Source: Bryobacterales bacterium
GTDB lineage: Bacteria > Acidobacteriota > Terriglobia > Bryobacterales > UBA6623
Direction: 5' to 3'
Assembly: GCA_026713545.1 (NCBI GenBank)
Contig: JAPOOG010000079.1
Span: 1-64,000, forward strand
DNA length: 64,000 bases
Part shown: piece after piece, positions 1-64,000 of the stretch
How the letters are laid out: every line of letters begins with the position of its first letter
Numbering within the stretch: the first letter of the stretch is position 1
Program-made: the position numbers and the translations under genes
The notes under the pieces: generated by a model
What the model saw: the letters and a program-made list of their open reading frames with translations, nothing else
Told to the model about the DNA's origin: nothing
Database searches by the model: none

Positions 1-320
1 GAAGTGGATGGGATGCTACTGACGATCTCGATCTCCGCCTCGGCCGCGGGCCGCTTCGCAGGGTCATAGCGAACTTTGGCATTGGCGGAGGCCCGAGTGA
101 CCTGCATCATGTGAGGATCACGGCGGGTTCCCAACCAGCCGATGGCGTAGCCGGTCACGAAGAGCAGCAAGCCGGCCGGCAGGGAGTTGAGGACGTTGAA
201 GGTGGCCGCCCCGAAGGTGGCAGCCAGAATGAAGACCCTCCGCTCACAGCCGAGGACTGTGAGCGGGCGGGCCAGGGACCGGCAGGCTTGCCAGGACCGC
301 TTTCCGTAGACAACCGACAT
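1..320 (-). CDS. VirB3/TrbD-like conjugation membrane protein (partial)
   Basis: The reading frame opens with ATG at 320 and is still open at the left edge, so at least 106 codons are present and the C-terminus is missing. The visible protein starts MSVVYGKRSW, has a basic N-terminal stretch, then two adjacent hydrophobic segments (about residues 29-60, around VFILAATFG and GLLLFVTGYAIGW), followed by a polar tail. Small size, paired N-terminal membrane segments and position 15 bases after a VirB2-like pilin gene match VirB3/TrbD, an inner-membrane part of type IV secretion systems. VirB3 normally follows VirB2 and precedes VirB4, so a VirB4 gene would be expected just outside the window. The family call rests on layout and topology as much as on sequence. 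Confidence 0.62.
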   Translation of the reverse strand, partial: MSVVYGKRSWQACRSLARPLTVLGCERRVFILAATFGAATFNVLNSLPAGLLLFVTGYAIGWLGTRRDPHMMQVTRASANAKVRYDPAKRPAAEAEIEIVSSIPST

Positions 321-335
321 GAAGGTCTCGGTGCT

Positions 336-632
336 TCAGAACAGCCAGTTGATGAAGTTGGCGGCGCCGAGGGTCATGCCGAGGCCGAAGATGATGCCGG
401 CCAGGGCACGCTTCGAGCCGCCCTCCCCGAAGGCGAACATCAAGCCGCCGATGACGATGGCGACCAGGCTCAGGCCGCGAGCGATGGCGCCGGTGAAGGC
501 TGCCTCCAACGTCTGGACTGCGTCGACCCACGGCCCCATGCCCGCCATCAACGGTGCGGCATGCAGAAGGACCAGCACCGCAAGAGCAACCGCTCTGGCG
601 GCTGCGGTCTTGTTGATTGGCAGGAATCTCAT
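336..632 (-). CDS. TrbC/VirB2-like conjugative pilin
   Basis: This 98-residue protein has the VirB2/TrbC layout: a basic start (MRFLPINKTAAARA), a long hydrophobic signal segment ending near residue 30 (LHAAPLMAG), then two hydrophobic helices (about 44-66 and 77-98) separated by a short polar loop with GEGGSKR. VirB2 proteins are processed to small pilins that build the conjugative pilus of type IV secretion systems. A good Shine-Dalgarno sequence (AGGAGGTAG, 633-643 on the minus strand) sits just before the start. A VirB3-like gene follows at once in the same direction, and a plasmid RepA gene and iterons lie upstream, so this is plasmid or conjugative-element cargo. Confidence in the TrbC/VirB2 call is good; the specific transfer system cannot be named. 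Confidence 0.82.
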   Translation of the reverse strand: MRFLPINKTAAARAVALAVLVLLHAAPLMAGMGPWVDAVQTLEAAFTGAIARGLSLVAIVIGGLMFAFGEGGSKRALAGIIFGLGMTLGAANFINWLF

Positions 633-790
633 GACTACCTCCTGTCAAATCCTTGCATCGAATCGAGGCACTCTCAAGCGCCGGCAAGGCGCAGCCGTGT
701 GGGACGATCTCCACATTTCCACAGATCGGTTAGGCGCGCGCGTGCAACCTTCAGGATTAACTTCAGGAAAACCTTATTAAATAGGGGACC

Positions 791-1150
791 GCGACCGATG
801 GACCCCACAAAGCGCGACCGATCGACCCCACAAAGCGCGACCGATGGACCCCACTAAGGCGCGACCGATCGACCCCACCAAAGGCGCGACCGATCGACCC
901 CACCAAAGGCGCGACCGATCGACCCCACCAAAGGCGCGACCGATCGACCCCACCAAAGGCGCGACCAATCGACCCCACCAAAGGCAAAGGTGCGACCAAT
1001 CGACCCCACCAAAGGTGCGACCGATCGACCCCACCAAAGGCGCGACCGATCGACCCCACCAAAGGCGCGACCAATCGACCCCACGAAAGGTGTGACGAAT
1101 GTATCCCACAAAAGACGCGACTGGTTAACGCCACTAGAAACGCGACTGAG
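791..1150. repeat. Iteron-like tandem array, 15 units of about 25 bp (putative plasmid origin)
   Basis: Fifteen direct repeats begin at 791, 814, 837, 861, 886, 911, 936, 961, 992, 1017, 1042, 1067, 1092, 1117 and 1142. The core is GCGACCGATCGACCCC followed by ACCAAAGGC. Spacing is 23-24 bp for the first three intervals, then 25 bp, apart from one 31-bp interval after 961 caused by a 6-bp insertion. Central units are nearly identical; the last three, next to repA, are degenerate. Unit size, direct orientation and position beside a RepA-type initiator gene are what iterons look like: binding sites through which Rep starts and limits plasmid replication. There are no spacers, so it is not CRISPR. 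The AT-rich stretch at 748-784 beside the array could be the melting region. Function is inferred. Confidence 0.8.
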
Positions 1151-1152
1151 AG

Positions 1153-2238
1153 TTAAAGGCTACGTTTGTGGGCAACATGCCGCATGCGTTCAACCCATTC
1201 CATGTCGGCGGCGCTGGCGGGTTTCATGTGGAGTCCTTCGGGCAGCAAACTGAGAACGGGAGAGATAGGTTTATGTTCAAGTACGTCATCGAGGACGCGA
1301 GAGAACTTCGAGCGAAAATCGCGGGTGCGCTTGTAGTTGGAACCGAATTGAACTTCGAGGGATTTCCATTCGATGAGAGTCGGATGCTTGACGTTGGTGG
1401 TGCGGTAGGTGAGCCAGGAGTATAGGTCGAGGGCGAGCTGGGAATGACGAAGGTTGTGGATGATTTTGGTTTGAAGGGGAACGACGGAATGACCGGAAAG
1501 AATGAAGAACTTCTCGCTGAGAGAGATTTGAATACCTTGGGGAGAGCGTTGCCATTGATCGGTGATGTACATGCCTTTGAAGGTTTTGTCTGACTTGAAA
1601 GTTGAAAGGATGGAAAAAGAGGATGAGCAGAGACGCTCAAGCTGATCTTGAGCGGTTCGCCTGGTTCGACTCCCCCAGGCGATGCCTATCGTTTTGAGGA
1701 AGTCGCGCCAGCTATCGCTGATTCGGAAACGTCGCTCTCCACTTGTTACACGAAGGGTGGTGAGGTACAGCAGGATGAGTCGCGCGAACGTACCGTAAGG
1801 TAAACCGATTTTCTTGCGGGAGAGAATTGAGAGGGAGAGGTTGCCGTTCGAGCGGGTAAACTCGTTGCGTGAAGATTTGCTGTGAGGCAGGGTCATGCTC
1901 ACGAAAGCTGGAGGAAGGTAGAGCATCTTGAAAGGGCTCGATGAGAGAACAGGAGCTTCAGTGAACCTGAGAGTGATGCCGGTCGCCCAATCGTTGTCGG
2001 AAAGCGCGTGGGAGACGAGTTTGATGGCTTTGCTGTGACCAGTGAGGGAATCGCTTAGTGCGGGCGACTGGCGAAGGATGATACGGCCACGGTTGTCTAC
2101 GCCTTCAACTTTGTGATGGGAGAGAAGCTCGCGGTCCTGTTCAGTCAGAAGGTGTCTGACCTTATCGATGGCCTCGATGAAAGCGAGCTCTCCGTGCTGA
2201 GGCTTGATGAAGCGCCAACGATCATTTCTAATGCTCAT
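1153..2238 (-). CDS. repA: RepA-type plasmid replication initiator
   Basis: A 361-residue protein resembling the RepA_C family of plasmid initiators. The recognisable core is residues 145-205: GLPYGTFARLILLYLTT, then a segment with SDSWRDFLKTIGI, then basic SRTRRTAQDQLERL. This corresponds to the family's PYG-x-x-RL-x-L-x(2)-L-x-T motif, a hydrophobic DFL/LG segment and an Arg-rich helix used in DNA binding. Such proteins bind iterons at the origin and recruit the host replisome. The gene lies directly beside a 15-unit iteron array that is 3' of the gene. Serine content is higher than in neighbouring chromosomal proteins, in keeping with a foreign origin. The start at 2238 directly abuts a perfect hairpin. 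The gene appears intact, so replication function may be retained. Confidence 0.78.
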   Translation of the reverse strand: MSIRNDRWRFIKPQHGELAFIEAIDKVRHLLTEQDRELLSHHKVEGVDNRGRIILRQSPALSDSLTGHSKAIKLVSHALSDNDWATGITLRFTEAPVLSSSPFKMLYLPPAFVSMTLPHSKSSRNEFTRSNGNLSLSILSRKKIGLPYGTFARLILLYLTTLRVTSGERRFRISDSWRDFLKTIGIAWGSRTRRTAQDQLERLCSSSFSILSTFKSDKTFKGMYITDQWQRSPQGIQISLSEKFFILSGHSVVPLQTKIIHNLRHSQLALDLYSWLTYRTTNVKHPTLIEWKSLEVQFGSNYKRTRDFRSKFSRVLDDVLEHKPISPVLSLLPEGLHMKPASAADMEWVERMRHVAHKRSL

Positions 2239-2256
2239 GGCAGTCTTTCGACTGCC
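2239..2256 (-). promoter_or_regulatory. repA leader hairpin with GAAA tetraloop abutting the start codon
   Basis: Read on the repA strand, GGCAGTC-GAAA-GACTGCC forms a perfect 7-bp stem closed by a GNRA-type GAAA loop, and the next base is the A of the repA ATG. The only ribosome-binding-like purines (GAAAGA) lie in the loop and the first bases of the 3' arm. A structure in this position would be expected to affect initiation, and plasmid rep genes are commonly controlled after transcription. The hairpin is seen directly; its regulatory role is inferred. Confidence 0.5.
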
Positions 2257-2418
2257 TGACAGAAGCTGCTTGAGCAGTAGTCACTATATGCAATAGACTG
2301 GTGAAGGGAAGCGGAAGGCTTGGCCCAGCCGGCTTTGTGACGGTGCTGTTTCGCATACCGGGTAACGGGCATTCCATGACGTGCGGGCTTCGTTTGCCGC
2401 CAGCGATATGAGATCGAG

Positions 2419-3843
2419 ATGAAGCACCGACTCCTCAGCAACGCCGGTTGTCCGGGCGGCGTCCGGGCCATGACGCGGCGTGACGCGCTCAGACTGGCCT
2501 CGAACGGCTTCGGGTATCTGTCTTTCTCGGCACTGGCCGCCACGGAAGCGAGGGCCGACAGTCGACTGCTTCAGCCTCACTTCAGCCCGAAAGCCACGAA
2601 CGTCATTTTTCTCTTTATGCCCGGCGGTGTTTCGCATATGGAGAGCTTTGATCCAAAACCGAAACTGGCCGAGTTGGATGGCAAGCCCGCGAAGCTCGAC
2701 AACTACCTCGCCGGTCCCGACCGCAAGTGGCTGCGATGCCTGTGGGAGTTCAAGCAGTACGGACAATGCGGTGCTCCCGTCAGCGAGCTGTTTCCCCACA
2801 CGGCGCGTTGGGTAGACGATTTGGCGATTGTAAGGTCGATGAAATCGGAGTTCCCTCTCCACGCGCGAGGTAATGTGTTTCTGCACACCGGACGCAACTT
2901 CGGGGGCTTCCCGAGTCTCGGTTCGTGGGTGAACTACGGGCTGGGGAGCCAGAACAAGAACCTGCCTGGCTACGTCCTCTTGCGGGATGCGTCGATCCCA
3001 CCCGGTGGTATCGAGAACTTCTCGAACGGGTTTCTGCCCGCGACGCACCAGGCCACTCACATCCTGGATGAAGGTCCGCCCATGGATAATATCGCTCCCG
3101 CGGATCAAGACCGGCGCGTGCAAAGAGCCAAGCTCGACGCCTTGCTGCAGCAGGACCGGGACTTCCAGCAAAGCACGAGCGGCGATACCGTGGAATCCGC
3201 AATTGCCAACTATGAGATGGCGTATCGCATGCAGTCGTTGGTGCCGGATGTGTTGGACCTCTCCAAGGAATCGGAGGCGACGAAGCGGCTGTACGGACTC
3301 GATTCCGAGGATAAGCCGAAGCGGCTGTATGGGTTACAGTGTCTGCGCGCACGGAAGCTCGTCGAGGCGGGCGTGCGATTCGTGGAAGTGACCTGTCCGA
3401 ACTTGTTCGGCATGAACGGCACCTGGGATCAACACGGCAACCTGAAGAAGGACCATGAAAAAAATGCTTTCGTCACCGACCAGCCCATCGCGGGTTTGAT
3501 CCAGGACTTGAAGTCGAGAGGTCTCTTTGATCAAACGCTCCTTGTCTGGTCGGGTGAGTTTGGACGCACGCCCGACACCGGTAACGGCGACGGACGCGAC
3601 CATCATCCCTTCTGTTTCACGATCTGGATGGCCGGTGGTGGTGTCAAGGGGGGCGTGACTTACGGTGAAACGGACGAGTTGGGCGATCAGGTGGCCGCTG
3701 ATCCCGTGACGATCCATGATCTGCACGCCACCATTCTGCATCTCCTGGGCCTCGACCACGAAAAACTCGTCTATCGTTTTGGAGGCCGCGAACAGCGCCT
3801 GACCGATGTTCACGGACGCGTTGTGCGCGAGATTCTAACGTAA
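2419..3843 (+). CDS. DUF1501 family protein, Tat-exported
   Basis: A 474-residue protein of the DUF1501 family, which has the alkaline-phosphatase/sulfatase-like fold and no settled reaction. The N-terminus has a twin-arginine motif (TRRDALRLASNGFGYLSFSALAA, residues 19-41) followed by the signature start NVIFLFMPGGVSHMESFDPKP. Later landmarks are HARGNVFLHTGRNFGG, the C-terminal WSGEFGRTPDTGNGDGRDHHPFC block, and HDLHATILHLLGLDHEKLVYRFGGREQRLTDV at the end, all typical of full-length members. In Planctomycetes and Acidobacteriota the gene usually follows a DUF1549/DUF1553 cytochrome-like gene. Here that partner is absent: upstream lie only 160 bp and then plasmid genes, which suggests a broken operon at the plasmid junction. 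Confidence 0.93.
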   Translation: MKHRLLSNAGCPGGVRAMTRRDALRLASNGFGYLSFSALAATEARADSRLLQPHFSPKATNVIFLFMPGGVSHMESFDPKPKLAELDGKPAKLDNYLAGPDRKWLRCLWEFKQYGQCGAPVSELFPHTARWVDDLAIVRSMKSEFPLHARGNVFLHTGRNFGGFPSLGSWVNYGLGSQNKNLPGYVLLRDASIPPGGIENFSNGFLPATHQATHILDEGPPMDNIAPADQDRRVQRAKLDALLQQDRDFQQSTSGDTVESAIANYEMAYRMQSLVPDVLDLSKESEATKRLYGLDSEDKPKRLYGLQCLRARKLVEAGVRFVEVTCPNLFGMNGTWDQHGNLKKDHEKNAFVTDQPIAGLIQDLKSRGLFDQTLLVWSGEFGRTPDTGNGDGRDHHPFCFTIWMAGGGVKGGVTYGETDELGDQVAADPVTIHDLHATILHLLGLDHEKLVYRFGGREQRLTDVHGRVVREILT

Positions 3844-4081
3844 AGCAGCGTGCCCGATCTTGACGTCATAGGCCAGCGATTCCGGAGCCGCTTTCCGAGA
3901 CGCCACTCGCGACTCAGAACGTCAGGCTGCATTCCGGTCAGCGGCGGTCTGCTTGTGGATGATGCGATCGTTGCCCGATGCAAGGCACTTCTGCCACCAT
4001 CGGAGTAGTCCGGCGCACGTGAGACTCGGCGGATGCATCAGGACACGATCAGCTTGAAACCTCTTGGATGGACACTTGGCG

Positions 4082-5224
4082 ATGAAAAACAGAAAAGCAC
4101 ATGTCAGTAGGCGCAATCTTGTGAGAGCAGCGGCGATGGTTCCCTTTGCGGCGGTTCGCGGAAGCGCCGCGAACTCGGAGGTTCGGGTTGGGCTTCTCGG
4201 CTCCGGCGGACGCGGAAGCCGTCTATCGAGCCGCTTGGTCAAAGTTCCGGGGGCGAGGCTCGTCGCGTTATGCGACCTCTTTGAGGAACAGATCGCAAAG
4301 GCCAAGCAGCGTATCCCGATCGAGAACCCGAAAACCTACCTGGACTACAACGAGATGCTCGCGAGCGACGAAATCGACGCCGTCATCATCGCAACGCCGG
4401 TGTTTCTGCATGCCGAGCATTTGGAGGCGGCCGTCAGAGCCGGCAAGCACGTCTACGTGGAGAAGCCGGCCGGCGTCGACGTCGCGGCCTGCAAGCGGGT
4501 CATGAAGGCCTCCGACTCGGCCAAACCTGGACTCAACGTCACGTTCGGGTTCCAGCAGCGCTACGGCTGGACGTATAAGCAAGCCCGCAAAGTGATCGAC
4601 TCGGGCGGGCTCGGCAAGATCCAGCAGGCTGAAGCCCACTTTCTGAAAGGCACCGTCACCGGCAACGAGCCCCTGCGAGAACGCCCCGTAACACTCCACG
4701 ACAAAGTTCGTGAATGGAAGTGGTGGCGCGACCTCTACGGGGACATCGTTGTCGAAACCTATTGTCACTCGATCGATGTTCTCAACTGGTCCCTTGGCGA
4801 CAGGCACCCGATCAAGGCGGTAGCCGGAGGCGGACGTACGATCAAGAAAGCGGGCGATATGGGAGATCATATCTCCGTCGTTTTTGAATATCCCGACAAC
4901 ATCCGAGCGACACTGGTAGGGTCTCACATCATGCCCCTCTTCTACCGCGAGGTTCATGAACGTGTTTGGGGCTCTGAATCAATGGTCGAGACGGCCCGGG
5001 GTTACTGGAAGCACTATCGCGACCGGGGCGACGTGCTTCATCAGGATGCCCCGCGTCACATCGATCACGACTCGATGGAGGCGTTCGTGAAGCGTATCGT
5101 CGAGGGCAAAACCGAAAATGTCGGCATTCGCGGAGCGGAAAGCACGCTCACCGCCATTATGGGGCGAATGGCGATGGACACCGGTCGCACTGTGACCTGG
5201 GACGAGATGATGCGCTCGGGATGA
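4082..5224 (+). CDS. Gfo/Idh/MocA family oxidoreductase, Tat-exported
   Basis: NAD(P)-dependent sugar or inositol dehydrogenase-like protein. A twin-arginine signal (SRRNLVRAAAMVPFAA, residues 9-24) precedes a Rossmann fold with GLLGSGGRGSR (about 38-48), a conserved ALCDLFEEQIAKA strand-helix, and the family's EKPAG substrate/cofactor motif (about residue 128). The C-terminal alpha/beta domain has the family's WWRDLYGDIVVETYCHSIDVLNW block. I start at the ATG at 4082, which places the Arg pair near the N-terminus; an upstream in-frame ATG at 4064 would add six residues. Tat export would carry the folded protein with its bound nucleotide to the periplasm, as in glucose-fructose oxidoreductase. 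The substrate is unknown. A 238-bp gap separates it from the DUF1501 gene. Confidence 0.9.
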   Translation: MKNRKAHVSRRNLVRAAAMVPFAAVRGSAANSEVRVGLLGSGGRGSRLSSRLVKVPGARLVALCDLFEEQIAKAKQRIPIENPKTYLDYNEMLASDEIDAVIIATPVFLHAEHLEAAVRAGKHVYVEKPAGVDVAACKRVMKASDSAKPGLNVTFGFQQRYGWTYKQARKVIDSGGLGKIQQAEAHFLKGTVTGNEPLRERPVTLHDKVREWKWWRDLYGDIVVETYCHSIDVLNWSLGDRHPIKAVAGGGRTIKKAGDMGDHISVVFEYPDNIRATLVGSHIMPLFYREVHERVWGSESMVETARGYWKHYRDRGDVLHQDAPRHIDHDSMEAFVKRIVEGKTENVGIRGAESTLTAIMGRMAMDTGRTVTWDEMMRSG

Positions 5225-5494
5225 GTCCTCGGTTAAACTCCGCGAAACTCAATGCGACATCGTCTCGCGGTGGTCCTACGTCCCGGTTTCCGCAGGGGCC
5301 ATTTTATTGTGCGGGTCCTCTCTTTTTTGCTTCTGGAACTCTTGGCCGCGTTCTCAAAATTCATTGCTCCGTATACGGCTCAGCCCCGGATAGCGTGAAC
5401 GATAACCTGCCGGATGCCGCTCGCCACGACAAAACGCCGGGAGTCATTTGGGAGGGTGAACTGGGGGGCCTGATACAATTCCGGCAGGTTTCTG

Positions 5495-7513
5495 GTGACG
5501 GGTTTTCTCGCAGATCGCGTATACCGGCTACTGGTTCCAGCGTTGGCAACCTTGCTTTCGTCGAGTGTTTCCGGTGCGGCTGAGGTTGACCGACGCATCG
5601 CCGAGTGGGCTCTGGCGATGGGTGGCGGGGTCGAGATGGAAAGCTCGTCAGGTTGGGTTCGGAACACCGACAGCCGCCCGCTGGCCGGTGTCTGGTTGAC
5701 CGGAATTGATCTCGTTGGAACGAATGTCGTTCCGGAGGACTTGGCGCGTCTCAAAGGGCTGTCGCGGCTGAAGGCACTCCATCTTCCCGGGCCCATCTGG
5801 AACAGGAATGCCGACGGCGGCAAGCAACTCAGCCGCGAATTGGGACATCTTTCCGGCATCCATACGCTGCAAAAGCTGACTTTCAGCTACCACTTTCTGG
5901 ACACCATCCGATTCAAGGATGAGGGTCTGGAAGCAATCAGCGAACTGACGGACTTGCGGGAGTTGGTTCTTCGGCAGACGGCAGTGAAGGGTCATGCTTT
6001 GGCGCCCTTTCGACGGCTGGAGTCATTGGATGTCACCCTTTCGCAGTTCGATGACGAGGGGCTGAGCGCGATCGCCGATCTGAGGACGCTCAGACGGCTA
6101 CGCCTGGGCGATACATTCATTACGGATGAAGGAGCAGCCGCGCTGGCTGACCTCTCGGGATTGATCGAGCTCGACCTGCATGGGACGAATCTCAGCGACC
6201 CGGGGCTCGTGAATCTGCGCAGTCTCAGGGGTTTGCGCAAGCTCAATCTGATGGGGACGGGACTGACCGACGTGGGGCTCGACTACTTGCAGGGACTTAC
6301 GGCGATCGAGGAGTTGAATCTCTATCGAACGAAGATCAGCAATGCGGGTCTGGCGAAGCTGCACGGGTTGACCAGCCTTCGCGAAATCGATTTGCGCTAC
6401 ACGCGGGTTACGCAAGCGGGCGTAGAGCGGCTGCGGGCGGCGTTGCCGAGTGCCCGAGTCGTCTTCCTTGACGTTTCACTCCGGCCGCCGCGACTCAGTC
6501 AGAATCCGGAACCTCCCGTGGCCGGCGACGACGAGTCGGTGGCTGCTTGGGCTCGGAAGTGGGGCGGGGAAGCCTCCCTTCAAGCAGGTAGACTGGTTTC
6601 TCTCTCACTGCTGTCGACGGCCATGATCGACACGGAGTTGGCTCATCTGAAGAATCTTCCGGATTTACGGAAACTCGATCTGGGAGCGACGGAGGTGGGT
6701 GACCTTGGCCTTCAGTACGTGGCCGAGTTGCGGGGCTTGCGCGAGCTGCGTCTCGACAACACGACCGTTTCCGATCAGGGGCTGCGTCATCTCGCGGGTT
6801 TGACGAACCTGAAAAAACTGTCGCTGCGGAACACCTATGTCGAGGGAGAGGGACTTTCCCATCTATTGCATTCGACCGCACTGCGCAGCCTGACGTTGAA
6901 CGGCTCGCCGATTAATGACCACGGGCTGGCGTTGTTGAGCCAGGTGACCTGGCTTGAAGACCTGGGTATCGCATACACCGATGTTACCAACCAAGGCATG
7001 CGTCATCTGGAGAAGCTGAAAGGTCTTGAACGACTGGACTTGACAAGCGTCGACATCGGTGACGAGGGGATGGCTAGCCTGAAGTCGCTGACGAACCTGC
7101 GAAGCTTGTCGCTAAAGTACGGGCGGTTCACCGATGACGGACTAACCCACCTCAGCGATCTGACGAAGTTGGAAGGACTGGACCTCCTACGTACTCGCGT
7201 CACTGACGCCGGCCTGGAAATCGTCGGGGAGCTAACCCGGTTGAAGCAGTTGAATCTCGAGCACACCGATGTCACCGACGACGGGCTGTGTCATCTGGAA
7301 GCGCTCGCGGAACTTCGTGTCCTGAACCTCGATAATACCTATGTAACCAATCGTGGCGTGCGGCTGTTGGGGCGGTTTAAGCGACTTGAGCTTCTCAATG
7401 TTTATCACACGCTCATTACCGAGGAGGGTCACGAGCGACTCAAGGCCGTGCTTCCTGAGTGCGAGATCATCTGGGATCCGGAATCGCGGCTGCCCAACCG
7501 TCGTCGGGCATGA
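5495..7513 (+). CDS. Secreted leucine-rich-repeat protein
   Basis: 672 residues starting at GTG. A hydrophobic signal segment (LLVPALATLLSSSVSGA, residues 12-28) is followed by two blocks of leucine-rich repeats of the 24-residue type seen in planctomycete and acidobacterial proteins, with units such as LTDLRELVLRQT and LSGLIELDLHGTNLSDPGL. Block one covers about residues 90-330 and block two about 375-660. Each begins with a similar 'VAAWARKWGG'-like stretch (EWALAMGGGVEMES near 37; AWARKWGGEASLQ near 350), so the protein looks like an internal duplication. No catalytic domain is visible. The likely role is protein or glycan binding at the cell surface. It stands alone, 270 bp from its left neighbour. 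Confidence 0.88.
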   Translation: MTGFLADRVYRLLVPALATLLSSSVSGAAEVDRRIAEWALAMGGGVEMESSSGWVRNTDSRPLAGVWLTGIDLVGTNVVPEDLARLKGLSRLKALHLPGPIWNRNADGGKQLSRELGHLSGIHTLQKLTFSYHFLDTIRFKDEGLEAISELTDLRELVLRQTAVKGHALAPFRRLESLDVTLSQFDDEGLSAIADLRTLRRLRLGDTFITDEGAAALADLSGLIELDLHGTNLSDPGLVNLRSLRGLRKLNLMGTGLTDVGLDYLQGLTAIEELNLYRTKISNAGLAKLHGLTSLREIDLRYTRVTQAGVERLRAALPSARVVFLDVSLRPPRLSQNPEPPVAGDDESVAAWARKWGGEASLQAGRLVSLSLLSTAMIDTELAHLKNLPDLRKLDLGATEVGDLGLQYVAELRGLRELRLDNTTVSDQGLRHLAGLTNLKKLSLRNTYVEGEGLSHLLHSTALRSLTLNGSPINDHGLALLSQVTWLEDLGIAYTDVTNQGMRHLEKLKGLERLDLTSVDIGDEGMASLKSLTNLRSLSLKYGRFTDDGLTHLSDLTKLEGLDLLRTRVTDAGLEIVGELTRLKQLNLEHTDVTDDGLCHLEALAELRVLNLDNTYVTNRGVRLLGRFKRLELLNVYHTLITEEGHERLKAVLPECEIIWDPESRLPNRRRA

Positions 7514-7953
7514 ATTCGGCCCAACGCGACCAGGATGAAACGCAACGGCGGCGCGGTCGTCTATAGGACGGTTTCGTGAGGTGCTGTCCGTACTCGTCGG
7601 GAACCCCCCGCAATGATTTGTTCTCAAAGATCGAGACCATCCTGCTTCCCCTTCGTTGATGGTCGAAGCGCGCCATAAGGCTATTTGACATTAGTTGGCA
7701 GTCTCCAATGACCAGCGTTTTCGGAAGGGGAGGGGTATAGGGTCACTAGTCAAGAATCACCGACCTCTCTCACACAAACGTCATGACTTCGTTGCGCTTG
7801 CTTGCCGTGCTTGATCTGCTATCAGGCGCGCCTTCACGTGCAAAGCCGCTCTCGCCTCGTCCTGACGGCCTTATCAGGCTCCTTGTCTCGCATTGTAAGG
7901 AGAAGAGTGAGCCGGAGCATCCGACCGCTCAAGGAGTGGCTGTTGCCCGGTTG
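7514..7953. other. Intergenic, contains one copy of a dispersed repeat
   Basis: No convincing gene. Positions 7514-7780 show nothing recognisable. Positions 7784-7894 match a second copy at 27951-28061 and are listed separately. The open frame beginning at 7783 that runs into the next gene reads through the repeat and is not taken as coding. Confidence 0.5.
7784..7894. repeat. Dispersed intergenic repeat, copy 1
   Basis: About 110 bp beginning CATGACTTCGTTGC, then a stretch shared with copy 2 (CTTGCTTGCCGTGCT, CTCGTnCTGACGGCC and GTCTCGC in the same order and spacing). Copy 2 is at 27951-28061. The left half is the better conserved; the middle has diverged and small arms differ. Both copies lie upstream of a gene for an exported protein (secreted unknown here, esterase there). 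It could be a mobile-element end, a MITE-like element or a shared leader. Identity was judged by eye. Confidence 0.65.
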
Positions 7954-9093
7954 ATGCGTCTGGCTCTCGTGTTTTGCCTTGGCGCAACGGCGGTACTCGG
8001 ACAAGCCGGCAACGCGATGTTGATTCGCGAACTGGAGCAGCGGCCCGGCCTCACCTTCGTCCGAACCAAGCAGCTTTCTTGCAAGGTCAAGAAATTCAAG
8101 CCGCGCCTGGACCTGGAGTTCCGATTGCATACCGGCTACTGGGTTGAGATTCCCTTCAAGGAGTTGATCGGGCCGGAGACCGTCTGGAGGATGCAGCTTG
8201 TCGTTGAGCCGATATCCCCCGAGAGCGCCCAACCGGTGACGATCGAGCAGTTCGTCGAGACCGGGGCCGTGCCGGAGACCGTCAAGGGAACTGTGGAAAT
8301 GAGTGGATCATTTGCCGTGGGGGAGGGGTCATATCGCGCGACTTGGCATCTGACCGAGCGGTTCGGGCGCTATTGCTCCGTGGCTTGGGATGTCGAGGCC
8401 AAGCGAGGGCGGCGGGACCGCGACGTTCCTTTGGCTCTGGAACCAGGAGAAATCAGACCAGCTCGGACATATCTGTTCCGCCAGGAAGAACCTGTCGATC
8501 GATCGCTGGCTGGAGGCGATTTGCATCTCAAGGTGTTCCTCAATCTGGATACGGGGTCGAGGCGGCGGGCCACCGTGCGCCCCTGGCTGATCGCGCCGAT
8601 GGTGGCCGTGATACGCAATCTGTTTCGGCGGCCGGAATTCGGCGAATTTGCTCTGGTTGCATACAGCCAGGAGGATCAGAAAATCCTCTACCGCTCAGAC
8701 TATGGCGATGACTTCGACTTTCAGGCGATGGGCAGCGCGGTACGACAACTGGCTCCGGCAACCGTGGACTTCCGTGACCTGACCCGGGACAGCGAGTCGA
8801 ACTTTATCGAAGAGCTGCTGTCCGATGAGTTACGGAACGATGACCGTGCGGATGCGATCGTTTTTATTGGCTACGAGCATTGGGAAGGTAAAAAGATTCC
8901 CAAGGCGCGCGTTACGCAACTCGACCCGCCGCGCGCGCCGGTCTTCTACTTCAATTTTGCCTGGCATCCGTGGAATACCACTTTGGGCAAAGCCGTCAGG
9001 GGGTGGGGTGGTTCGCAGTTCCGCATCCGAAGTCCCCGCGAGCTTTTGCAAGCCGTCGAAAAGGTGGTCGAGGACACGATGGTCGCGCGTTGA
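7954..9093 (+). CDS. Secreted protein of unknown function
   Basis: Unrecognised 379-residue exported protein. I start at the ATG at 7954, which gives a clean signal peptide (MRLALVFCLGATAVLGQAG); an AAGGAG lies 17 bases upstream and an in-frame TTG directly precedes the ATG, so TTG is possible. The open frame extends back to 7783, but that part is a dispersed repeat. The mature protein has beta-rich stretches (LDLEFRLHTGYWVEIPF; MSGSFAVGEGSYRATWHLTERFGRYC) and a C-terminal alpha/beta part (FGEFALVAYSQEDQKILY, DAIVFIGYEHWEGKKIP, APVFYFNFAW) that resembles the VWA-type layout of acidobacterial secreted proteins, without a clear MIDAS motif. Function unknown. Confidence 0.75.
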   Translation: MRLALVFCLGATAVLGQAGNAMLIRELEQRPGLTFVRTKQLSCKVKKFKPRLDLEFRLHTGYWVEIPFKELIGPETVWRMQLVVEPISPESAQPVTIEQFVETGAVPETVKGTVEMSGSFAVGEGSYRATWHLTERFGRYCSVAWDVEAKRGRRDRDVPLALEPGEIRPARTYLFRQEEPVDRSLAGGDLHLKVFLNLDTGSRRRATVRPWLIAPMVAVIRNLFRRPEFGEFALVAYSQEDQKILYRSDYGDDFDFQAMGSAVRQLAPATVDFRDLTRDSESNFIEELLSDELRNDDRADAIVFIGYEHWEGKKIPKARVTQLDPPRAPVFYFNFAWHPWNTTLGKAVRGWGGSQFRIRSPRELLQAVEKVVEDTMVAR

Positions 9094-9158
9094 AAAGCCG
9101 CGGGGTTTTCACAAACACCTCAGATCATCGAGATCGTCAACGGTTAGAATAGTCCGCC

Positions 9159-9887
9159 ATGAGATCCACGACCAGACGCCGCCGATGCGGTTCCCTGTCA
9201 ACTTCTGTTTGGAAATTTGGCAGCGCCTTGGGGATTGCGGCCCTGTCATGGGCCTGCGGCTCCGTTCCTGAGCCGGAGACGGTTGCTGATCCCGAGCCGG
9301 TGAGCTGGGTGTTGAAGGACTTTCTCGAGACACCTTTCGGAGGTCTCTCGATGTCGAGCGAACCGGTTCTCACGGACAGCCCTGCCGGCCCGGCGGTCCT
9401 TTTCGATGGTGAGGACGACGCGTTCTTTCTCGACAGCAACCCGCTGCAAGGTCTGCGCACATTCACCCTCGAAGTGGTGTTCCTACCCGCCTCTGACGGG
9501 CCGCCGGAGCAGCGCTTTCTGCATTTCGGCTTTGCGGATGGTGAGCGAGTGCTGCTGGAAACACGCGTCACCGAGGAGGGCCGGTGGTATCTGGACAGCT
9601 TTGTTCAGAAGGGGGATGCCAACAAGGCCCTGATCGATCCAGAGTTGCTGCACCCGGCTGATCGCTGGTATCACCTTGCCTATGTCGTCGACGACGGTCG
9701 GCTTGAAAACTATGTTGACGGCAAACTGGAGCTGTCGGCGGAGATTCCCTTTACGCCCCTCGAGGGAGGAAGGACCTCGATCGGTGTCCGATTGAACCGC
9801 GTGTTCTGGTTCAAAGGGGCGATCCACTCGATTCGCATTTCGCCGGAAGCACTTGAATCCGAGTCGTTTACGCGCCCGGCTCTCTAG
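9159..9887 (+). CDS. LamG/concanavalin A-like lectin lipoprotein
   Basis: 242 residues. A basic N-terminus and hydrophobic segment end in a lipobox (ALSWAC, Cys near residue 33), so the protein is probably lipid-anchored. From residue about 45 it has the laminin G-3 / concanavalin A-like jelly-roll pattern: PAVLFDGEDDAFFLD, LRTFTLEVVFLPAS, RWYHLAYVVDDGRLENYVDGKLE, GGRTSIGVRLNRVFWFKGAIHSIRISPEAL. The HLAYVVDDG-x(3)-YVDG and FKGAI-x-SIRI blocks are hallmark strands. Such domains bind or cut polysaccharides; no catalytic residues are evident, so binding is the likelier job. The stop codon overlaps by 4 bp the end of the convergent helix-hairpin-helix gene. Confidence 0.85.
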   Translation: MRSTTRRRRCGSLSTSVWKFGSALGIAALSWACGSVPEPETVADPEPVSWVLKDFLETPFGGLSMSSEPVLTDSPAGPAVLFDGEDDAFFLDSNPLQGLRTFTLEVVFLPASDGPPEQRFLHFGFADGERVLLETRVTEEGRWYLDSFVQKGDANKALIDPELLHPADRWYHLAYVVDDGRLENYVDGKLELSAEIPFTPLEGGRTSIGVRLNRVFWFKGAIHSIRISPEALESESFTRPAL

Positions 9888-10210
9888 CCGGAGCGCACTG
9901 GGGCAGGTGGACTTGGGCGTAGCGGTTCAAGCCTCTCTTGATCAACGAAGAGTTTTTTCTTGAGCCGCTCGAACTGGCGGCGGGTGAGTCGGGGAATCGC
10001 GATTAGCTCCTCGATGGACCTGAACGGACCGCTTTTATTACGTACGCGCAGGATCATCTCGGCCCGTTCGGGCCCGATCCCCGGTAGCGCCCGCAACTGC
10101 GCCGCGGTGACGGTATTCAGTTCGAGTCGCTCGGCCGCCTCGGCGCCGCCGATGCTGGGAATAGCGATGATCAACGTCCCAAGCTGAAGGATCTTACCGA
10201 TCATGGACAA
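9884..10210 (-). CDS. ComEA-type helix-hairpin-helix DNA-binding protein
   Basis: 108 residues. After a short N-terminal hydrophobic stretch (ILQLGTLIIAIPSIGGAEAA), two helix-hairpin-helix motifs follow: LNTVTAAQLRALPGIGPERAEMILRVRN and GPFRSIEELIAIPRLTRRQFERLKKKL. This is the ComEA layout; such proteins bind DNA without sequence specificity, and exported forms take part in DNA uptake. The start is probably a TTG at 10210, two codons before the first ATG: AAGGAGG lies 9 bases before it. A longer open frame reaching 10393 has no supporting signal. It is about 180 bp downstream of uvrB on the same strand, so it may be co-transcribed. Whether it serves competence cannot be told from here. Confidence 0.85.
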   Translation of the reverse strand: MSMIGKILQLGTLIIAIPSIGGAEAAERLELNTVTAAQLRALPGIGPERAEMILRVRNKSGPFRSIEELIAIPRLTRRQFERLKKKLFVDQERLEPLRPSPPAPVRSG

Positions 10211-10389
10211 GCCGCTGAACCTCCTTACCGGGGCCGCTCGGCAAAGCCGGCCACAAGGTCTTTTGGTGGTTTGGCTGAGAGCACCGCTCCCAATGAGCAC
10301 TGTATACGGAAGAGTTCGCTGGATCAAGGCTCTTCCGGCCCTGTTCCGTCCGATCGAACCAGGTCGAATCAACTGTTGGCGTCCACGGT

Positions 10390-12372
10390 TCACAATAGTT
10401 TCCTTGTTTTCAGCGCCTTGATTCGATCGCGGATCTTCGCTGCTTTCTCGAACTCGAATACCTTGGCGGCCTCTTTCATCTGCTTGTCGAGCTTCTCGAG
10501 CAGCTTCTCCATCTCCTGTGCGGATTCGGGTATCCGGGCGGTGTCCTCCTCGGAGGGTACCGTATGGTAGTCCGCCTCGACGATGTGTGCCAGGCTCATG
10601 TCCACAGGTTTCGAGATGGTCTGTGGCGTAATGTTGTGGGCGTCGTTGTACTGCCGCTGGAGCGCGCGGCGACGCTCGGTTTCGTCGATCGCCTGCTTCA
10701 TGCTGTCGGTCGTGTGATCGGCGTAAAGAATCGCCTTGCCATGAACGTTTCGCGCGGCCCGCCCGATGGTCTGGATCAGCGAACCTGCCGACCGCAGGAA
10801 TCCCTCCTTGTCGGCGTCGAGAATCGCGACAAGCGATACCTCGGGTAGGTCGAGACCTTCCCGCAGCAGGTTGACGCCAATCAGGACGTCGTATTCTCCC
10901 CGGCGCAGATCCCGCAGATGCTTGACCCTTTCAAGAGTGTCGATCTCGGAATGCAGATAGCGGCACCGAACACCGGCCTCGTGATAATACTCCGAGAGAT
11001 CCTCCGCCATGCGTTTGGTGAGTGTCGTAACGAGGACCCTCTCGTTTTTCTCCGCGCGGTTTCTTATCTCGGCCAGCAGATCGTCGACCTGACTCTTGAC
11101 GGGCCGTACCTCAACTTCGGGATCGATGAGGCCGGTAGGTCGAATAATCTGCTCGACGACGACGCCCGCCGACTTCGTCAGATCGTAGGGGCCGGGGGTT
11201 GCCGAAACATATACGACTTGATTAACACGTAACTCGAACTCATCGAAGGTCAACGGACGGTTGTCCAATGCACTGGGCAGCCGAAACCCGTGCTCGACCA
11301 GTACGGTCTTTCGGGAACGGTCGCCATGATACATGCCACGGACCTGGGGGACGGTCCGGTGACTTTCGTCGATGAAGACCATGGCGTCCTGGGGGAGATA
11401 GTCCAACAGAGTCGGCGGCGGTTCACCGGGCTGTCGGCCCGAGAAGTGCCGGGAGTAGTTCTCGATCCCGTGGCAGTAGCCCACTTCGCGAATCATTTCG
11501 ATATCGAACAACGTGCGCTGTGACAGCCGTTGCGCCTCGAGCGGTTTGCCGATCCTGTGTTGTTCAGCGCTCCATTCGTTCAACTCCGCCAGGATGTTCT
11601 CGATCGCTCCCTTCTTCGTGTCGTCCGACATGACGTAATGACTTGCGGGGTAGATAGGCACGCGCAGGAAGGTCTGCCGCACTTGGCCGAATAGCGGATC
11701 GATCTGTGACAGGCTCTCGATTTCGTCACCCCACAGCTCGATGCGGTAGGCATAGTCGTCGTAGGTCGGAAAGACCTCGATAACGTCGCCGATGACACGG
11801 AATGTGCCGCGCTTGAACTCGCCGTCGCGCCGTTGATAGAGGATCTTGACTAACTGGCGGGTAATCTCTTCACGTGAGATTTGCGCGTCCTTTTCGAGCA
11901 TCAAAAGCATGCCATAGTAAGCGTCCGGTGATCCGAGACCGTAGATGCAACTCACGCTCGCAACGATCAGACAGTCGCGCCGCTCGAACAATGACCGCGT
12001 CGCTGAGAGTCGCAGTTTGTCCAATTCGTCGTTGATCGTAGCTTCCTTCTCGATGTAGGTTTGCGAGGCGGGCAGGTAGGCTTCGGGCTGATAGTAGTCG
12101 TAGTAGCTGACGAAGTACTCGACGGCGTTTTCGGGAAAGAAGTTCCGAAACTCGTGATAGAGCTGTGCCGCCAGTGTCTTGTTGTGGGCCATGACGAGCG
12201 TGGGCCGCTGCGTGCCCTCGATCACCTTCGCCATGGTGTAGGTCTTGCCTGATCCCGTGACGCCTAACAGGACTTGGTGCGGTTCACCGTCGTTGGCTCC
12301 CCTGATGAGCTGCTCGATGGCCGCACCCTGATCTCCGCGGGGTTCGTATGACGACGCCAGCCGAAATGCCAT
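10390..12372 (-). CDS. uvrB: Excinuclease ABC subunit UvrB
   Basis: 660 residues, full length. UvrB is the damage-verifying helicase-like subunit of bacterial nucleotide excision repair; it receives DNA from UvrA and recruits UvrC. Visible are the Walker A motif GVTGSGKT (37-44), the beta-hairpin region [12 protein letters not shown] that clamps DNA, helicase motifs MVFIDESH and the C-terminal [30 protein letters not shown] block, QTIGRAARN, and a C-terminal UVR domain ([18 protein letters not shown]) that contacts UvrC. All expected motifs are intact. The gene stands between an M1 peptidase-like gene and a ComEA-like gene, all on the minus strand. Confidence 0.99.
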
Positions 12373-12435
12373 GAAGAGCTGTTTCTCCCTGAAAAGGGTG
12401 GATGAATCAGCCGTCCCCGCGCCAAACGCGGCGCA

Positions 12436-14871
12436 CTACCGGTTCATCAAGATAAATCTTCGAGGGTCGATCCTGATCTCGGTAGGTTTCTTCGGAGTCG
12501 TGAACTCGAACTCCGTAACAGCGCCTTCAGTAATAACCAGGCGCTCGTCTCCCGGACCTTCGGCCGAGTGTGCCTGAAGCGCCACGATCAGGCTGGAAGA
12601 ATCGGCAATGGCTTCTTGACGCAGCCGTCCCGTCACGTGAAACTTCCTGTCGGCGCTTTTCGTCTCGAAATCCACATGGAGGGTGGGGATACCGGTGCTG
12701 TATACCCACTGGTCAAAGAAGTCTTGAAGATCGCGGTCAGGGCTATCCTCCGGAAGAAACTTTGCGGCCAGAGTTCGGAAGCTCTCGGTGTCGATCGATC
12801 GGAACCGATACTTTTCGCAGAGCGATCGCAGGAAGGCGAAAAAGTTGGAGTCGCCCATGACCCCACGCAACATATGCATGATCCAGGCGCCTTTCTCGTA
12901 AACGATGATGCGCATGGCCTCGGGGGCTCGTGACGACCGCAGGCGGTCACCGAGCACGATGGCGCCCGTGTTCTCGATCGTCTCTCCATCGGAGTCGCGT
13001 GCCAGCAGGTTAGTTTGATACGTCGCCAGCACGCGGTCGACTGCTGCCCGCCCGCGCCGCTTTTCGAGCAGGAGTAGCGAAGAATAGGTCGCCAGCGCTT
13101 CCATGAGCCATTTGTCGTGCTCGGACTCAGGCGCGACGACGTTGCCCCACCACTGGTGAGAGATCTCATGGCTGCGCAGCAGTTCGGAATAGAAGAGTTG
13201 CTCGTCTGGGGAACGGCGTGCCAACGGCGGATCAGATGGACGAAAATAGCTCAGCGTCGAGGCGTAGACCAGCCCGGGGAGCCCTTGTCCGATGCTTCCC
13301 GGAATGGGCGAGATGACGATCTTCGACGAAGCCGGCGGCCCGAAGCGATCGAGAAAGTAAGAGAACGCTTTTGCGCTGTCGGAAGCCACGTATTCCAGGC
13401 GCGACACCAGGCTTGGCATTCCCTCGAGCGGCGTCGGAGTGACGATCGTCGGCAGGGTGCCTTGCGTCCCTCTGCGCGATGCGCCGCGTGAGCCCGCTGG
13501 GAAAGGAGACCAGATGATCGGGGGCCTCGTCCTCGGCTGCAGATTCTCCTCTACCTGCTTGTTGGCGCAGACTTCCACTCGGTAATCGCCGATATCGTGA
13601 TGCGCGCGGGCATACGTCCCGAGGTTGAAACCGGCCAGTTTGATCGGAGAAGTCGTCCGGAAAACCGATGTCCGAATTCCGTCGGACGTCGAAGTGTCCA
13701 CCCGATCCCCGGTCGCTACGAGGTCGAGTTGATCCGGATAGTGGAATATCATCTCGAAATGGGTGAAAGGATTCTCCCGCCGCGGATACCAGGAGCCTCG
13801 GCTCCCGACGTAGTAAACGCCGTTGCCCGCGTCACTCACGACCTTGCCCGTGTAGTGGAACTCGACGAGGCGCCTCGACTCGCTTTCGGCAGGGCCGGGC
13901 AGCACAATCGCAATCAGATCGTTGTGGCGGCGAGCGACGCCGCTCGAATTCGGCTCGCTGAACTGAATGAATTCCGCCTCGATGTCGTCAATCAGTACCT
14001 TTTGCAGACGGAGTCGCTCGGAGAGCTCGAACGCGACGATTCGCTGAGTCGAGCCTTCGGTGAAAAAATTGGCGCTCGCGGAAACCTGCATCTCGAGGTC
14101 CGCTCCTAGACGAGCTTCGATGCGGTAGTTTTCGAGATGACCACGATGCGGAATCGGCTTCCGCCGGCCCGAGCGAAAACGTCGTCCCGGAAATCTTGAC
14201 CATACCTCGTAGAAGCGCTGCCCATCACGCCAAACCGTCTGTCCCATCGTCACCTGATCTTGGTTTCGCGGGTCGACCACAACGTCGAAACGTCCAACCG
14301 GTCCACCTCCGATGGCTGCCGCGAAAAAACCTTCGTTGAGAGGAAGGTTCGAGAACGTGTCGAAGAGCATGCGCAGCGACAGGCCCTCCAGCACGTTGTG
14401 CATCGGGTACGTCCACTTGCGGGCCAGGTCCGTTCCCGCTTTCGTGTCGAGCCGCGACCCCACGCTTTCCTCTATAGAAGCGCGGAGCACTCCCGCGCTG
14501 TCATCGGTGAAAAACATCATCGCCGTCCGAAATCTTTGATGCAGCGCCGGCTCGGAAGTGAAGCGGACCAACGATTGCCGCTCGCGCGCATTCGGCGGTA
14601 TGAGCAAGATCTCGCCCTTGTCGGTCGGTTCGAGAGCCACGAAGAGAGCGGCGGATGTGCGTCCCCTCAGAGGCTCAGCAAAGATCAGGTAGCCGTCGAC
14701 GAAATAGAGCTTTATGTCTTCGCGTTCGAGAAAGACATCGCGAACGCGAAAGCACTGTTGCGGATCGAGACCGAGATTCTGGATGGCTTGGAGTTGCTCG
14801 GCCGCAGTTTCGCTGAGAGAGGTGGGCGGAAATGCGCCGAGCGTCAGCAGGAGAATGAGGAACCGTCCCAT
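12436..14871 (-). CDS. Secreted M1-family (gluzincin) peptidase-like protein
   Basis: 811 residues from the ATG at 14871; an in-frame TTG at 14910 is less likely because the ATG directly precedes the signal peptide (MGRFLILLLTLGAFPPTSLS). The zinc site of M1 peptidases is intact: HEISHQWWGN at about 568-577 and the third ligand Glu in WLMEALATYSSLLLLE about 19 residues on. The GAMEN exopeptidase motif is not recognisable; the corresponding area reads GLPGLVYASTLSYF, which argues for a non-classical member with altered substrate end recognition. The long N-terminal half (about 500 residues) is beta-rich and unassigned. Likely role: extracytoplasmic peptide degradation. Confidence 0.85.
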   Translation of the reverse strand: MGRFLILLLTLGAFPPTSLSETAAEQLQAIQNLGLDPQQCFRVRDVFLEREDIKLYFVDGYLIFAEPLRGRTSAALFVALEPTDKGEILLIPPNARERQSLVRFTSEPALHQRFRTAMMFFTDDSAGVLRASIEESVGSRLDTKAGTDLARKWTYPMHNVLEGLSLRMLFDTFSNLPLNEGFFAAAIGGGPVGRFDVVVDPRNQDQVTMGQTVWRDGQRFYEVWSRFPGRRFRSGRRKPIPHRGHLENYRIEARLGADLEMQVSASANFFTEGSTQRIVAFELSERLRLQKVLIDDIEAEFIQFSEPNSSGVARRHNDLIAIVLPGPAESESRRLVEFHYTGKVVSDAGNGVYYVGSRGSWYPRRENPFTHFEMIFHYPDQLDLVATGDRVDTSTSDGIRTSVFRTTSPIKLAGFNLGTYARAHHDIGDYRVEVCANKQVEENLQPRTRPPIIWSPFPAGSRGASRRGTQGTLPTIVTPTPLEGMPSLVSRLEYVASDSAKAFSYFLDRFGPPASSKIVISPIPGSIGQGLPGLVYASTLSYFRPSDPPLARRSPDEQLFYSELLRSHEISHQWWGNVVAPESEHDKWLMEALATYSSLLLLEKRRGRAAVDRVLATYQTNLLARDSDGETIENTGAIVLGDRLRSSRAPEAMRIIVYEKGAWIMHMLRGVMGDSNFFAFLRSLCEKYRFRSIDTESFRTLAAKFLPEDSPDRDLQDFFDQWVYSTGIPTLHVDFETKSADRKFHVTGRLRQEAIADSSSLIVALQAHSAEGPGDERLVITEGAVTEFEFTTPKKPTEIRIDPRRFILMNR

Positions 14872-15017
14872 GCCCAATTTTATGTTGCGTGTCCGCTCAC
14901 GAAGGGTCAAGCGCGAGCGTCAGGTTGGCGCGGGAATAGCTTCACGGATGATGAAAAGGGTTTTCCGAGAGCTGATCGGATGAAAGCCGACAACAAGCAC
15001 CCGGCGTTGCAGCCATC

Positions 15018-16013
15018 TCACAGGTCACGAACGCCGCGAAATCCGAGGTTGATGGTGGAGCTGTCCGGCGTGTTCGACGTGCGTGCGGCCACGCGGTAGC
15101 GATTGCAATACGATTGGTGGCACAAGAACGATCCGCCTCGCATCACACGAGACGAGCCGCTCGCCGGCCCTACGGGATTCAATGCACTTGCGAAGACGTG
15201 ATAGCTGGGGTGAAACCAGTCCTGACACCACTCCCAGACGTTGCCGGCCACCGAGTAGAGGCCCAACCCGTTGGCGGGGAAGGCGTCTACCGGACAAGGG
15301 CCGGCGTACCCGTCTTCAGCGATGTCTTTGACGGGGAACTCGCCCTGCCAGATGTTGCACATATGCTTGCCGTCGGGCGTGAGTTCATCACCCCAGGCAT
15401 AGATCTTCTGCTCCAAGCCGCCGCGCGCCGCAGCTTCCCACTCGGCCTCGGTTGGCAGGCGCTTGCCCACCCAATTGGAATAAGCGAGCGCGTCGTTCCA
15501 GGAGATGTGCGTCACGGGGTGGTGCGGACGCCCGTCGACGTTCGAGTCCGGTCCCTCGGGATGCGCCCAATCCGCTCCGTTCACCTTGCACCACCACTCA
15601 TGACCGGCGACCGTGTCGTCGACTAGTTCTCCGTAGCGGTCGCGCGGTAACTGGTTGTGGAACACGAAAGACCATCCGAAGAGCTCCGCTTCCGTTTTGT
15701 ACGAGGCCGCTTCAGCGAACTCCCTGAACTGCTCGTTCGTCACTGGGTACTTGTCGATCCAGAAACCGTCGAGAGTGACCTCACGGATCGGCCCTTCCCC
15801 GTCGGCTGGGAACCCGTCCTCGGTTTCGGTGCCCATCTGGAAGCAGACGCTTTCGAGCTTGACCATGTCCTCGGTCGAACCCTTCGTGACTCGTGGACGC
15901 CTCTCGGTCAGATAGTGTGATTCGGCCAGCCGCTCGGCGCGTTCCTTGCTCGGCACGCAACACGGGGCCGGCTCGCTGCTCCGCGGGTGAATCGGCAATC
16001 GGCTGATCATCAC
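15018..16013 (-). CDS. Formylglycine-generating enzyme (SUMF1/FGE family)
   Basis: 331 residues. Aerobic FGEs oxidise a cysteine in sulfatases to formylglycine using copper and O2. The FGE-sulfatase fold is clear from residue 50 on: MVKLESVCFQMGTETEDGFPADGEGP, DKYPVTNEQFREFAEA, HPVTHISWNDALAYSNWVGKRLPTEAEWEAAARGG, NGLGLYSVAGNVWEW and RVMRGGSFLCHQSYCNRYRVAARTSN. The two catalytic copper-binding cysteines are present (Cys298, Cys303), which separates a true FGE from the many SUMF1-like proteins that lack them. The first ~45 residues are extra and contain a Cys-Cys pair. Its start overlaps the stop of the upstream parvulin gene (ATGA), so the two are translationally coupled. No sulfatase is in the window. 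Confidence 0.92.
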   Translation of the reverse strand: MMISRLPIHPRSSEPAPCCVPSKERAERLAESHYLTERRPRVTKGSTEDMVKLESVCFQMGTETEDGFPADGEGPIREVTLDGFWIDKYPVTNEQFREFAEAASYKTEAELFGWSFVFHNQLPRDRYGELVDDTVAGHEWWCKVNGADWAHPEGPDSNVDGRPHHPVTHISWNDALAYSNWVGKRLPTEAEWEAAARGGLEQKIYAWGDELTPDGKHMCNIWQGEFPVKDIAEDGYAGPCPVDAFPANGLGLYSVAGNVWEWCQDWFHPSYHVFASALNPVGPASGSSRVMRGGSFLCHQSYCNRYRVAARTSNTPDSSTINLGFRGVRDL

Positions 16014-16927
16014 TTGATCGCGAAGTTGGTCGCCTGCGCGGCGACAATCTCCTGAATGGCCGCCCGGGCCTTGAGGCGATCGACAAAATCCTCCACGGCT
16101 TTCGTCCGCTTGCGGCGCAGTAGTTCTTCCTTGATGTCTTCTCCGGCTTCTTGCAAGTTGCGCGTCTGCGCGGGTTTCTTGTCATGCAGCTTGGCGATGT
16201 GGAATCCGAACGGGGTACGGAAGACGGTGCTGCGGCTGCCGGGCTCCATGTTGAAGACCACTTCGTCGAACTCGTCCACCATTTGGCCACGGGTGAAGTA
16301 GCCCAGGTCGCCGCCGTTGCCGGGACAGTCCGAGTGACGGTCGGCGACCTCCTCGAAAGGCATGCCCCGCTCGATCTCTTCCTCGGCCTTGCGGATCGCC
16401 TCGCGCGCCGTCGCCTCGTCGGTTTTGTCATCGACGTTCTTGACGATGTGGGCTGCTCGCACCTGCTCGGGCAAGGCGAAGTCGTTCTTGTTCTTGCGGT
16501 AGAAGTCGGCCACTTCCTTGTTCCTGGGCGGCTTCACGTTTTTCGTGACCTTGCCGATCAGGCGGTCAAGTCGCACCCGTGTTTCGATGTCCTGTCGGAT
16601 TTCATTCTCATCGCGGCTCAGGCTGAACTGCTGGCTGCCTCCGTGGCGTTTCTTGATCTGCTCCAGAACCGCGTCGATCTCCTCGGGCGGAACCGGCTCC
16701 GTGTCCTTGTCGGCTTCCTGACGCAGAAGGACCCGCTCGATGACATTCTCTTTCGACCAGTCCAACAGATTCCGCTCGAACTGCGCCGCATCGAGTCCCC
16801 GGGTTTCGCGGACTTCCGGTGGCATCTGCTCGAAGCTCCGCTGCAGGGATTGAGCCTCGCGGGCGATCTCGTCTTCTTCGATACGTTCTCCGTTGATCAC
16901 CAGGGGCATATTCGATGCAACGCCCAT
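16010..16927 (-). CDS. Parvulin-type peptidyl-prolyl isomerase
   Basis: 305 residues. The N-terminal half (about 15-160) is a helical SurA-like chaperone region (EEDEIAREAQSLQRSFEQMPPEV); the C-terminal half is a PpiC/parvulin domain with VRAAHIVKNVDDKT, a GGDLGYFTRGQMVDEFDEVVFNMEPGS block and FGFHIAKLHDKKPAQTR, the canonical order of the family. It catalyses proline cis/trans isomerisation during folding. There is no signal peptide, so it probably acts in the cytoplasm, unlike SurA or PrsA. An in-frame second ATG at 16909 is possible. It is coupled by a 4-base overlap to an FGE gene, suggesting a shared job in maturing a client such as a sulfatase. Confidence 0.9.
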   Translation of the reverse strand: MGVASNMPLVINGERIEEDEIAREAQSLQRSFEQMPPEVRETRGLDAAQFERNLLDWSKENVIERVLLRQEADKDTEPVPPEEIDAVLEQIKKRHGGSQQFSLSRDENEIRQDIETRVRLDRLIGKVTKNVKPPRNKEVADFYRKNKNDFALPEQVRAAHIVKNVDDKTDEATAREAIRKAEEEIERGMPFEEVADRHSDCPGNGGDLGYFTRGQMVDEFDEVVFNMEPGSRSTVFRTPFGFHIAKLHDKKPAQTRNLQEAGEDIKEELLRRKRTKAVEDFVDRLKARAAIQEIVAAQATNFAIK

Positions 16928-17092
16928 TGTAAGCGATAGTGTTCGTTGAGCCTCTCGACCGATCCAAGATCCGAACGGTTCGCCCTCCCCTCGCCGAGGA
17001 TCGGAAAAAGTTGAAGGGTCCCCGAATCGTCAGCATGAGCTTGACGCGGCATGACGTTCGTGCGATAAAGCGTCTAGTCAAGGGAGGGCGCC

Positions 17093-18052
17093 ATGCCTAA
17101 CGATCAATCCGGGCGGACGAACCGCCGACAATTCGTGCAGACCACGGGACTTGGCGCATTGGCGCTGGCAACCGGTGTGGCTGGGACACCGTCCGCCTCA
17201 TCGGAAACCATCGTCTCGCAACTCTATGACAGCCTGTCCGCGGACCAGAGGAGCAAGGTGACGTTTCCCTTCGATCACCCTCTGCGCTCCAAAATCGACA
17301 ACAACTGGCACATCACGCCGCATCGCATCGGCGACTTTTATACGGCCGACCAGCAGGCGATGATTCGGGACATCTTTCGCGGCCTCCACAACCCCGACTT
17401 TTACGACAAGGTCGAGTATCACATCCGGGAGGACGCCGGAGGCCTGAAAAATTACTCGATCGCGCTTTTCGGAGAGCCGGGTAGCGGGCGGTTTGAATTC
17501 GTCCTCACGGGGCGGCACTGTACGGCCCGTTGTGATGGTGACTCGGTCGAAGGCGCGGCTTTCGGGGGGCCGATCTTGTATGGACACGCCGCGAACAGTT
17601 TCAATGAGCAACCCCATCACCCCGACAATGTCTATTGGTATCAGGCCAAGCGAGCCAATGAGGTCTATCAGGCTCTCGATGGGAAACAGAGACAGATGGC
17701 TCTGCTGGGTGACCCCAGGCCGGAGCAAGCCACCACAACGATCGCGCTCAACAAGCGGGGCGAGGTTCCGGGCATTCCACTGAGCGAGCTCTCACGGGAC
17801 CAAAAGGGGCTTGTCGACGCCGTGCTCGCCGATCTGCTCTTGCCGTTCCGAAATGAAGACCGCGAAGAGGTCATGAAACTGATTCGCGACGCGGGAGGCA
17901 TTCCGGCCCTGTCGATGTCCTTCTACAAGAACATGGATATCGGCAGTGATGGAGTTTGGGACGTCTGGCAGTTGGAGAGTCCGACGATGCTCTGGTACTT
18001 TCGGGGAGCACCCCATGTTCACACGTGGGTGAATGTCCGCCAGGGGGCGTGA
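17093..18052 (+). CDS. DUF3500 family protein, Tat-exported
   Basis: 319 residues with a twin-arginine signal (NRRQFVQTTGLGALALATGVAG, residues 10-31) and the DUF3500 domain over most of the rest. Landmarks of this family are LYDSLSADQRSKVTFPFDHPLRSKIDNNWHITP near the start, FGEPGSGRFEFVLTGRHCTARCDGD in the middle, and FRGAPHVHTWVNVRQG at the C-terminus. The function of the family is not known; conserved His and Cys residues in GRHCTARC and HVHTWV could bind metal. A strong GGGAGG lies 5 bases before the ATG. It stands alone, with a 606-bp gap downstream. Confidence 0.88.
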   Translation: MPNDQSGRTNRRQFVQTTGLGALALATGVAGTPSASSETIVSQLYDSLSADQRSKVTFPFDHPLRSKIDNNWHITPHRIGDFYTADQQAMIRDIFRGLHNPDFYDKVEYHIREDAGGLKNYSIALFGEPGSGRFEFVLTGRHCTARCDGDSVEGAAFGGPILYGHAANSFNEQPHHPDNVYWYQAKRANEVYQALDGKQRQMALLGDPRPEQATTTIALNKRGEVPGIPLSELSRDQKGLVDAVLADLLLPFRNEDREEVMKLIRDAGGIPALSMSFYKNMDIGSDGVWDVWQLESPTMLWYFRGAPHVHTWVNVRQGA

Positions 18053-18658
18053 AGACCATTCAGCAAATTCCTTCGGGAAGAATCGCCTGTCAACGAAGCC
18101 ATCGGCAGTCATCGGGGCGAACATTCCTTTCTCCGCAAAGGCACCGCCGAAGGTCGTGAAGACGCCGCCGGGTGAAATGGCTCGGGTCGGTGGAATGCTC
18201 TGACCTTCGTCCGACGGCGATTTTCGGAAGCCACCCAACTCCACCGGTTCGAATTTTGCAATGGAGCCGGTAAATGAGAGATTCCCGACCGGGTCCAAAG
18301 CCAATCCGAGCGCTCCCTGCCTCATGTTTGGTGAAGAAGCAACCCTGGAAAATCAGTTCGGGTTTGACCGCTGCCGTCGCGGGAATAGCCATACTGCTCC
18401 TCGAAACTCGCCTCGCCTACCCCGCACCGTTCCGGCGGGTGATTCTCACAGTGTAGAACCCGGCCATTGCCTTACACCTGGACTTGGCACTGGCCGCCGT
18501 TCATTCCACCCAATCAACGTCTGCGAATGGATGGAAGAGCCCTGGCACATGCCAATGGAGGTGATGTGCAGGTTTCAGCGCGAACAGAAGTAGTATTCGG
18601 GGCAACGCGGGTGTACACTGGCGCCGTGCCAAGACGAGAATGGAAGTCCTGGTCGAGA
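18053..18658. other. Intergenic, possible decayed beta-propeller gene on the minus strand
   Basis: No intact gene. On the minus strand, 18325 down to about 18060 translates to a protein-like stretch (GLALDPVGNLSFTGSIAK, later GGVFTTFGG) resembling one unit of the SBBP/NHL-type propellers common in Acidobacteriota. The frame then runs into the 3' end of the DUF3500 gene in antisense, and upstream it meets a stop near 18360 while a different frame (18392 down) carries FFTKHEAGS. This would fit a frameshifted gene remnant, but chance cannot be excluded. Confidence 0.3.
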
Positions 18659-21625
18659 ATGAAAAAGCTTGCTTTTCCTTTGTCGCCGTTGAGTTTCTTG
18701 GCGCTGCTGGGCGTTTGGTTCAACGGCTTGTCCCCAACGGCAGCGATTGCCCAGCAAGCCGGTGGCCGGGATGTCCTCACGGAACGCGCTACGGAAGACC
18801 TCGACTACCAGGCTCGGTTTTCCTGGCACCCAGGGGGGACGCCGGAGCAGGATCTGTGGCAAGTGCTGATCCTTTTGGGGGTCGGTGCAAGGCAGCCTGT
18901 TTCCTGGAATGGCGCCCTGTCGGTGCAAGGCGGAGAAGTCTTCGACATTGAGGGGTACCGTTTCGAGTCTCCGGATCGCGTGCTACCTCAGGGTGGATGG
19001 ACACTTCGGACCCAAAGGGTCAGGATTCTCGAAGGCTCTTCGTTGGCGGGGCGCGGCAGACCCGCGGTAAGACAAGCTGTACTTCCGAAAGGGTTACTGG
19101 TTCGAGGCAAGGGAACCTCGGGCACACGTGTGGCGGTTACTACAGAGCAGGGCAAGTTCAGCTTTGCTCCGATGGCGATGGAATTCGGTGTTTGGCAGGA
19201 GCAACTCGGCGGGCGCGCCACGGTCGCGCGCATTCCGCCGGTGACCGACTTGTCGGGCACCGAGTTGCGGCAGCATGATTCGCCTGCGATCACCGCTGCG
19301 GAGGACGGAACCCTGTGGACGACTTGGTATAGCTATCACGACCGCCGCGAAGAGCTCAACCTCCGGCGCTACCAGGATGGAAAATGGACGCGGCTCATTC
19401 CCGTCGGCCGCGCCACGGAAGATTTGTGGCGCCCCCAGATTGCGACTGATAGCGGCGGCAGCCCGTGGGTGATCTGGTCACAACAGTTGGCCGACGGCGG
19501 CAACGGCAACTGGGATATCTACGCCATGGCTTGGGAGGACAACGAATGGGGTGAGCTACATCGCTTGACCGACAATCCCCTGCCTGATATCGAGCCGCAC
19601 ATCGCGCGAGGATCCGACGGCACCATCTACGTCGTGTGGCAGGCCCTGGAAGACCGTTACTCTCAGGTCAAGCTGAAATATCTGCAAGGCGGTCGCTGGT
19701 CAAGAACCCTCGCGGTCACCAACAGCGCCGCGAACAACTGGGAGCCGTCGGTAGCCACGGGCGGCGGAGCCGTCTGGATCGCGTGGGACTGCTACAACGG
19801 CAACTACGATATCCATCTGCGGCGTTTCTCGCTTGCGGATGGGCTCGGTGCAGAGAGGCAGGTAACAACGAATGAACGCTTCGAGGCGCACACGAGTGTG
19901 GCGGTCGATGACATGGGGCGTCCGGGGGTTGCTTGGGAGACCAGCGGAGTCAACTGGGGCAAGGACCTCGGCGCGGCGCTCGGCGACAGTGCTCCCGGCA
20001 CGCCGCTAGGCGAAACACGGCGCATCGAGGTCGTATGTCTTGATAACAATGTTTGGAAGTCGCCGGCAGCGTTCGAGCCCAACGACCCTCTGGCACTGGG
20101 CGCGACCGGCGAGAGTCGGCCACTACTCTACTTCGACCCGGATGGAAATCTCTGGATGTCTTTTAAGCGGCGCTATAGCCGGATGGCCTATCGCCCCAGC
20201 ATCTACTGGGAGTATGCGCTTTCGCGTCTCGCAGGCGATCAGTGGTCCGATCCGATCGTGTTGCCCGACAGTTGGGCCCGAAAAAGTACACGCATGGGTC
20301 TGGCTTCTGCCGATGGGCGGCTGTGGATGTTTTGGCCATACGAGAACCGCAATTGGGCGTTTGCGAGCCGGCCGCTTCTGAATCGCGTCATTGCAGGATC
20401 GATCACTTTGCCCGGCCCGGGAGGCAAGCCCCGTCTGAGCCTCTATCGCCCGGCGCCTTCATCCGTACCCGAAGTGCATCCAAACGAGCGCAAAGACGTG
20501 CACGCGATCCGCAACTATCGGATCGAGCTCGGCGGCGAAACTCTGCGGATCGTGCGTGGCGACCTTCACCGCCACACGGAGTTGTCACAAGACGTAGGCG
20601 GCATGGATGACGGTACGCTGCCCGAGTTCTATCGCTACATGATCGACGCCGCCGAGATGGATTTCGGGGCCTCCACCGACCATCAGGCCGGCGGCACCGA
20701 CTATTGGAACTTCATCACTCAGAAGATGGCCGACATGTACCATTTCCCGGAACGTTTCTCGACCCTGTATGGCTACGAGAGAAACCTCGGAAATCCGTTG
20801 GGCCATCGCAACATGGTCTACACGCACCGCGAATATCCTATCGTGCCATTCTTCCAAAGAATCGACCCGCGCTTCATGTTGCCCGACAGCCCTGATGGCG
20901 AGTTGCTGACTTTCAACAGCATGAGTTTCGGCAGCGGCATCCGCAATGACACGAAGCTGCTCTACGACGTTGTGAAAAAGACCAACGGCCTGGCAATTCC
21001 GCACACTTCAGGCACTAACAGTATGGGAACTGACTGGACCGACAACGATCCCGAGGTCGACGTGGTGGTCGAAATCTATCAAGGTGCCCGACAAAACTAC
21101 GAGCACAAGAACGCCCCGCGAGGCATCATGGACGACCGCAGGGGCGAAGCGCCAAGTGGTTTTCAGGAGCCGGGCATGGTGTGGAACGCCTGGAAGAAGG
21201 GCTATCGTATCGGAACCATTGCCAGCTCAGACCACTATTCGACGCATATCTCTTACGCCATGGTTTATACGCCCGATACCAGCCGAAAAAGCATCCACGA
21301 CGCCATCCGTCAGCGCCGCACGTACGGAGCGACGGACAATATCATCCTCGACTTCCGCGTCGGCGATCACTTCATGGGTGAAGACTTCACCTCCAGTGCC
21401 AGACAGCCGATCCACGTCCGAGTGCGAGGCACCGGTGAGGTGTCAGCGGTGCATCTCATTCGCGATGCAGCCTACATTTTCCAAGTCGAGCCCGGCAAGC
21501 AAGAGGTAGAGTTCGAATACGTCGACAATGATGCTGGCTCAGGTGAGCACTGGTACTACGTTCGAGTCGAGCAGGAAGATGGCGAGTTGGCTTGGTCGAG
21601 CCCTATCTGGGTGACCTATCGATAA
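18659..21625 (+). CDS. Secreted beta-propeller protein with C-terminal PHP domain
   Basis: 988 residues from the ATG at 18659, chosen because the signal peptide (MKKLAFPLSPLSFLALLG) starts there; a GTG at 18626 is possible. Residues 190-600 hold Trp/Asp-rich repeats (PAITAAEDGTLWTTWYSYHD, PQIATDSGGSPWVIWSQQ, PHIARGSDGTIYVVWQAL, PSVATGGGAVWIAWDC) of a sialidase/exo-alpha type propeller. Residues about 630-900 form a PHP metal-dependent phosphoesterase-like domain: GDLHRHTELSQD (633), FGASTDHQAGG (669), LAIPHTSGTNSMG, and GTIASSDHYSTH (850). PHP domains bind two or three metals and hydrolyse phosphoesters. The C-terminus is a beta domain. Similar but separate from the PHP-like protein at 56436. 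A hairpin at 21645-21660 follows the stop. Confidence 0.82.
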   Translation: MKKLAFPLSPLSFLALLGVWFNGLSPTAAIAQQAGGRDVLTERATEDLDYQARFSWHPGGTPEQDLWQVLILLGVGARQPVSWNGALSVQGGEVFDIEGYRFESPDRVLPQGGWTLRTQRVRILEGSSLAGRGRPAVRQAVLPKGLLVRGKGTSGTRVAVTTEQGKFSFAPMAMEFGVWQEQLGGRATVARIPPVTDLSGTELRQHDSPAITAAEDGTLWTTWYSYHDRREELNLRRYQDGKWTRLIPVGRATEDLWRPQIATDSGGSPWVIWSQQLADGGNGNWDIYAMAWEDNEWGELHRLTDNPLPDIEPHIARGSDGTIYVVWQALEDRYSQVKLKYLQGGRWSRTLAVTNSAANNWEPSVATGGGAVWIAWDCYNGNYDIHLRRFSLADGLGAERQVTTNERFEAHTSVAVDDMGRPGVAWETSGVNWGKDLGAALGDSAPGTPLGETRRIEVVCLDNNVWKSPAAFEPNDPLALGATGESRPLLYFDPDGNLWMSFKRRYSRMAYRPSIYWEYALSRLAGDQWSDPIVLPDSWARKSTRMGLASADGRLWMFWPYENRNWAFASRPLLNRVIAGSITLPGPGGKPRLSLYRPAPSSVPEVHPNERKDVHAIRNYRIELGGETLRIVRGDLHRHTELSQDVGGMDDGTLPEFYRYMIDAAEMDFGASTDHQAGGTDYWNFITQKMADMYHFPERFSTLYGYERNLGNPLGHRNMVYTHREYPIVPFFQRIDPRFMLPDSPDGELLTFNSMSFGSGIRNDTKLLYDVVKKTNGLAIPHTSGTNSMGTDWTDNDPEVDVVVEIYQGARQNYEHKNAPRGIMDDRRGEAPSGFQEPGMVWNAWKKGYRIGTIASSDHYSTHISYAMVYTPDTSRKSIHDAIRQRRTYGATDNIILDFRVGDHFMGEDFTSSARQPIHVRVRGTGEVSAVHLIRDAAYIFQVEPGKQEVEFEYVDNDAGSGEHWYYVRVEQEDGELAWSSPIWVTYR

Positions 21626-21644
21626 AGAGGGAGTCTGCGGATTG

Positions 21645-21660
21645 CCGTCATCTCTGACGG
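21645..21660 (+). terminator. Short hairpin after the PHP gene, weak terminator candidate
   Basis: CCGTCA-TCTC-TGACGG, a perfect 6-bp stem 20 bases after the stop codon. There is no T-run after it, so intrinsic termination is doubtful. Confidence 0.25.
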
Positions 21661-21788
21661 CGGAACAGTAGAGGTGTCATTCTTCGTCCGTCTGGATTGA
21701 GGACCGAATGTTCTCCCACCCAACCGCCAAGTGCGCGGCGTCTATGGCGGCTTGCATTCCGCGGCTCACTACGCTTTATATAGTCAGC

Positions 21789-22967
21789 ATGAGAAAACCC
21801 ATCACTTACCTCGCGGCCGCCCTTCTGTGCACTCTCGTCCTCGGATCCGGCGGCTGCGAATCAGAATCAATGGAAGAATCCAAGGAAGCCTCCGCTCAAC
21901 AGTATCTTGCTTATTTCGGGACCTACACGAAAGCAGAGGGTGGAGGCAAAGGAATCTACGCCTGGCGCTTTGATTCGGGCTCGGGGCAAATGAACGAGAT
22001 CGGCTTGGCGGCCGAAATCGTCAATCCATCGTTCGTCGCCGTTCACCCGAACCATCAGTACCTCTACGCCGTCACGGAAGACTTCGAAGGCGAGGGCGCC
22101 GTGAGTTCATTTCAGATCGATCATGAGACGGGGAAACTGACGCTGCTGAAACAAGTGTCGTCGAAGGGCTCCGGACCGTGCCACCTCAACCTCGATTCGA
22201 CGGGCCGGATGCTGGCGGTCGCCAACTACGGGGCCGGCAGCACCGCTTCCTTCCAGGTCAACGCAGACGGCACGCTGAGCGAAGCGGTCAGCGTCATGCA
22301 ACACGAAGGCTCCAGCGTCAACGAGCAACGGCAGAAGGGGCCGCACGCCCACTCGGTCAATTTCTCGCTGGACGACCGTTTCGTCATCACCGCGGATCTG
22401 GGAACGGATGACCTGTTTATCTTCAAAGCCGATCCGGCTACAGGCAAGATCGAGCCGAACGACCCGCCGTCAGCGAAGGTCAAGGCCGGAGGCGGACCGC
22501 GCCACTTTACCTTCCATCCGTCGGGGAAGTTCTGCTACGCGATCAACGAGATGGGCAATACCATTACCGCGTTTACCTGGGACGCGGAGGCCGGAGCGAT
22601 GGAAGAGATCCAAATGATCTCCACGCTTCCTGAAGGCTACACGGAGACCAGTCATACCGCCGAGGTGCGTGCTCATCCCTCGGGCAAGTTCCTCTATGGC
22701 TCGAACCGCGGACATGATTCGATCGCCGTCTTTTCGATCGACCAAGCCAGCGGCATGCTGACGGCCATCGAACAGGTTTCGACGCAGGGAAAGACACCGC
22801 GCAACTTCGATCTGGACCCGACGGGCAAGTATCTCTTTGCCGAGAACCAAAGAACGAGCAACGTCGTAACGTTCGCGGTCGACCAGGAAACAGGCAAGCT
22901 CACTCCGACGGGACAAGTGCTCAGTGTCCCAATGCCTGCTTGTTTGCGCTGGGTTCCCGTGAGTTAG
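21789..22967 (+). CDS. Lactonase (7-bladed beta-propeller) lipoprotein
   Basis: 392 residues from the ATG at 21789. The N-terminus (MRKPITYLAAALLCTLVLGSGGCES) is a lipoprotein signal. The rest matches the 6-phosphogluconolactonase-like Lactonase family: YLAYFGTYTKAEGGGKGIYAWRFD, PSFVAVHPNHQYLYAVTED, GSGPCHLNLDSTGRMLAVANYGAGSTASF, KGPHAHSVNFSLDDRFVITADLGTDDLFIF, GGPRHFTFHPSGKFCYAINEMGNTITAF, and KTPRNFDLDPTGKYLFAENQRTSNVV, one per blade. Cytoplasmic relatives (Pgl/YbhE) open 6-phosphogluconolactone; exported acidobacterial members probably act on other sugar lactones. The start given in a longer frame (21708) lacks support. A terminator hairpin lies 140 bp downstream. Confidence 0.9.
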   Translation: MRKPITYLAAALLCTLVLGSGGCESESMEESKEASAQQYLAYFGTYTKAEGGGKGIYAWRFDSGSGQMNEIGLAAEIVNPSFVAVHPNHQYLYAVTEDFEGEGAVSSFQIDHETGKLTLLKQVSSKGSGPCHLNLDSTGRMLAVANYGAGSTASFQVNADGTLSEAVSVMQHEGSSVNEQRQKGPHAHSVNFSLDDRFVITADLGTDDLFIFKADPATGKIEPNDPPSAKVKAGGGPRHFTFHPSGKFCYAINEMGNTITAFTWDAEAGAMEEIQMISTLPEGYTETSHTAEVRAHPSGKFLYGSNRGHDSIAVFSIDQASGMLTAIEQVSTQGKTPRNFDLDPTGKYLFAENQRTSNVVTFAVDQETGKLTPTGQVLSVPMPACLRWVPVS

Positions 22968-23107
22968 GAGACTGCTTGAGAGGAGATTGCCATCGCCGGC
23001 CCGCGCTGGTCTGGCTGTGCTTCCGTTCATTCGACTCGAACAAGCCGAGAAACTGTCGCGCGGCCAATCCATCATTTGAAGGACTTACGAGACTCTGCCT
23101 GACGTCT

Positions 23108-23132
23108 GAGCCGGTTTCAACAAGACCGGCTC
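23108..23132. terminator. Intrinsic terminator-like hairpin between convergent genes
   Basis: GAGCCGGT and ACCGGCTC form a perfect 8-bp GC-rich stem with a 9-base loop, followed by GTTCTTG. It lies between the lactonase gene (+) and the small cysteine protein gene (-), so it may serve one or both. The T-tract is short and broken. Confidence 0.55.
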
Positions 23133-23250
23133 GTTCTTGATGATGCTCTGTTGAGTGTCATCCAACCTTTGTCTGTTCAGCTCTCATTGGTGAGACAGGG
23201 AATTTCAGATCAAGTCGTGACGGGAACAGCTTCATGCAATTGCCTCTTGC

Positions 23251-23490
23251 TCAAGAGGTTTCCCAAGCGCTGCGATAATCCAGCTTGTCGTCTCCGACAC
23301 ACAGAAACAACTTGCCCCCGGTAGTTTTCTGCTGATTGCGGCAGCCGAACTTTGCCGTGCATTGATCGAAACGGTTCTTGTAGGGACAGCGCTGGGTCGA
23401 CAGCTCGTCGGCGTGCTGGATCATCTCTGCGAATATCGCGGAGATCTGGTCCAGACGTTTCTGGTATTCCTCTTTGTCGATCTTTGTCAT
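23251..23490 (-). CDS. 79-residue four-cysteine protein, last gene of corrinoid operon
   Basis: Not recognised as a named family. From the ATG at 23490 it has an N-terminal amphipathic helix (KEEYQKRLDQISAIFAEMIQHADEL) and then four cysteines at residues 35, 44, 50 and 64 in CPYKNRFDQCTAKFGC and LFLCVGDD. Four cysteines with basic residues between them would suit an Fe-S cluster or a zinc knuckle. It begins 8 bases after the stop of the corrinoid-protein gene and has no clear Shine-Dalgarno, which points to translational coupling and a shared role, perhaps electron delivery or cofactor handling for the corrinoid. That role is inference. A longer frame to 23553 overlaps the upstream gene and is not used. 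Confidence 0.72.
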   Translation of the reverse strand: MTKIDKEEYQKRLDQISAIFAEMIQHADELSTQRCPYKNRFDQCTAKFGCRNQQKTTGGKLFLCVGDDKLDYRSAWETS

Positions 23491-23498
23491 GAGGGAAG

Positions 23499-24260
23499 TT
23501 AGCTCACGGCTTCCACTTCTTCGCTGACCAACCGCTTGGCGAGAGCGACGCATTCCATGGCGTCCTTCCCGTAGCCGTCGGCGCCCATGTCATTAGCGAA
23601 TTCCTTACTTACCGGCGCACCACCGACCATGATCTTCACGTCGTCGCGGATGCCTTCGTCGATGAACGTCTCAATCGTAACCGCCATGTTCGGCATGGTC
23701 GTCGTCAGCAGCGCGGACATCCCCATAAGAGGCGCGTTGTGCCCCTCCACCGCCTCCAGAAACTCGTCGGCGGAGGTGTCCACACCCAGATCGAACACCT
23801 CGAAACCCGAGCCGCGCAGCATCATGATGCAGAGGTTCTTGCCAATGTCGTGTAGGTCGCCCTTGACCGTGCCCATCACGACCCGGCCGATGGGCTCGAT
23901 CCCCGAAGCGGAAAGAATGGGCTCGATGTGCGCCATGCCGGCTTTCATGGCCCGCGCACAACTCAATACTTCCGGCACATAGATGAAGTTCTCGCGAAAC
24001 TTGATGCCCACGATCCGCATCGCTGCGATCAAGCCGTCGTCCATCACTTCGAGTGCCGGCACGCCATCCGCCAGCGCCTTCTGTGTCAACTGATCGACGG
24101 TCTTGTGCTGTCCGTCAATGAGAGCTGCGCCGATCGCCTGCATCTGCGAGCTGCTCTTCGCTAAGGTCTCGATGACGGATTCGCGTTCGTCCGGCTGCTC
24201 CAGGTACTCCTCGATTTCGTTGCGGACGAACTCGTTCGCGATGTCGTTGATGGAAGCCAT
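23499..24260 (-). CDS. Corrinoid (B12)-binding methyl-carrier protein, MtaC/MtbC-like
   Basis: 253 residues. The N-terminal part (about 30-110) is the helical B12-binding cap (ALIDGQHKTVDQLTQKALADGVPALEVMDDGLIAAMRIVG); the C-terminal part is a B12-binding Rossmann domain with the base-off ligand motif DLHDIGKN (135-142; His137 is the cobalt ligand), then GFEVFDLGVDTSADEFLEAV and MVGGAPVSKEFANDMGADGYGKDA. Such proteins shuttle a methyl group between a substrate methyltransferase and an acceptor enzyme. I take the ATG at 24260; the open frame to 24383 overlaps the upstream gene. It lies 20 bases after the UroD-family methyltransferase gene, its likely partner. No trimethylamine-type or MtaB-type methyltransferase, nor a RamA-type activator, is nearby. 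Confidence 0.93.
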   Translation of the reverse strand: MASINDIANEFVRNEIEEYLEQPDERESVIETLAKSSSQMQAIGAALIDGQHKTVDQLTQKALADGVPALEVMDDGLIAAMRIVGIKFRENFIYVPEVLSCARAMKAGMAHIEPILSASGIEPIGRVVMGTVKGDLHDIGKNLCIMMLRGSGFEVFDLGVDTSADEFLEAVEGHNAPLMGMSALLTTTMPNMAVTIETFIDEGIRDDVKIMVGGAPVSKEFANDMGADGYGKDAMECVALAKRLVSEEVEAVS

Positions 24261-24279
24261 GCCCGTGCGCCGCTGATCC

Positions 24280-25305
24280 TCAGTTTGGCGTCGAGTGGTC
24301 CCGATGCCATTCTTTGACGGCTTTGGGGATCTCCTTGAGGTTTTCGATCGACGTTTGGAGCGGGATAGCGCACTCGGGACCAATCAAGTTCACATTTGCC
24401 TCGAGGTTGCGATACACCTCCTGGCGAACCTCCTCGGGCCCCTTGGCGAAAAGAGTTTCCGGGTTGTTGATGTTGCCGACGAGGGAGATTCGGTCCTTCA
24501 CAATCGCCATTGCCTCGTTCGGCGGGTTCTTCGAGTCATAGTGGAAAGCCGCCATGCCCGATTGCGCGATGTAGTCCATGCGATCAAGCGTCTTGCCGCA
24601 GATATGGAGAATCAGCGGCACCGGAAGTCTTTCCACCATCTCGATATGCAGATCGAGCAGGAACTCCTTGTAGTACTCGCCGCTCACAAGATCTCCGGTC
24701 GCGTGATCGGGCAGCGTCAGGGCGTCAGCACCGGCCTCGATTTGCGCCCTACCATACTCGACCGTCGCCTTTTTCATGCGGTCGAGACATAACTTCGTCT
24801 TGCCGGGGTCATCAAGCGACATCAGCAGGAACGGTTCCACGCCGAAGCAGTGATACCCCAACGTCCAGGGGCCCATCGTCTTGCCGATAATCGCGACTTC
24901 GTCGCCGTACTGCTTCTTCAAGATCTTGATCGCTTCGGTCACGCACTTCGTGTCGTTGTGCGTGAGGAAGTCCGAGGGCAGTTTGATGTCGTCGGGTTCC
25001 ACCCAGATCGGCTCACGCATTCTGACCGTGGGCCAGTTGTCCTTCTGTTCCCATTGCATCTTGCATCCCAAGGCCGAAGACTCCTGGATGATCGTGAAGA
25101 CCGGCATGATGGAATCGAAGCCCAGTTCGGTGTAGCCGGTGGCGGAGAGGCGAGCCATCATCTCAGGATTGCGGTTCGCTTCGGGAAACGGCGCGTCGAC
25201 CAGATCCATCAACTCCACTGTTGCCAACGAGGTTGGGTTGCAAGCCGGCGTACGATCGACCGGCTCTCGCCGAAAGGCAGCCAGGACTCGTTCGCGTCCG
25301 GTCAT
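24280..25305 (-). CDS. UroD/MtaA/CmuA-family methyltransferase
   Basis: 341 residues of the uroporphyrinogen decarboxylase superfamily, in the branch of zinc-dependent methyltransferases. It starts MTGRERVLAAFRREPVDRTP, a typical opening for this branch, and carries the zinc motif His-x-Cys (HICG, His234/Cys236) and a distant Cys312 (IGPECAIP). MtaA, MtbA and CmuA use that site to activate a thiol or other acceptor and move methyl groups to or from a corrinoid protein. A corrinoid-protein gene follows 20 bases downstream, so the pair probably forms a methyl-transfer system. The true haem enzyme HemE lacks this zinc motif. The methyl donor and the acceptor are not known; Acidobacteriota do not use coenzyme M in general metabolism. 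Confidence 0.92.
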   Translation of the reverse strand: MTGRERVLAAFRREPVDRTPACNPTSLATVELMDLVDAPFPEANRNPEMMARLSATGYTELGFDSIMPVFTIIQESSALGCKMQWEQKDNWPTVRMREPIWVEPDDIKLPSDFLTHNDTKCVTEAIKILKKQYGDEVAIIGKTMGPWTLGYHCFGVEPFLLMSLDDPGKTKLCLDRMKKATVEYGRAQIEAGADALTLPDHATGDLVSGEYYKEFLLDLHIEMVERLPVPLILHICGKTLDRMDYIAQSGMAAFHYDSKNPPNEAMAIVKDRISLVGNINNPETLFAKGPEEVRQEVYRNLEANVNLIGPECAIPLQTSIENLKEIPKAVKEWHRDHSTPN

Positions 25306-25316
25306 AACGTATAGGT

Positions 25317-25961
25317 CTACTGATTCTGAGCGCTGGGAGCCAGCAACTGTCCCCGGGCCAACGCCATTTGCTGTTCGCGCTCAACGCCCCTGACATTCAA
25401 CGCGCGGATCAGCAGCAACCCCACCAGTTTATCGTGGGAGTGCCCGCAGGGAAATGCGAAGCGCTCCTCGTCACTTTCGAGCCATTCCATCTCTCCGAGC
25501 TTCACAAGGCCGGCGCCGATGGCAGTCCGGCGCTTTTCTCCCCGATCGCTCTTCAACTCTCCGGTGACGCGGTATGCGCCGTCGACGAGGATCGAGACGT
25601 TAACGTTTCCGTCTGACTTCTTGTCAAAGATCGTCAGCGGCTTCGGCTCCACGGCATCGGCCGGGTCCCATTTGCAAGATTCCAGGAAAACTCGCCTGCA
25701 GGCGAAATCGTGAGAGCTGTTGCACGCAAACCTCACCCTCAGGCCATCGCCCTCGACCGACTCCATGCCGCCGAGAACGACCATCGTACGTGTTACAAAC
25801 TCTACACGCTCCCGAGCACCGTCAATGCTGCTGTACGTGTGAACAAGGAACTCGGGACCTTGCGCGCCTGATTGGCGATAGAGCCCGATCGAGATCTGGT
25901 GGAAATGCGAGTCCATCGAGACCAACTCGATTCGGCGCCCGATATCGGTCGTGAGGCTCAT
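25317..25961 (-). CDS. Unknown two-repeat protein with CxxSHD motifs, first gene of corrinoid operon
   Basis: Not recognised. 214 residues from the ATG at 25961 (MSLTTDIGRR). The protein appears to be an internal duplication: repeat one (about 10-97) and repeat two (about 108-192) share order and motifs, most clearly GGMESVEGDGLRVRFACNSSHD (65-85) against GEMEWLESDEERFAFPCGHSHD (156-177), each with Cys-x-x-Ser-His-Asp. No signal peptide or membrane segment. A Cys/His/Asp cluster repeated twice would suit a bound metal or a redox role. It ends 11 bases before the UroD-family methyltransferase gene, so it is very probably co-transcribed with the methyl-transfer genes and may be a substrate, acceptor or activation protein. 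That job is inference. Confidence 0.7.
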   Translation of the reverse strand: MSLTTDIGRRIELVSMDSHFHQISIGLYRQSGAQGPEFLVHTYSSIDGARERVEFVTRTMVVLGGMESVEGDGLRVRFACNSSHDFACRRVFLESCKWDPADAVEPKPLTIFDKKSDGNVNVSILVDGAYRVTGELKSDRGEKRRTAIGAGLVKLGEMEWLESDEERFAFPCGHSHDKLVGLLLIRALNVRGVEREQQMALARGQLLAPSAQNQ

Positions 25962-26381
25962 CTCGATAAAACGGCCAAACGTCAAGTGTACCGTGATTTT
26001 GTTGCGCAAGGACCAGTCGGGCAGTCCCAGTCCGTCCGCAAATAGACCCTACGCCGACACAACGTTGCACGCCGAACCGCCTCGACAATGAGCGCCCGTA
26101 GCGCCGCAGGCCAAGAGAGGGAAGCCAGTCGTTTCGGCTATGGGCATCAAGGGCCGAGAACCTCCTCGCCCCGTAACGTCCAGATACGACAAACTCTCTC
26201 TGGCTTCAAGCGCATCCGCTGATGATAGCCGCTCCTCGTCGCATTGAACTTCGGACACCCTGTCTGAGTCATTCGCTACCAGATTCTCTCGTCAGGCTTC
26301 CGCATACGTGCGGATTGCGGGCGAATCAACAGTTCGGACGCCTGATGTGTTACATTCTCGTGGCCGGAAAACGGCAGGATA
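25962..26381. other. Divergent intergenic region between corrinoid operon and PLP gene
   Basis: 420 bp between divergent genes; it must hold promoters for both directions. I searched for a cobalamin riboswitch on the operon strand and saw no convincing B12-box. Short open frames here show no family features. Confidence 0.4.
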
Positions 26382-26387
26382 TTGACC

Positions 26388-27608
26388 ATGAAACGATCCC
26401 GAACCCGCAGAAGTTTTATCAAAGCAACTACGACCGGCGCGGCCGCGGCCGGGCTCGTAAGTTGCGGAGAGTCCGCCCGATCGCCGATCGACGGAACCAC
26501 CAGCACGGTTACCTACGAAAGCCTTGGCGTGCGGCACGTCATCAACGGAGTCGGTGTAGTGACGGTTCTCGGAGGCTCGATCATGCCACCGGAGGTCGTC
26601 GCCGCGATGGTCGAGGCATCCAAGAACTTCATTGATCTACCCGAGCTGCAGGTGAAGGTCGGCAAGCGCATCGCCGAGATCATTGGCGTTCCCGGCGCGA
26701 TGATCTGCTGCGGGGCGGCTTCCGGCCTGACCGTCGGGACCGCGGCTTGTGTCACACGGGGCGACAACAAGAAGCTGCGCCAACTACCCGACACGACCGG
26801 CATGCCCAACGAGGTTATCATCCAGAAAAATCATCGCTTTGGCTTCGACACGCAGATTTGGATGGCCGGCACCAGACCCATCGAGGTCGAGACGAGGGAA
26901 GAGCTCGAGAAGGCCATCAACGAGCGCACGGCCATGATGTTCTTCTTGAACGACGCCGAACCCAAGGGCCGGATCACGCGTGCTGAGTGGATCGAGGTCG
27001 GCAAGAAACACGGCATACCCACGATGAACGACTGTGCTTCCGATGTTCCTCCCGTCAGCCGGCTGCGCCAGTACATCGACGAAGGGTTCGACCTCGCCGT
27101 CTTCTCCGGCGGTAAGGGGCTACTCGGACCGCAGGCCAGCGGCCTTGTGCTCGGCGACGCCGAACTTGTCGCCGCCGCGCTCAAGGCCAGCAGCCCACGC
27201 GCCGGCGTTGGGCGGGGCATGAAGGTCGGCAAGGAAGAGATCATGGGCCTGCTGGCAGCCGTTGAGCGCTACCACCGCATCGATCACGACGCTGAGCGCC
27301 GCGAACTCGACGCCCGCGCTGAGCACGTCATCCGGACGCTGGGCGGCGTCGATGGAGTTGAGACCGAACTGCACATTCCGCCCATCGCCAATCGCGTTCC
27401 CCACGTCCTCGTTAGCTGGGATGCCGCCGCGAAAGGTCTCACACCCGCCGACGCGGTCAAGAAACTGCGCGAGGGCGAACCAGCGATCGCCGTCTCGCAA
27501 AACCCCGAGGGCCTACGCATCAGAGAGGGCCTACGCATCTCCATGTGGATGCTCAAGCCCGGCGAGCACGAAATCGTCGCGGAGCGTGTCAAGGAGTTGT
27601 TCGCCTAG
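26388..27608 (+). CDS. Tat-exported SelA-like PLP-dependent enzyme
   Basis: 406 residues from the ATG at 26388 (an in-frame TTG lies two codons upstream). The N-terminus is a twin-arginine signal with a lipobox-like end (TRRSFIKATTTGAAAAGLVSC), so a folded, probably lipid-anchored protein is exported. The body is a fold-type I PLP enzyme of the SelA/DgaE-like group: YESLGVRHVINGVGVVTVLGGSIMPPEVVAAM, a cofactor site near MNDCASDVPP, and FSGGKGLLGPQASG with the Schiff-base Lys at about 243. Relatives handle amino-sugar acids or seryl-tRNA; the substrate here is unknown. An 18-bp internal duplication (27507-27539) repeats EGLRIR. Fragments of this gene and of the M20 peptidase gene are duplicated downstream. 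Confidence 0.85.
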   Translation: MKRSRTRRSFIKATTTGAAAAGLVSCGESARSPIDGTTSTVTYESLGVRHVINGVGVVTVLGGSIMPPEVVAAMVEASKNFIDLPELQVKVGKRIAEIIGVPGAMICCGAASGLTVGTAACVTRGDNKKLRQLPDTTGMPNEVIIQKNHRFGFDTQIWMAGTRPIEVETREELEKAINERTAMMFFLNDAEPKGRITRAEWIEVGKKHGIPTMNDCASDVPPVSRLRQYIDEGFDLAVFSGGKGLLGPQASGLVLGDAELVAAALKASSPRAGVGRGMKVGKEEIMGLLAAVERYHRIDHDAERRELDARAEHVIRTLGGVDGVETELHIPPIANRVPHVLVSWDAAAKGLTPADAVKKLREGEPAIAVSQNPEGLRIREGLRISMWMLKPGEHEIVAERVKELFA

Positions 27609-27657
27609 CCAACTCATCACGTTCGCCTATCCTGGACACAGAGTTTTCCTCCAGAGT

Positions 27658-27903
27658 GTTCGTGCTCCGACCGGCCCTTCTGCTTATGCTGCTGCTGAGA
27701 GAGAATCTCCGAAGAGTGGCCCCGTTCCTCGCCGCGAACGCGGCTACGCTCGTGTTGACGACGGTATTTCCCAAGATTGCGCCATGGCTGCCGGAACAGC
27801 TGATGTCGCAGGCCCAACTCCGGCCGCTATCCCAGCCTTATCCTCTCCATCCACGAGTTGACGCGAACGACCGTTCCCTCGACCTGTCTCGGATACACTG
27901 CTA
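27658..27903 (+). pseudogene. Mosaic fossil: M20 peptidase 5' end joined to TRAP transporter dctM 3' end
   Basis: From a GTG at 27658 the first 18 codons (FVLRPALLLMLLL) match the start of the intact M20 gene at 29336 (FVLRPTLLLLLLL), including the upstream bases. At about 27713 the homology ends and the frame continues as RVAPFLAANAATLVLTTVFPKIAPWLPEQL, which has the pattern of the C-terminus of TRAP transporter large permeases (PF-x-ad-x(3)-L-x(3)-FP-x(3)-LWLP), then ends at a stop near 27903. No complete gene of either kind is present here. It looks like two gene fragments fused by rearrangement. The DctM assignment rests on about 30 residues. Confidence 0.5.
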
Positions 27904-27950
27904 GCCTACATATCTCACCATCTGACGGCCGCAGCACGCGATACGACCGC

Positions 27951-28061
27951 CATGACTTCGTTGCCCTTGCTTGCCGTGCTCGATGTACTGGTATAGTACA
28001 CCTGCGCGCGCCAAGCGACTCGCGCCTCGTGCTGACGGCCCTCTCACCCACTTCGTCTCGC
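27951..28061. repeat. Dispersed intergenic repeat, copy 2
   Basis: Second copy of the element at 7784-7894: begins CATGACTTCGTTGC and shares CTTGCTTGCCGTGCT, CTCGTGCTGACGGCC and GTCTCGC in the same order and nearly the same spacing. Here its right part forms a 7-bp hairpin (TCTCACC with GGTGAGA). It lies in the rearranged stretch just before the esterase gene. Confidence 0.65.
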
Positions 28062-28160
28062 CGCGTGGTGAGAAATGCAGGCTAGTTTTTCCTCCGCCAG
28101 TGTGCGGATCATACAAGCAGAAAACATCCGAACTGGTGTCAACGCCACTTGATCAGTGGG

Positions 28161-29069
28161 ATGTTTCAGGTCAGACGATCCTTCATGCCATCTCTCTTGC
28201 AATCCGGCCTCCGTCAATCGCATCCGCGGCAGTACCCATCGGCCAGGCTTGTACTGTTGCTTGCCTGCATGGCTGCGGGAGCCCTCGAGGCAGCCGAGGA
28301 TGTCCACCTCATACGGAGCCCTCGCCAGTCCGGCGAGACGACCGTACGTGTCTTCACACCCAACCGCAAGGACATCGACCTCCCGATGAGGACCCTCTAT
28401 GTGCTTCCGGTCGAGGCTGGCGCCGAAACGAGATGGGGCGATCCGGCAGAGGAAATCCGGAAGCTGGACATTGCCGACCGGTACGGCCTTGTTGTGGCAA
28501 TGCCGACATTCTCGGCATTGCCATGGTATGCCGATCACCCCACCAATATGTCCTTGCGCCAGGAACAATATCTGCTCAAGGACGTTCTTCCTCTGGTCGA
28601 GGGTTCCTACCCCGTCGAGACCGGCCCTGATGGACGCTTGCTAGTTGGGTTTTCCAAGTCCGGGTGGGGTGCGTGGTCCCTGCTGCTGCGCCATCCCGAA
28701 GTCTTCGGCAAGGCGGCAGCCTGGGACGCTCCTCTGATGCAAGATGCCCCTGACAGGTTCGGAATGGAGCCGATCTTCGGCGGACAAGCGAACTTCGAGC
28801 AATACAGGATCACCGAACTGATTCGCTCCCGGGCGGCCGAGCTTCGGCAACGATGCCGTTTGGTCCTGACCGGCTATGCAGGAGCGTTCCGGGCGCATCA
28901 CACGGCTATGCACAATTTGCTTGTCGAGTTGGCGATTCCCCATGCCTATCGGGATGGCCCACAGAGAGGGCATCAATGGCACTCCGGGTGGCTGGAGGAG
29001 GCGGTCTCAATCCTTGTGACGGGTTGCGGAACTGGTGATTCCGAAGAACCGCATGCAGAACGGGACTGA
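28161..29069 (+). CDS. Secreted alpha/beta hydrolase (esterase D-like)
   Basis: 302 residues from the ATG at 28161; a second ATG at 28185 would also keep the signal region (SARLVLLLACMAAGALEAAED). The nucleophile elbow is GFSKSGWGAW (Gly-x-Ser-x-Ser/Gly), preceded by the family's RLLV strand; an acid is likely in WDAPLMQDAPDRFG and the catalytic His in the C-terminal GPQRGHQWHSGWL. This is the esterase D/PHB-depolymerase-like group; the substrate cannot be read from sequence. The gene sits between two halves of a duplicated neighbourhood (fossils at 27658 and 29127) and just after a dispersed repeat, so it may have arrived by insertion or rearrangement. Confidence 0.85.
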   Translation: MFQVRRSFMPSLLQSGLRQSHPRQYPSARLVLLLACMAAGALEAAEDVHLIRSPRQSGETTVRVFTPNRKDIDLPMRTLYVLPVEAGAETRWGDPAEEIRKLDIADRYGLVVAMPTFSALPWYADHPTNMSLRQEQYLLKDVLPLVEGSYPVETGPDGRLLVGFSKSGWGAWSLLLRHPEVFGKAAAWDAPLMQDAPDRFGMEPIFGGQANFEQYRITELIRSRAAELRQRCRLVLTGYAGAFRAHHTAMHNLLVELAIPHAYRDGPQRGHQWHSGWLEEAVSILVTGCGTGDSEEPHAERD

Positions 29070-29126
29070 CCCATCTAACACCTCTAGCCCACAGGCTGAC
29101 CCGACCCAGTACGCTGGAATTCCTCC

Positions 29127-29288
29127 ATGGAAGATCACACACTCTGCGATGCTGTGAAGAATCTCCTGGAGAGCAAAGCGGAGATAACCGTCTCGCAATA
29201 CCTGGAGGGTCTGCGCACCTCGATATGGATGCTCAAGCCCGGACAGCACGAAATCGTAGCTACGCGCGTCAAAGAGTTATTCGCGTAG
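29127..29288 (+). pseudogene. 3' fragment of a second SelA-like PLP gene
   Basis: The 53 codons before the stop at 29286-29288 match the C-terminus of the SelA-like gene ending at 27608: VSQYLEGLRTSIWMLKPGQH against VSQNPEGLR...ISMWMLKPGEH, then EIVATRVKELFA against EIVAERVKELFA. The rest of the gene is absent; upstream is the end of the esterase gene. This copy lacks the 18-bp internal duplication seen in the intact gene, so it keeps the older state. The sequence after the stop continues to match, into the M20 peptidase leader. Confidence 0.75.
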
Positions 29289-29335
29289 CCAACTCGCCAC
29301 ATTCGTTTATCCTGGACAAGGAGGTTTCCTTCAGA

Positions 29336-30727
29336 GTGTTCGTACTCCGACCAACCCTTCTACTTCTCCTCCTGCTGCCTGCCGCAGCACAAACGCCGGA
29401 CTGGCTCCAAGCTCGTCAAGAAGCGCTGGAAACCCTCGTCGATCTTGTTCGGCTCGACACCTCGCAGCCCGAGGGCAACGAGATCCTTGCCGCGAACTAC
29501 CTCAAGAAAAAGCTCGACGCCGATGGCATCCCGTCAGAAATCTTCGAGGCAAAACCCGGCCGCGCCAGCATCGTCGCCCGAGTCAAGGGCAACGGAAAGA
29601 AAAAGCCACTTCTGCTGCTCGGGCACCTCGATGTTGTAGCCGTCGAACGTGATGAATGGTCGTTCAACCCCTTTGGCGGTGTTGTCAAAGACGGCATCAT
29701 CTTCGGCCGCGGCGCCGGCGATGACAAAGGCGTCGTCTCAGGATCATTACAAGTGCTGCTCCTGTTGCATCGGCTGAAGATCCCGCTCGACCGCGACGTC
29801 ATCTTCCTCGGCGTCGCCGACGAAGAAGCCGGTGGGCTCGCCGGGATCACCTACCTGCTCGATAATCGTCGTGAAGCCATTGACGCCGAGTTTGCGATCA
29901 ACGAAGGCGGCGCCGGCGTCTTCGATCGCCGGTTCGAGCACGTGCGTTTCGAGATCCAGACCGCCGAAAAGACACCGCGCCGCATCGACCTGCAAGCCAA
30001 GGGTACCTCGGGCCATGGCTCGATACCCTTGCTCGATAACCCCGTTGCAGCGCTTTCGCGCGCTGTGGGCCGCCTGTCGGAATACGAAACGCCCGTTCAC
30101 CTCAACGAAACGACGCGCGAGTACTTCCGCCGCCTTGCCAAACACGCGCCGCCCGAGGAAGCCGCGGTTTATAACGAGGTTCTCGGAGGGAGCCCAAGTA
30201 CCGAAACGCAACAGAAACTACGGGAGATCAGCCCGCTGTTTTACTCGATGATCCGCACATCGATCGTCCCGACGATCGTCAAGGGCGGCTATCTCAAGAA
30301 CGTTATCCCCTCGGAAGCGGAAGCCACCGTCGATATCCGCGCTCTGCCTCACGAGGACCCCGAAGAACTCTTCCCCCGACTCAAGCGGATCATGAACGAG
30401 CCCAAGGTCGACCTCATGCCGCACCCCGTCACGCGCCCGAAGCACCAGCCTTCGTCATTGAAGTCGGATGTCTTCCGAGCTTTCGAAAAAGTGCTCGATC
30501 AGCGCTATCCGGGCATTCTCATTCTGCCTCGCATGTCCACCGGCGCGACCGACTCGGCACAACTCCGCGCCGCCGGCATCGAGTCCTATGGCTTTGGCCC
30601 GGGCCGGGCCGTTTGGGACCTCGCGGGCGGCATCCATGGCAAGGACGAGTACCTCTACGTCGAACCCTTTCAGGACTACGTTGAAATCCTCTACGACGTC
30701 GTCATCGAAGTAGCCGGTTCGAAGTGA
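29336..30727 (+). CDS. Secreted M20-family metallopeptidase
   Basis: 463 residues. The start is a GTG at 29336: AAGGAGG lies 10 bases before it and the signal peptide (FVLRPTLLLLLLLPAAAQT) follows at once. The M20 di-zinc site is intact: LLLLGHLDVV (His and Asp), GRGAGDDKG (bridging Asp), LGVADEEAGG (Glu pair, including the general base), ATVDIRALPHED in the dimerisation region, and a C-terminal metal His in GGIHGKDEYL. M20 enzymes act as carboxypeptidases, aminoacylases or succinyl-diaminopimelate-type deacylases. The leader overlaps the fossil end of a second SelA-like gene, showing that the PLP gene and this peptidase gene were once adjacent. A longer open frame from 29225 reads through that fossil and is not coding. 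Confidence 0.92.
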   Translation: MFVLRPTLLLLLLLPAAAQTPDWLQARQEALETLVDLVRLDTSQPEGNEILAANYLKKKLDADGIPSEIFEAKPGRASIVARVKGNGKKKPLLLLGHLDVVAVERDEWSFNPFGGVVKDGIIFGRGAGDDKGVVSGSLQVLLLLHRLKIPLDRDVIFLGVADEEAGGLAGITYLLDNRREAIDAEFAINEGGAGVFDRRFEHVRFEIQTAEKTPRRIDLQAKGTSGHGSIPLLDNPVAALSRAVGRLSEYETPVHLNETTREYFRRLAKHAPPEEAAVYNEVLGGSPSTETQQKLREISPLFYSMIRTSIVPTIVKGGYLKNVIPSEAEATVDIRALPHEDPEELFPRLKRIMNEPKVDLMPHPVTRPKHQPSSLKSDVFRAFEKVLDQRYPGILILPRMSTGATDSAQLRAAGIESYGFGPGRAVWDLAGGIHGKDEYLYVEPFQDYVEILYDVVIEVAGSK

Positions 30728-31114
30728 ATCAGCCTGTATCCGACACCCACCGTACGATTTTGGCAGGAAAGTCTTTCATGAGTTTGTGATCGTCCTGGGG
30801 CATTGCCGGTGCTGGCAAAGGCAATCGGGAGGGATTTCGAGTTGTGCCTCACTTGTGTAGAGGTCTCGCTCAACCCAAGGTCTCTCGGGTCCTAAGTGCG
30901 AGGCAAAAAGAATGCCGAAGTTTCGCCGGAACGAAAGCACCGCGGTTATTCTGGGTTGCCAACGGCCCGCATCGACAATGGCATTATGGAAATCTGAATC
31001 TTCCCCCATGCTCACCGCTAACAACAGAGCCAGGGTGAGGGTGGCCTGCATGCCATCAGTAGGCTACCGCTGCAGAACAAGGTCAGGAGAATCTACACCT
31101 GGCCGCTGAGTCGA
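30728..31114. other. Intergenic between convergent M20 and hisS genes
   Basis: No convincing gene. A minus-strand frame from 31051 starts with a hydrophobic stretch (MQATLTLALLLAVSMGEDS) but soon loses protein character and shows no family features; it could be a remnant. Confidence 0.35.
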
Positions 31115-32524
31115 TCAACCATCGAGCAGCAGCCGCAAGGTCTTCGCAAGGTCTTTGCGGGCGATCTCCTGCTGCCCGAACCGCCCCGCTTTCCACTCGT
31201 CGTGGGATCTGACCTCGTCCGCCTTCCTGCGGCCCACCAGCATCTCTTTCACAGTGACGACGCCGCGCTGGGCTTCGTCCGAGCCCATGATGACGACGTA
31301 GGGAATCTCGAGGCGATCGGCCCTCTGAAGCTGTTTGCCAAGCCGTTTCGGCTTGCCCACATGCATCTCGGTTCGTATGCCCGCTCGTCGCAGCTCATAC
31401 GTGATCTGCAGGTACTCTCCCATCAGCGCCGGATCCATCGCGGTGACGAGGACCTGAGAGCTGGTCTTGCGCTGCTCGACACGGTCGAGTTCGACGAGGG
31501 CCGCCAGCAGCCGATCTACGCCGATCGAGGCTCCGGTTGCCGGGATGCTCCGTCCGGTGAAGCGCCGGACCAGATTGTCATATCGCCCACCGGCGAAGAC
31601 CGAGCCGAACTGCTGCGCGTCAAGCAGCACCGCCTCGAAGACCGGACCGGTGTAGTAAGCAAGACCCCGCGCAATGCCAAGGTCCACCACCACCCGGTCG
31701 CTCTGATAGCCGAGCGCATCAAGGTGTGACGAAATGCGCTCGACAACGTCGATCTCCTCCTGAGCGTTGTCGACGCCGCCGAACAAAGCACGAAGAAGTT
31801 CGAGAACTTCACTCCGGCTGTCGGCCTTGATCCTCAGAAAGCGCTCGATCTTCTTGACCTGCCCGGCGGAAAGACCGAGTCCCGAAATCGGAGCGCCGGA
31901 CTCATCCGTATACCCCGACGTCAGCTCAAGCTTGACTTTGTCGAGGCCGATCTTGTCGAGCTTATCGAGAATGCGGAAGACAGCGGAGCCGCCGCTTTGA
32001 GGAATCTCAGCGTAATCGAGTAGCAGATTGAGAATCCTGCGGCTCGAAAAACGAACAAGATAAGGACCCACGTCGAGCGCGTCCAGCGTGTCGCACATCG
32101 CCGCGAGGATCTCGGTGTCAGCCACATCCGATTCCGCACCGACCGAGTCCAGGTCAAACTGCGTGAACTGCCGGTAGCGGCCCGGCTCCGGCTTGTCCGC
32201 TCTCCAGACAGGAGATATCTGATAACGTCGAAACGGGAAGATCAGATCCTGATACTGCGACACCACGCGTGAGAGCGGAACCGTTAAGTCGAATCGAAGG
32301 CCAAGTTGCTCGCCCTCGGGGTTCGTTGCCTCGAAGATCTGTCCTTGCGCTTCGGCCCCGGCCGAACCGGACAGCACGTCGAGGTATTCGACTGCCGGCG
32401 TTTCCAAGGGTGAAAACCCGTATAGTTCGTAAACGCCGCGGATCGTATCAATCATCCGCTGACGCGCCAGCATGGCGTCGGGCAACAGATCACGCAGGCC
32501 GCGCGATAAACGAGGTTCGACCAT
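31115..32524 (-). CDS. hisS: Histidyl-tRNA synthetase
   Basis: 469 residues. Charges tRNA-His with histidine. Class II motifs are present: start RLSRGLRDLLPDAMLARQRMIDTIRGVYELYGFSPLETPAVE, motif 1-like region, motif 2 FRRYQISPVWRADKPEPGRYRQFTQFDLDSVGAE, the histidine-specific GLAYYTGPVFEA and GGRYDNLVRRFTG, and a motif 3 with ATGASIGVDRLLAAL. A C-terminal anticodon-binding domain (QVLVTAMDPALMGEYLQITYELRRAG onward) follows. Full length. Upstream on the other strand is a glycine-rich secreted protein; the gene stands on its own. Confidence 0.98.
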   Translation of the reverse strand: MVEPRLSRGLRDLLPDAMLARQRMIDTIRGVYELYGFSPLETPAVEYLDVLSGSAGAEAQGQIFEATNPEGEQLGLRFDLTVPLSRVVSQYQDLIFPFRRYQISPVWRADKPEPGRYRQFTQFDLDSVGAESDVADTEILAAMCDTLDALDVGPYLVRFSSRRILNLLLDYAEIPQSGGSAVFRILDKLDKIGLDKVKLELTSGYTDESGAPISGLGLSAGQVKKIERFLRIKADSRSEVLELLRALFGGVDNAQEEIDVVERISSHLDALGYQSDRVVVDLGIARGLAYYTGPVFEAVLLDAQQFGSVFAGGRYDNLVRRFTGRSIPATGASIGVDRLLAALVELDRVEQRKTSSQVLVTAMDPALMGEYLQITYELRRAGIRTEMHVGKPKRLGKQLQRADRLEIPYVVIMGSDEAQRGVVTVKEMLVGRRKADEVRSHDEWKAGRFGQQEIARKDLAKTLRLLLDG

Positions 32525-32722
32525 CCGGATCGGGGAATACAGGCAGGCCGGGAGCGGAAGCTTCAGGTTAGCATCATTACGGCAGGGCCTTCCGCCCGTT
32601 TCTTTACATGGATATTACATCGTAACCAGTCTCACGAATGTGTCGCCTGTGTTATGTTCGAACGTATTGCGCTTGACGCCGAGCGGGTACAGAAAGGCTT
32701 GGAGCACTCCAAGGAGGACACG

Positions 32723-33469
32723 ATGGCCATTGCTGGCTTGCGACTGTTGCTGCTACTCGGGCTGATGACGTCCGTTGGATTCGCCGCGGACTTCTGGATC
32801 ACCAAGGACTTCCTGCAATGGAGCGAGAAGGAAGTCACCAAGATGCTCACCAATTCTCCCTGGGCGCGTACCGTCTCGATAACGATGGGCGGCGGGGGAG
32901 GCATGAGAGGCGGCGGCATGGGTCGAGGCCGTGGCGGAGGTGGCGGCGGCGCTGGCGGCGGCATCCCCGGAGCCGGTGCTGGCGGAGGCACTCGCGTACC
33001 CGGCAGCTACGGTGGCGGCGGCCCTGGCGGTGGCGGTGGAATGCAACGTAACTTCGTCGTCCGCTGGTTGAGCGCGCAGCCCGTCAAAGAAGCGCTCGTC
33101 AAAGCCCGGTACGGTCAAGAAGCAGGTACAGCCGAAGACGGCATGGCATTCATCAACCGCGACGAGACACACTACGTCATCGCTGTCAGCGGTTTCCCCG
33201 GCCGCATGGCTCAAATGGGCCAGCGGAACCCCGGGCGCTTCAAACAAGGCTCGTTTTTGAAGCGCAAGAACAAGGAGAACATCTTCCCGGAGGATTTCCG
33301 GATCCGCGGCGGCGAGCAGGAAGCCGAGGTCGTTCTCTCTTTCCCCCGTACACATGAGATCACGCTTGCCGACAAGGACGTCGAGTTTCAAATGAAAATG
33401 GGGCAGACGAACATCCGGCGCAGATTCAAGCTCAAGGACATGATCTACAACGACAAGCTCGATCTTTAG
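32723..33469 (+). CDS. Secreted glycine-rich protein of unknown function
   Basis: 248 residues from the ATG at 32723 (AAGGAGG five bases upstream). After a signal peptide (LRLLLLLGLMTSVGFAA) comes DFWITKDFLQWSEKEVTKMLTNSPWA, a stretch I associate with acidobacterial exported proteins of the GWxTD-like kind, then a run of about 60 residues that is mostly glycine (GGGGGMRGGGMGRGRGGGG), then a mixed alpha/beta C-terminal half ending RRRFKLKDMIYNDKLDL. Function is unknown. The Gly-rich tract is typical of a flexible linker. It lies 9 bases before the M28 peptidase gene, so the two form an operon and perhaps work together at the cell surface. Confidence 0.75.
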   Translation: MAIAGLRLLLLLGLMTSVGFAADFWITKDFLQWSEKEVTKMLTNSPWARTVSITMGGGGGMRGGGMGRGRGGGGGGAGGGIPGAGAGGGTRVPGSYGGGGPGGGGGMQRNFVVRWLSAQPVKEALVKARYGQEAGTAEDGMAFINRDETHYVIAVSGFPGRMAQMGQRNPGRFKQGSFLKRKNKENIFPEDFRIRGGEQEAEVVLSFPRTHEITLADKDVEFQMKMGQTNIRRRFKLKDMIYNDKLDL

Positions 33470-33478
33470 CGGCGAAGC

Positions 33479-35143
33479 ATGATCGACAGGCCCCGCATCG
33501 TATCGGCTCTCGGTATCACCCTGGTTCTCACGGCGGCTACCGCTCTTCGGGCGAACGACGCTGTCGACCGCGAGGTCATCCATCGCATCAAGCAGGAGGT
33601 CTTCTACCACACCGAGGTGATGGACCACCTCTTCCACCTCGTGGAAGTCTACGGACCTCGCATCACCAACTCACCCGGATTCGACGCATCCGCCAAATGG
33701 GCCGCCTCGCGGCTGGAAGAATGGGGCGCTGAAAACGTCAAGCTTGAACGCTGGGGGCCTTTCGGGCAGGGCTGGTCGCGGAGTTATTTCTCCGCCCATC
33801 TGGTCGAGCCGCAGTATGAGATGTTGATCGGCGTCCCCCTCGGCTGGAGTCCCGGCACCGGCGGCGTCGTCTCGGGGACACCCGTCATTGCTCCTTTTGG
33901 AAGGCAATTCACGCCCAAGAATTTCAACCAGGCCGTCGATGAGTTCAGCGAGCAATACAAAGGAAAACTGCGGGAGCGGATCATCCTGATCACCGACCTC
34001 AAGGACGTGAACGTTCAGTCGGATCCGGCCATGAGGCGTCTGTCGCGAGACGATCTATCGAGGCGGGCCAAGGCACCCATTCCCCTGGTCCCCATCGATT
34101 TCACCGACCCTGATCTCGAAATACCCGAGAATGACCGCCGTCGTTCCCGGCTGTTTTCGCAAGCGCCCCGATGGTTCAGGGAGCGCTGGCGCGAGCGCCT
34201 CCGCAAGGTGCAAGGCCGCCTCAACGAGTTCTTGACCAGTGAGGGTGTAAGCCTGGTCATCCACCCCGCCTCCCGCGGCGACGGCGGTACGGTCTTCCCT
34301 CCGCGCAGCGGCGACCGGCGAGTTGATCACCCCATCCCACCGCCGTCTATCGCGCTCACTCCCGAACATTACAATCGCATCTACCGGCTTGTCGAAAACG
34401 AGGTCCCGATGAAGGTCGAAGTTGAAGTCAAGACCGCTTTCCACCGGGAAACACTCGATTCCGTCAACGTCATCGGCGAGATTCCAGGCGGCGCCAAGAA
34501 AGACGAAATCGTCATGATCGGCGCCCACCTCGACTCCACGGCAGCAGCGCTCGGCGCCACCGACAACGCTGCGGGCTGCGCCGTCATGCTGGAAGTCATG
34601 CGCGTTCTGGCGAAGCTAGATCTCAAGCTCGACCGCACAGTACGGATCGCTTTGTGGGGCGGAGAAGAGCAAGGCCTGCTTGGTTCAAAAGCCTATGTCA
34701 AAGAGCACTTCGCCGACCCCCGGACGATGTTGCTCACTTCCGAACATGAGAACTTTGCCGGCTACTTCAACCTGGACAACGGAACGGGCAAGATCCGCGG
34801 TGTCCACTTGCAAGGAAATGACATGGTTCGGCCGATTTTCAGGACTTGGCTCGGACCCTTCAACGACATGGGCGCCGACACCTTGTCGATCCGTAACACC
34901 GGCGGCACCGACCATCTTTCGTTCGACGCCGTCGGACTGCCCGGTTTTCAGTTCATCCAGGACCCCGTCGAATACGAGACCCGGACCCACCACTCCAACA
35001 TGGATGCCTACGATCGCGCACAACCCGGTGACCTTATGCAAGCCGTGGTCGTCATCGCCTCCTTCGCCTACCACGCCGCCAACCGCGAAGAGAAGTTGCC
35101 GCGCAAATCCTTGCCCGAACCCCTTCCCGCCATCTCGGAATAG
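33479..35143 (+). CDS. Secreted M28-family aminopeptidase/carboxypeptidase Q-like
   Basis: 554 residues with a signal peptide (VSALGITLVLTAATALRA, 8-25). M28 zinc-binding motifs are clear in the C-terminal half: VMIGAHLDSTAAALGATDNAAGCAVMLEVMR (His350, Asp352, Asp362), LWGGEEQGLLGSKAY (Glu396-Glu397), NLDNGTGKI, and a C-terminal ETRTHHSNMDAYD with the last His. The protease-associated-like insert (about 110-300) includes a basic Arg-rich helix region (RWFRERWRERLRKVQGRL). Such enzymes remove amino acids from peptides outside the cell. It is cotranscribed with a glycine-rich secreted protein (9-base gap). Confidence 0.93.
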   Translation: MIDRPRIVSALGITLVLTAATALRANDAVDREVIHRIKQEVFYHTEVMDHLFHLVEVYGPRITNSPGFDASAKWAASRLEEWGAENVKLERWGPFGQGWSRSYFSAHLVEPQYEMLIGVPLGWSPGTGGVVSGTPVIAPFGRQFTPKNFNQAVDEFSEQYKGKLRERIILITDLKDVNVQSDPAMRRLSRDDLSRRAKAPIPLVPIDFTDPDLEIPENDRRRSRLFSQAPRWFRERWRERLRKVQGRLNEFLTSEGVSLVIHPASRGDGGTVFPPRSGDRRVDHPIPPPSIALTPEHYNRIYRLVENEVPMKVEVEVKTAFHRETLDSVNVIGEIPGGAKKDEIVMIGAHLDSTAAALGATDNAAGCAVMLEVMRVLAKLDLKLDRTVRIALWGGEEQGLLGSKAYVKEHFADPRTMLLTSEHENFAGYFNLDNGTGKIRGVHLQGNDMVRPIFRTWLGPFNDMGADTLSIRNTGGTDHLSFDAVGLPGFQFIQDPVEYETRTHHSNMDAYDRAQPGDLMQAVVVIASFAYHAANREEKLPRKSLPEPLPAISE

Positions 35144-35342
35144 GTTTCAGCTATCACGAATTGGAGAAGCAGCGGCACGGCACGCCGCATTCACTGCGGG
35201 GCCGGAAAAATCAGGCTGTCCCGGCTCTGGGAATCTGCATCAGCCGAGGTGAACGGGTTCCATCAGCAACCGCTAACATGACGGCTTCCAGCCGTGGGGA
35301 TGCGTTGTGGACGCCTCATGCCCGGTAGGCAGGAGATCACTT

Positions 35343-35784
35343 ATGCAACCCGAAATCAACATCAACTATCTCGCCATAATGGCCTGCGTTGTCGCCGCAG
35401 TGCCGATCGGCTTCCTATGGTTCGGTCCGCTCTTTGGCAAGGCCTGGGCAAAGCGCATGGGCATGGAGGACATGGAACAGCCAGCAGGCGGCGCGATGGC
35501 GAAGTCAATGAGCCTCTTCATTCTCGGTTCGCTGCTGATTGCCTTCGTGCTTGCACACAGCATCGAGGTTTGGCGGCCATCCATCTGGGGTGCCGGCACG
35601 GACGAATCCTCGTGGGTCTACGGCATCAAGGGCGCCGTGTGGACCTGGCTGGGCTTCTTCCTGCCGCTACAAATGGGGCGCGTCGCGTGGGAACAGAAGC
35701 GCCTGGGGCCTTGTCGCCATCAACGCCGGTTTCGACCTCACACGCCTTCTCCTCTTCGGTCTTGTCCTCGCCTACTGGCGGTGA
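35343..35784 (+). pseudogene. DUF1761 membrane protein gene, frameshifted
   Basis: The frame starting at 35343 gives INYLAIMACVVAAVPIGFLWFGPLFGKAW, then a loop and SLFILGSLLIAFVLAHSIEVW, then GIKGAVWTWLGFFLPLQMGRVAWEQ, the DUF1761 pattern of four membrane segments. Around 35691-35700 (GAACAGAAGC) the protein continues in another frame: SAWGLVAINAGFDLTRLLLFGLVLAYWR and a stop at 35782-35784, which supplies the expected last helix. One base too many near 35697 explains it. A longer continuous frame to 36008 has the wrong, basic sequence after the break. It may be a real pseudogene or a sequencing error. Its end overlaps by 13 bp the convergent membrane-protein gene. Confidence 0.8.
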
Positions 35785-36224
35785 TGCTGCTCGTCGGGGC
35801 GCAGCAGAACGACCGTTCCCAAGAGAAGCGCGACGAGCTTCGCGGCGTCGATCCCGATATAGACATCGTGCAGACTCGAAGCCGGCGGTGTGCCACCGTC
35901 GATCACCACTCGTGCACGCTCGCCCAGCGCCGGCAGCAACCAAAGAGTCTCGAGAAGCAATCCCAGGGCAACCAAGCCCAAAGCCAACCGCACTACGAAA
36001 GCCCGTGACGCCCCCGCTGCCAGCAACCCCAAGCTGAGCACGGCACAGCCCAACTCCACCTGATTCAGAACTGCGAAAGTCGACCTTCCCACATCTACCG
36101 CCACCGGCAGAGTCAAACTCGGCACCGAAAACTTAGCAGGCGTCGCCAGGAACGACACCCCAAACAGAATTCCCGCCCATAGCAGCAAGACCACCACGAG
36201 AGCACTGGCCTTCCAATCCTGCAT
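35772..36224 (-). CDS. Small four-helix membrane protein
   Basis: 150 residues from the ATG at 36224 (MQDWKASALVVVLLLWAG). Four hydrophobic segments: about 7-27, 49-71 (with NQVELGCAVLSLGLLAAG), 76-100 (VVRLALGLVALGLLLETLW) and 124-141 (IDAAKLVALLLGTVVLL). The layout is like DUF4149-type membrane proteins, but I do not see a decisive motif. Its end overlaps the frameshifted DUF1761 gene on the other strand. Function unknown. Confidence 0.7.
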   Translation of the reverse strand: MQDWKASALVVVLLLWAGILFGVSFLATPAKFSVPSLTLPVAVDVGRSTFAVLNQVELGCAVLSLGLLAAGASRAFVVRLALGLVALGLLLETLWLLPALGERARVVIDGGTPPASSLHDVYIGIDAAKLVALLLGTVVLLRPDEQHHRQ

Positions 36225-36383
36225 GGGCCCTATTGTAGACACCCGATCTGACTGAGTCGCTGCTTGCGCGCCACCATCACTTGCCCCGGTCGGCGCAAAT
36301 CAAGCGTTTTCATACACCCGGGAAGAGATCTGGCAGTTGAGCGTTTGTGTGATCTTTTCTGAGGAGTTGCGCAAGCGGTGTGC

Positions 36384-37298
36384 TTAGAACTCGGTAAACG
36401 CCTTGAACTCCCGATATCTTGCTTCGATATCGTCGCGTGTCAAGTTCCGCAGCCTCTCCACGCCGAATTTTTCACAGCAAAAGCTGCCCATCACCGAGCC
36501 GTAGATCATGGCTTTGCGGAGATGGGAGTGCGTCGCATCGTCGAGACTCTCGATTCCCTGCTCGGTCAGATACCCCATGAAGCCCCCGGCGAACGAGTCA
36601 CCTGCGCCCGTCGGATCGAACACGGTTTGTAGCAAAAAGCCAGGAGCGATGAAGTAACCCTCCGGACGGAACAGGATTGCTCCGTACTCGCCACGCTTGA
36701 TAACCACCGTCTGCGGCCCCATCTCCTGGATTTTTCTCGCAGCGCTGAGTAGGTTGTATTCTCCTGCCAGCAAGCGCGCCTCGCTGTCGTTGATCAGGAT
36801 GAAGTCCCACTGCTCGATCGCCGCCGCAAGTTCGTCCGGGGTCCCTTCAATCCAGAAATTCATCGTGTCACCGCCGACGAACCGCGGCGAAGCGATCTGG
36901 TCACGCACCTGCCTCTGCAGGTTGGGATGAATGTTGCCCAGAAAGGAATAGGGAGTCTCTTGGTAGGATGCGGGCAGCTTCGGGTTGAAGTCGGCGAACA
37001 CATTGAGCTGCGTCGTCAGCGTTGTCCGCTCGTTCATGTCATGGGAATAGGCGCCGCGCCAGAAGAACGTCTTGCCCGGCATCTTTTCCAGTCCTTCGAG
37101 GTCAACACCATGATCGGCAAGGAGTTGCTCGTCCTCAGCAGCAAAATCCTCGCCGACCACGCCGACAAGCTTCACCTCAGCAAAGTGACTTGCGGCGAGC
37201 GAGATATAAGTGCCGGCACCGCCGAGCATGCGGTCGACTTTGCCGTGAGGAGTTTCAACTCCGTCGTATGCGACAGACCCGACAACAAGAAGAGCCAT
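36384..37298 (-). CDS. PfkB-family sugar/nucleoside kinase
   Basis: 304 residues of the ribokinase/PfkB superfamily. Visible are an N-terminal GSVAYDGVETPHGKVDRMLGGAGTYISLAASHF (substrate pocket and GG motif), and the C-terminal PfkB signature DPTGAGDSFAGGFMGYL with the anion hole and catalytic Asp. It phosphorylates a small sugar-like or nucleoside substrate with ATP. The gene begins 11 bases after the end of the MTA phosphorylase gene on the same strand, so the substrate may be linked to that pathway (5-methylthioribose-1-phosphate, ribose or adenosine). This assignment is inference from context only. Confidence 0.9.
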   Translation of the reverse strand: MALLVVGSVAYDGVETPHGKVDRMLGGAGTYISLAASHFAEVKLVGVVGEDFAAEDEQLLADHGVDLEGLEKMPGKTFFWRGAYSHDMNERTTLTTQLNVFADFNPKLPASYQETPYSFLGNIHPNLQRQVRDQIASPRFVGGDTMNFWIEGTPDELAAAIEQWDFILINDSEARLLAGEYNLLSAARKIQEMGPQTVVIKRGEYGAILFRPEGYFIAPGFLLQTVFDPTGAGDSFAGGFMGYLTEQGIESLDDATHSHLRKAMIYGSVMGSFCCEKFGVERLRNLTRDDIEARYREFKAFTEF

Positions 37299-37308
37299 GT
37301 TGACGGGC

Positions 37309-38163
37309 CTACAGATACTTCCCGATCAATAGCCGGTACTTCTCTTTTGACGCTTCAGAGATCTTGGAGCGATCGGTAATGATGGCGTTCCTGATTGCCG
37401 AGGAAAACGGGCTGTCGCCGTCGGGGATTCGCTTGACGGCTTCCGCCGCCACCATCCTGGCATGCTCGGCGTTTTCGGTGAGATAAGCGATCACTTGCTC
37501 GACCGTCACGTCATCGTGTTCGGGGTGCCAACAGTCATAGTCCGTCACCATGGCGATCGTGACATATGACATTTCGGCCTCGCGCGCGAGCTTGGCTTCC
37601 TGCAAGTTCGTCATGCCGATCACGTCGAATCCCCACGATCGGTAGGCATGTGACTCCGCACGCGTTGAGAACGCGGGACCCTCCATGCAACAGTACGTTC
37701 CGCCGCGATGGACCGTGACGCCCGCCTGCTTGCAGGCTTCCTCAGCAACATCGGACAGGGTCGAGCAAACGGGGTCCGCGAAGCCGACGTGAACCGCAAT
37801 ATCCTCATCAAAGAACGTGGACGCTCGCCCGCGCGTGCGGTCAAAGAATTGATCGGGAATACAGAAGTCAAGAGGTTTGAGATTTTCCCTGAGCGAGCCC
37901 ACGGCGCTGAATGAGAGAATCCACTGCACACCGAGCCTCTTGAGCGCATAAATATTCGCTCGAAAATTGAGATTCGAGGGCATGATGCGGTGCCCCCGGC
38001 CATGGCGGGCCAGGAAGGCGACTGCTCGGCCTTCCAGCTTCCCGAGCAAGAAGGCATCCGAAGGATTTCCCCAAGGAGTTTCGACGGTCTGCTCGACGCG
38101 GTCGGTGAGGCGCGGCATGTTGTAGAGCCCGCTTCCTCCAATGATTCCAATCTTTGGTGTCAT
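37309..38163 (-). CDS. mtnP: S-methyl-5'-thioadenosine phosphorylase
   Basis: 284 residues. Cleaves methylthioadenosine, a by-product of polyamine and other SAM-using pathways, to adenine and 5-methylthioribose-1-phosphate. It starts MTPKIGIIGGSGLYNMP, and carries the family's ARHGRGHRIMPSNLNFRANIYALKRLG phosphate/purine block, SLRENLKPLDFCIPDQFFDRT, TYCCMEGPAFSTRAES and IGMTNLQEAKLAREAE (with the Met/Asn purine contacts), and TDYDCWHPEHDDV at the end. This matches trimeric MTAP rather than purine nucleoside phosphorylase. It is followed 10 bases later by a PfkB kinase gene. No mtnA/K/B is nearby, so downstream salvage must be encoded elsewhere. Confidence 0.95.
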   Translation of the reverse strand: MTPKIGIIGGSGLYNMPRLTDRVEQTVETPWGNPSDAFLLGKLEGRAVAFLARHGRGHRIMPSNLNFRANIYALKRLGVQWILSFSAVGSLRENLKPLDFCIPDQFFDRTRGRASTFFDEDIAVHVGFADPVCSTLSDVAEEACKQAGVTVHRGGTYCCMEGPAFSTRAESHAYRSWGFDVIGMTNLQEAKLAREAEMSYVTIAMVTDYDCWHPEHDDVTVEQVIAYLTENAEHARMVAAEAVKRIPDGDSPFSSAIRNAIITDRSKISEASKEKYRLLIGKYL

Positions 38164-38193
38164 AGGCGGGGAATGGCAGCAGAATAATGCGAA

Positions 38194-40782
38194 TCAATAG
38201 ATATCAAAGTTTTCGCGGTGCAGGCTCCCATCGCTCCGCACCAGGACGTGGCTTTTGAGCAATGTCTCGAGTTCCTGCAAATAACTGTTCTTTCGAGATT
38301 TAAGCGTGCGCGCAACTTCCGGATTCACTCGCAGAGTGACGTCTTTCTGCGGCTCCATGTCGGGAGCCAGTTTGTGGGCTTCTTCGAGGATTTCCAGAAT
38401 CACGGTCGTGACGGACTTCAGCCGGCCTGAACCATTACACGTTGGACAGGAATCGCAGAGAGTGCGTTCCAAAGACTGCTTGACACGCCTCCTCGTAATG
38501 GCCACCAATCCAAAATCATTGAACTGCAATAATTTCGTAGGAGCGCGGTCTGTTTGCAAGGCTTGCTCCAGGGCCTGAAAGACCTTCTGATTGTTTTTCT
38601 GATCACTCATGTCGATGAAGTCGATGACGATGATTCCGCCGAGGTCACGCAAGCGAAGCTGACGGACAAGCCCCTGTGCGGCCTCGATGTTCGTGTTGAC
38701 GATCGTATCTTCCAAACGGTCGGATTTGCCCACGTATTTGCCGGTATTGACGTCAATAGAGACCAGGGCTTCGGTCTGGTTTATGACGATGTAACCGCCC
38801 GATTTGAGCCACACTTTGGGACGCAGCGCTTTCTCCAGAGAGACCTGCACGTTGAATTCTTCGAAGATCGGCCGCGAGCGGGTATAGAGTTTCACTCTTG
38901 AGAGCAGGCTCGGTTGGAAACGCTCGACGAAACGCAGAACGCGTTCGTATTCATCCTCTGCGTCGACCCAGATCGCTTTGAAGTCCGCGTCAAGTTGGTC
39001 GCGAAGGATACGTTCGACGATATCAAGGTCCTGGTGCACCAAGCCGGGATGCTCTCGCTCTTCGGCTTGCTGGCGAATGTCCAGCCAAAGGTTGTAAAGG
39101 AAGAGCATGTCGCCACGGATCTCTTCGTCGGGCATGCCTTCTCCGGCGGTTCGCACGATGAAGCCGCCAGGCATTCCGGTGCGATGCGTGAGCACGACAT
39201 GGCGAAGCCGTTTGCGCTCGTCGAAAGATTCGATCTTGCGGGAGACGCCGACGTGGTTTACCGTCGGCATATAGACCAGGTAGCGGCCCGGCAAAGCGAT
39301 GTGCGACGTGATGCGTGCTCCTTTCTTGCCAAGTGGCTCTTTCGCGATCTGCACCAGAATCTCGTTGCCTTTCTGGAGCATATCCGTGATTTTGTAGTCA
39401 GATGGAGGGGCCCCGGCGTGCGGCGATTCCTTGCGTTCCGCGCGGTGCTCACGCGGCTCCCTCTGCTGTACCGGTTGACGGTTGTCCCGCTGACGGCCGC
39501 TTCGACGGCGTCCCCGGCGTCCACGTCGCTGGAGGTGACGCGAAGATCCCGAGCGGCCGCGCACACGGGCCGAGCCGGGTTGTCCGGGGACCGGCGCGGC
39601 ACTGTCTTCGTTAGAGTTGACCTTGGCCTTCTGTGCTGCCTCCGTAGGCTCTTCGATGGGCTCTCCAGGGATGACAGATGTCTCTGAGGACTCATCTCCA
39701 GGATCTTTGTCGGTGGTGTCAGCGTCATCCTCTCGAGTCTCGGATGAAAACTCCTCGGGTTCAGTGTGTACGGCGTCAGACTGCTGGGACTCCTCCGGGA
39801 ACTCGTCATCCTCGCCATCTCGCTCCTCGACAAGAGCGGCCAGCCGCTCTGCCTCCTCGAGTTCACGTTCCAGATCCGGCCCCTTGTCTTCGTCGTCCGA
39901 GTCCTCGCTTGTCCCCTCTTCCTCGTTATCCGTGTCCTCTTCGTCGTCGTTTTCATCGAAGTCATCGGGCTCGAGTGACTCTGAAAGCTCATCATCCGTA
40001 GCCATGTGATCGAACGGTTGTGTGACTGCCTCTGTGGGTGCGTCGGGACTCTTCGATTCCTCGGGTTCGGCGTCTCCAAGAGCTTCTCCTGAAAGAACGA
40101 TCTCCTGCGGCTCGGATTCTGCTCGTTCTCCGACTAACCCGCTCTGATCCCCGGTGGGAGTGATCTCAGCTTTGTCTGATGGCTCGAGCGCTTTCGCATC
40201 GACGTACTTGGCGAGAGACTCACCCGGTAGCAGCTTGAACGATTGCTCCTCGTCGGATGCACCGGGCGGCTCTTGCACGGCAGGCTCGTGTCCTTGGTCC
40301 TCGTCGGTCTTATCGGAGAGCGTCGCGTATTTCGATGCAGGCAGACTTGTCTTTCCGACTCGCCTACGGCCGCGTCGGCCGCGTCGTCGTCGCCCCTTTC
40401 GATCGCGACCCTCGGTTTCAGATGGTTCCGCGGCCGCTGTAGCCTGACTCTGGTCATTCTCGGGCTCATGCTGCGCATCAATCTTGTCTCGGGAACGGCC
40501 GGACTTACGCTTACTCGAGCCGCTTTCGTCCTCCGATTCGTCAAACTCGGCGGATCCGTCAAAAAAGTCCGAGACGTATAGAAACGCGTCCCGCTCAAGA
40601 CCCACATCGACGAAAGCCGACTGCATCCCCGGAAGGACGCGCGTCACTCGCCCTTTGTGGATACTACCTGCAAGACCTTCCTGCGATTCGCGCTCGACGT
40701 AAATCTCGACGAGCTGATCATTTTCCAGAACGCCGACACGGGTTTCGTGCCGCGTTGCCGAGACAACCAATTCCTTTGACAA
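38194..40782 (-). CDS. rng: Ribonuclease E/G with a giant disordered insertion in the S1 domain
   Basis: 862 residues, TTG start with GGAGG 6 bases upstream. Endoribonuclease for rRNA and mRNA processing. Residues 1-73 are the first strands of the S1 domain (GRVTRVLPGMQSAFVDVGLERDAFLYVSDFFD); residues about 74-460 are a low-complexity acidic tract with arginine-rich blocks (RRRRGRRGRRR, 130-140; RRGRRGRRRSGR, 419-430); the S1 domain then resumes (ITDMLQKGNEILVQIAKEPLGKKGARI). Catalytic metal residues are Asp677 (SIDVNTG) and Asp721 (IVIDFIDM); the zinc-link is CPTC at 779-782. The position next to the mreB-rodA cluster matches the usual neighbourhood of rng. There is no long C-terminal scaffold; the disorder is moved into the S1 domain instead. 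Confidence 0.95.
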   Translation of the reverse strand: MSKELVVSATRHETRVGVLENDQLVEIYVERESQEGLAGSIHKGRVTRVLPGMQSAFVDVGLERDAFLYVSDFFDGSAEFDESEDESGSSKRKSGRSRDKIDAQHEPENDQSQATAAAEPSETEGRDRKGRRRRGRRGRRRVGKTSLPASKYATLSDKTDEDQGHEPAVQEPPGASDEEQSFKLLPGESLAKYVDAKALEPSDKAEITPTGDQSGLVGERAESEPQEIVLSGEALGDAEPEESKSPDAPTEAVTQPFDHMATDDELSESLEPDDFDENDDEEDTDNEEEGTSEDSDDEDKGPDLERELEEAERLAALVEERDGEDDEFPEESQQSDAVHTEPEEFSSETREDDADTTDKDPGDESSETSVIPGEPIEEPTEAAQKAKVNSNEDSAAPVPGQPGSARVRGRSGSSRHLQRRGRRGRRRSGRQRDNRQPVQQREPREHRAERKESPHAGAPPSDYKITDMLQKGNEILVQIAKEPLGKKGARITSHIALPGRYLVYMPTVNHVGVSRKIESFDERKRLRHVVLTHRTGMPGGFIVRTAGEGMPDEEIRGDMLFLYNLWLDIRQQAEEREHPGLVHQDLDIVERILRDQLDADFKAIWVDAEDEYERVLRFVERFQPSLLSRVKLYTRSRPIFEEFNVQVSLEKALRPKVWLKSGGYIVINQTEALVSIDVNTGKYVGKSDRLEDTIVNTNIEAAQGLVRQLRLRDLGGIIVIDFIDMSDQKNNQKVFQALEQALQTDRAPTKLLQFNDFGLVAITRRRVKQSLERTLCDSCPTCNGSGRLKSVTTVILEILEEAHKLAPDMEPQKDVTLRVNPEVARTLKSRKNSYLQELETLLKSHVLVRSDGSLHRENFDIY

Positions 40783-41189
40783 AGGACGCCTCCTCAGGAG
40801 GGAGGGCCCTGATAGGCGGGTGCAATAGGACTGAGGAGTAGACTTGCCTACTCCTCAAATCCGATCCTCTCGAGAGGTCGTGTTGCTCTCTACTGAAACA
40901 GCCCCACGATCCAACCTCGAATCTTCGGCGCAGCAGCGGAGCGATCGTTCGACAAAGTCGGCCGCTCAACGCGCGTAACCGGGAGAACCGCCGTCCGCGT
41001 TAACGGAACACAGTAGCCTGTCCATCCCTTATTCAATCCGCAAAATCTTGCCTAACTCTCATCAAGCCGCCTCGAGCCTTCAGAGCTCAAGGCCGGCTTA
41101 AAAATGTCTCGGCTCCGTCGAGCGATTCCGGCGGCCATCCGGGCGCTGGATCTCGCTGGGAGCCCTATAACATCGGCGGCGCAACTCCT
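40783..41189 (-). promoter_or_regulatory. RNase E/G leader with two hairpins
   Basis: 407 bp between rodA and the RNase E/G gene, no coding seen. Two features stand out on the leader strand. At 40789-40801 CCTCC-TGA-GGAGG folds so that the second arm is the Shine-Dalgarno of the RNase gene (6 bases before the TTG). At 40833-40856 GAGGAGTAG and CTACTCCTC form a perfect 9-bp stem with a 6-base loop. Known rne genes are autoregulated through leader RNA hairpins; the same may hold here. The structures are seen; the control is inferred. Confidence 0.5.
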
Positions 41190-42281
41190 CTAGTTCGTGA
41201 AGCGCCGCCGCCAAACACTGTTCACCAACCCTAGCAGCACAAAGGTTGTGACCGTATTGGACCCACCATAGCTCATCAACGGCAGAGGTAGTCCGGTCAC
41301 CGGCATCCGCCCGATGACCATGCCGATATTTACAATCACATGAAAAAACAAGAGAGCCGCGACACCCATGCACATATACATTCCGGTATTGTCGACGGCT
41401 ACTCGCGCATTACTAACAAGCTTCATCAGCAGAGCAAAATAGAGCGACAGCGCCACGAATACTCCCGCGAATCCGCTCTCCTCCGCATAGGCTGCAAAAA
41501 TGAAATCCGTGTGCGGCGTTGGCAGAAACCGCAACTGCGTCTGCGTGCCGCGAGCGAACCCCTTCCCCCAAATCTCACCTGAACCGACCGCGATGCGCGA
41601 TTGGATCGATTGATAGCCAGTATCCCGTGGGTCGCTTTCGGGATTCATGTAGGTGACCAACCGCTCCTTCTGATAGGGTTCGAGTGAGTGCCACCCGACC
41701 GGCAAAGCCATCGCTACCAGCAGCACAATCACCAGCAAATACTTCCACCGGATACCCGCCGTCCAGATTGCGATCCCGAGGATCGGCACATAACTCAATG
41801 ACGTGCTGAGGTCCGGCTGGGCCGCCACCACCAGCACCATCAGAGCGAACATCGCGACGAGCCATGTCAGGGTCGAGGCAGTAATCCGTTCTCGCGGCAA
41901 ATTGCCGAGGGCATAGGCTACCAACAATACTAGCACCACCTTTACGAATTCCGAGGTCTGCAGACTCATGCCGCCCGGCAGCAAGAGCCAGCGACGCGAC
42001 CCTCCTTCGACATGACCAAACACCGCAACGATCAATAACAGTGCCAGCGAGGCAATGTAGAAGGAAGGCACATGCTTCACCCACCAGTTGTAGTCCGTCG
42101 TCGAAACCATCCACATCAGGACAATGCCGAGTACGACCCATATCAGTTGACGCAGATACGCGTCCTGCCAAGCTGTGTTCAGGGTGGCGCTGTAGATTTC
42201 GACCAGTCCGAGAACGGCGATCAGGACCGAAAGACAGATCAACGTCCAATCGAAATCCCGGATTGCATACCGGTCTGTCAC
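41190..42281 (-). CDS. rodA: Rod-shape peptidoglycan glycosyltransferase RodA
   Basis: 363 residues from a GTG at 42281, which overlaps the mrdA stop by 4 bases (GTGA); an upstream ATG at 42299 is possible. Multi-spanning SEDS protein that polymerises lipid II together with PBP2. Family marks: the WLLLPGGMSLQTSEFVKVVLVL block, AAQPDLSTSLSYVPILG, the lipid II pocket region GWHSLEPYQKERLVTYMNPESDPRDTGYQSIQSRIAVGSGEIWGKG, FLPTPHTDFIFAAYAEESGFAGV, and IGRMPVTGLPLPLMSYGGSNTVTTFVLLGLV at the end. Last gene of the mreB-mreC-mreD-mrdA-rodA run. Confidence 0.97.
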   Translation of the reverse strand: MTDRYAIRDFDWTLICLSVLIAVLGLVEIYSATLNTAWQDAYLRQLIWVVLGIVLMWMVSTTDYNWWVKHVPSFYIASLALLLIVAVFGHVEGGSRRWLLLPGGMSLQTSEFVKVVLVLLVAYALGNLPRERITASTLTWLVAMFALMVLVVAAQPDLSTSLSYVPILGIAIWTAGIRWKYLLVIVLLVAMALPVGWHSLEPYQKERLVTYMNPESDPRDTGYQSIQSRIAVGSGEIWGKGFARGTQTQLRFLPTPHTDFIFAAYAEESGFAGVFVALSLYFALLMKLVSNARVAVDNTGMYMCMGVAALLFFHVIVNIGMVIGRMPVTGLPLPLMSYGGSNTVTTFVLLGLVNSVWRRRFTN

Positions 42282-44170
42282 GGAGCCTGCCGCCCCCATG
42301 CGGCGGTGTCCGCGACCGGGTGGGTAGCGCCAGCGGACGTAGAGGGTGTTGAGCGGCGGTTCGCCCAATGAGTTCGCACTTTCTTGTCAAGGTGGCTCTT
42401 GATGACGTCGCGAACCATCGGGCCTGCCAGATAGCCATGTTCCCCATCTTCGAATAGAGCCGAAACAACCAGTTCGGGCTGTTCGCAGGGGGCGAAACCA
42501 ACGAACCAAGCCGCGTCCTTTAGTGCCGGATCATTGTTGCCTTCTTTAAACCGTGTCGAGGCTCGTTGGGCGGAACCGGTCTTTCCGCAGATGTCGTAGC
42601 CTGCGATGCGTGCGCGCCCACCGGTGCCGCCACCGTTGACAACGGCCCACAGTCCTTGCCGAATCGTTTTCAGGTGGCGTTGGTTCAATTCGATTTCAAT
42701 CGGGTCTGGAGGCTCGAACCGAGGACGTAGTTCCTGCAGGTCCTCATAAGCCACCAAATGCGGTCTGTGCCAGACGCCCCCCACCGCGATTCCGCCGATG
42801 GCAAAGGCCACCTGCAGCGGAGTCACCGTCAGCGCGCCCTGGCCGATGGCCACGGATATCGTTTCACCGCGGTACCACTTTTCGTGATAACGGCGTAGCT
42901 TCCATTTCTCTGAGGGCACGGTGCCGCCTTCTTCGTGGGGCAGGTCAATACCCGTTGGGCGTCCCAGACCGGCGAGTTCAGCATATTCCGCAATCCGATC
43001 GATGCCCAGCTTGTTCCCGAGGGTGTAGAAGTAAACATTGCATGACTGCGCCAAGGCTTGGCGCAGATCCACAGGACCGTGACCTTTCGCCAGGTGGCAG
43101 CGAAAATACCGTCTGTAGAACGGCGCGCCCCCCGAGCAGGAAACCATAAAATCCTCATCCAGCAAGCCTGTTTCTCCGCCGGCCAGCGCGACGATCGCCT
43201 TGAAAACCGATCCCGGAGCCACTTGGGCCTGTGTGGCCCGATTCAACATGAGTTCTTGCGGATCCTGCAGGATCTGACGCCAGTCGTCAGCACTGATACC
43301 CCCGACAAATTTATTCGGGTCATAAGTTGGTCGGCTGGCCAGAGCCAATACTTCACCGTTCCGGGGATCCAGAGCGACGATGGCGCCCTTTTTCCCTTCC
43401 AGAGCAAGCTCGGCAACCACTTGCAAGTCAAGGTCCAACGTAATCCGCAAACTGCGCCCGGCTTTGGGCTTGACCGTTCCGAACAGTGTTTGCTCGCGTC
43501 CCAGGCTATCGACTTCGATAAGACGGCGGCCGTCTGTGCCTGTCAAGATGTCGTTATACGAACGCTCGATACCAGCTTTCCCGATCTCCGCGCCGGGCTC
43601 GTAGAACATGAAGGTATCCTGATCAAGTTCCGCATCGCTGACTTCCCCGACATACCCGACAACGTGAGAAGCCAAACCACCCCTCGGATACAGGCGCCGG
43701 TGTGATCGGATCAACTCGAGTTCCGGCAACTGCGAGCGGTGAGCTTCCACGAAAGCCACTTCGGCATGGCTCAGATTCTCTTTGAGGATCACGGCCTGGT
43801 ACGCTGGCGTGTTCGATGTTTCGAGGCGTTTGAGGCTCGCGCCCAGGCGTTCGAACGGAATATTCAGCCCGCCCGCGATGATCCGGAGAAGCTCCGTATC
43901 GTGAGAAGCGCGTGATAGCAGGACTTTGTGACTCGGGCTGTTGTCAACGATGACACGGCCGTCCCGATCTAGGATTTTCCCCCGCGGAGCAAAGATTTGC
44001 AACGACTTGATGCGATTCCGATCAGCCCTTTCAACATAAATCTGGCGGGTCTGTACCTGAAGTTGCCAAAAGCCGGCAAGCAGCCAAAGAAAGGCCATCG
44101 CCATGACATATTGAAAGACGGCGATATAGACTTCACTCGCTTTGCGTGCGCTTTTTTGACTGGAGTTCAT
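42278..44170 (-). CDS. mrdA: Penicillin-binding protein 2
   Basis: About 630 residues. Transpeptidase of the elongasome, anchored by one N-terminal helix (FQYVMAMAFLWLLAGFW, residues 20-36). Active-site motifs are intact: SVFK (Ser322-Lys325), SCN (377-379) and KTG (531-533). A dimerisation domain (RGKILDRDGRVIVDNSP onward) precedes the transpeptidase domain. The frame begins GTG ATG; I use the ATG at 44170, which shares one base with the mreD stop codon (TGATG); GTG at 44173 is the alternative. The end overlaps the rodA start. With RodA it forms the core glycan synthase of rod-shaped cells. Confidence 0.97.
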   Translation of the reverse strand: MNSSQKSARKASEVYIAVFQYVMAMAFLWLLAGFWQLQVQTRQIYVERADRNRIKSLQIFAPRGKILDRDGRVIVDNSPSHKVLLSRASHDTELLRIIAGGLNIPFERLGASLKRLETSNTPAYQAVILKENLSHAEVAFVEAHRSQLPELELIRSHRRLYPRGGLASHVVGYVGEVSDAELDQDTFMFYEPGAEIGKAGIERSYNDILTGTDGRRLIEVDSLGREQTLFGTVKPKAGRSLRITLDLDLQVVAELALEGKKGAIVALDPRNGEVLALASRPTYDPNKFVGGISADDWRQILQDPQELMLNRATQAQVAPGSVFKAIVALAGGETGLLDEDFMVSCSGGAPFYRRYFRCHLAKGHGPVDLRQALAQSCNVYFYTLGNKLGIDRIAEYAELAGLGRPTGIDLPHEEGGTVPSEKWKLRRYHEKWYRGETISVAIGQGALTVTPLQVAFAIGGIAVGGVWHRPHLVAYEDLQELRPRFEPPDPIEIELNQRHLKTIRQGLWAVVNGGGTGGRARIAGYDICGKTGSAQRASTRFKEGNNDPALKDAAWFVGFAPCEQPELVVSALFEDGEHGYLAGPMVRDVIKSHLDKKVRTHWANRRSTPSTSAGATHPVADTAAWGRQAP

Positions 44171-44721
44171 CACGCTCTCTTGAGGCGGTCGATCAAAGGA
44201 AACAGCAGCAGAGCCAAACCTGCGTAGGCCGCAGACATCACCAATGTTCGAGCGGGATCGAAAGAGACGTTAATTCCTAATAGCACCGTTTGCATCACCC
44301 AGAAGAGCAAATGGTGGATCAAGAAGAAGAGCGCCGCCAGAATACCTCGAATGCCAGGGTAGTCAATCTCTACGATTCGACTCATCGAGGCGGCCAGATA
44401 GCCGATGACCGTCTTGATAATACCAAACCCACCAATCGGGCCATGGGAAAGGGCGTCCTGCGCAAGACCGATTGCCGCACCTATCAAAATCCCGCGTGGT
44501 ACGTTCCTTTCGGTCAGTGCAAGATACACCGCGATCAGCAGAGGCAGGTCGAAAGCACCCGCCCAACTCACATATCGAGGCAGGAAGCTCTGCGCGGCGA
44601 AACTTACGATGACGACGCCAATCGAACCGACGGGCCCAAGCTTCTCCAGGGGGCGGCGGCGTAGGGGGGTGTTGCCGATTGGCTGCGAACGGATACTGCT
44701 AGGGATTAGGATCCGCGCCAT
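44170..44721 (-). CDS. mreD: Rod-shape protein MreD
   Basis: 183 residues from the ATG at 44721 (MARILIPSSIRSQ); the open frame runs back to 44823 inside mreC but lacks support. Five or six hydrophobic segments (for example PVGSIGVVIVSFAAQSFLPRYVSW, LPLLIAVYLALTERNVPRGILIGAAIGLAQDALSHGPIGGFGIIKTVIGYL) match MreD, including the DALSHGPIGGFGI signature loop. Inner-membrane part of the elongasome. Start overlaps the mreC end by 23 bases; its stop overlaps the mrdA start. Confidence 0.93.
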   Translation of the reverse strand: MARILIPSSIRSQPIGNTPLRRRPLEKLGPVGSIGVVIVSFAAQSFLPRYVSWAGAFDLPLLIAVYLALTERNVPRGILIGAAIGLAQDALSHGPIGGFGIIKTVIGYLAASMSRIVEIDYPGIRGILAALFFLIHHLLFWVMQTVLLGINVSFDPARTLVMSAAYAGLALLLFPLIDRLKRA

Positions 44722-45961
44722 TCGCGTCCTCTGCGCCGTTGTCCGATGTCCCTTCCATACGGCTCGCAGCCAGGGCTTCTGTCGCCACTGGGGTGTGAGC
44801 GGCGGTGGGTGTTGCCGGCTCAACTGCGGCTGGGGATGGCGTCGACGCTGACGCAGCGGTCCGCAACAGATTGAAATCCGGAGGAGGCGTTTGCAGGTTT
44901 CCTTCTCCGTATCGATGCTGTTGGGCGGCTCCGAGCGCCCGATACGTCTCCATCAGAGCGTCTGCCTCGGTTTGCGTCGGAATCAGCCTGTCTGTCCCGG
45001 ATTCAGTCGTTGCCGTCGCATGCGACGTTTTCTCCACCAGTCCAATTCCCTCCAGTGGTCGAGGTGATGACAGAGCATCCGATGCAGCCATCGGCATCGG
45101 CATCATCGCTTCCGGGGGTTGGGGCGTCGTGAAACTCGGCAAGTTCTGATGCACTCCCACCGTCACCACAAGCACTTCCTCAAGGCGATTCAGCGCTGCA
45201 AACGGACGCATGTGGATCTCCTGATAGTCCGAGACAGCTCCTACGCGAGTAACCTCTCCGACGGGCAGCCCTTTGGGGAAGATGCGATCCTCGCCCGACG
45301 TGTATACTGCTTCTCCGACTGCAACCTCGACTTCGGCGTCGATATATTCGAGTCGGCACTCCGATCCGCCTGTCCCTTTTACAATCCCTCGAGCGCGCGA
45401 GTTTTTCAGCAGAACACCGACACCCGAATCCACGTCACTGATCAACAGCACGAGTGAAGAACTTCCATAGGCCCCCTGAACTTTTCCGACAACCCCGTCC
45501 GCCGTGACGACCGCCATTCCCGGCTTGATCCCGGCGTTCCGACCTTTGTCCACGATGATCTCGCGGGCGGTAGGGTTCATACCCATCCCGATCACGCTCG
45601 CCAGGACCGTCTCGGACGATATATGTTTCTGATAGGCGAGTACCTCCTCCTCACGTGAAAACCGAGCCAGCGCACGGTGCAACTGTTGTTTCTCGAGTCT
45701 CAGCCGTTCGTTTTTCGTCTTGAGTTCTTTATTCTCGTCTCGTATTTCCTGCAGCCAGACGTACTCATTCCATAACGAACCGAAGATCCCCGCGCCACCG
45801 CTCAAGATTCGTTCGATGGGAGTAATCAGAGCGCTAGTCCAGACGCGTGCTAAGCGAACATCCTCACCCGTCTTGACCTGGTAGCCCAATAGAACGAACT
45901 GCACAAACAGCACGGCCGCCAGCAGCGAGGCATTTCGATAGCGTGCGACAAACTCCTTCAT
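44699..45961 (-). CDS. mreC: Rod-shape protein MreC
   Basis: 420 residues. Periplasmic scaffold of the elongasome, anchored by an N-terminal helix (NASLLAAVLFVQFVLLGYQV). A coiled coil (LQEIRDENKELKTKNERLRLEKQQLHRALARFSREEEVLAY) precedes the beta domains (LASVIGMGMNPTAREIIVDKGRNAGIKPGMAVVTADGVVGKVQ; SSLVLLISDVDSGVGVLLKNSRARGIVKGTG; GLPVGEVTRV). After about residue 290 there is a 130-residue Ala/Thr/Pro-rich tail with no structure visible. Lies 9 bases after mreB. Confidence 0.95.
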   Translation of the reverse strand: MKEFVARYRNASLLAAVLFVQFVLLGYQVKTGEDVRLARVWTSALITPIERILSGGAGIFGSLWNEYVWLQEIRDENKELKTKNERLRLEKQQLHRALARFSREEEVLAYQKHISSETVLASVIGMGMNPTAREIIVDKGRNAGIKPGMAVVTADGVVGKVQGAYGSSSLVLLISDVDSGVGVLLKNSRARGIVKGTGGSECRLEYIDAEVEVAVGEAVYTSGEDRIFPKGLPVGEVTRVGAVSDYQEIHMRPFAALNRLEEVLVVTVGVHQNLPSFTTPQPPEAMMPMPMAASDALSSPRPLEGIGLVEKTSHATATTESGTDRLIPTQTEADALMETYRALGAAQQHRYGEGNLQTPPPDFNLLRTAASASTPSPAAVEPATPTAAHTPVATEALAASRMEGTSDNGAEDANGADPNP

Positions 45962-45970
45962 ACCGAAGGC

Positions 45971-46996
45971 TTATTCCAGTGAGATACGGCCGAGCAGCCG
46001 GAAGTCACTCAGCATCCGGCCAGTCCCCAACACCACCGAAGCGAGAGGATCTTCTGCTATGGATACCGGTAGCCCTGTCTCCTCGCGGATGCGCACATCC
46101 AAGTTTCGCAACAGCGCCCCGCCGCCAGTGAGAACGATGCCACAGTCACTGATGTCCGCACTCAGTTCGGGAGGAGTCCTTTCCAGGGCGACGCGAATCG
46201 CGTTCACGATCGTGTCGACGCAGTCGGAAAGCGCCTCGCGGATCTCGCTGTTATTCACCACTACCATGCGAGGAACGCCTTCAATCAAGTGGCGGCCCTT
46301 GACCTCCATGCTGATCGGCTGATCGAGCTTGTAAGCAGAACCGACCTGGATCTTGATTTGTTCCGCGGTCCTCTCGCCGATCAACAAGTTGTACTTCCGC
46401 TTAAGGTAACTGATGATTGCCTCATCCATCTCGTTGCCGGCGACACGGACAGAGCGTGAATAGACAATCCCCGACATGGAAATAACAGCTACGTCCGTGG
46501 TGCCGCCACCGATGTCGACGACCATATTGCCCGACGGTTCCGTTATTGGCAGACCCGCTCCGATCGCCGCCACCATTGCTTGCTCCACCAAGTGCACCTC
46601 GCTGGCATGAGCGCGGTAAGCGGAATCAATCACCGCGCGGTTCTCAACGGGCGTAATTTCGCTCGGAACACCGATCACGATGCGAGGATGCACAAGCACC
46701 TTGCGGTTGTGAGATTTCTGAATGAAGTACGACAACATCTTCTCGGTGTGGCGGAAGTCCGCGATCACGCCGTCTTTCATAGGCCGGATCGCAACGATGT
46801 TTCCCGGTGTCCTTCCAACCATCTCTTTGGCTTCCTTGCCCACCGCTTCTACATCGTTCGTCGATTTGTTGATGGCGACAATCGAAGGCTCATTCGCGAC
46901 GATGCCTTTGCCACGAGCAAAGACCAGCGTATTGGCTGTCCCCAAATCGATCGCCAAGTCACGCGAAAAAAGGCTCAAAATGGACCTGAGTTTCAT
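45971..46996 (-). CDS. mreB: Rod-shape actin homologue MreB
   Basis: 341 residues. Actin-like ATPase that positions wall synthesis. Phosphate 1 loop LAIDLGTANTLVFARGKGIVANEPSIVA, connecting RPMKDGVIADF, phosphate 2 MVVDIGGGTTDVAVISMSGIV, and VLTGGGALLRNLD are present. Its ATG overlaps the stop of an upstream 70-codon ORF (ATGA). Heads the mreBCD-mrdA-rodA series. Confidence 0.98.
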   Translation of the reverse strand: MKLRSILSLFSRDLAIDLGTANTLVFARGKGIVANEPSIVAINKSTNDVEAVGKEAKEMVGRTPGNIVAIRPMKDGVIADFRHTEKMLSYFIQKSHNRKVLVHPRIVIGVPSEITPVENRAVIDSAYRAHASEVHLVEQAMVAAIGAGLPITEPSGNMVVDIGGGTTDVAVISMSGIVYSRSVRVAGNEMDEAIISYLKRKYNLLIGERTAEQIKIQVGSAYKLDQPISMEVKGRHLIEGVPRMVVVNNSEIREALSDCVDTIVNAIRVALERTPPELSADISDCGIVLTGGGALLRNLDVRIREETGLPVSIAEDPLASVVLGTGRMLSDFRLLGRISLE

Positions 46997-47202
46997 CGCG
47001 GTGACACTTCCATTCTCTTCATTTCATGCAGTGTTGACTCCCGCCGCAACGGTGCGCTTCCACGGATAAGGATCAGATAGGGTCCGTGGAGCCAATGCCT
47101 CACCAGAGGCAACTGCCTAATCAGTGTAGCGGGAAGCTGGCTGTCGTGGCACTCGAAACTGTTGAAGGCGAAACATTTCGACGGTTCTTCCGCCCGGAAC
47201 AT
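46993..47202 (-). CDS. Small ORF coupled between tsaB and mreB
   Basis: About 70 codons (GTG ATG start at 47205-47200; ATGTTCCGG reading from 47202). Unrecognised, with no hits I can name: MFRAEEPSKCFAFNSFECHDSQ, then LPATLIRQLPLVRHWLHGPYLILIRG and a basic end. Its start overlaps the tsaB stop and its stop overlaps the mreB start (CGATGA), so ribosomes could pass through all three. That double overlap is the main reason to list it; amino acid composition is not strongly protein-like. It could also be a chance frame. Confidence 0.4.
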   Translation of the reverse strand: MFRAEEPSKCFAFNSFECHDSQLPATLIRQLPLVRHWLHGPYLILIRGSAPLRRESTLHEMKRMEVSPR

Positions 47203-47894
47203 CACTGTGGAGGCCTCCAGTTCAGCTCTGCGTCCGGTCTCCTCACATAGTTGGCGTTGAGTTCCAACGGATCGAGTACTTCGCCGGAGACCATCAGGCG
47301 TGCTGCGATGCGGCCCACCCCCACAGCGAGAGGTGCCTTCAGGATCATCTGCCTCGCGGAACCTGACGAGCTTCGCCGCGCGGCACGGAGAGGGGCCGCC
47401 CCATTCTCAGTGAACAGACCGGCATCGCATGACAGGAATGTGACTTCACGCCGCCCAACGAGCTCGACGAATGCGGGCCACGGCGTAACCATTTCATCGA
47501 CCACTGCATGTCCCTGAGCGTCATAGACTGCTGCGTAGACTTCGCCCCGTCGGGCATCCATCAGAGGTGCGCGAAAGCCCCCCTCACCCAGTTCTGCCAT
47601 CGCTTGCAGGTTGGATACACCGACGACTTTCTTACGATTTACTTCCGCAAGTGATTTAACGGCAGTCAGACCGATTCGAATCCCAGTAAATGAGCCCGGT
47701 CCCGAAGCGGATGCGTAGCAGTCGACTTCCGCCAGCGATACTTTGTTCTTTTCCAGTAGCTCACGTATCTCCGGATACAGCTTTGCAGCGAATCCGTCAG
47801 GCGCCGAAACGACCCGAGCTTCCATCACCTCACCGTTGTGCAGAAGCGCAAGACCGCCCCGACGGCTTGTGGTGTCAAGGGCGAGGATAATCAT
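47202..47894 (-). CDS. tsaB: tRNA N6-threonylcarbamoyladenosine biosynthesis protein TsaB
   Basis: 230 residues. Pseudo-enzyme partner of TsaD in making the t6A modification of ANN-decoding tRNAs. It starts MIILALDTTSRRGGLALLHNGEV, and carries LAEVDCYASASGPGSFTGIRIGLTAVKSLAEVNRKKVVGVSNLQAMAEL, the YeaZ/TsaB signature, and PLMDARRGEVYAAVYD. It reads into the shape-gene cluster by overlapping the small ORF before mreB, so it may share the transcript. Confidence 0.95.
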   Translation of the reverse strand: MIILALDTTSRRGGLALLHNGEVMEARVVSAPDGFAAKLYPEIRELLEKNKVSLAEVDCYASASGPGSFTGIRIGLTAVKSLAEVNRKKVVGVSNLQAMAELGEGGFRAPLMDARRGEVYAAVYDAQGHAVVDEMVTPWPAFVELVGRREVTFLSCDAGLFTENGAAPLRAARRSSSGSARQMILKAPLAVGVGRIAARLMVSGEVLDPLELNANYVRRPDAELNWRPPQ

Positions 47895-47953
47895 TCAGGG
47901 CAGGGAATCGTTGAGAGGATAACCAAGCGAACTACAGCCGTTCCGCAGCTTCG

Positions 47954-49846
47954 TTACTCCTTCAACCTGAGCAGCTTGTACGTCCCAATCGATTCGTAGA
48001 GTCGTCGGAGTCCGTCCACGCCGATCAGGCGCACCTGAAACGTCATGGGATAGCGGTCTGTGATGTCTTTAGGGATGCGAAATTTTCCGAACTGCCCGGT
48101 GCCCAATATCCGGTAGCCCTTATTCGATCCCGGCGCCTCGGCTGCCCAGATCCAGCGCATACGCTTCACGGCGCGTGAGTCTTTCGTCAACGTCGCGTTG
48201 AACTCGTACTCCTCACCCGCCACGAGCGGCCCTGATTCAGGGAACTGGATTACGAATGGGACTTCTGAGGGCGTGCTCTCGATCTCCTTTGGTTTCGGAC
48301 GGCGCGACTCCAGGATGTACGACTTGTTCATTCCCTGTTTTTTGCCCTCCCGCCGCACGTAGAGTACCCAGTCGTGGGATGGGTCCGGCGGTCCTGAAGT
48401 GGTAAACCGCTCACCCTTGAGCTTGTCTTTCTCATGAACCCAAGTGCCGTCAATCGGATTGAACCAACTGATGTCGTATTTTCCTTTCGCCACGAGTAGT
48501 TCCACTTGGCGTGGCTTCTCGACATAGACCATGTACTCGATGCCTCGCATCGATTCGCTGCGGAACCTCGTCAGCTCCAGCGACATCGCCGGTCCTCCCG
48601 CCACCCTCGGATAGGTCTCGAGATCCCAATACCGAGTCTGAGTGAAGAAGTCATACAGGTGTGTCATCTGCCTTGCACCCGGCGAATCGGCGAAGCGTAC
48701 ATCTACGTCAAACCCGCGCCCACCATAAGTCCCCGTGTTTCCAAACGTCACGTACTGCCCGTTCATCGCAGCCCGCCAAAGCCGCCGCCGAAACTCCTCC
48801 GTATCTACGTGATGCCGGTGTGTTTTCCCCGCGCCGCTGTTCTCGTATCCGAGCTCTGCGTTCACGTGCGGCACAGGATACATCTCGTATTCCACCGCCG
48901 CCAAGTCCGCGCTCGACGATTGCTGCACGACGTAATCCATCCAGCCCTCTTCGAACAACGCAGCCGAGGTCGTCACCGCATGGGTTGATCGCGGATGCTT
49001 GTAGGGGTCCATCTTCGTGATGTAGCTGTAAATCTCGCGCAATAGCCGGGTGCCGTCTTCGTATTCCTCCCACTCCTGGACTCCCTGCCAAGTGATGTTC
49101 ATCGCCGCATAGCGCGCCACGAGATAGCGCACATACCGCTCGCGCTGCCTACGCTGAGGCAACAGCTCAGCCAACTGGTTCCGGTCGCCGGCGAGAAGAA
49201 GGTCGTATGTGATGCCTTTGCTGTTCATGTACGCCACGCGCCGATCGACTTCCCGGAAATACTCCGGTGACGGTCGGTCGGGATCAGCAAGAACCTTCTC
49301 GGCGCTCTCGTCGAAGCCGAGGACGAGCCCCCGCAGGTGATTGAACTTCTGCTCGGCCCGGACGTCGATCAGGCGGCGGAAGGTCTCCCAGGGGATCGTG
49401 GCGAACTTGTAGCACGTGTCGCCCATCCAGAAGTGCGCCGTTTCAGGTTGGTCGTATCGGAAGTAGCGGAGATTGAAGATGCGCACGAACCCCGGTGAGC
49501 GCGGCGGCAACGCGTTGAAGCTCGCCATCTTGAGGTTGAGGCTGTCGAGATTTGAAATCAGCCGAAAGTCCCAGCGCCCCTCATCGAGCGGCGAAAAGCG
49601 CAAACGAAACCTCCCGCCGCCGTCCCAAAACGCTGGTATCACGTACGTTGTGCCTTTTTTCGGTGACCGAAACTCCGCCCGCAACTCCACGCTCACGTAC
49701 GGATTCGGATGAGTCTCAACCTCCGCTGCCGACAACGCCATCGAAATCTCGCAAGGCTCATAAACCGGCACGCTGTCGCACACCTCGATCGCGGAAGCCT
49801 TCGCCGCGAACAGCAGCAAAGAGAGTACAAGAGTTGCTTGTCGCAT
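47954..49846 (-). CDS. Secreted putative glycoside hydrolase (DUF5060 + DUF4038-like)
   Basis: 630 residues from the ATG at 49846 (an in-frame TTG lies just before it). A signal peptide (ATLVLSLLLFAAKASA) is followed by a DUF5060-type beta domain (about 25-110; VYEPCEISMALSAAEVETHPNPYVSVELRAEF, PAFWDGGGRFRLRFSPLDEGRWDFRLIS). The centre is a TIM-barrel-like domain of the DUF4038 type: FWMGDTCYKFATIPWETFRRLIDVRAEQKFNHLRGLV, NITWQGVQEWEEYEDG (likely acid/base Glu), and a DLAAVEYEMYPVPHVNAELGYENSG stretch. The C-terminus is a beta domain with a DUF5060-like pattern. Such proteins attack plant or microbial glycans; the substrate is unknown. Confidence 0.78.
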   Translation of the reverse strand: MRQATLVLSLLLFAAKASAIEVCDSVPVYEPCEISMALSAAEVETHPNPYVSVELRAEFRSPKKGTTYVIPAFWDGGGRFRLRFSPLDEGRWDFRLISNLDSLNLKMASFNALPPRSPGFVRIFNLRYFRYDQPETAHFWMGDTCYKFATIPWETFRRLIDVRAEQKFNHLRGLVLGFDESAEKVLADPDRPSPEYFREVDRRVAYMNSKGITYDLLLAGDRNQLAELLPQRRQRERYVRYLVARYAAMNITWQGVQEWEEYEDGTRLLREIYSYITKMDPYKHPRSTHAVTTSAALFEEGWMDYVVQQSSSADLAAVEYEMYPVPHVNAELGYENSGAGKTHRHHVDTEEFRRRLWRAAMNGQYVTFGNTGTYGGRGFDVDVRFADSPGARQMTHLYDFFTQTRYWDLETYPRVAGGPAMSLELTRFRSESMRGIEYMVYVEKPRQVELLVAKGKYDISWFNPIDGTWVHEKDKLKGERFTTSGPPDPSHDWVLYVRREGKKQGMNKSYILESRRPKPKEIESTPSEVPFVIQFPESGPLVAGEEYEFNATLTKDSRAVKRMRWIWAAEAPGSNKGYRILGTGQFGKFRIPKDITDRYPMTFQVRLIGVDGLRRLYESIGTYKLLRLKE

Positions 49847-50327
49847 CAATAGCTAATGATACCCAGACGTATCGGATACCTGCCCCTTCCGCTCAAATCG
49901 TGCCGACCGCTCAGAAGAGCCCCGTTGAGCCACATGGAACATCATGCGTCAGTCTTCAATGAGGATTGCAACCGAGATGTGGAAGCACTCACCGGCCTCG
50001 ATGTCTGCTGTGCGCGATACCTGATTTGCGACAAAAAATGCAAACGCAATGCTCTGCGGACGACCTTTCAGGATCTGGCGTATGTGCAGAGATCAGGCCC
50101 GCGCCGGTGTTCTGCGCTTGATCTGCACGGCGTGAGAAGGGCAGAAACCCGGGTCGATCTGCTCCGAAGAACGACCCGGACGACCACATAATTCCGTCGT
50201 CCAAAGAGCTATGGGCTGCTGCCGGCCCTCGGTGCAGCGACACGGAGCGTTGTTGTTGAAGCGCCCACATGTTGCTTATGCGGCTTCAGGCAGCGTAACG
50301 CCGCTCGCGTGACTTTTCCACGGGCGG
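49847..50327. other. Intergenic before glycoside hydrolase gene
   Basis: 481 bp between the hydrolase start and the aldolase end. No gene or structured element was recognised; the promoter of the hydrolase gene should be here. Confidence 0.4.
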
Positions 50328-51113
50328 TTATTCTTCCACTATTTTCCGCAGTTCCTCTCCCTTTTGCCTCCAAGTCCGATACAGCAGCATGATGTCCGTT
50401 GAAATGCAGAAATGCTTGACACCGAGATCCAGATAGTACTTCGCCTGATCCGGTGATTCGATTTCCGCCCGCGGCGCGATCCCGTTCTTCAATGCTGCTG
50501 CGATTACTTTCTTCTCGATCTCTTTGATGTCCGGGGTGAACCATTCTCCCGGCCTCCCGATGCTCATCGAGTAGTCTGCCGGTCCCCACTGCACCATGTC
50601 GATTCCCGGCACCGCCAGCACTTCGTCGAGGCTCTCTACTGCTGTCTTCTTCTCGATCATCAGAGCTACAACGATATCGCGCAGAGCATCGACGTAATTC
50701 TGCGTGCCGCCGTATAGCATGTAAGTGAACCGCCGCGTCGCCACGCCGTGCGTTCCTTGATCCTCTGGCGTTTCGGGCCGCACCGCTCGTACGCACTCCT
50801 TCACATCTGCCGACTTCCGGCAATCGGCGAACAGCACGCTCTGAAACCCCGCCCCGATCGCCCGCTGAGCAAGGAACTTGCGTGGCTGCTGATCCACTTT
50901 GATCATCGACGACATGCCGTGCAACTCTGCCGCACGGCAGATATTCTCCAGCGCATACAGGTCGAAAGGCGCGTATTCCGACACGAACTCGATGTAGTCG
51001 AACATGCCTGTGTGTCCGGCTATTTCGACAACCGACGGCCAACTGCTGTGAATATGTGTCGCGATCGTTGGTTTGTCGTTCTTGAGAAGTTCTCTGAGCT
51101 TATTCGGTCTCAT
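50328..51113 (-). CDS. HpcH/HpaI-family class II aldolase/citrate lyase
   Basis: 261 residues. Metal-dependent aldolases of this family cleave 2-keto-3-deoxy or 4-hydroxy-2-oxo acids to pyruvate and an aldehyde. Visible are THIHSSWPSVVEIAGHTGMFDYIEFVSEYAPFD (catalytic region), SSMIKVDQQPRKFLAQRAIGAGFQSVLFADCRK, a metal-binding Glu in VALMIEKKTAVESLDEVL, and GIDMVQWGPADYSMSIGRPGEW. It lies 7 bases downstream of the MDR dehydrogenase gene on the same strand, so the two form an operon; the dehydrogenase may feed it an oxo-acid substrate. Confidence 0.9.
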   Translation of the reverse strand: MRPNKLRELLKNDKPTIATHIHSSWPSVVEIAGHTGMFDYIEFVSEYAPFDLYALENICRAAELHGMSSMIKVDQQPRKFLAQRAIGAGFQSVLFADCRKSADVKECVRAVRPETPEDQGTHGVATRRFTYMLYGGTQNYVDALRDIVVALMIEKKTAVESLDEVLAVPGIDMVQWGPADYSMSIGRPGEWFTPDIKEIEKKVIAAALKNGIAPRAEIESPDQAKYYLDLGVKHFCISTDIMLLYRTWRQKGEELRKIVEE

Positions 51114-51120
51114 GTTTTCT

Positions 51121-52134
51121 CTACACGTCCTTCCATTGGAAGATCACACCCAGCATTTCTTTTTCGCGCCGGTAAGCCATCTCATAGGCCTCGACCATGT
51201 CCGTGCAAGGAAACCGGTGCGTGATCAATCGCTTCGGCTCAAGCCGGCCTTCCTGCATCAGCGACAGCACATGCTCGCACGAGCGCTCGTCGTCGAACCG
51301 TTCTTCCCGTGAAGGATACAGATAACCGTCTGTCTCGCAAACCGCGATCAGCGAGATCCCCTTGATGTAGAAATACTCCATTGCCAGCGGATTGAAGTTC
51401 AGCGGTTTTTCGCCGCGCCCTGAAAGCGCCACGATCGACACCCGCCCGTTGTGCCGCACTGTCTCCACCGCTGTACGGTAGGCCGACCACGGATTCGCAG
51501 TCAAAATGACTAGGTCCACACCAGTCCCATTCGTAAACTCGTCAAGCTTGTTGTGCAAGTCCGGATCTCCCGAAAGGAACGCCGCGTGCGCCCCCATCCG
51601 CTTCGCCATCTCCAGCCGAACCGGGCTGTTCCCTAGTCCGATCACCCTTGCCCCGAAAAGAGGCCCCAGCGCAACCGCGCCTAAACCCAACACGCCAAGT
51701 CCCACAACCGCCACGTTCTCTCCCGGCGTAAAGTGCGCTTTGCGATAACACTTGGAGCTAAGCGCATAAAGATGCGAATAAACCGCGTCCTCCGGGTGTA
51801 CCTCCTCTGGCACCTTCACAATGCACTCCGACTCGTTGGCGACATACTCCGACTGATGGTGGTACCGGGACACGACACGGTCGCCCACCGCAAACCGCGT
51901 CACCGCCGAACCCACTCCGCGTACAATCCCCAAATTGCTATCGCCAACCCAGCGGGGAAAGTCCGGCGCGCCCGGCACCTGCTCGGCGCCTTCGTAGTTC
52001 CCGCGGTCGGTGCCGATTTTGAGCGCCGTGATCTCCGTCTCGACCCAAATCTGATCCGGAGACAGGTTTTCCGTATCCAAGACATGTTCTTCAATCCGCA
52101 AGTTACGCGGCCCATGCAAGATCGCGATCTTCAT
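51121..52134 (-). CDS. Medium-chain dehydrogenase/reductase (MDR) family protein
   Basis: 337 residues. GroES-like N-terminal domain and Rossmann domain (NVAVVGLGVLGLGAVALGPLFGARVIGLG). The usual structural-zinc Cys-x-x-Cys cluster and the catalytic Cys of alcohol dehydrogenases are not seen; the corresponding N-terminal region reads ITALKIGTDRGNYEG, similar to threonine/sorbitol-type or bacteriochlorophyllide-type MDRs without zinc. It probably oxidises a polyol or sugar with NAD(P). Operon partner of the HpcH/HpaI aldolase (7-base gap). Confidence 0.85.
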   Translation of the reverse strand: MKIAILHGPRNLRIEEHVLDTENLSPDQIWVETEITALKIGTDRGNYEGAEQVPGAPDFPRWVGDSNLGIVRGVGSAVTRFAVGDRVVSRYHHQSEYVANESECIVKVPEEVHPEDAVYSHLYALSSKCYRKAHFTPGENVAVVGLGVLGLGAVALGPLFGARVIGLGNSPVRLEMAKRMGAHAAFLSGDPDLHNKLDEFTNGTGVDLVILTANPWSAYRTAVETVRHNGRVSIVALSGRGEKPLNFNPLAMEYFYIKGISLIAVCETDGYLYPSREERFDDERSCEHVLSLMQEGRLEPKRLITHRFPCTDMVEAYEMAYRREKEMLGVIFQWKDV

Positions 52135-53183
52135 AACTAGTTTTTTTCTTCGCTGCCAAGGTTCACATTCGAGTCAAGTTGACGCGACGATCAGTTGTCC
52201 TGCTTGTCGGTCTGAGGACTTCCTCGCTAGTTATGAGTGTCACACAAAACAGAGAGAACCATAGCGTGGATGCCGGCAGTTGTGGCTCGCAGGCTTCTCC
52301 TCGACCCACTAAACCCACCCCACCTCTCTGACACTTCTTCTTTGCAGCCCGCGGCAAAAGCCTCTCTGCATTCAAGCGGCGGTGCATCCCGGCTGAATTG
52401 CGTTGCTCCTCGGTCGAACAGGTCCCATATGCTCCCTGGCCGCGCCTCGTCCGCCGGGCGCATCGCCGTTCCCGGCGCCAAGCGGAATTTCACGACAGAC
52501 TGATCATGAAGGCGATGCCCAAGTTGCCGCAGCACGCGGGGGCACTTGATTGGCAGTAATTTTTTTACCGGGAAATCGTGGGTAGGGAGCCAAGGCGGTG
52601 ATTCGGGGAAAGCCGTTTTCGAAAAAGCCGGAATTCATGGCTCGTGTCGAAAAGGCCGTGTTTCGTGATTCGTGTTTCGCCTGCCGGTCCCTGCCTCTCG
52701 GGCAGGCAGCCGGCAGACAGGCGATTCGTAAAAATCCATGGGCCGCGGCTGCTCTACCCGGAAACGCCGGAGGGCCGCTGAACCTTCCTTTCGTTCGCGC
52801 CACGGATCAGGCATCACGAGACATGCGACACGGCTCATCTTTCCTGATGCTTAGCCGGCCGAGCCGAAAAAAAAGACTGAAGCCCTTCAGTACCAAAAAC
52901 CCCGTGTTGCGTGCCTCCTGTTTCGTGACCCGAAAACCTGACAGCCCGTAGCAAGAGCCCCGCTCCCGGTGCTACGCGGGATTTCATCACGGACCGTCAG
53001 GTCAATCCTGTCATGTGCTTTCACAGACTTGTCGACCTGCCCATAAAGGCTGAGCGTCCCCGGAGACAGACGTCACATTCGGGGCAATCTGACCTCGATT
53101 GCTATACTGAGCCCTCGAACACGGCGGGCGAATATACAACATCCGCTTCCTGCCTGGACCCCTCGTTTCTCCTCCGACTCTTG
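52135..53183. other. 1-kb gene-free region between divergent genes, with a hairpin element
   Basis: No convincing gene on either strand; open frames of up to 118 codons show no family features. A nested hairpin element is at 52657-52728 (listed separately). Positions 52780-52960 contain several near-repeats of CGTGTTTCGTG-type words (52657, 52671 and a looser GTTTCGTGACC near 52919). The sequence may be a degraded mobile element or a repeat island. Confidence 0.45.
52657..52728. repeat. Nested hairpin element flanked by short direct repeats
   Basis: CGTGTTTCG occurs twice (52657-52665, 52671-52679). Then CTGCCGG (52681) pairs with CCGGCAG, and inside it CCTGCC pairs with GGCAGG around loop TCTCG; further out CGCC-TG pairs with CAGGCG. 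GATTCGT stands on both sides of the structure (52667 and about 52723). This is the shape of a REP- or MITE-like palindromic element. Only one copy was noticed in the window. Confidence 0.5.
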
Positions 53184-54623
53184 ATGACACGCGTTCGCTT
53201 TGCGCCATCCCCAACGGGGTTCTTGCACATTGGCGGGGCTCGCACTTACATCTTCAACTGGCTCTTCGCTCGTCAGCACGCCGGGAAGGTGGTCCTCCGC
53301 ATCGACGACACCGATCGCGAGCGCAGCACTGACGAAGCTCTCCAATCCATCATCGACGGCCTGCGCTGGCTCGAACTGCCCTGGGACGAGCAATACTATC
53401 AGTCTGAGCGCCGCACGAAGCACATCGAGGCCGCCGAAGCTCTTCTCGCCAAAGGCCTCGCCTATCGCGACTTCACCCAGCAAAGCGCTTTGCCCGAAGC
53501 CAAGGATGCCGCCGGCGCATGGCTCACCAACCCCGCCATGCGGGAATTGACACGGGATGAAAGCGACCGCCGAGCCAGCGCCGGCGAGTCGTTCGTCATC
53601 CGTTTCCGCGTGGCCCACGAGACCGACCGCACCGTCACTTTCCACGATCACGTGTTCGGAGAACAGTCTCGCAACATCGCCGACATCGAGGACTTCGCCC
53701 TGCTCCGGAGCAATGGCTCGCCGACCTATCACCTCGCCTCCACGGTCGACGACTCAGACCTCAGAATTACGCACATCATCCGCGGCCAGGACCACCTCAC
53801 CAACACCTTCAAGCACACTCTGTTGTTCGAGGCGCTGGGCGGGGATCCGCCCGAGTTCGCCCATCTCCCGCTGCTGCTCAGCCCTGACGGCTCGAAACTC
53901 TCCAAGCGCAGGCATGGCGAAATCGTCAGCGTCACGAACTACCGCGATCACGGCTTTCTGCCTCAAGGCATCATCAACTACCTGTGCCTGCTTGGCTGGT
54001 CGCCGAAAGGCAATCAGGAACTGCTCACCCGCAACGAGTTGATCGAGCTGTTCAAATTGGAAAGCGTCAACCGCACCAACGCCGTCGTTACGTTTGGCGA
54101 AGACTCCGAGCAGAGCTGGGCCGACCCCAAAGCGCTCTGGATCAACGGCCAACAGTTGCGCAGCCTGCCCGTGAGAGATTTGCTTCCCTATGTTGAAATC
54201 GAACTCCGCGAGGCCGGCTGGTGGCGTCCCCAATACGAAGCCGGCCGGAAAGCCTCGCTCGAATCCACGGTCGATCTCATCCGTTCACGCTTCAATACCC
54301 TCAAGGACTTCACGGACCGTGGCGCGGCTTATTTCGACGACACGTTCCCGACCGACATCAAGGCCGAAAAGAACCTCAACAAAGAGGGTGTCCGTGAATC
54401 CCTTCGCGCACTCGCCGATCGTCTCGCAACCTTGAACGACTTCACCAGCGAGTCCGTCGAGACCACCCTTCGCAGTTTGGCGGAAGAGCGGGGCATGAAA
54501 GCCGGACTGATGATCAACGGTGCTCGCGCGGCGCTGAGCGGGCAGTCCGTCGGCCCTAGCGCATTCGCAATTTTCACTACCCTCGGACGCGACTGCGTCA
54601 TCGATCGGTTGCGGAAGGTTTGA
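53184..54623 (+). CDS. gltX: Glutamyl-tRNA synthetase
   Basis: 479 residues from the ATG at 53184; the open frame back to 53013 lacks family features. Charges tRNA-Glu. Class I signatures: RFAPSPTGFLHIGGARTYIFNWLFAR (HIGH as HIGG), VLRIDDTDRERS, and LSPDGSKLSKRRHGE (KMSKS as KLSKR). Full length. The end overlaps by one base the carbamoyltransferase gene. Confidence 0.98.
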   Translation: MTRVRFAPSPTGFLHIGGARTYIFNWLFARQHAGKVVLRIDDTDRERSTDEALQSIIDGLRWLELPWDEQYYQSERRTKHIEAAEALLAKGLAYRDFTQQSALPEAKDAAGAWLTNPAMRELTRDESDRRASAGESFVIRFRVAHETDRTVTFHDHVFGEQSRNIADIEDFALLRSNGSPTYHLASTVDDSDLRITHIIRGQDHLTNTFKHTLLFEALGGDPPEFAHLPLLLSPDGSKLSKRRHGEIVSVTNYRDHGFLPQGIINYLCLLGWSPKGNQELLTRNELIELFKLESVNRTNAVVTFGEDSEQSWADPKALWINGQQLRSLPVRDLLPYVEIELREAGWWRPQYEAGRKASLESTVDLIRSRFNTLKDFTDRGAAYFDDTFPTDIKAEKNLNKEGVRESLRALADRLATLNDFTSESVETTLRSLAEERGMKAGLMINGARAALSGQSVGPSAFAIFTTLGRDCVIDRLRKV

Positions 54624-56200
54624 TGCTGATACTCGGAATCGGTGGCTGGCTGCATGACGGCACGGCCGCTCTGCTCAAGGACGGCCGACTTGTTGCCGCC
54701 ATGGAGGAGGACAAACTACGCCGCCAAGCTCACCCAGGCGGGCTCCCCGAAAGAGCCGTCGACGCTTGCCTCCACGTCGTTTCGGCGTCGCGAAATGATG
54801 TCGATTGCGTCGCCATCGCGCGGCCCATGGGAGGCGGTTCCGATTCCTCCCAGCACCTTCGCCTCAAGACACAGTTTCCCCGAAGCCGACTGGTCATCGT
54901 TGACCACCATATCGCGCACGCCGCCAGCGCCTTCTACCCTTCGCCCTTCGAAAAAGCGCGCGTCGTCACGCTCGACCGAGTCGGAGACATGCGTTGCGGT
55001 GCTCTATGGGAGGCCGCAGGAACACGCTTGGAGGCGGTCGAGGAACTCTATGCACCGGACTCTCCCGCCGGTTTTTACAGCCGCATCACGGAATTGCTTG
55101 GCTATCGTATCGGCGCCGATGAGCACAAAGTCCAGTGGATGGGCGCCGCCGGCGAGCCGCGTTTCCGGGACATGTTCCTGGAAATCCTCGGTGCCAGGCG
55201 TACCTCACGGCCCGTCTTGGACCAGGGCTTCTTCGATACTTCACGCCCCACCGCAGGCGGATTCAGTGATCGCTTCTATGCGAGGCTCGGGCTTGAATAC
55301 GGAGCGAAACTCTACGAGCAGGAACGCCGCGACATCGCGGCCAGCGTCCAGAGTGCTGTCGAAGACATCGTCGTTCGCTTCGCTGGCGAGGGCGAGAACC
55401 TCTGTCTGGCCGGCGGCCTCATGCTCAACGCGCCACTCGTTTCAGTTCTCGAAACGTCCGGCCGCTACAAGAACGTCTGGGTCCAACCGGCCGCCGGAAA
55501 CGCCGGCACCAGCCTCGGCTGCGCTTTCTATGCCTGGCATCAAACCTGCCGAAACACTGAGCGCCATCCGCTCGACAATCTCTTCCTGGGCCCCTGCTAT
55601 GACCGGGAAGAGATCAAACAAGTCCTCGAAAACTGTAAGCTCCGCTTCAGCTACCTCACCACCGACGAGGCCGTCGTCGACACTGCCGTGCGCCGCCTCA
55701 ACGACAACCAGATCGTTGCTTGGTTCCAAGGCCGCATGGAGTTTGGCTCGCGCGCCCTCGGCAATCGCAGCATCTTCGCCTCACCGCTCAATCCCTATTC
55801 CACCGAGAATCTCAACGTCTACATCAAGCGCCGTGAACTCTTCCGCAAGTTTGCTGCGTCGGTCCCAGAGGAACTGGCGTCCGACTACTTCGATTGCACC
55901 GAAAGCGCGCGATTCCTCGCCTCTGTCAGCCGCGTCAAGCAGAAACATCGCAAGACGTTCGAGGCTGCTCTGCTCGGTGGCGACCGCATCCGCGTTCATA
56001 CTGTCCGCCGGGCCGAAAACCCACTCTGTTGGGAACTCCTGCAAGCCGCTGGCCGAGTCAGCGGATTGCCTGTGCTCTACAACACATCTTTCAACCTCTT
56101 CGGAGAACGCCTTGTCAACGATCCCCGAGCCGCTGTCCGCAGCTTTTACTCCTCCGGCATAGACACCATGATCGCCGGCAACTTCCTGCTGGAGAAATAG
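54623..56200 (+). CDS. Carbamoyltransferase (NodU/CmcH family)
   Basis: 525 residues. The ATG at 54623 overlaps the gltX stop (TGATG). The family transfers carbamoyl groups to hydroxyls of sugars or natural products (nodulation factors, cephamycin, aminoglycosides). Motifs: ILGIGGWLHDGTAALLKDGRLVAAMEEDKLRR at the start, VIVDHHIAHAASAFYPSPF (metal His), AGGLMLNAPLVSVLETSG (ATPase-like domain), IVAWFQGRMEFGSRALGNRSIFASP and a C-terminal domain with LPVLYNTSFNLFGERLVNDPRAAV. Full length. What it carbamoylates is unknown; there is no biosynthetic cluster in view. Confidence 0.93.
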   Translation: MLILGIGGWLHDGTAALLKDGRLVAAMEEDKLRRQAHPGGLPERAVDACLHVVSASRNDVDCVAIARPMGGGSDSSQHLRLKTQFPRSRLVIVDHHIAHAASAFYPSPFEKARVVTLDRVGDMRCGALWEAAGTRLEAVEELYAPDSPAGFYSRITELLGYRIGADEHKVQWMGAAGEPRFRDMFLEILGARRTSRPVLDQGFFDTSRPTAGGFSDRFYARLGLEYGAKLYEQERRDIAASVQSAVEDIVVRFAGEGENLCLAGGLMLNAPLVSVLETSGRYKNVWVQPAAGNAGTSLGCAFYAWHQTCRNTERHPLDNLFLGPCYDREEIKQVLENCKLRFSYLTTDEAVVDTAVRRLNDNQIVAWFQGRMEFGSRALGNRSIFASPLNPYSTENLNVYIKRRELFRKFAASVPEELASDYFDCTESARFLASVSRVKQKHRKTFEAALLGGDRIRVHTVRRAENPLCWELLQAAGRVSGLPVLYNTSFNLFGERLVNDPRAAVRSFYSSGIDTMIAGNFLLEK

Positions 56201-56435
56201 GAGCGGAGCCCTCCTCTCTTCTTCCCTCCTGATCTTGCTGCTCCGCCAAGGTTCTCGACCGGATCTGCCAGCTTCGCCCAAACTACGCGTCCGCGTATAA
56301 ACATCGCGTTCGCTTAGATGCCGACAGAATCGTTGGGTAGTTCGGGAGAGCAAAGCAGGTTCCGCCTTTTTCGTTCTATCCTATTGCCACAAGCTAAACC
56401 GGGTAAGTCGGCACCTCGCCCGGCTCCGAACCGCC

Positions 56436-58658
56436 ATGCGCCAAACACTTGTCACCCTCGTTCTTTTCCTTCTTCCACTGAGCTCCGGGAGCGCCGTCCT
56501 CAACTGCGACATGAGCGCCTATCAGGAGCAGCAAGGGCTTCAGGCAAAACTCGACAACGATACGCTTACTGTCCTCTGGACAGGCGAGCGCGGCTCCAGC
56601 CTCCGGCTCGACTTCGGGATTGATGGCACACACCCTGTCATTCGTCAGATGGCTGTTCGCGGTCCCGATTGGTCGTGGAAGCCCGTCGCTACCGGCCTCA
56701 AGCCGGATTTTCTTGTTACCAGCGGTGTTCGCCGTATCTCACACCAGCAACTGAACCCTATCCGGGACCTGGGGCAGGCAATCACTCCCGCTGTGATCGA
56801 GAAAGAAAAGTGGAAAGTCTTTTGGGATGCGCCTCTCCGTGTTCCGGGGCTCGAAGGCGTCAACACCGGCCTGCCCCGACGTGATGATGAAATTCGCCGC
56901 TCCCCTGCCACGTACAACGCTACGAGTTGCAAGGTAAAAACGGACGGCGCGCGCATCGAGGTTTCATTTCCCGGCCTTTCGATGGGCATCTTCTCGGGCC
57001 GCCTGCAGTACACCGTCTACCGAGGCACGAATCTCATCCGTCAAGAAGTTGTCGCAAAAACAGACGAGCCATCCGTTGCCTACAAATACCGCGCCGGGCT
57101 GAAGGGCTTTTCAACGGAAGGCAGCCGCGTCCGTTGGCGGGATACGTCGCGCGCTTGGCAGAAGTACGAGTTTGGCGGCGCGGTCAACGAAGGTCCAGTG
57201 GCTTTGCGGGCGCGCAATCGCCTCGGTCTCATCGAAACCCCCAACGGCGCCCTTGCATTCTTCCCTCCGTCGCACAAGTTTTTCTGGGCGCGCGAGATCG
57301 AGTTGAACCTCGGCTACGTCTGGTACCGCATGGACAACGAGGGTTCGTTCTCGGCCGGTGTTCGCCATGCCGACTACGAAGAGATGTTCCGGCCCTATGG
57401 CGTCTCGGATGAGCTATGGGAAAAGCGGTTGAACCAGTCCAGGCGCTTCGCGCTCGGGAACTTCGCCATGTACAACGCCCCCCCGGGCACCTGGCAGCGC
57501 ATGGCAGCCTATTTCTATCTGAGCCCTGCCGCCGGGGAGGAGACGCAGCGAGCTGTGCTGGCTTTTACCCACAACGACCAATTCAAGCCCCTCAAGGGAT
57601 ATCAAGTGGCGGTCAGCCACTTCCACACGCATTTTGCCGAGCAGTTATTAGACGCGGGAACCCTTGATTTTCGTCCGCCGTGGTTGCCCGCGTTCCGCGC
57701 TCTCGGCATCAACATCGCGATGATGAGCGATTTCCACGGAGATGGCTCGCCGGACGACTCCGGCGACATTCGCTACAACGATCTCGAAAATTACTTCAAG
57801 GCCTGTGCCCGCCACTCCGACCGCGACTTTCTGCTCATGCCCGGTGAAGAGCCGAACGCGCATATCGGTGGACACTACACGGCTGTCTTCCCCAAGCCCG
57901 TGTATTGGACGAAAGTTCGGCTAGCCGGTCAGCCGTTCGTCGAGGACCATCCGAAGTTCGGCAAGGTATATCGCACCGGTTCAGCGAAGGATATGCTGGA
58001 ACTCCTCGAGCTCGAGCAGGGACTCATCTGGCAAGCTCATCCGCGCACGAAAGGTTCGACGCCCTATCCCGACGCCATCCGTCAGACGGCGCACTTCAAC
58101 AGCGACCGCTACCTCGGCGGCGCCTACCAGTCACTGCCTGTCGACCTCTCCGAGAAGCGTATCTGCGAAGCCCGCTGCATCGGCGTCCTCGATGATATGA
58201 ATAACTGGGCCGGCCCGAAATATCTCGTATCCGAGGGTGACACCTACATGAAGTTTCCCGAAGACGAGATCTATGGCGAGCTGCTCGTCAACTACATCAA
58301 GGTCGACCCGCTGCCGCGTTTCAATGAGGACTGGAGCCCGATCACGCGCGCCATGCGCGCCGGTGACTTCTTCGTCACGAGCGGAGAGGTCCTCATTAGT
58401 GAATACGCAGTGGAAGGGTCCGGCGACGACAGAACCATTTCGGCCCAAGTTGAATGGACGTTCCCTCTCGATTTCGTGGAAGTCGTTTGGGGTGACGGTA
58501 AGACGATCAACCGCCAGATCATCTCGACTACCGATCTGGCTCCGCACTCCAGCATGCGCTTCCAGATACCGATTTGCACCAAAGGGAAGAAGTGGGTGCG
58601 ATTCGCCGCGTTCGATTCGGCAGGAAACGGCGCTCTCGCTCAGCCGGTCCATTTCTGA
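56436..58658 (+). CDS. Secreted PHP-like metal-dependent phosphoesterase-like protein
   Basis: 740 residues. Signal peptide (LVTLVLFLLPLSSGSA). The first half is a beta-rich domain of unassigned type. From about residue 390 it carries metal-type motifs: VSHFHTHF (393), IAMMSDFHGDG (430), LMPGEEPNAHIGGHYTAVF (468), and IWQAHPRTKGS (534), followed by a beta C-terminus (WTFPLDFVEVVWGDG). Order and spacing resemble PHP phosphoesterases but the classical HxH start is weak. Related in idea to the exported PHP protein at 18659 but not obviously a copy. Confidence 0.68.
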   Translation: MRQTLVTLVLFLLPLSSGSAVLNCDMSAYQEQQGLQAKLDNDTLTVLWTGERGSSLRLDFGIDGTHPVIRQMAVRGPDWSWKPVATGLKPDFLVTSGVRRISHQQLNPIRDLGQAITPAVIEKEKWKVFWDAPLRVPGLEGVNTGLPRRDDEIRRSPATYNATSCKVKTDGARIEVSFPGLSMGIFSGRLQYTVYRGTNLIRQEVVAKTDEPSVAYKYRAGLKGFSTEGSRVRWRDTSRAWQKYEFGGAVNEGPVALRARNRLGLIETPNGALAFFPPSHKFFWAREIELNLGYVWYRMDNEGSFSAGVRHADYEEMFRPYGVSDELWEKRLNQSRRFALGNFAMYNAPPGTWQRMAAYFYLSPAAGEETQRAVLAFTHNDQFKPLKGYQVAVSHFHTHFAEQLLDAGTLDFRPPWLPAFRALGINIAMMSDFHGDGSPDDSGDIRYNDLENYFKACARHSDRDFLLMPGEEPNAHIGGHYTAVFPKPVYWTKVRLAGQPFVEDHPKFGKVYRTGSAKDMLELLELEQGLIWQAHPRTKGSTPYPDAIRQTAHFNSDRYLGGAYQSLPVDLSEKRICEARCIGVLDDMNNWAGPKYLVSEGDTYMKFPEDEIYGELLVNYIKVDPLPRFNEDWSPITRAMRAGDFFVTSGEVLISEYAVEGSGDDRTISAQVEWTFPLDFVEVVWGDGKTINRQIISTTDLAPHSSMRFQIPICTKGKKWVRFAAFDSAGNGALAQPVHF

Positions 58659-58760
58659 AAGACAGCTCTGTAGCCGGCACGGAGTAGAACTCACGAAACA
58701 GCGCCCAGGCCGCTGTCCGCGAAGGCTCGTCCGGTACCCCGAAAGACCTGATGCTGCTGT

Positions 58761-59537
58761 TTAGAGGATGGGAACGTCGAAGATATCGGAGGAGCTTTGC
58801 TTGAGAACCTTGACGAGAGATTTGATGCGGCTGATTGGGATTTGACCTGTCGTCCCGGTAACGCTGAGGGCTCCGGAGAACTCGTGAAGCCGGTTGAAGA
58901 CCGGAACGGCCACGCAGCGAACTTCCAACTCCTCTTCCTGATCATCCAGCGCGTATCGCTGCCGGCGAATCTTCATGGTTTCCCGCTCCAGGGCTTGCGA
59001 CGAACTGATCGTCTTACGCGTGTGCCGAATAAAGACCTTCTTGGATAGGAAATCTTGCAGCAGATCGTCCCCGCTGTGGGCAAGAATTACCTTTCCGACG
59101 CCGCTGCAATGAAGATCCATTCTGCGACCGATCCTTGTGTCGAACTGGATCAAACTGGGCGGCTCGACCTTTTGAATGCATACTGCCTGACCTTTGTCGA
59201 GCACAGCGAGGTGGCTCGTCAGGTCGGTACTATCCACGAGTTTCTGCATCACCGGCCGCGCGACCTCGGCCATCGAGAACGACTTCATCATCCTTTGGCC
59301 GAGTCCGTAGGCCTTCAAGCCGAGCGAGTAGCGGCGCGCCGACGGCGCCTTGTGCACATAGTCAAGCTCTTCGAGAGTGAGAATGATGACATGAGTGCTG
59401 CTCTTTGGGATGCCCAGCTTGCGGCTGATCTCGGAAATGTTCAAGCCGCGCCGGGAACTGTCCAGTGTCTCCATGATCCGGAGAGCACGAGCAACCATGG
59501 TGGCGTGTGGCTTGTCAGACTTTACGGTGTCCGTCAT
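58761..59537 (-). CDS. IclR-family transcriptional regulator
   Basis: 258 residues. N-terminal winged helix (ARALRIMETLDSSRRGLNISEISRKLGIPKSSTHVIILTLEELDYV, about 17-60) and C-terminal effector-binding GAF-like domain (LAVLDKGQAVCIQKVEPPSLIQFDTRIGRRMDLHCSGVGKVILA). IclR proteins sense a metabolite and control nearby or distant catabolic genes. A promoter and a long inverted repeat lie over and in front of its start, so autoregulation is likely. Its target genes are not evident; neighbours are a PHP-like protein and an isochorismatase-type hydrolase. Confidence 0.95.
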   Translation of the reverse strand: MTDTVKSDKPHATMVARALRIMETLDSSRRGLNISEISRKLGIPKSSTHVIILTLEELDYVHKAPSARRYSLGLKAYGLGQRMMKSFSMAEVARPVMQKLVDSTDLTSHLAVLDKGQAVCIQKVEPPSLIQFDTRIGRRMDLHCSGVGKVILAHSGDDLLQDFLSKKVFIRHTRKTISSSQALERETMKIRRQRYALDDQEEELEVRCVAVPVFNRLHEFSGALSVTGTTGQIPISRIKSLVKVLKQSSSDIFDVPIL

Positions 59538-59577
59538 TCTGAACGCTATTACTAAATCACGGACACATGTTTGTCAA
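59527..59577 (-). promoter_or_regulatory. iclR-type gene promoter and inverted-repeat operator candidate
   Basis: On the minus strand a TTGACA (59577-59572) and TAGTAA (59554-59549) are 17 bases apart, a sigma70-like promoter. GTGTCCGT (59527-59534, inside the first codons) and ACGGACAC (59559-59566) are perfect 8-base inverted arms that enclose the -10. The layout suits an autoregulatory operator. Arms and promoter are seen; the role is inferred. Confidence 0.45.
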
Positions 59578-59684
59578 CAGGTCGGGGTGTCCCCGAATAG
59601 AACCGAGGCCATCCACCTGCTTGCGCCGTCAACCTTGCGAGACCGTCGAAGCGACGCCTATTGCCCGTCCGACTTTCCTGCGGC

Positions 59685-60245
59685 CTACTTGAGGTGATGC
59701 AGCATCTGTTTGAACTCAGGACGGCGGCTGTCGCCTAGCAACTCGTAAATCGCCATCTCGGTGGAGGAGACCACCGCGCCCGCGTCGCGCATGCGTTGGA
59801 TGCCGATCTGCCGGTTCTCTGCTGTACGCGAGCCAACGGCGTCTGCCACAACGTGTACGTCGTAGCCTTTGGCAAGTGCCCCAAGAGCAGTCTGGTTGAC
59901 ACAAATGTGTGCTTCGATGCCGCAAAGAACGACTGCTCCTCCGTTCGGCAAAGCAGCGTTCAGTTGTCGGTCGAAGATATCGTCTCCAAGGCACCCGAAG
60001 CAGATCTTGTCAATGGGTTCTGTCTTAAAAAGCTGGGCGATCTCCGATACCGTATCGCCAAGCCCCTTCCGGTATTGCGTCGTAACCAAGGTCTTCAGAG
60101 TAAGGATCTTCGCCAAGTGGAGAAGCTTTTTCGTGTTGGCGAGCACACCGTTGATCCCGCTGATGGCAGGCGTCAGCTTCTCCTGCAAGTCGACGACAAC
60201 CAAGACCGTGTTCTCGGGATGGATGAGTCCATTCGTGAACGCCAT
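59685..60245 (-). CDS. Isochorismatase-fold cysteine hydrolase
   Basis: 186 residues. The Asp-Lys-Cys triad of the family is at Asp19 (VLVVVDLQEK), Lys80 (EPIDKICFG) and Cys115 (CGIEAHICVNQTA); a non-proline cis-peptide region is also expected near ALPNGGAVVLCGIEAH. It resembles YcaC-like or nicotinamidase-like hydrolases; no pathway is implied by the neighbours. Lies 148 bp upstream of the iclR-type gene on the same strand. Confidence 0.88.
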   Translation of the reverse strand: MAFTNGLIHPENTVLVVVDLQEKLTPAISGINGVLANTKKLLHLAKILTLKTLVTTQYRKGLGDTVSEIAQLFKTEPIDKICFGCLGDDIFDRQLNAALPNGGAVVLCGIEAHICVNQTALGALAKGYDVHVVADAVGSRTAENRQIGIQRMRDAGAVVSSTEMAIYELLGDSRRPEFKQMLHHLK

Positions 60246-60728
60246 GGCCCGATTGTATCTGATGAGGGGAGCGATGCAGCCCCGGCGTAGAGCATCGGAG
60301 AGAGCCTCCTTCTGACCCGGGAATCAAAACGCGAAGTCCAGCTCGATCAACTTCTTCTCGGGGAGCAGGTATGCCAACCTCCGCCAGATCGAGGTCTTTA
60401 CTGATTCCTGTCAGGGCATCTACAAGCGCTACTTTTTCTTGACGCTGCTTCCTGCACTGTGTTCCTCCTATTGCTGTAGTCCCATCTTTGATCCACTTCC
60501 AGCACCGTGTGCAGGACCAAGTCTCCCGCTTCAACTGCCGGAGCTGGGGCATGATCCAGGGGCACAGCTTGCCGACAGCCAAAGCTCTCTGCGTGCCCTT
60601 CACAGCAGTTTCACGGTCTGAGGGGTGGCCCAGTCGTCACGGGTATCTCGCGACCCTACTCCTGAAACGCTTGAGTCATCCCGCCTGTAGAGTAGAATGA
60701 ACGCGTAACCGCTTTCCGGAGGGTCGAG
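60246..60728. other. Intergenic, possible small minus-strand remnant
   Basis: 483 bp. A minus-strand frame from 60603 has a cysteine pair (SCTRCWKWIKDG) and a hydrophobic, charged stretch (KVALVDALTGISKDLDLAEVGI), which could be a small real protein or a remnant, but the frame runs into the hydrolase in antisense and no family was recognised. Confidence 0.3.
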
Positions 60729-63158
60729 GTGAGGATCTGGACGCTTGTCCTGTTGGCAGCCGCAAGCATTTCGCAAGCCGGCGCTGCGGGTCCTGAACTG
60801 ACCAACCTGCACCCTCCCGGAGGTCAACGCGGCACCGCCGTCAAGCTCGCACTTCAAGGCTACGGGTTGACGGATGAGACGAAGGTCTTATCGAACATAC
60901 CCGGCTCGTTCACGCCGCTCACCTCGGCCAGCACCGGCAAGATGGCCGGCGCCCAACTGCTCTTCCTCGTCGAGATCCGGCCTGACGCTCCCGTTGGAGT
61001 TTACTTCATTCGGGTGGAGACTCATGAGGGGATCTCCAACATCCTGTTGTTCAGCGTAGGCGCCTTCCCCGAGATCGCCGAGGCGGAGTCGGAGGATGAC
61101 GAAACGAAGAATGCCAACGACAGCCCCGAGAGCGCGCAGACGGTTGACGCACCCGTGATCGTGAACGGCACGCTCGAGGGCCCTGAGCGCGACATGTTCC
61201 GAATCAGCGCCCGTGCAGGCGAGCGCATTGTCTTCGAGGTCGAGGCCCGGCGAGCGGGCTCGGCGCTCGATCCCGTTCTTCACATTTTTGATGCCGAGGG
61301 CCGTCCGATCGGGCGCAACAACGATGCGAGCGGGCTCGGGGTCGATCCCCGTCTGGACGTCGTGTTCGACAAGACCGGGGATTACTTCATCGAGGTCTAC
61401 GAGGCGCGCTTCAGCAAGCAGGACCGTAATTTCTACCGCCTCAAGATCGGAGAGTTCGCTTTTGCTGAAGCCCTTTTCCCCCTTGGCTGGCAACAGGGCG
61501 GCGAAGTGGAGGTGGAACTTTCCGGCGGTACTCTCCCTGCACCGGTCAAGGTGCGCCCCGACATCTCAAATCTGCCGCCCAAGGCCGATTTTGCCGGAGT
61601 GCGCGCTCCGGGTGCACCCGGAGCCCTTCCGATGCGCTTTCTGGTCAGCGACGGACCCGAAGCCATGGAACCCGTTCGGCCGCCCGGCGGGACCGCGGCA
61701 TTGGAACCGAACACGGTCATGAACGGCCGCATCTCTGAGCCGGGTGAGAAGGACCGTTATCGGCTCGCGGTTTCTCCCGGTGAGAACTGGTTCATCGAAT
61801 TACAGTCGGCGGAGTTAGGCACGTCCGAGCTCTACGGCACTCTCGAGCTCTACGACAGCCAAGGAAGACCGGTGGCCGCGGCCGGTTACGAGACGGGTGC
61901 GCGTCACCCCAATGTGGTGCGCGCGAGGTATCGCCCGAACAGCCGCCCCGTGATTGCCTTGGAGATTCCCTCGGATCTGCACGAACTGATCGTCGAAGTG
62001 GGCGACCTGCTGGGGCAAGGCGGTCCCGGATACGGTTATCGCTTGACGGCTCGGCGACAAGCGCCGGATTTTCTTCTCACCCTCGATACCCCATTCGTCA
62101 ACATTCCCTTGGGCGGCAGCGCCCTCGTTACCGTTACGGCCGAGCGTCGGGGCTTCTCAAAACCGATCCAGTTGAATGTGCACGACGCCCCCGATGACCT
62201 CATGGTGGAGGGTGGATTCATCCTTGAGGAATCCGATACGAGACGCACTCTCAGAAAGTTTCAGAAGGGCATTCTGACCATCTCGGCCAAGCCGGGCGCC
62301 AAGCTGCGAAAGCTGGACCTGTCTATATGGGGTGAGGCTGTGGCCGACGATGGCACAGTCATCCGCCGTCGAGCTCGCGGCCCGGGCATGATCACTTCGA
62401 TCAGCGGACTTGGACAAAATGCCTTCACCGCTCCCTGGCTTGACCTGGAACTGCCGGCTGCCGTCCGTCCCCGGCTTCCGGCCGTTCTCGAGGTTCTGAC
62501 ACCAAGATATATCCGCCTCGGGCCTGGAATGACGCATGCGGTGAAATGGAGTTTCCAATCGCGCGAAGGCGGGGTCGAACCACCCAAGGAAGTGAGTTTT
62601 GTCGGCAACACGGGAGGGCAGATTCTTGCCACTCGCCCGAGTGAGAAAGAGGCGAGAAAAGATCGCGGGACGATTGTCGCTCGTACGACCGAACGGACTA
62701 CGGTCACCAAGCTGGATGTGGCCCTGAGCGCCCAGGTCAAGATCAACGGCCGTGAAGAAACGATTTACTCCCCTGCGATTCGGTTTGACATCGTGCAGGG
62801 CTATTCGATTGAACCTGCCGCCGAAGTGACCTCCATCCAGCCGGGCGGAATAGCGGAATTGACGGGGGTATTGAGACGCGAGCCGGAGTTCACGTCGGCT
62901 GTGAATCTGGAGGCTCAGAATCTGCCGCTCGGCGTCGAATGCGCGCCGCTGGATCTCAACCCGGAGGAGAATGAATTTCGCTTGTCTTGCCAAGCCGAAA
63001 AAACCGCTACGCCGGGGGAATACGAGATTGAGCTCATCTCCCGTTCGAGGTTGTCCGGCCCTCGCGAGACGAGCGTTCCGTACACCATCGGGCCGCTCAA
63101 AATGCGGATGGCGGTGACCCAGAGAACAGCATCATCGTCCGAAAATGCGTCGCACTGA
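60729..63158 (+). CDS. Secreted protein with pre-peptidase C-terminal (PPC) domains
   Basis: 809 residues from a GTG with GGAGG 7 bases upstream. Signal peptide (LVLLAAASISQAGAA). An N-terminal IPT/TIG-like stretch (ELTNLHPPGGQRGTAVKLALQGYGL) is followed by two PPC domains: ESAQTVDAPVIVNGTLEGPERDMFRISARAGERIVFEVEARRAGSALDPVLHIFDAEGR (about 130-250) and GRISEPGEKDRYRLAVSPGENWFIELQSAELGTSELYGTLELYDSQGR (about 330-430). The last 350 residues are beta-rich with no named domain. PPC domains bind or shield; no catalytic residues are visible. Such proteins accompany DUF1549/DUF1553 genes in Planctomycetes and Acidobacteriota. Confidence 0.82.
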   Translation: MRIWTLVLLAAASISQAGAAGPELTNLHPPGGQRGTAVKLALQGYGLTDETKVLSNIPGSFTPLTSASTGKMAGAQLLFLVEIRPDAPVGVYFIRVETHEGISNILLFSVGAFPEIAEAESEDDETKNANDSPESAQTVDAPVIVNGTLEGPERDMFRISARAGERIVFEVEARRAGSALDPVLHIFDAEGRPIGRNNDASGLGVDPRLDVVFDKTGDYFIEVYEARFSKQDRNFYRLKIGEFAFAEALFPLGWQQGGEVEVELSGGTLPAPVKVRPDISNLPPKADFAGVRAPGAPGALPMRFLVSDGPEAMEPVRPPGGTAALEPNTVMNGRISEPGEKDRYRLAVSPGENWFIELQSAELGTSELYGTLELYDSQGRPVAAAGYETGARHPNVVRARYRPNSRPVIALEIPSDLHELIVEVGDLLGQGGPGYGYRLTARRQAPDFLLTLDTPFVNIPLGGSALVTVTAERRGFSKPIQLNVHDAPDDLMVEGGFILEESDTRRTLRKFQKGILTISAKPGAKLRKLDLSIWGEAVADDGTVIRRRARGPGMITSISGLGQNAFTAPWLDLELPAAVRPRLPAVLEVLTPRYIRLGPGMTHAVKWSFQSREGGVEPPKEVSFVGNTGGQILATRPSEKEARKDRGTIVARTTERTTVTKLDVALSAQVKINGREETIYSPAIRFDIVQGYSIEPAAEVTSIQPGGIAELTGVLRREPEFTSAVNLEAQNLPLGVECAPLDLNPEENEFRLSCQAEKTATPGEYEIELISRSRLSGPRETSVPYTIGPLKMRMAVTQRTASSSENASH

Positions 63159-63255
63159 ACGGTCGGCTGGAGACCTGTTCGACCGCGAGCCCCTATTGTT
63201 CAGGATCGAGCTACATGCCGGTTCGTCGCAGGCAGCCCTCTGAGGAAATAGATCG

Positions 63256-64000
63256 ATGTCCAAGAGCGTTCCATTTCGTGGAATGATGCTCGGGGTGATC
63301 ATTCCAGGCGCTCGGCCCGACAACACGTACGAGAGTCGTGAATACGAGGTCTATCGTTACGACGATTGGATGCGAAGCCATGAGGTCCAGGGAGCACGCG
63401 CGATCTTTGAGATCACGGTCAGCGAAGGTTCACATGTGCCGGACACGGCGTTCGCCACCGGTCGTGCGGATCTTCTGCAAGAGGCGGGAACAAGGCTGGC
63501 TGAGGCCGGTTGCAACGCTCTGGCCTGGGCATGCACTTGTGCAAGCTTTGTCGGCGGACTCAAGTGGGCTCGGGGGCAGGCTGCGCGACTGGCTGAGGCT
63601 ACTGGATTGCCGGCGACAAGCACCTCCCTTGCGTTGCTCGCGGCGATAAGAAGCCTGGGAGCTGACACCGTTGACGTTTTGAGTCCCTATCCAAAGGAAT
63701 TGAGCGCGGCTCTGGAGAAGTTTCTGCATGAAGCGAATGTGGAAGTGGCTGCCATGGCAACACTGGGCTGCCCCGGTCCTGTGGAATCTCATGAGCTCGA
63801 CCTGCGCAGTGAGGCCGCTTGTTTCCACGACCGGTTACCTGGCCGCAAACACCCTCTGGTCATACCGGATACTGCCATTGACACCATTTCCCTTATCCCT
63901 ACCCTTGAAGCGGAGATGGGCCGTCCTGTGGTTGGGGCTACACAGGCTACGCTTTGGCAAGGTCTAAAGCTGCTTGGAATAAGATACCGAGACGGAAATG
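63256..64000 (+). CDS. Asp/Glu racemase-superfamily enzyme (AMDase/maleate isomerase-like), partial
   Basis: The frame opens with ATG at 63256 and is still open at the right edge (248 codons visible). MLGVIIPGARPDNTYESREYEVY and EITVSEGSH match the start of the arylmalonate decarboxylase/maleate isomerase group. The first half carries a CTCASFVGG-like cysteine loop (AWACTCASFV), equivalent to the first catalytic Cys of maleate isomerase. In the second half the site where a Cys is expected reads VIPDTAIDTISLIPTLEAEMGRPVVGATQATLW, with Asp in place of Cys. So one of the two usual cysteines appears to be replaced. The reaction is uncertain; substrates could be malonate or maleate derivatives. 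Confidence 0.75.
   Translation, partial: MSKSVPFRGMMLGVIIPGARPDNTYESREYEVYRYDDWMRSHEVQGARAIFEITVSEGSHVPDTAFATGRADLLQEAGTRLAEAGCNALAWACTCASFVGGLKWARGQAARLAEATGLPATSTSLALLAAIRSLGADTVDVLSPYPKELSAALEKFLHEANVEVAAMATLGCPGPVESHELDLRSEAACFHDRLPGRKHPLVIPDTAIDTISLIPTLEAEMGRPVVGATQATLWQGLKLLGIRYRDGN

Follow-up and report, generated by a model that had tools for sequence, protein, structure and literature searches.

A four-gene corrinoid operon with two undescribed protein families, probably part of a methyl-transfer system in several phyla

Four adjacent genes in the genome of an uncultured acidobacterium (Bryobacterales) are part of a B12-dependent system that occurs across several phyla and probably strips methyl groups from a sulfur-type compound. 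The genes lie in a stretch of 64,000 nucleotides (contig JAPOOG010000079.1), here called the window. The chemistry is known. What is new is that two conserved protein families are attached to it for which no Pfam, NCBIfam or PDB relative was found. No report of an operon of this composition was found in the literature either. The genes are, in order of transcription:

P1, 25317..25961, minus strand: 214 aa, no described family, duplicated internally, FxC-x3-H in each half (C80/H84 and C172/H176), neighbour of UroD.
UroD, 24280..25305, minus strand: 341 aa, MtaA/CmuA-type TIM-barrel methyltransferase, predicted zinc ligands H234, C236 and C312, proposed methyl-donor methyltransferase (MT1).
Cor, 23499..24260, minus strand: 253 aa, methyl-carrying corrinoid protein, B12-binding_2 cap plus B12-binding domain, GDLHDIG motif.
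P4, 23251..23490, minus strand: 79 aa, invariant cysteines C35-x8-C44-x5-C50-x13-C64, found in other phyla as a domain at the N-terminus of the RACo activator.

All four reading frames are intact, and the gaps between them are 11, 19 and 8 bases. An earlier sequence-only reading had this anatomy right to the base, including the positions, the gaps, the CxxSHD repeats of P1 and the four cysteines of P4. It also took the genes for an operon of corrinoid methyl transfer in which two proteins are unknown, and the domain searches bear this out. UroD belongs to PF01208 (E 3.6e-67). Cor has the B12-binding cap and the DxHxxG domain of a corrinoid protein (PF02607 and PF02310). P1 and P4 match nothing in Pfam and nothing meaningful in NCBIfam. 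None of the four proteins matches PF06253, the MttB family (MtgB). No Rfam element was found near the operon. On plasmids, UroD has no close relative and P1 has none, and no CmuA was among the matches listed.

The arrangement is not a chance one, because 6 of 100 relatives keep the four genes in this order, and both P1 and P4 are found in precisely these six genomes. These represent four genera, the window's own and three others of the order, with identities of 44-92% for P1 and 75-96% for UroD. The gene neighbourhood, whose lack of conservation would have counted against the sequence-only reading, is conserved. Across the phylum, P1 is present in 5 of 396 genomes, the window's own included, and P4 is found in the same lineages save for one match. 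That match (G127, E 3e-4) is apparently a chance open reading frame with none of the operon's genes nearby, and was set aside.

In relatives the operon is longer. The composite order is a GntR regulator, then P1-UroD-Cor-P4-RACo activator-MTHFR-MeTr-(HcyMT)-small PF13769 protein, where MeTr is a methyl-tetrahydrofolate (THF) methyltransferase and HcyMT a homocysteine S-methyltransferase. Three relatives (G041, G063 and G068) have RACo and MeTr after P4 and a divergent FCD-type GntR regulator; a fourth, G002, has RACo directly after P4. In a different class of the same phylum the order is PF13769 protein-P1-UroD-MeTr-Cor-P4-RACo-MTHFR. The RACo orthologs have the domains Fer2, Raco_middle and RACo_C_ter.

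When named genomes were searched with the UroD alignment, 80 loci were obtained, a sample picked by UroD similarity (77% or more). They come from metagenome-assembled genomes (MAGs) titled Poribacteria, Latescibacterota, Gemmatimonadota, Acidobacteriota, Alphaproteobacteria and Handelsmanbacteria. Sample names and titles suggest that many of the MAGs with the operon originate from marine sponges. P1 adjoins UroD in 80 of 80 loci, a figure that is valid for this UroD clade. Cor is adjacent in 42 of the 80, and there P4 is found every time and RACo in 39. Where more than 6.5 kb of sequence follows such a locus (35 cases), RACo is present in 34, MeTr in 23, MTHFR in 20, a homocysteine methyltransferase in 14, the PF13769 protein in 21 and GntR in 21. 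Where Poribacteria have P1-UroD with no Cor next to it, an orthologous Cor lies at another place in the genome, in 19 of 19 cases. Five of these second loci were read: four are Cor-P4::RACo-HcyMT, and one is Cor-P4::RACo-MTHFR-MeTr-PF13769.

Some other genes around these loci are worth recording. Small PF13769 proteins turn up repeatedly in corrinoid methyltransferase operons of this kind (L011:4661-4927, L083:13795-14067), and the Pfam name 'Virulence factor' is probably misleading. In some lineages the operon is followed by an SDR gene and two D-2-hydroxyacid dehydrogenase-like genes, or by an Ldh_2-like dehydrogenase gene (L114:16048-18863, L147:10301-13120, L140:14335-15381). They may point to the product of demethylation, and are too lineage-bound to weigh. 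An APH-fold phosphotransferase gene, itself after a lipoyl synthase-like gene, sits 3 bases ahead of P1 in L096 (7345-8349) and also occurs in L122 and L154.

The sequence-only reading held that the system lacked a RamA-type activator and was minimal. Neither statement survives the comparison with relatives, whose operons carry both an activator and MeTr; this is the complete canonical system elsewhere that the reading itself had named as its refutation. The window's own genome (G000) also has a RACo ortholog, at G000:C20:72945-74561, with 76% identity to the operon copy of G002. A short gap after it comes HcyMT (C20:74643-75479), a candidate acceptor methyltransferase, and the pair is found in G001 too. 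MeTr was not found in G000, where the other PF00809 proteins are FolP, a DHPS-like paralog and MetH; the paralog had been considered as a MeTr and was rejected. For the window's genus, this absence refers to three draft genomes that are 93-99% complete. The sole other UroD-family protein of G000 is HemE-like (411 bits).

The GntR and MeTr genes known beside the operon in sister families are missing there in the window's genus (G000 to G002). One could read the short operon as the leftover of a decaying longer one, with regulator and MeTr lost and no working pathway. This has very little probability: the four reading frames are intact and their active-site residues conserved in three species, and the genome retains the activator and the homocysteine methyltransferase.

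UroD scores above the NCBIfam cut-offs for NF004889 (260 bits) and TIGR01463 (mtaA_cmuA). Against the MtaA equivalog model it reaches 234 bits where the cut-off is 400, so it is not an MtaA equivalog, and the cut-off for MtbA is likewise far from reached. Its alignment with MtaA (4ay7, E 3.6e-49) covers the whole protein. The His-Cys-Cys (HCC) zinc site typical of MtaA-like proteins and soluble coenzyme M methyltransferases (SCMTs) is found in 82 of 82 UroD sequences. Kountz and Balskus associate HCC with S- and Se-methyltransferases; in O-methyltransferases, according to them, a carboxylate or a non-coordinating residue takes the place of a ligand (PMC10418091). Because the ligands are HCC throughout, the best guess is that the methyl donor is an S- or Se-methyl compound and not a methoxy compound.

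A different corrinoid operon in G025, G088 and G096 has a UroD with HND at these positions, the third Cys being absent. This second operon (L055:8992-12668, L057:7195-10811, L058:9905-13286) has no P1 or P4. It consists of UroD, Cor, a small PF13769-like protein and RACo, and a homocysteine methyltransferase lies downstream.

The earlier statement that the operon has no substrate-specific methyltransferase overlooks UroD itself. The UroD superfamily includes substrate methyltransferases (MtvB, OdmB, VdmB, CmuA and CdmB; PMC13222342), so UroD can be the MT1, and judged by its sequence it likely is one, of MtaA-like type. The acceptor enzyme varies, being HcyMT or MeTr, and P1-UroD is constant, which would put UroD on the donor side. 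Also, genomes with only HcyMT offer no other evident route to load Cor, which argues for the same placement of UroD and P1. The donor-side reading is weakened by the fact that the closest tested relatives of UroD, MtaA and MtbA, methylate a thiol, in the opposite direction.

This leads to the question of whether the flow is reversed. UroD would then act on the acceptor side as MtaA does, methylating a thiol that P1 supplies or binds, and Cor would be charged from methyl-THF by MeTr. The scores above do place UroD nearest the methylcorrinoid:thiol methyltransferases, its HCC site is of the thiol type, and MTHFR and MeTr could make and deliver the methyl-THF. Still, this direction is unlikely. 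In the window's genus and at four of the five split loci in Poribacteria, no MeTr lies next to Cor or RACo. What is found there is a homocysteine methyltransferase, which is not expected to charge Cor from methionine. The presence of MTHFR and of a dedicated GntR regulator of the FCD type also suits catabolism.

The CxxSHD motifs of P1 read CNSSHD and CGHSHD, and its halves align to each other (hhalign probability 96.8, E 2.6e-10), which means that the protein is an internal duplication. C80, H84, C172 and H176 are complete in 82 of 87 P1 sequences and all missing in 5 related ones; the operons of these five lack nothing else. Because these residues are kept or lost as a unit, they probably act as one metal site, of a structural kind. 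The structure model is confident (pLDDT 88.5), with a tandem beta-beta-beta-alpha-beta-alpha arrangement that is not a TIM barrel. Sequence and profile searches of the PDB gave no match for P1, and a search of 46 members against Pfam gave scattered chance matches only. With the model as query, Foldseek found nothing in the PDB with E below 0.058. The best VIA-align result there was the PduB shell protein (Z 5.5, 85 residues, 3.7 A). As far as the model goes, this likeness is possibly just a common arrangement, and it is no demonstration of a new fold.

The sequence-only reading had offered the option that P1 is the substrate-specific MT1, with UroD merely passing the methyl group to a thiol acceptor. 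P1 is indeed invariably beside UroD and has a conserved Cys2His2 set. The option is nevertheless quite improbable, given that P1 is modelled as a small tandem protein with no TIM barrel and that separate acceptor enzymes exist. The loss of all four Cys and His residues in five intact operons also means that a catalytic role of the putative metal site cannot hold in general. Going by gene order alone, P1 would be an obligate partner of UroD, a subunit or adaptor in physical contact with it.

In 19 of the 42 loci with adjacent Cor, P4 and RACo form one in-frame fusion, with P4 at the N-terminus ahead of the [2Fe-2S] domain (E about 1e-27 to 1e-43). The remaining 23 encode P4 on its own, mostly just before RACo. 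The 19 natural fusions tie P4 to reactivation, a role the sequence-only reading had already suggested for the last gene. They support P4 being a domain of the RACo-type activator that has a part in corrinoid reactivation and would touch the rest of it. The four invariant cysteines may hold an Fe-S cluster or zinc; the spacing C-x8-C-x5-C is also like that of CCCH zinc fingers. The P4 model is weak (pLDDT 73, pTM 0.36) and too poor for a fold search, and sequence and profile searches of the PDB gave no match. Activators of the RACo class have one [2Fe-2S] or two [4Fe-4S] clusters (PMC6739815), and no description of an additional four-cysteine domain on them was found in the literature.

The explanation we prefer, and hold to be reasonably probable, is that the operon is the donor half plus the carrier of a corrinoid-dependent methyl-transfer system, with RACo and P4 for reactivation and HcyMT or MeTr as acceptor. 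In the window's genus, Cor would most likely pass its methyl group to homocysteine, giving methionine, via the HcyMT that lies beside the activator on another contig. We infer this acceptor, since HcyMT is linked to the activator and not to Cor. In relatives, the methyl group would go to THF via MeTr and then be oxidised through MTHFR. Cor that has lapsed to Co(II) would be reactivated by the RACo-type [2Fe-2S]/ASKHA protein together with P4, the latter being a domain of the activator encoded as its own gene.

A more ambitious wording is conceivable, if rather doubtful as a whole. It would be an undescribed methyl-salvage system of at least 5 phyla, in which P1 and UroD form a two-subunit demethylase acting on an S-methyl (or Se-methyl) compound that is plentiful in sponge holobionts, and in which a new four-cysteine domain makes the RACo-type activator suited to oxygen or to its electron donor.

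Corrinoid methyl transfer is not new, and several known systems are related. The closest by enzyme family are the MtaA-like proteins and SCMTs (MtaA, 4ay7; Mlps, PMC10418091), which share the full-length alignment, the His-x-Cys...Cys ligands and the subfamily cut-offs. Unlike them, the UroD described here is well under the MtaA and MtbA equivalog cut-offs, has P1 next to it and is accompanied in relatives by a THF methyltransferase. There is a single such UroD per operon, and the hosts, which are not methanogens, possess MetH.

Type 1 mlp gene clusters similarly combine an MtaA-like protein with an HCC zinc site, a corrinoid protein and a RACE-type activator (PMC10418091). In those clusters there are at least two Mlps, a THF methylase is absent within 20 kb, and the hosts are all obligate anaerobes (PMC10418091). 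The present operons have one UroD, MeTr in relatives, MeTr/MTHFR or HcyMT as partners, and P1 and P4 in addition.

The three-component demethylases with a UroD-type MT1 (MtvB, OdmB, VdmB, MtoB; CdmBCA; CmuA/CmuB; PMC13222342) also pair that enzyme with a corrinoid protein, a THF methyltransferase and a 2Fe-2S activating enzyme. They differ in that the system here has an S/Se-type zinc site and the extra proteins P1 and P4. The carboxylate or non-coordinating Cys replacements of the O-demethylases MtvB, OdmB and VdmB are seen in none of the 82 UroD sequences with P1. CmuA has its UroD and corrinoid domains in one polypeptide, whereas here they are separate genes.

The closest in logic is MtgBCDE with RamA and MetF2 in marine roseobacters. 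There a single corrinoid protein is shared between the demethylation of glycine betaine and the synthesis of methionine, and the methyl group can go to THF or homocysteine (PMC12478193; PMC5764234). That system likewise has a separate Cor, a MeTr (MtgD), a homocysteine methyltransferase (MtgE), MTHFR and a RamA-like activator. Its donor enzyme is the MttB-family MtgB in place of P1 and UroD, and it has DUF1638 where P4 is found here.

The window contains other features. A compact tandem-repeat array lies at 790-1121, with a period of about 25 bp by self-match offsets. A direct duplication of 173 bp (27525-27697 and 29205-29377, 82% identical) spans the 3' end of a SelA-like gene and the start of the downstream peptidase gene. 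At 36384-38163, an MTA phosphorylase-like gene is followed by a PfkB-type kinase gene; this is methylthio-nucleoside salvage, unlinked to the operon.

P1 and P4 now each have a concrete proposed role that can be tested, P1 as the second subunit of a UroD-type methyltransferase and P4 as a domain added to corrinoid activators. The P4 domain offers a direct way to test how Co(I) corrinoid proteins stay active in hosts that are not strictly anaerobic. And given that the operon recurs in MAGs of several groups, many with sponge-type sample names, it may open up an unrecognised methyl flow in such communities.
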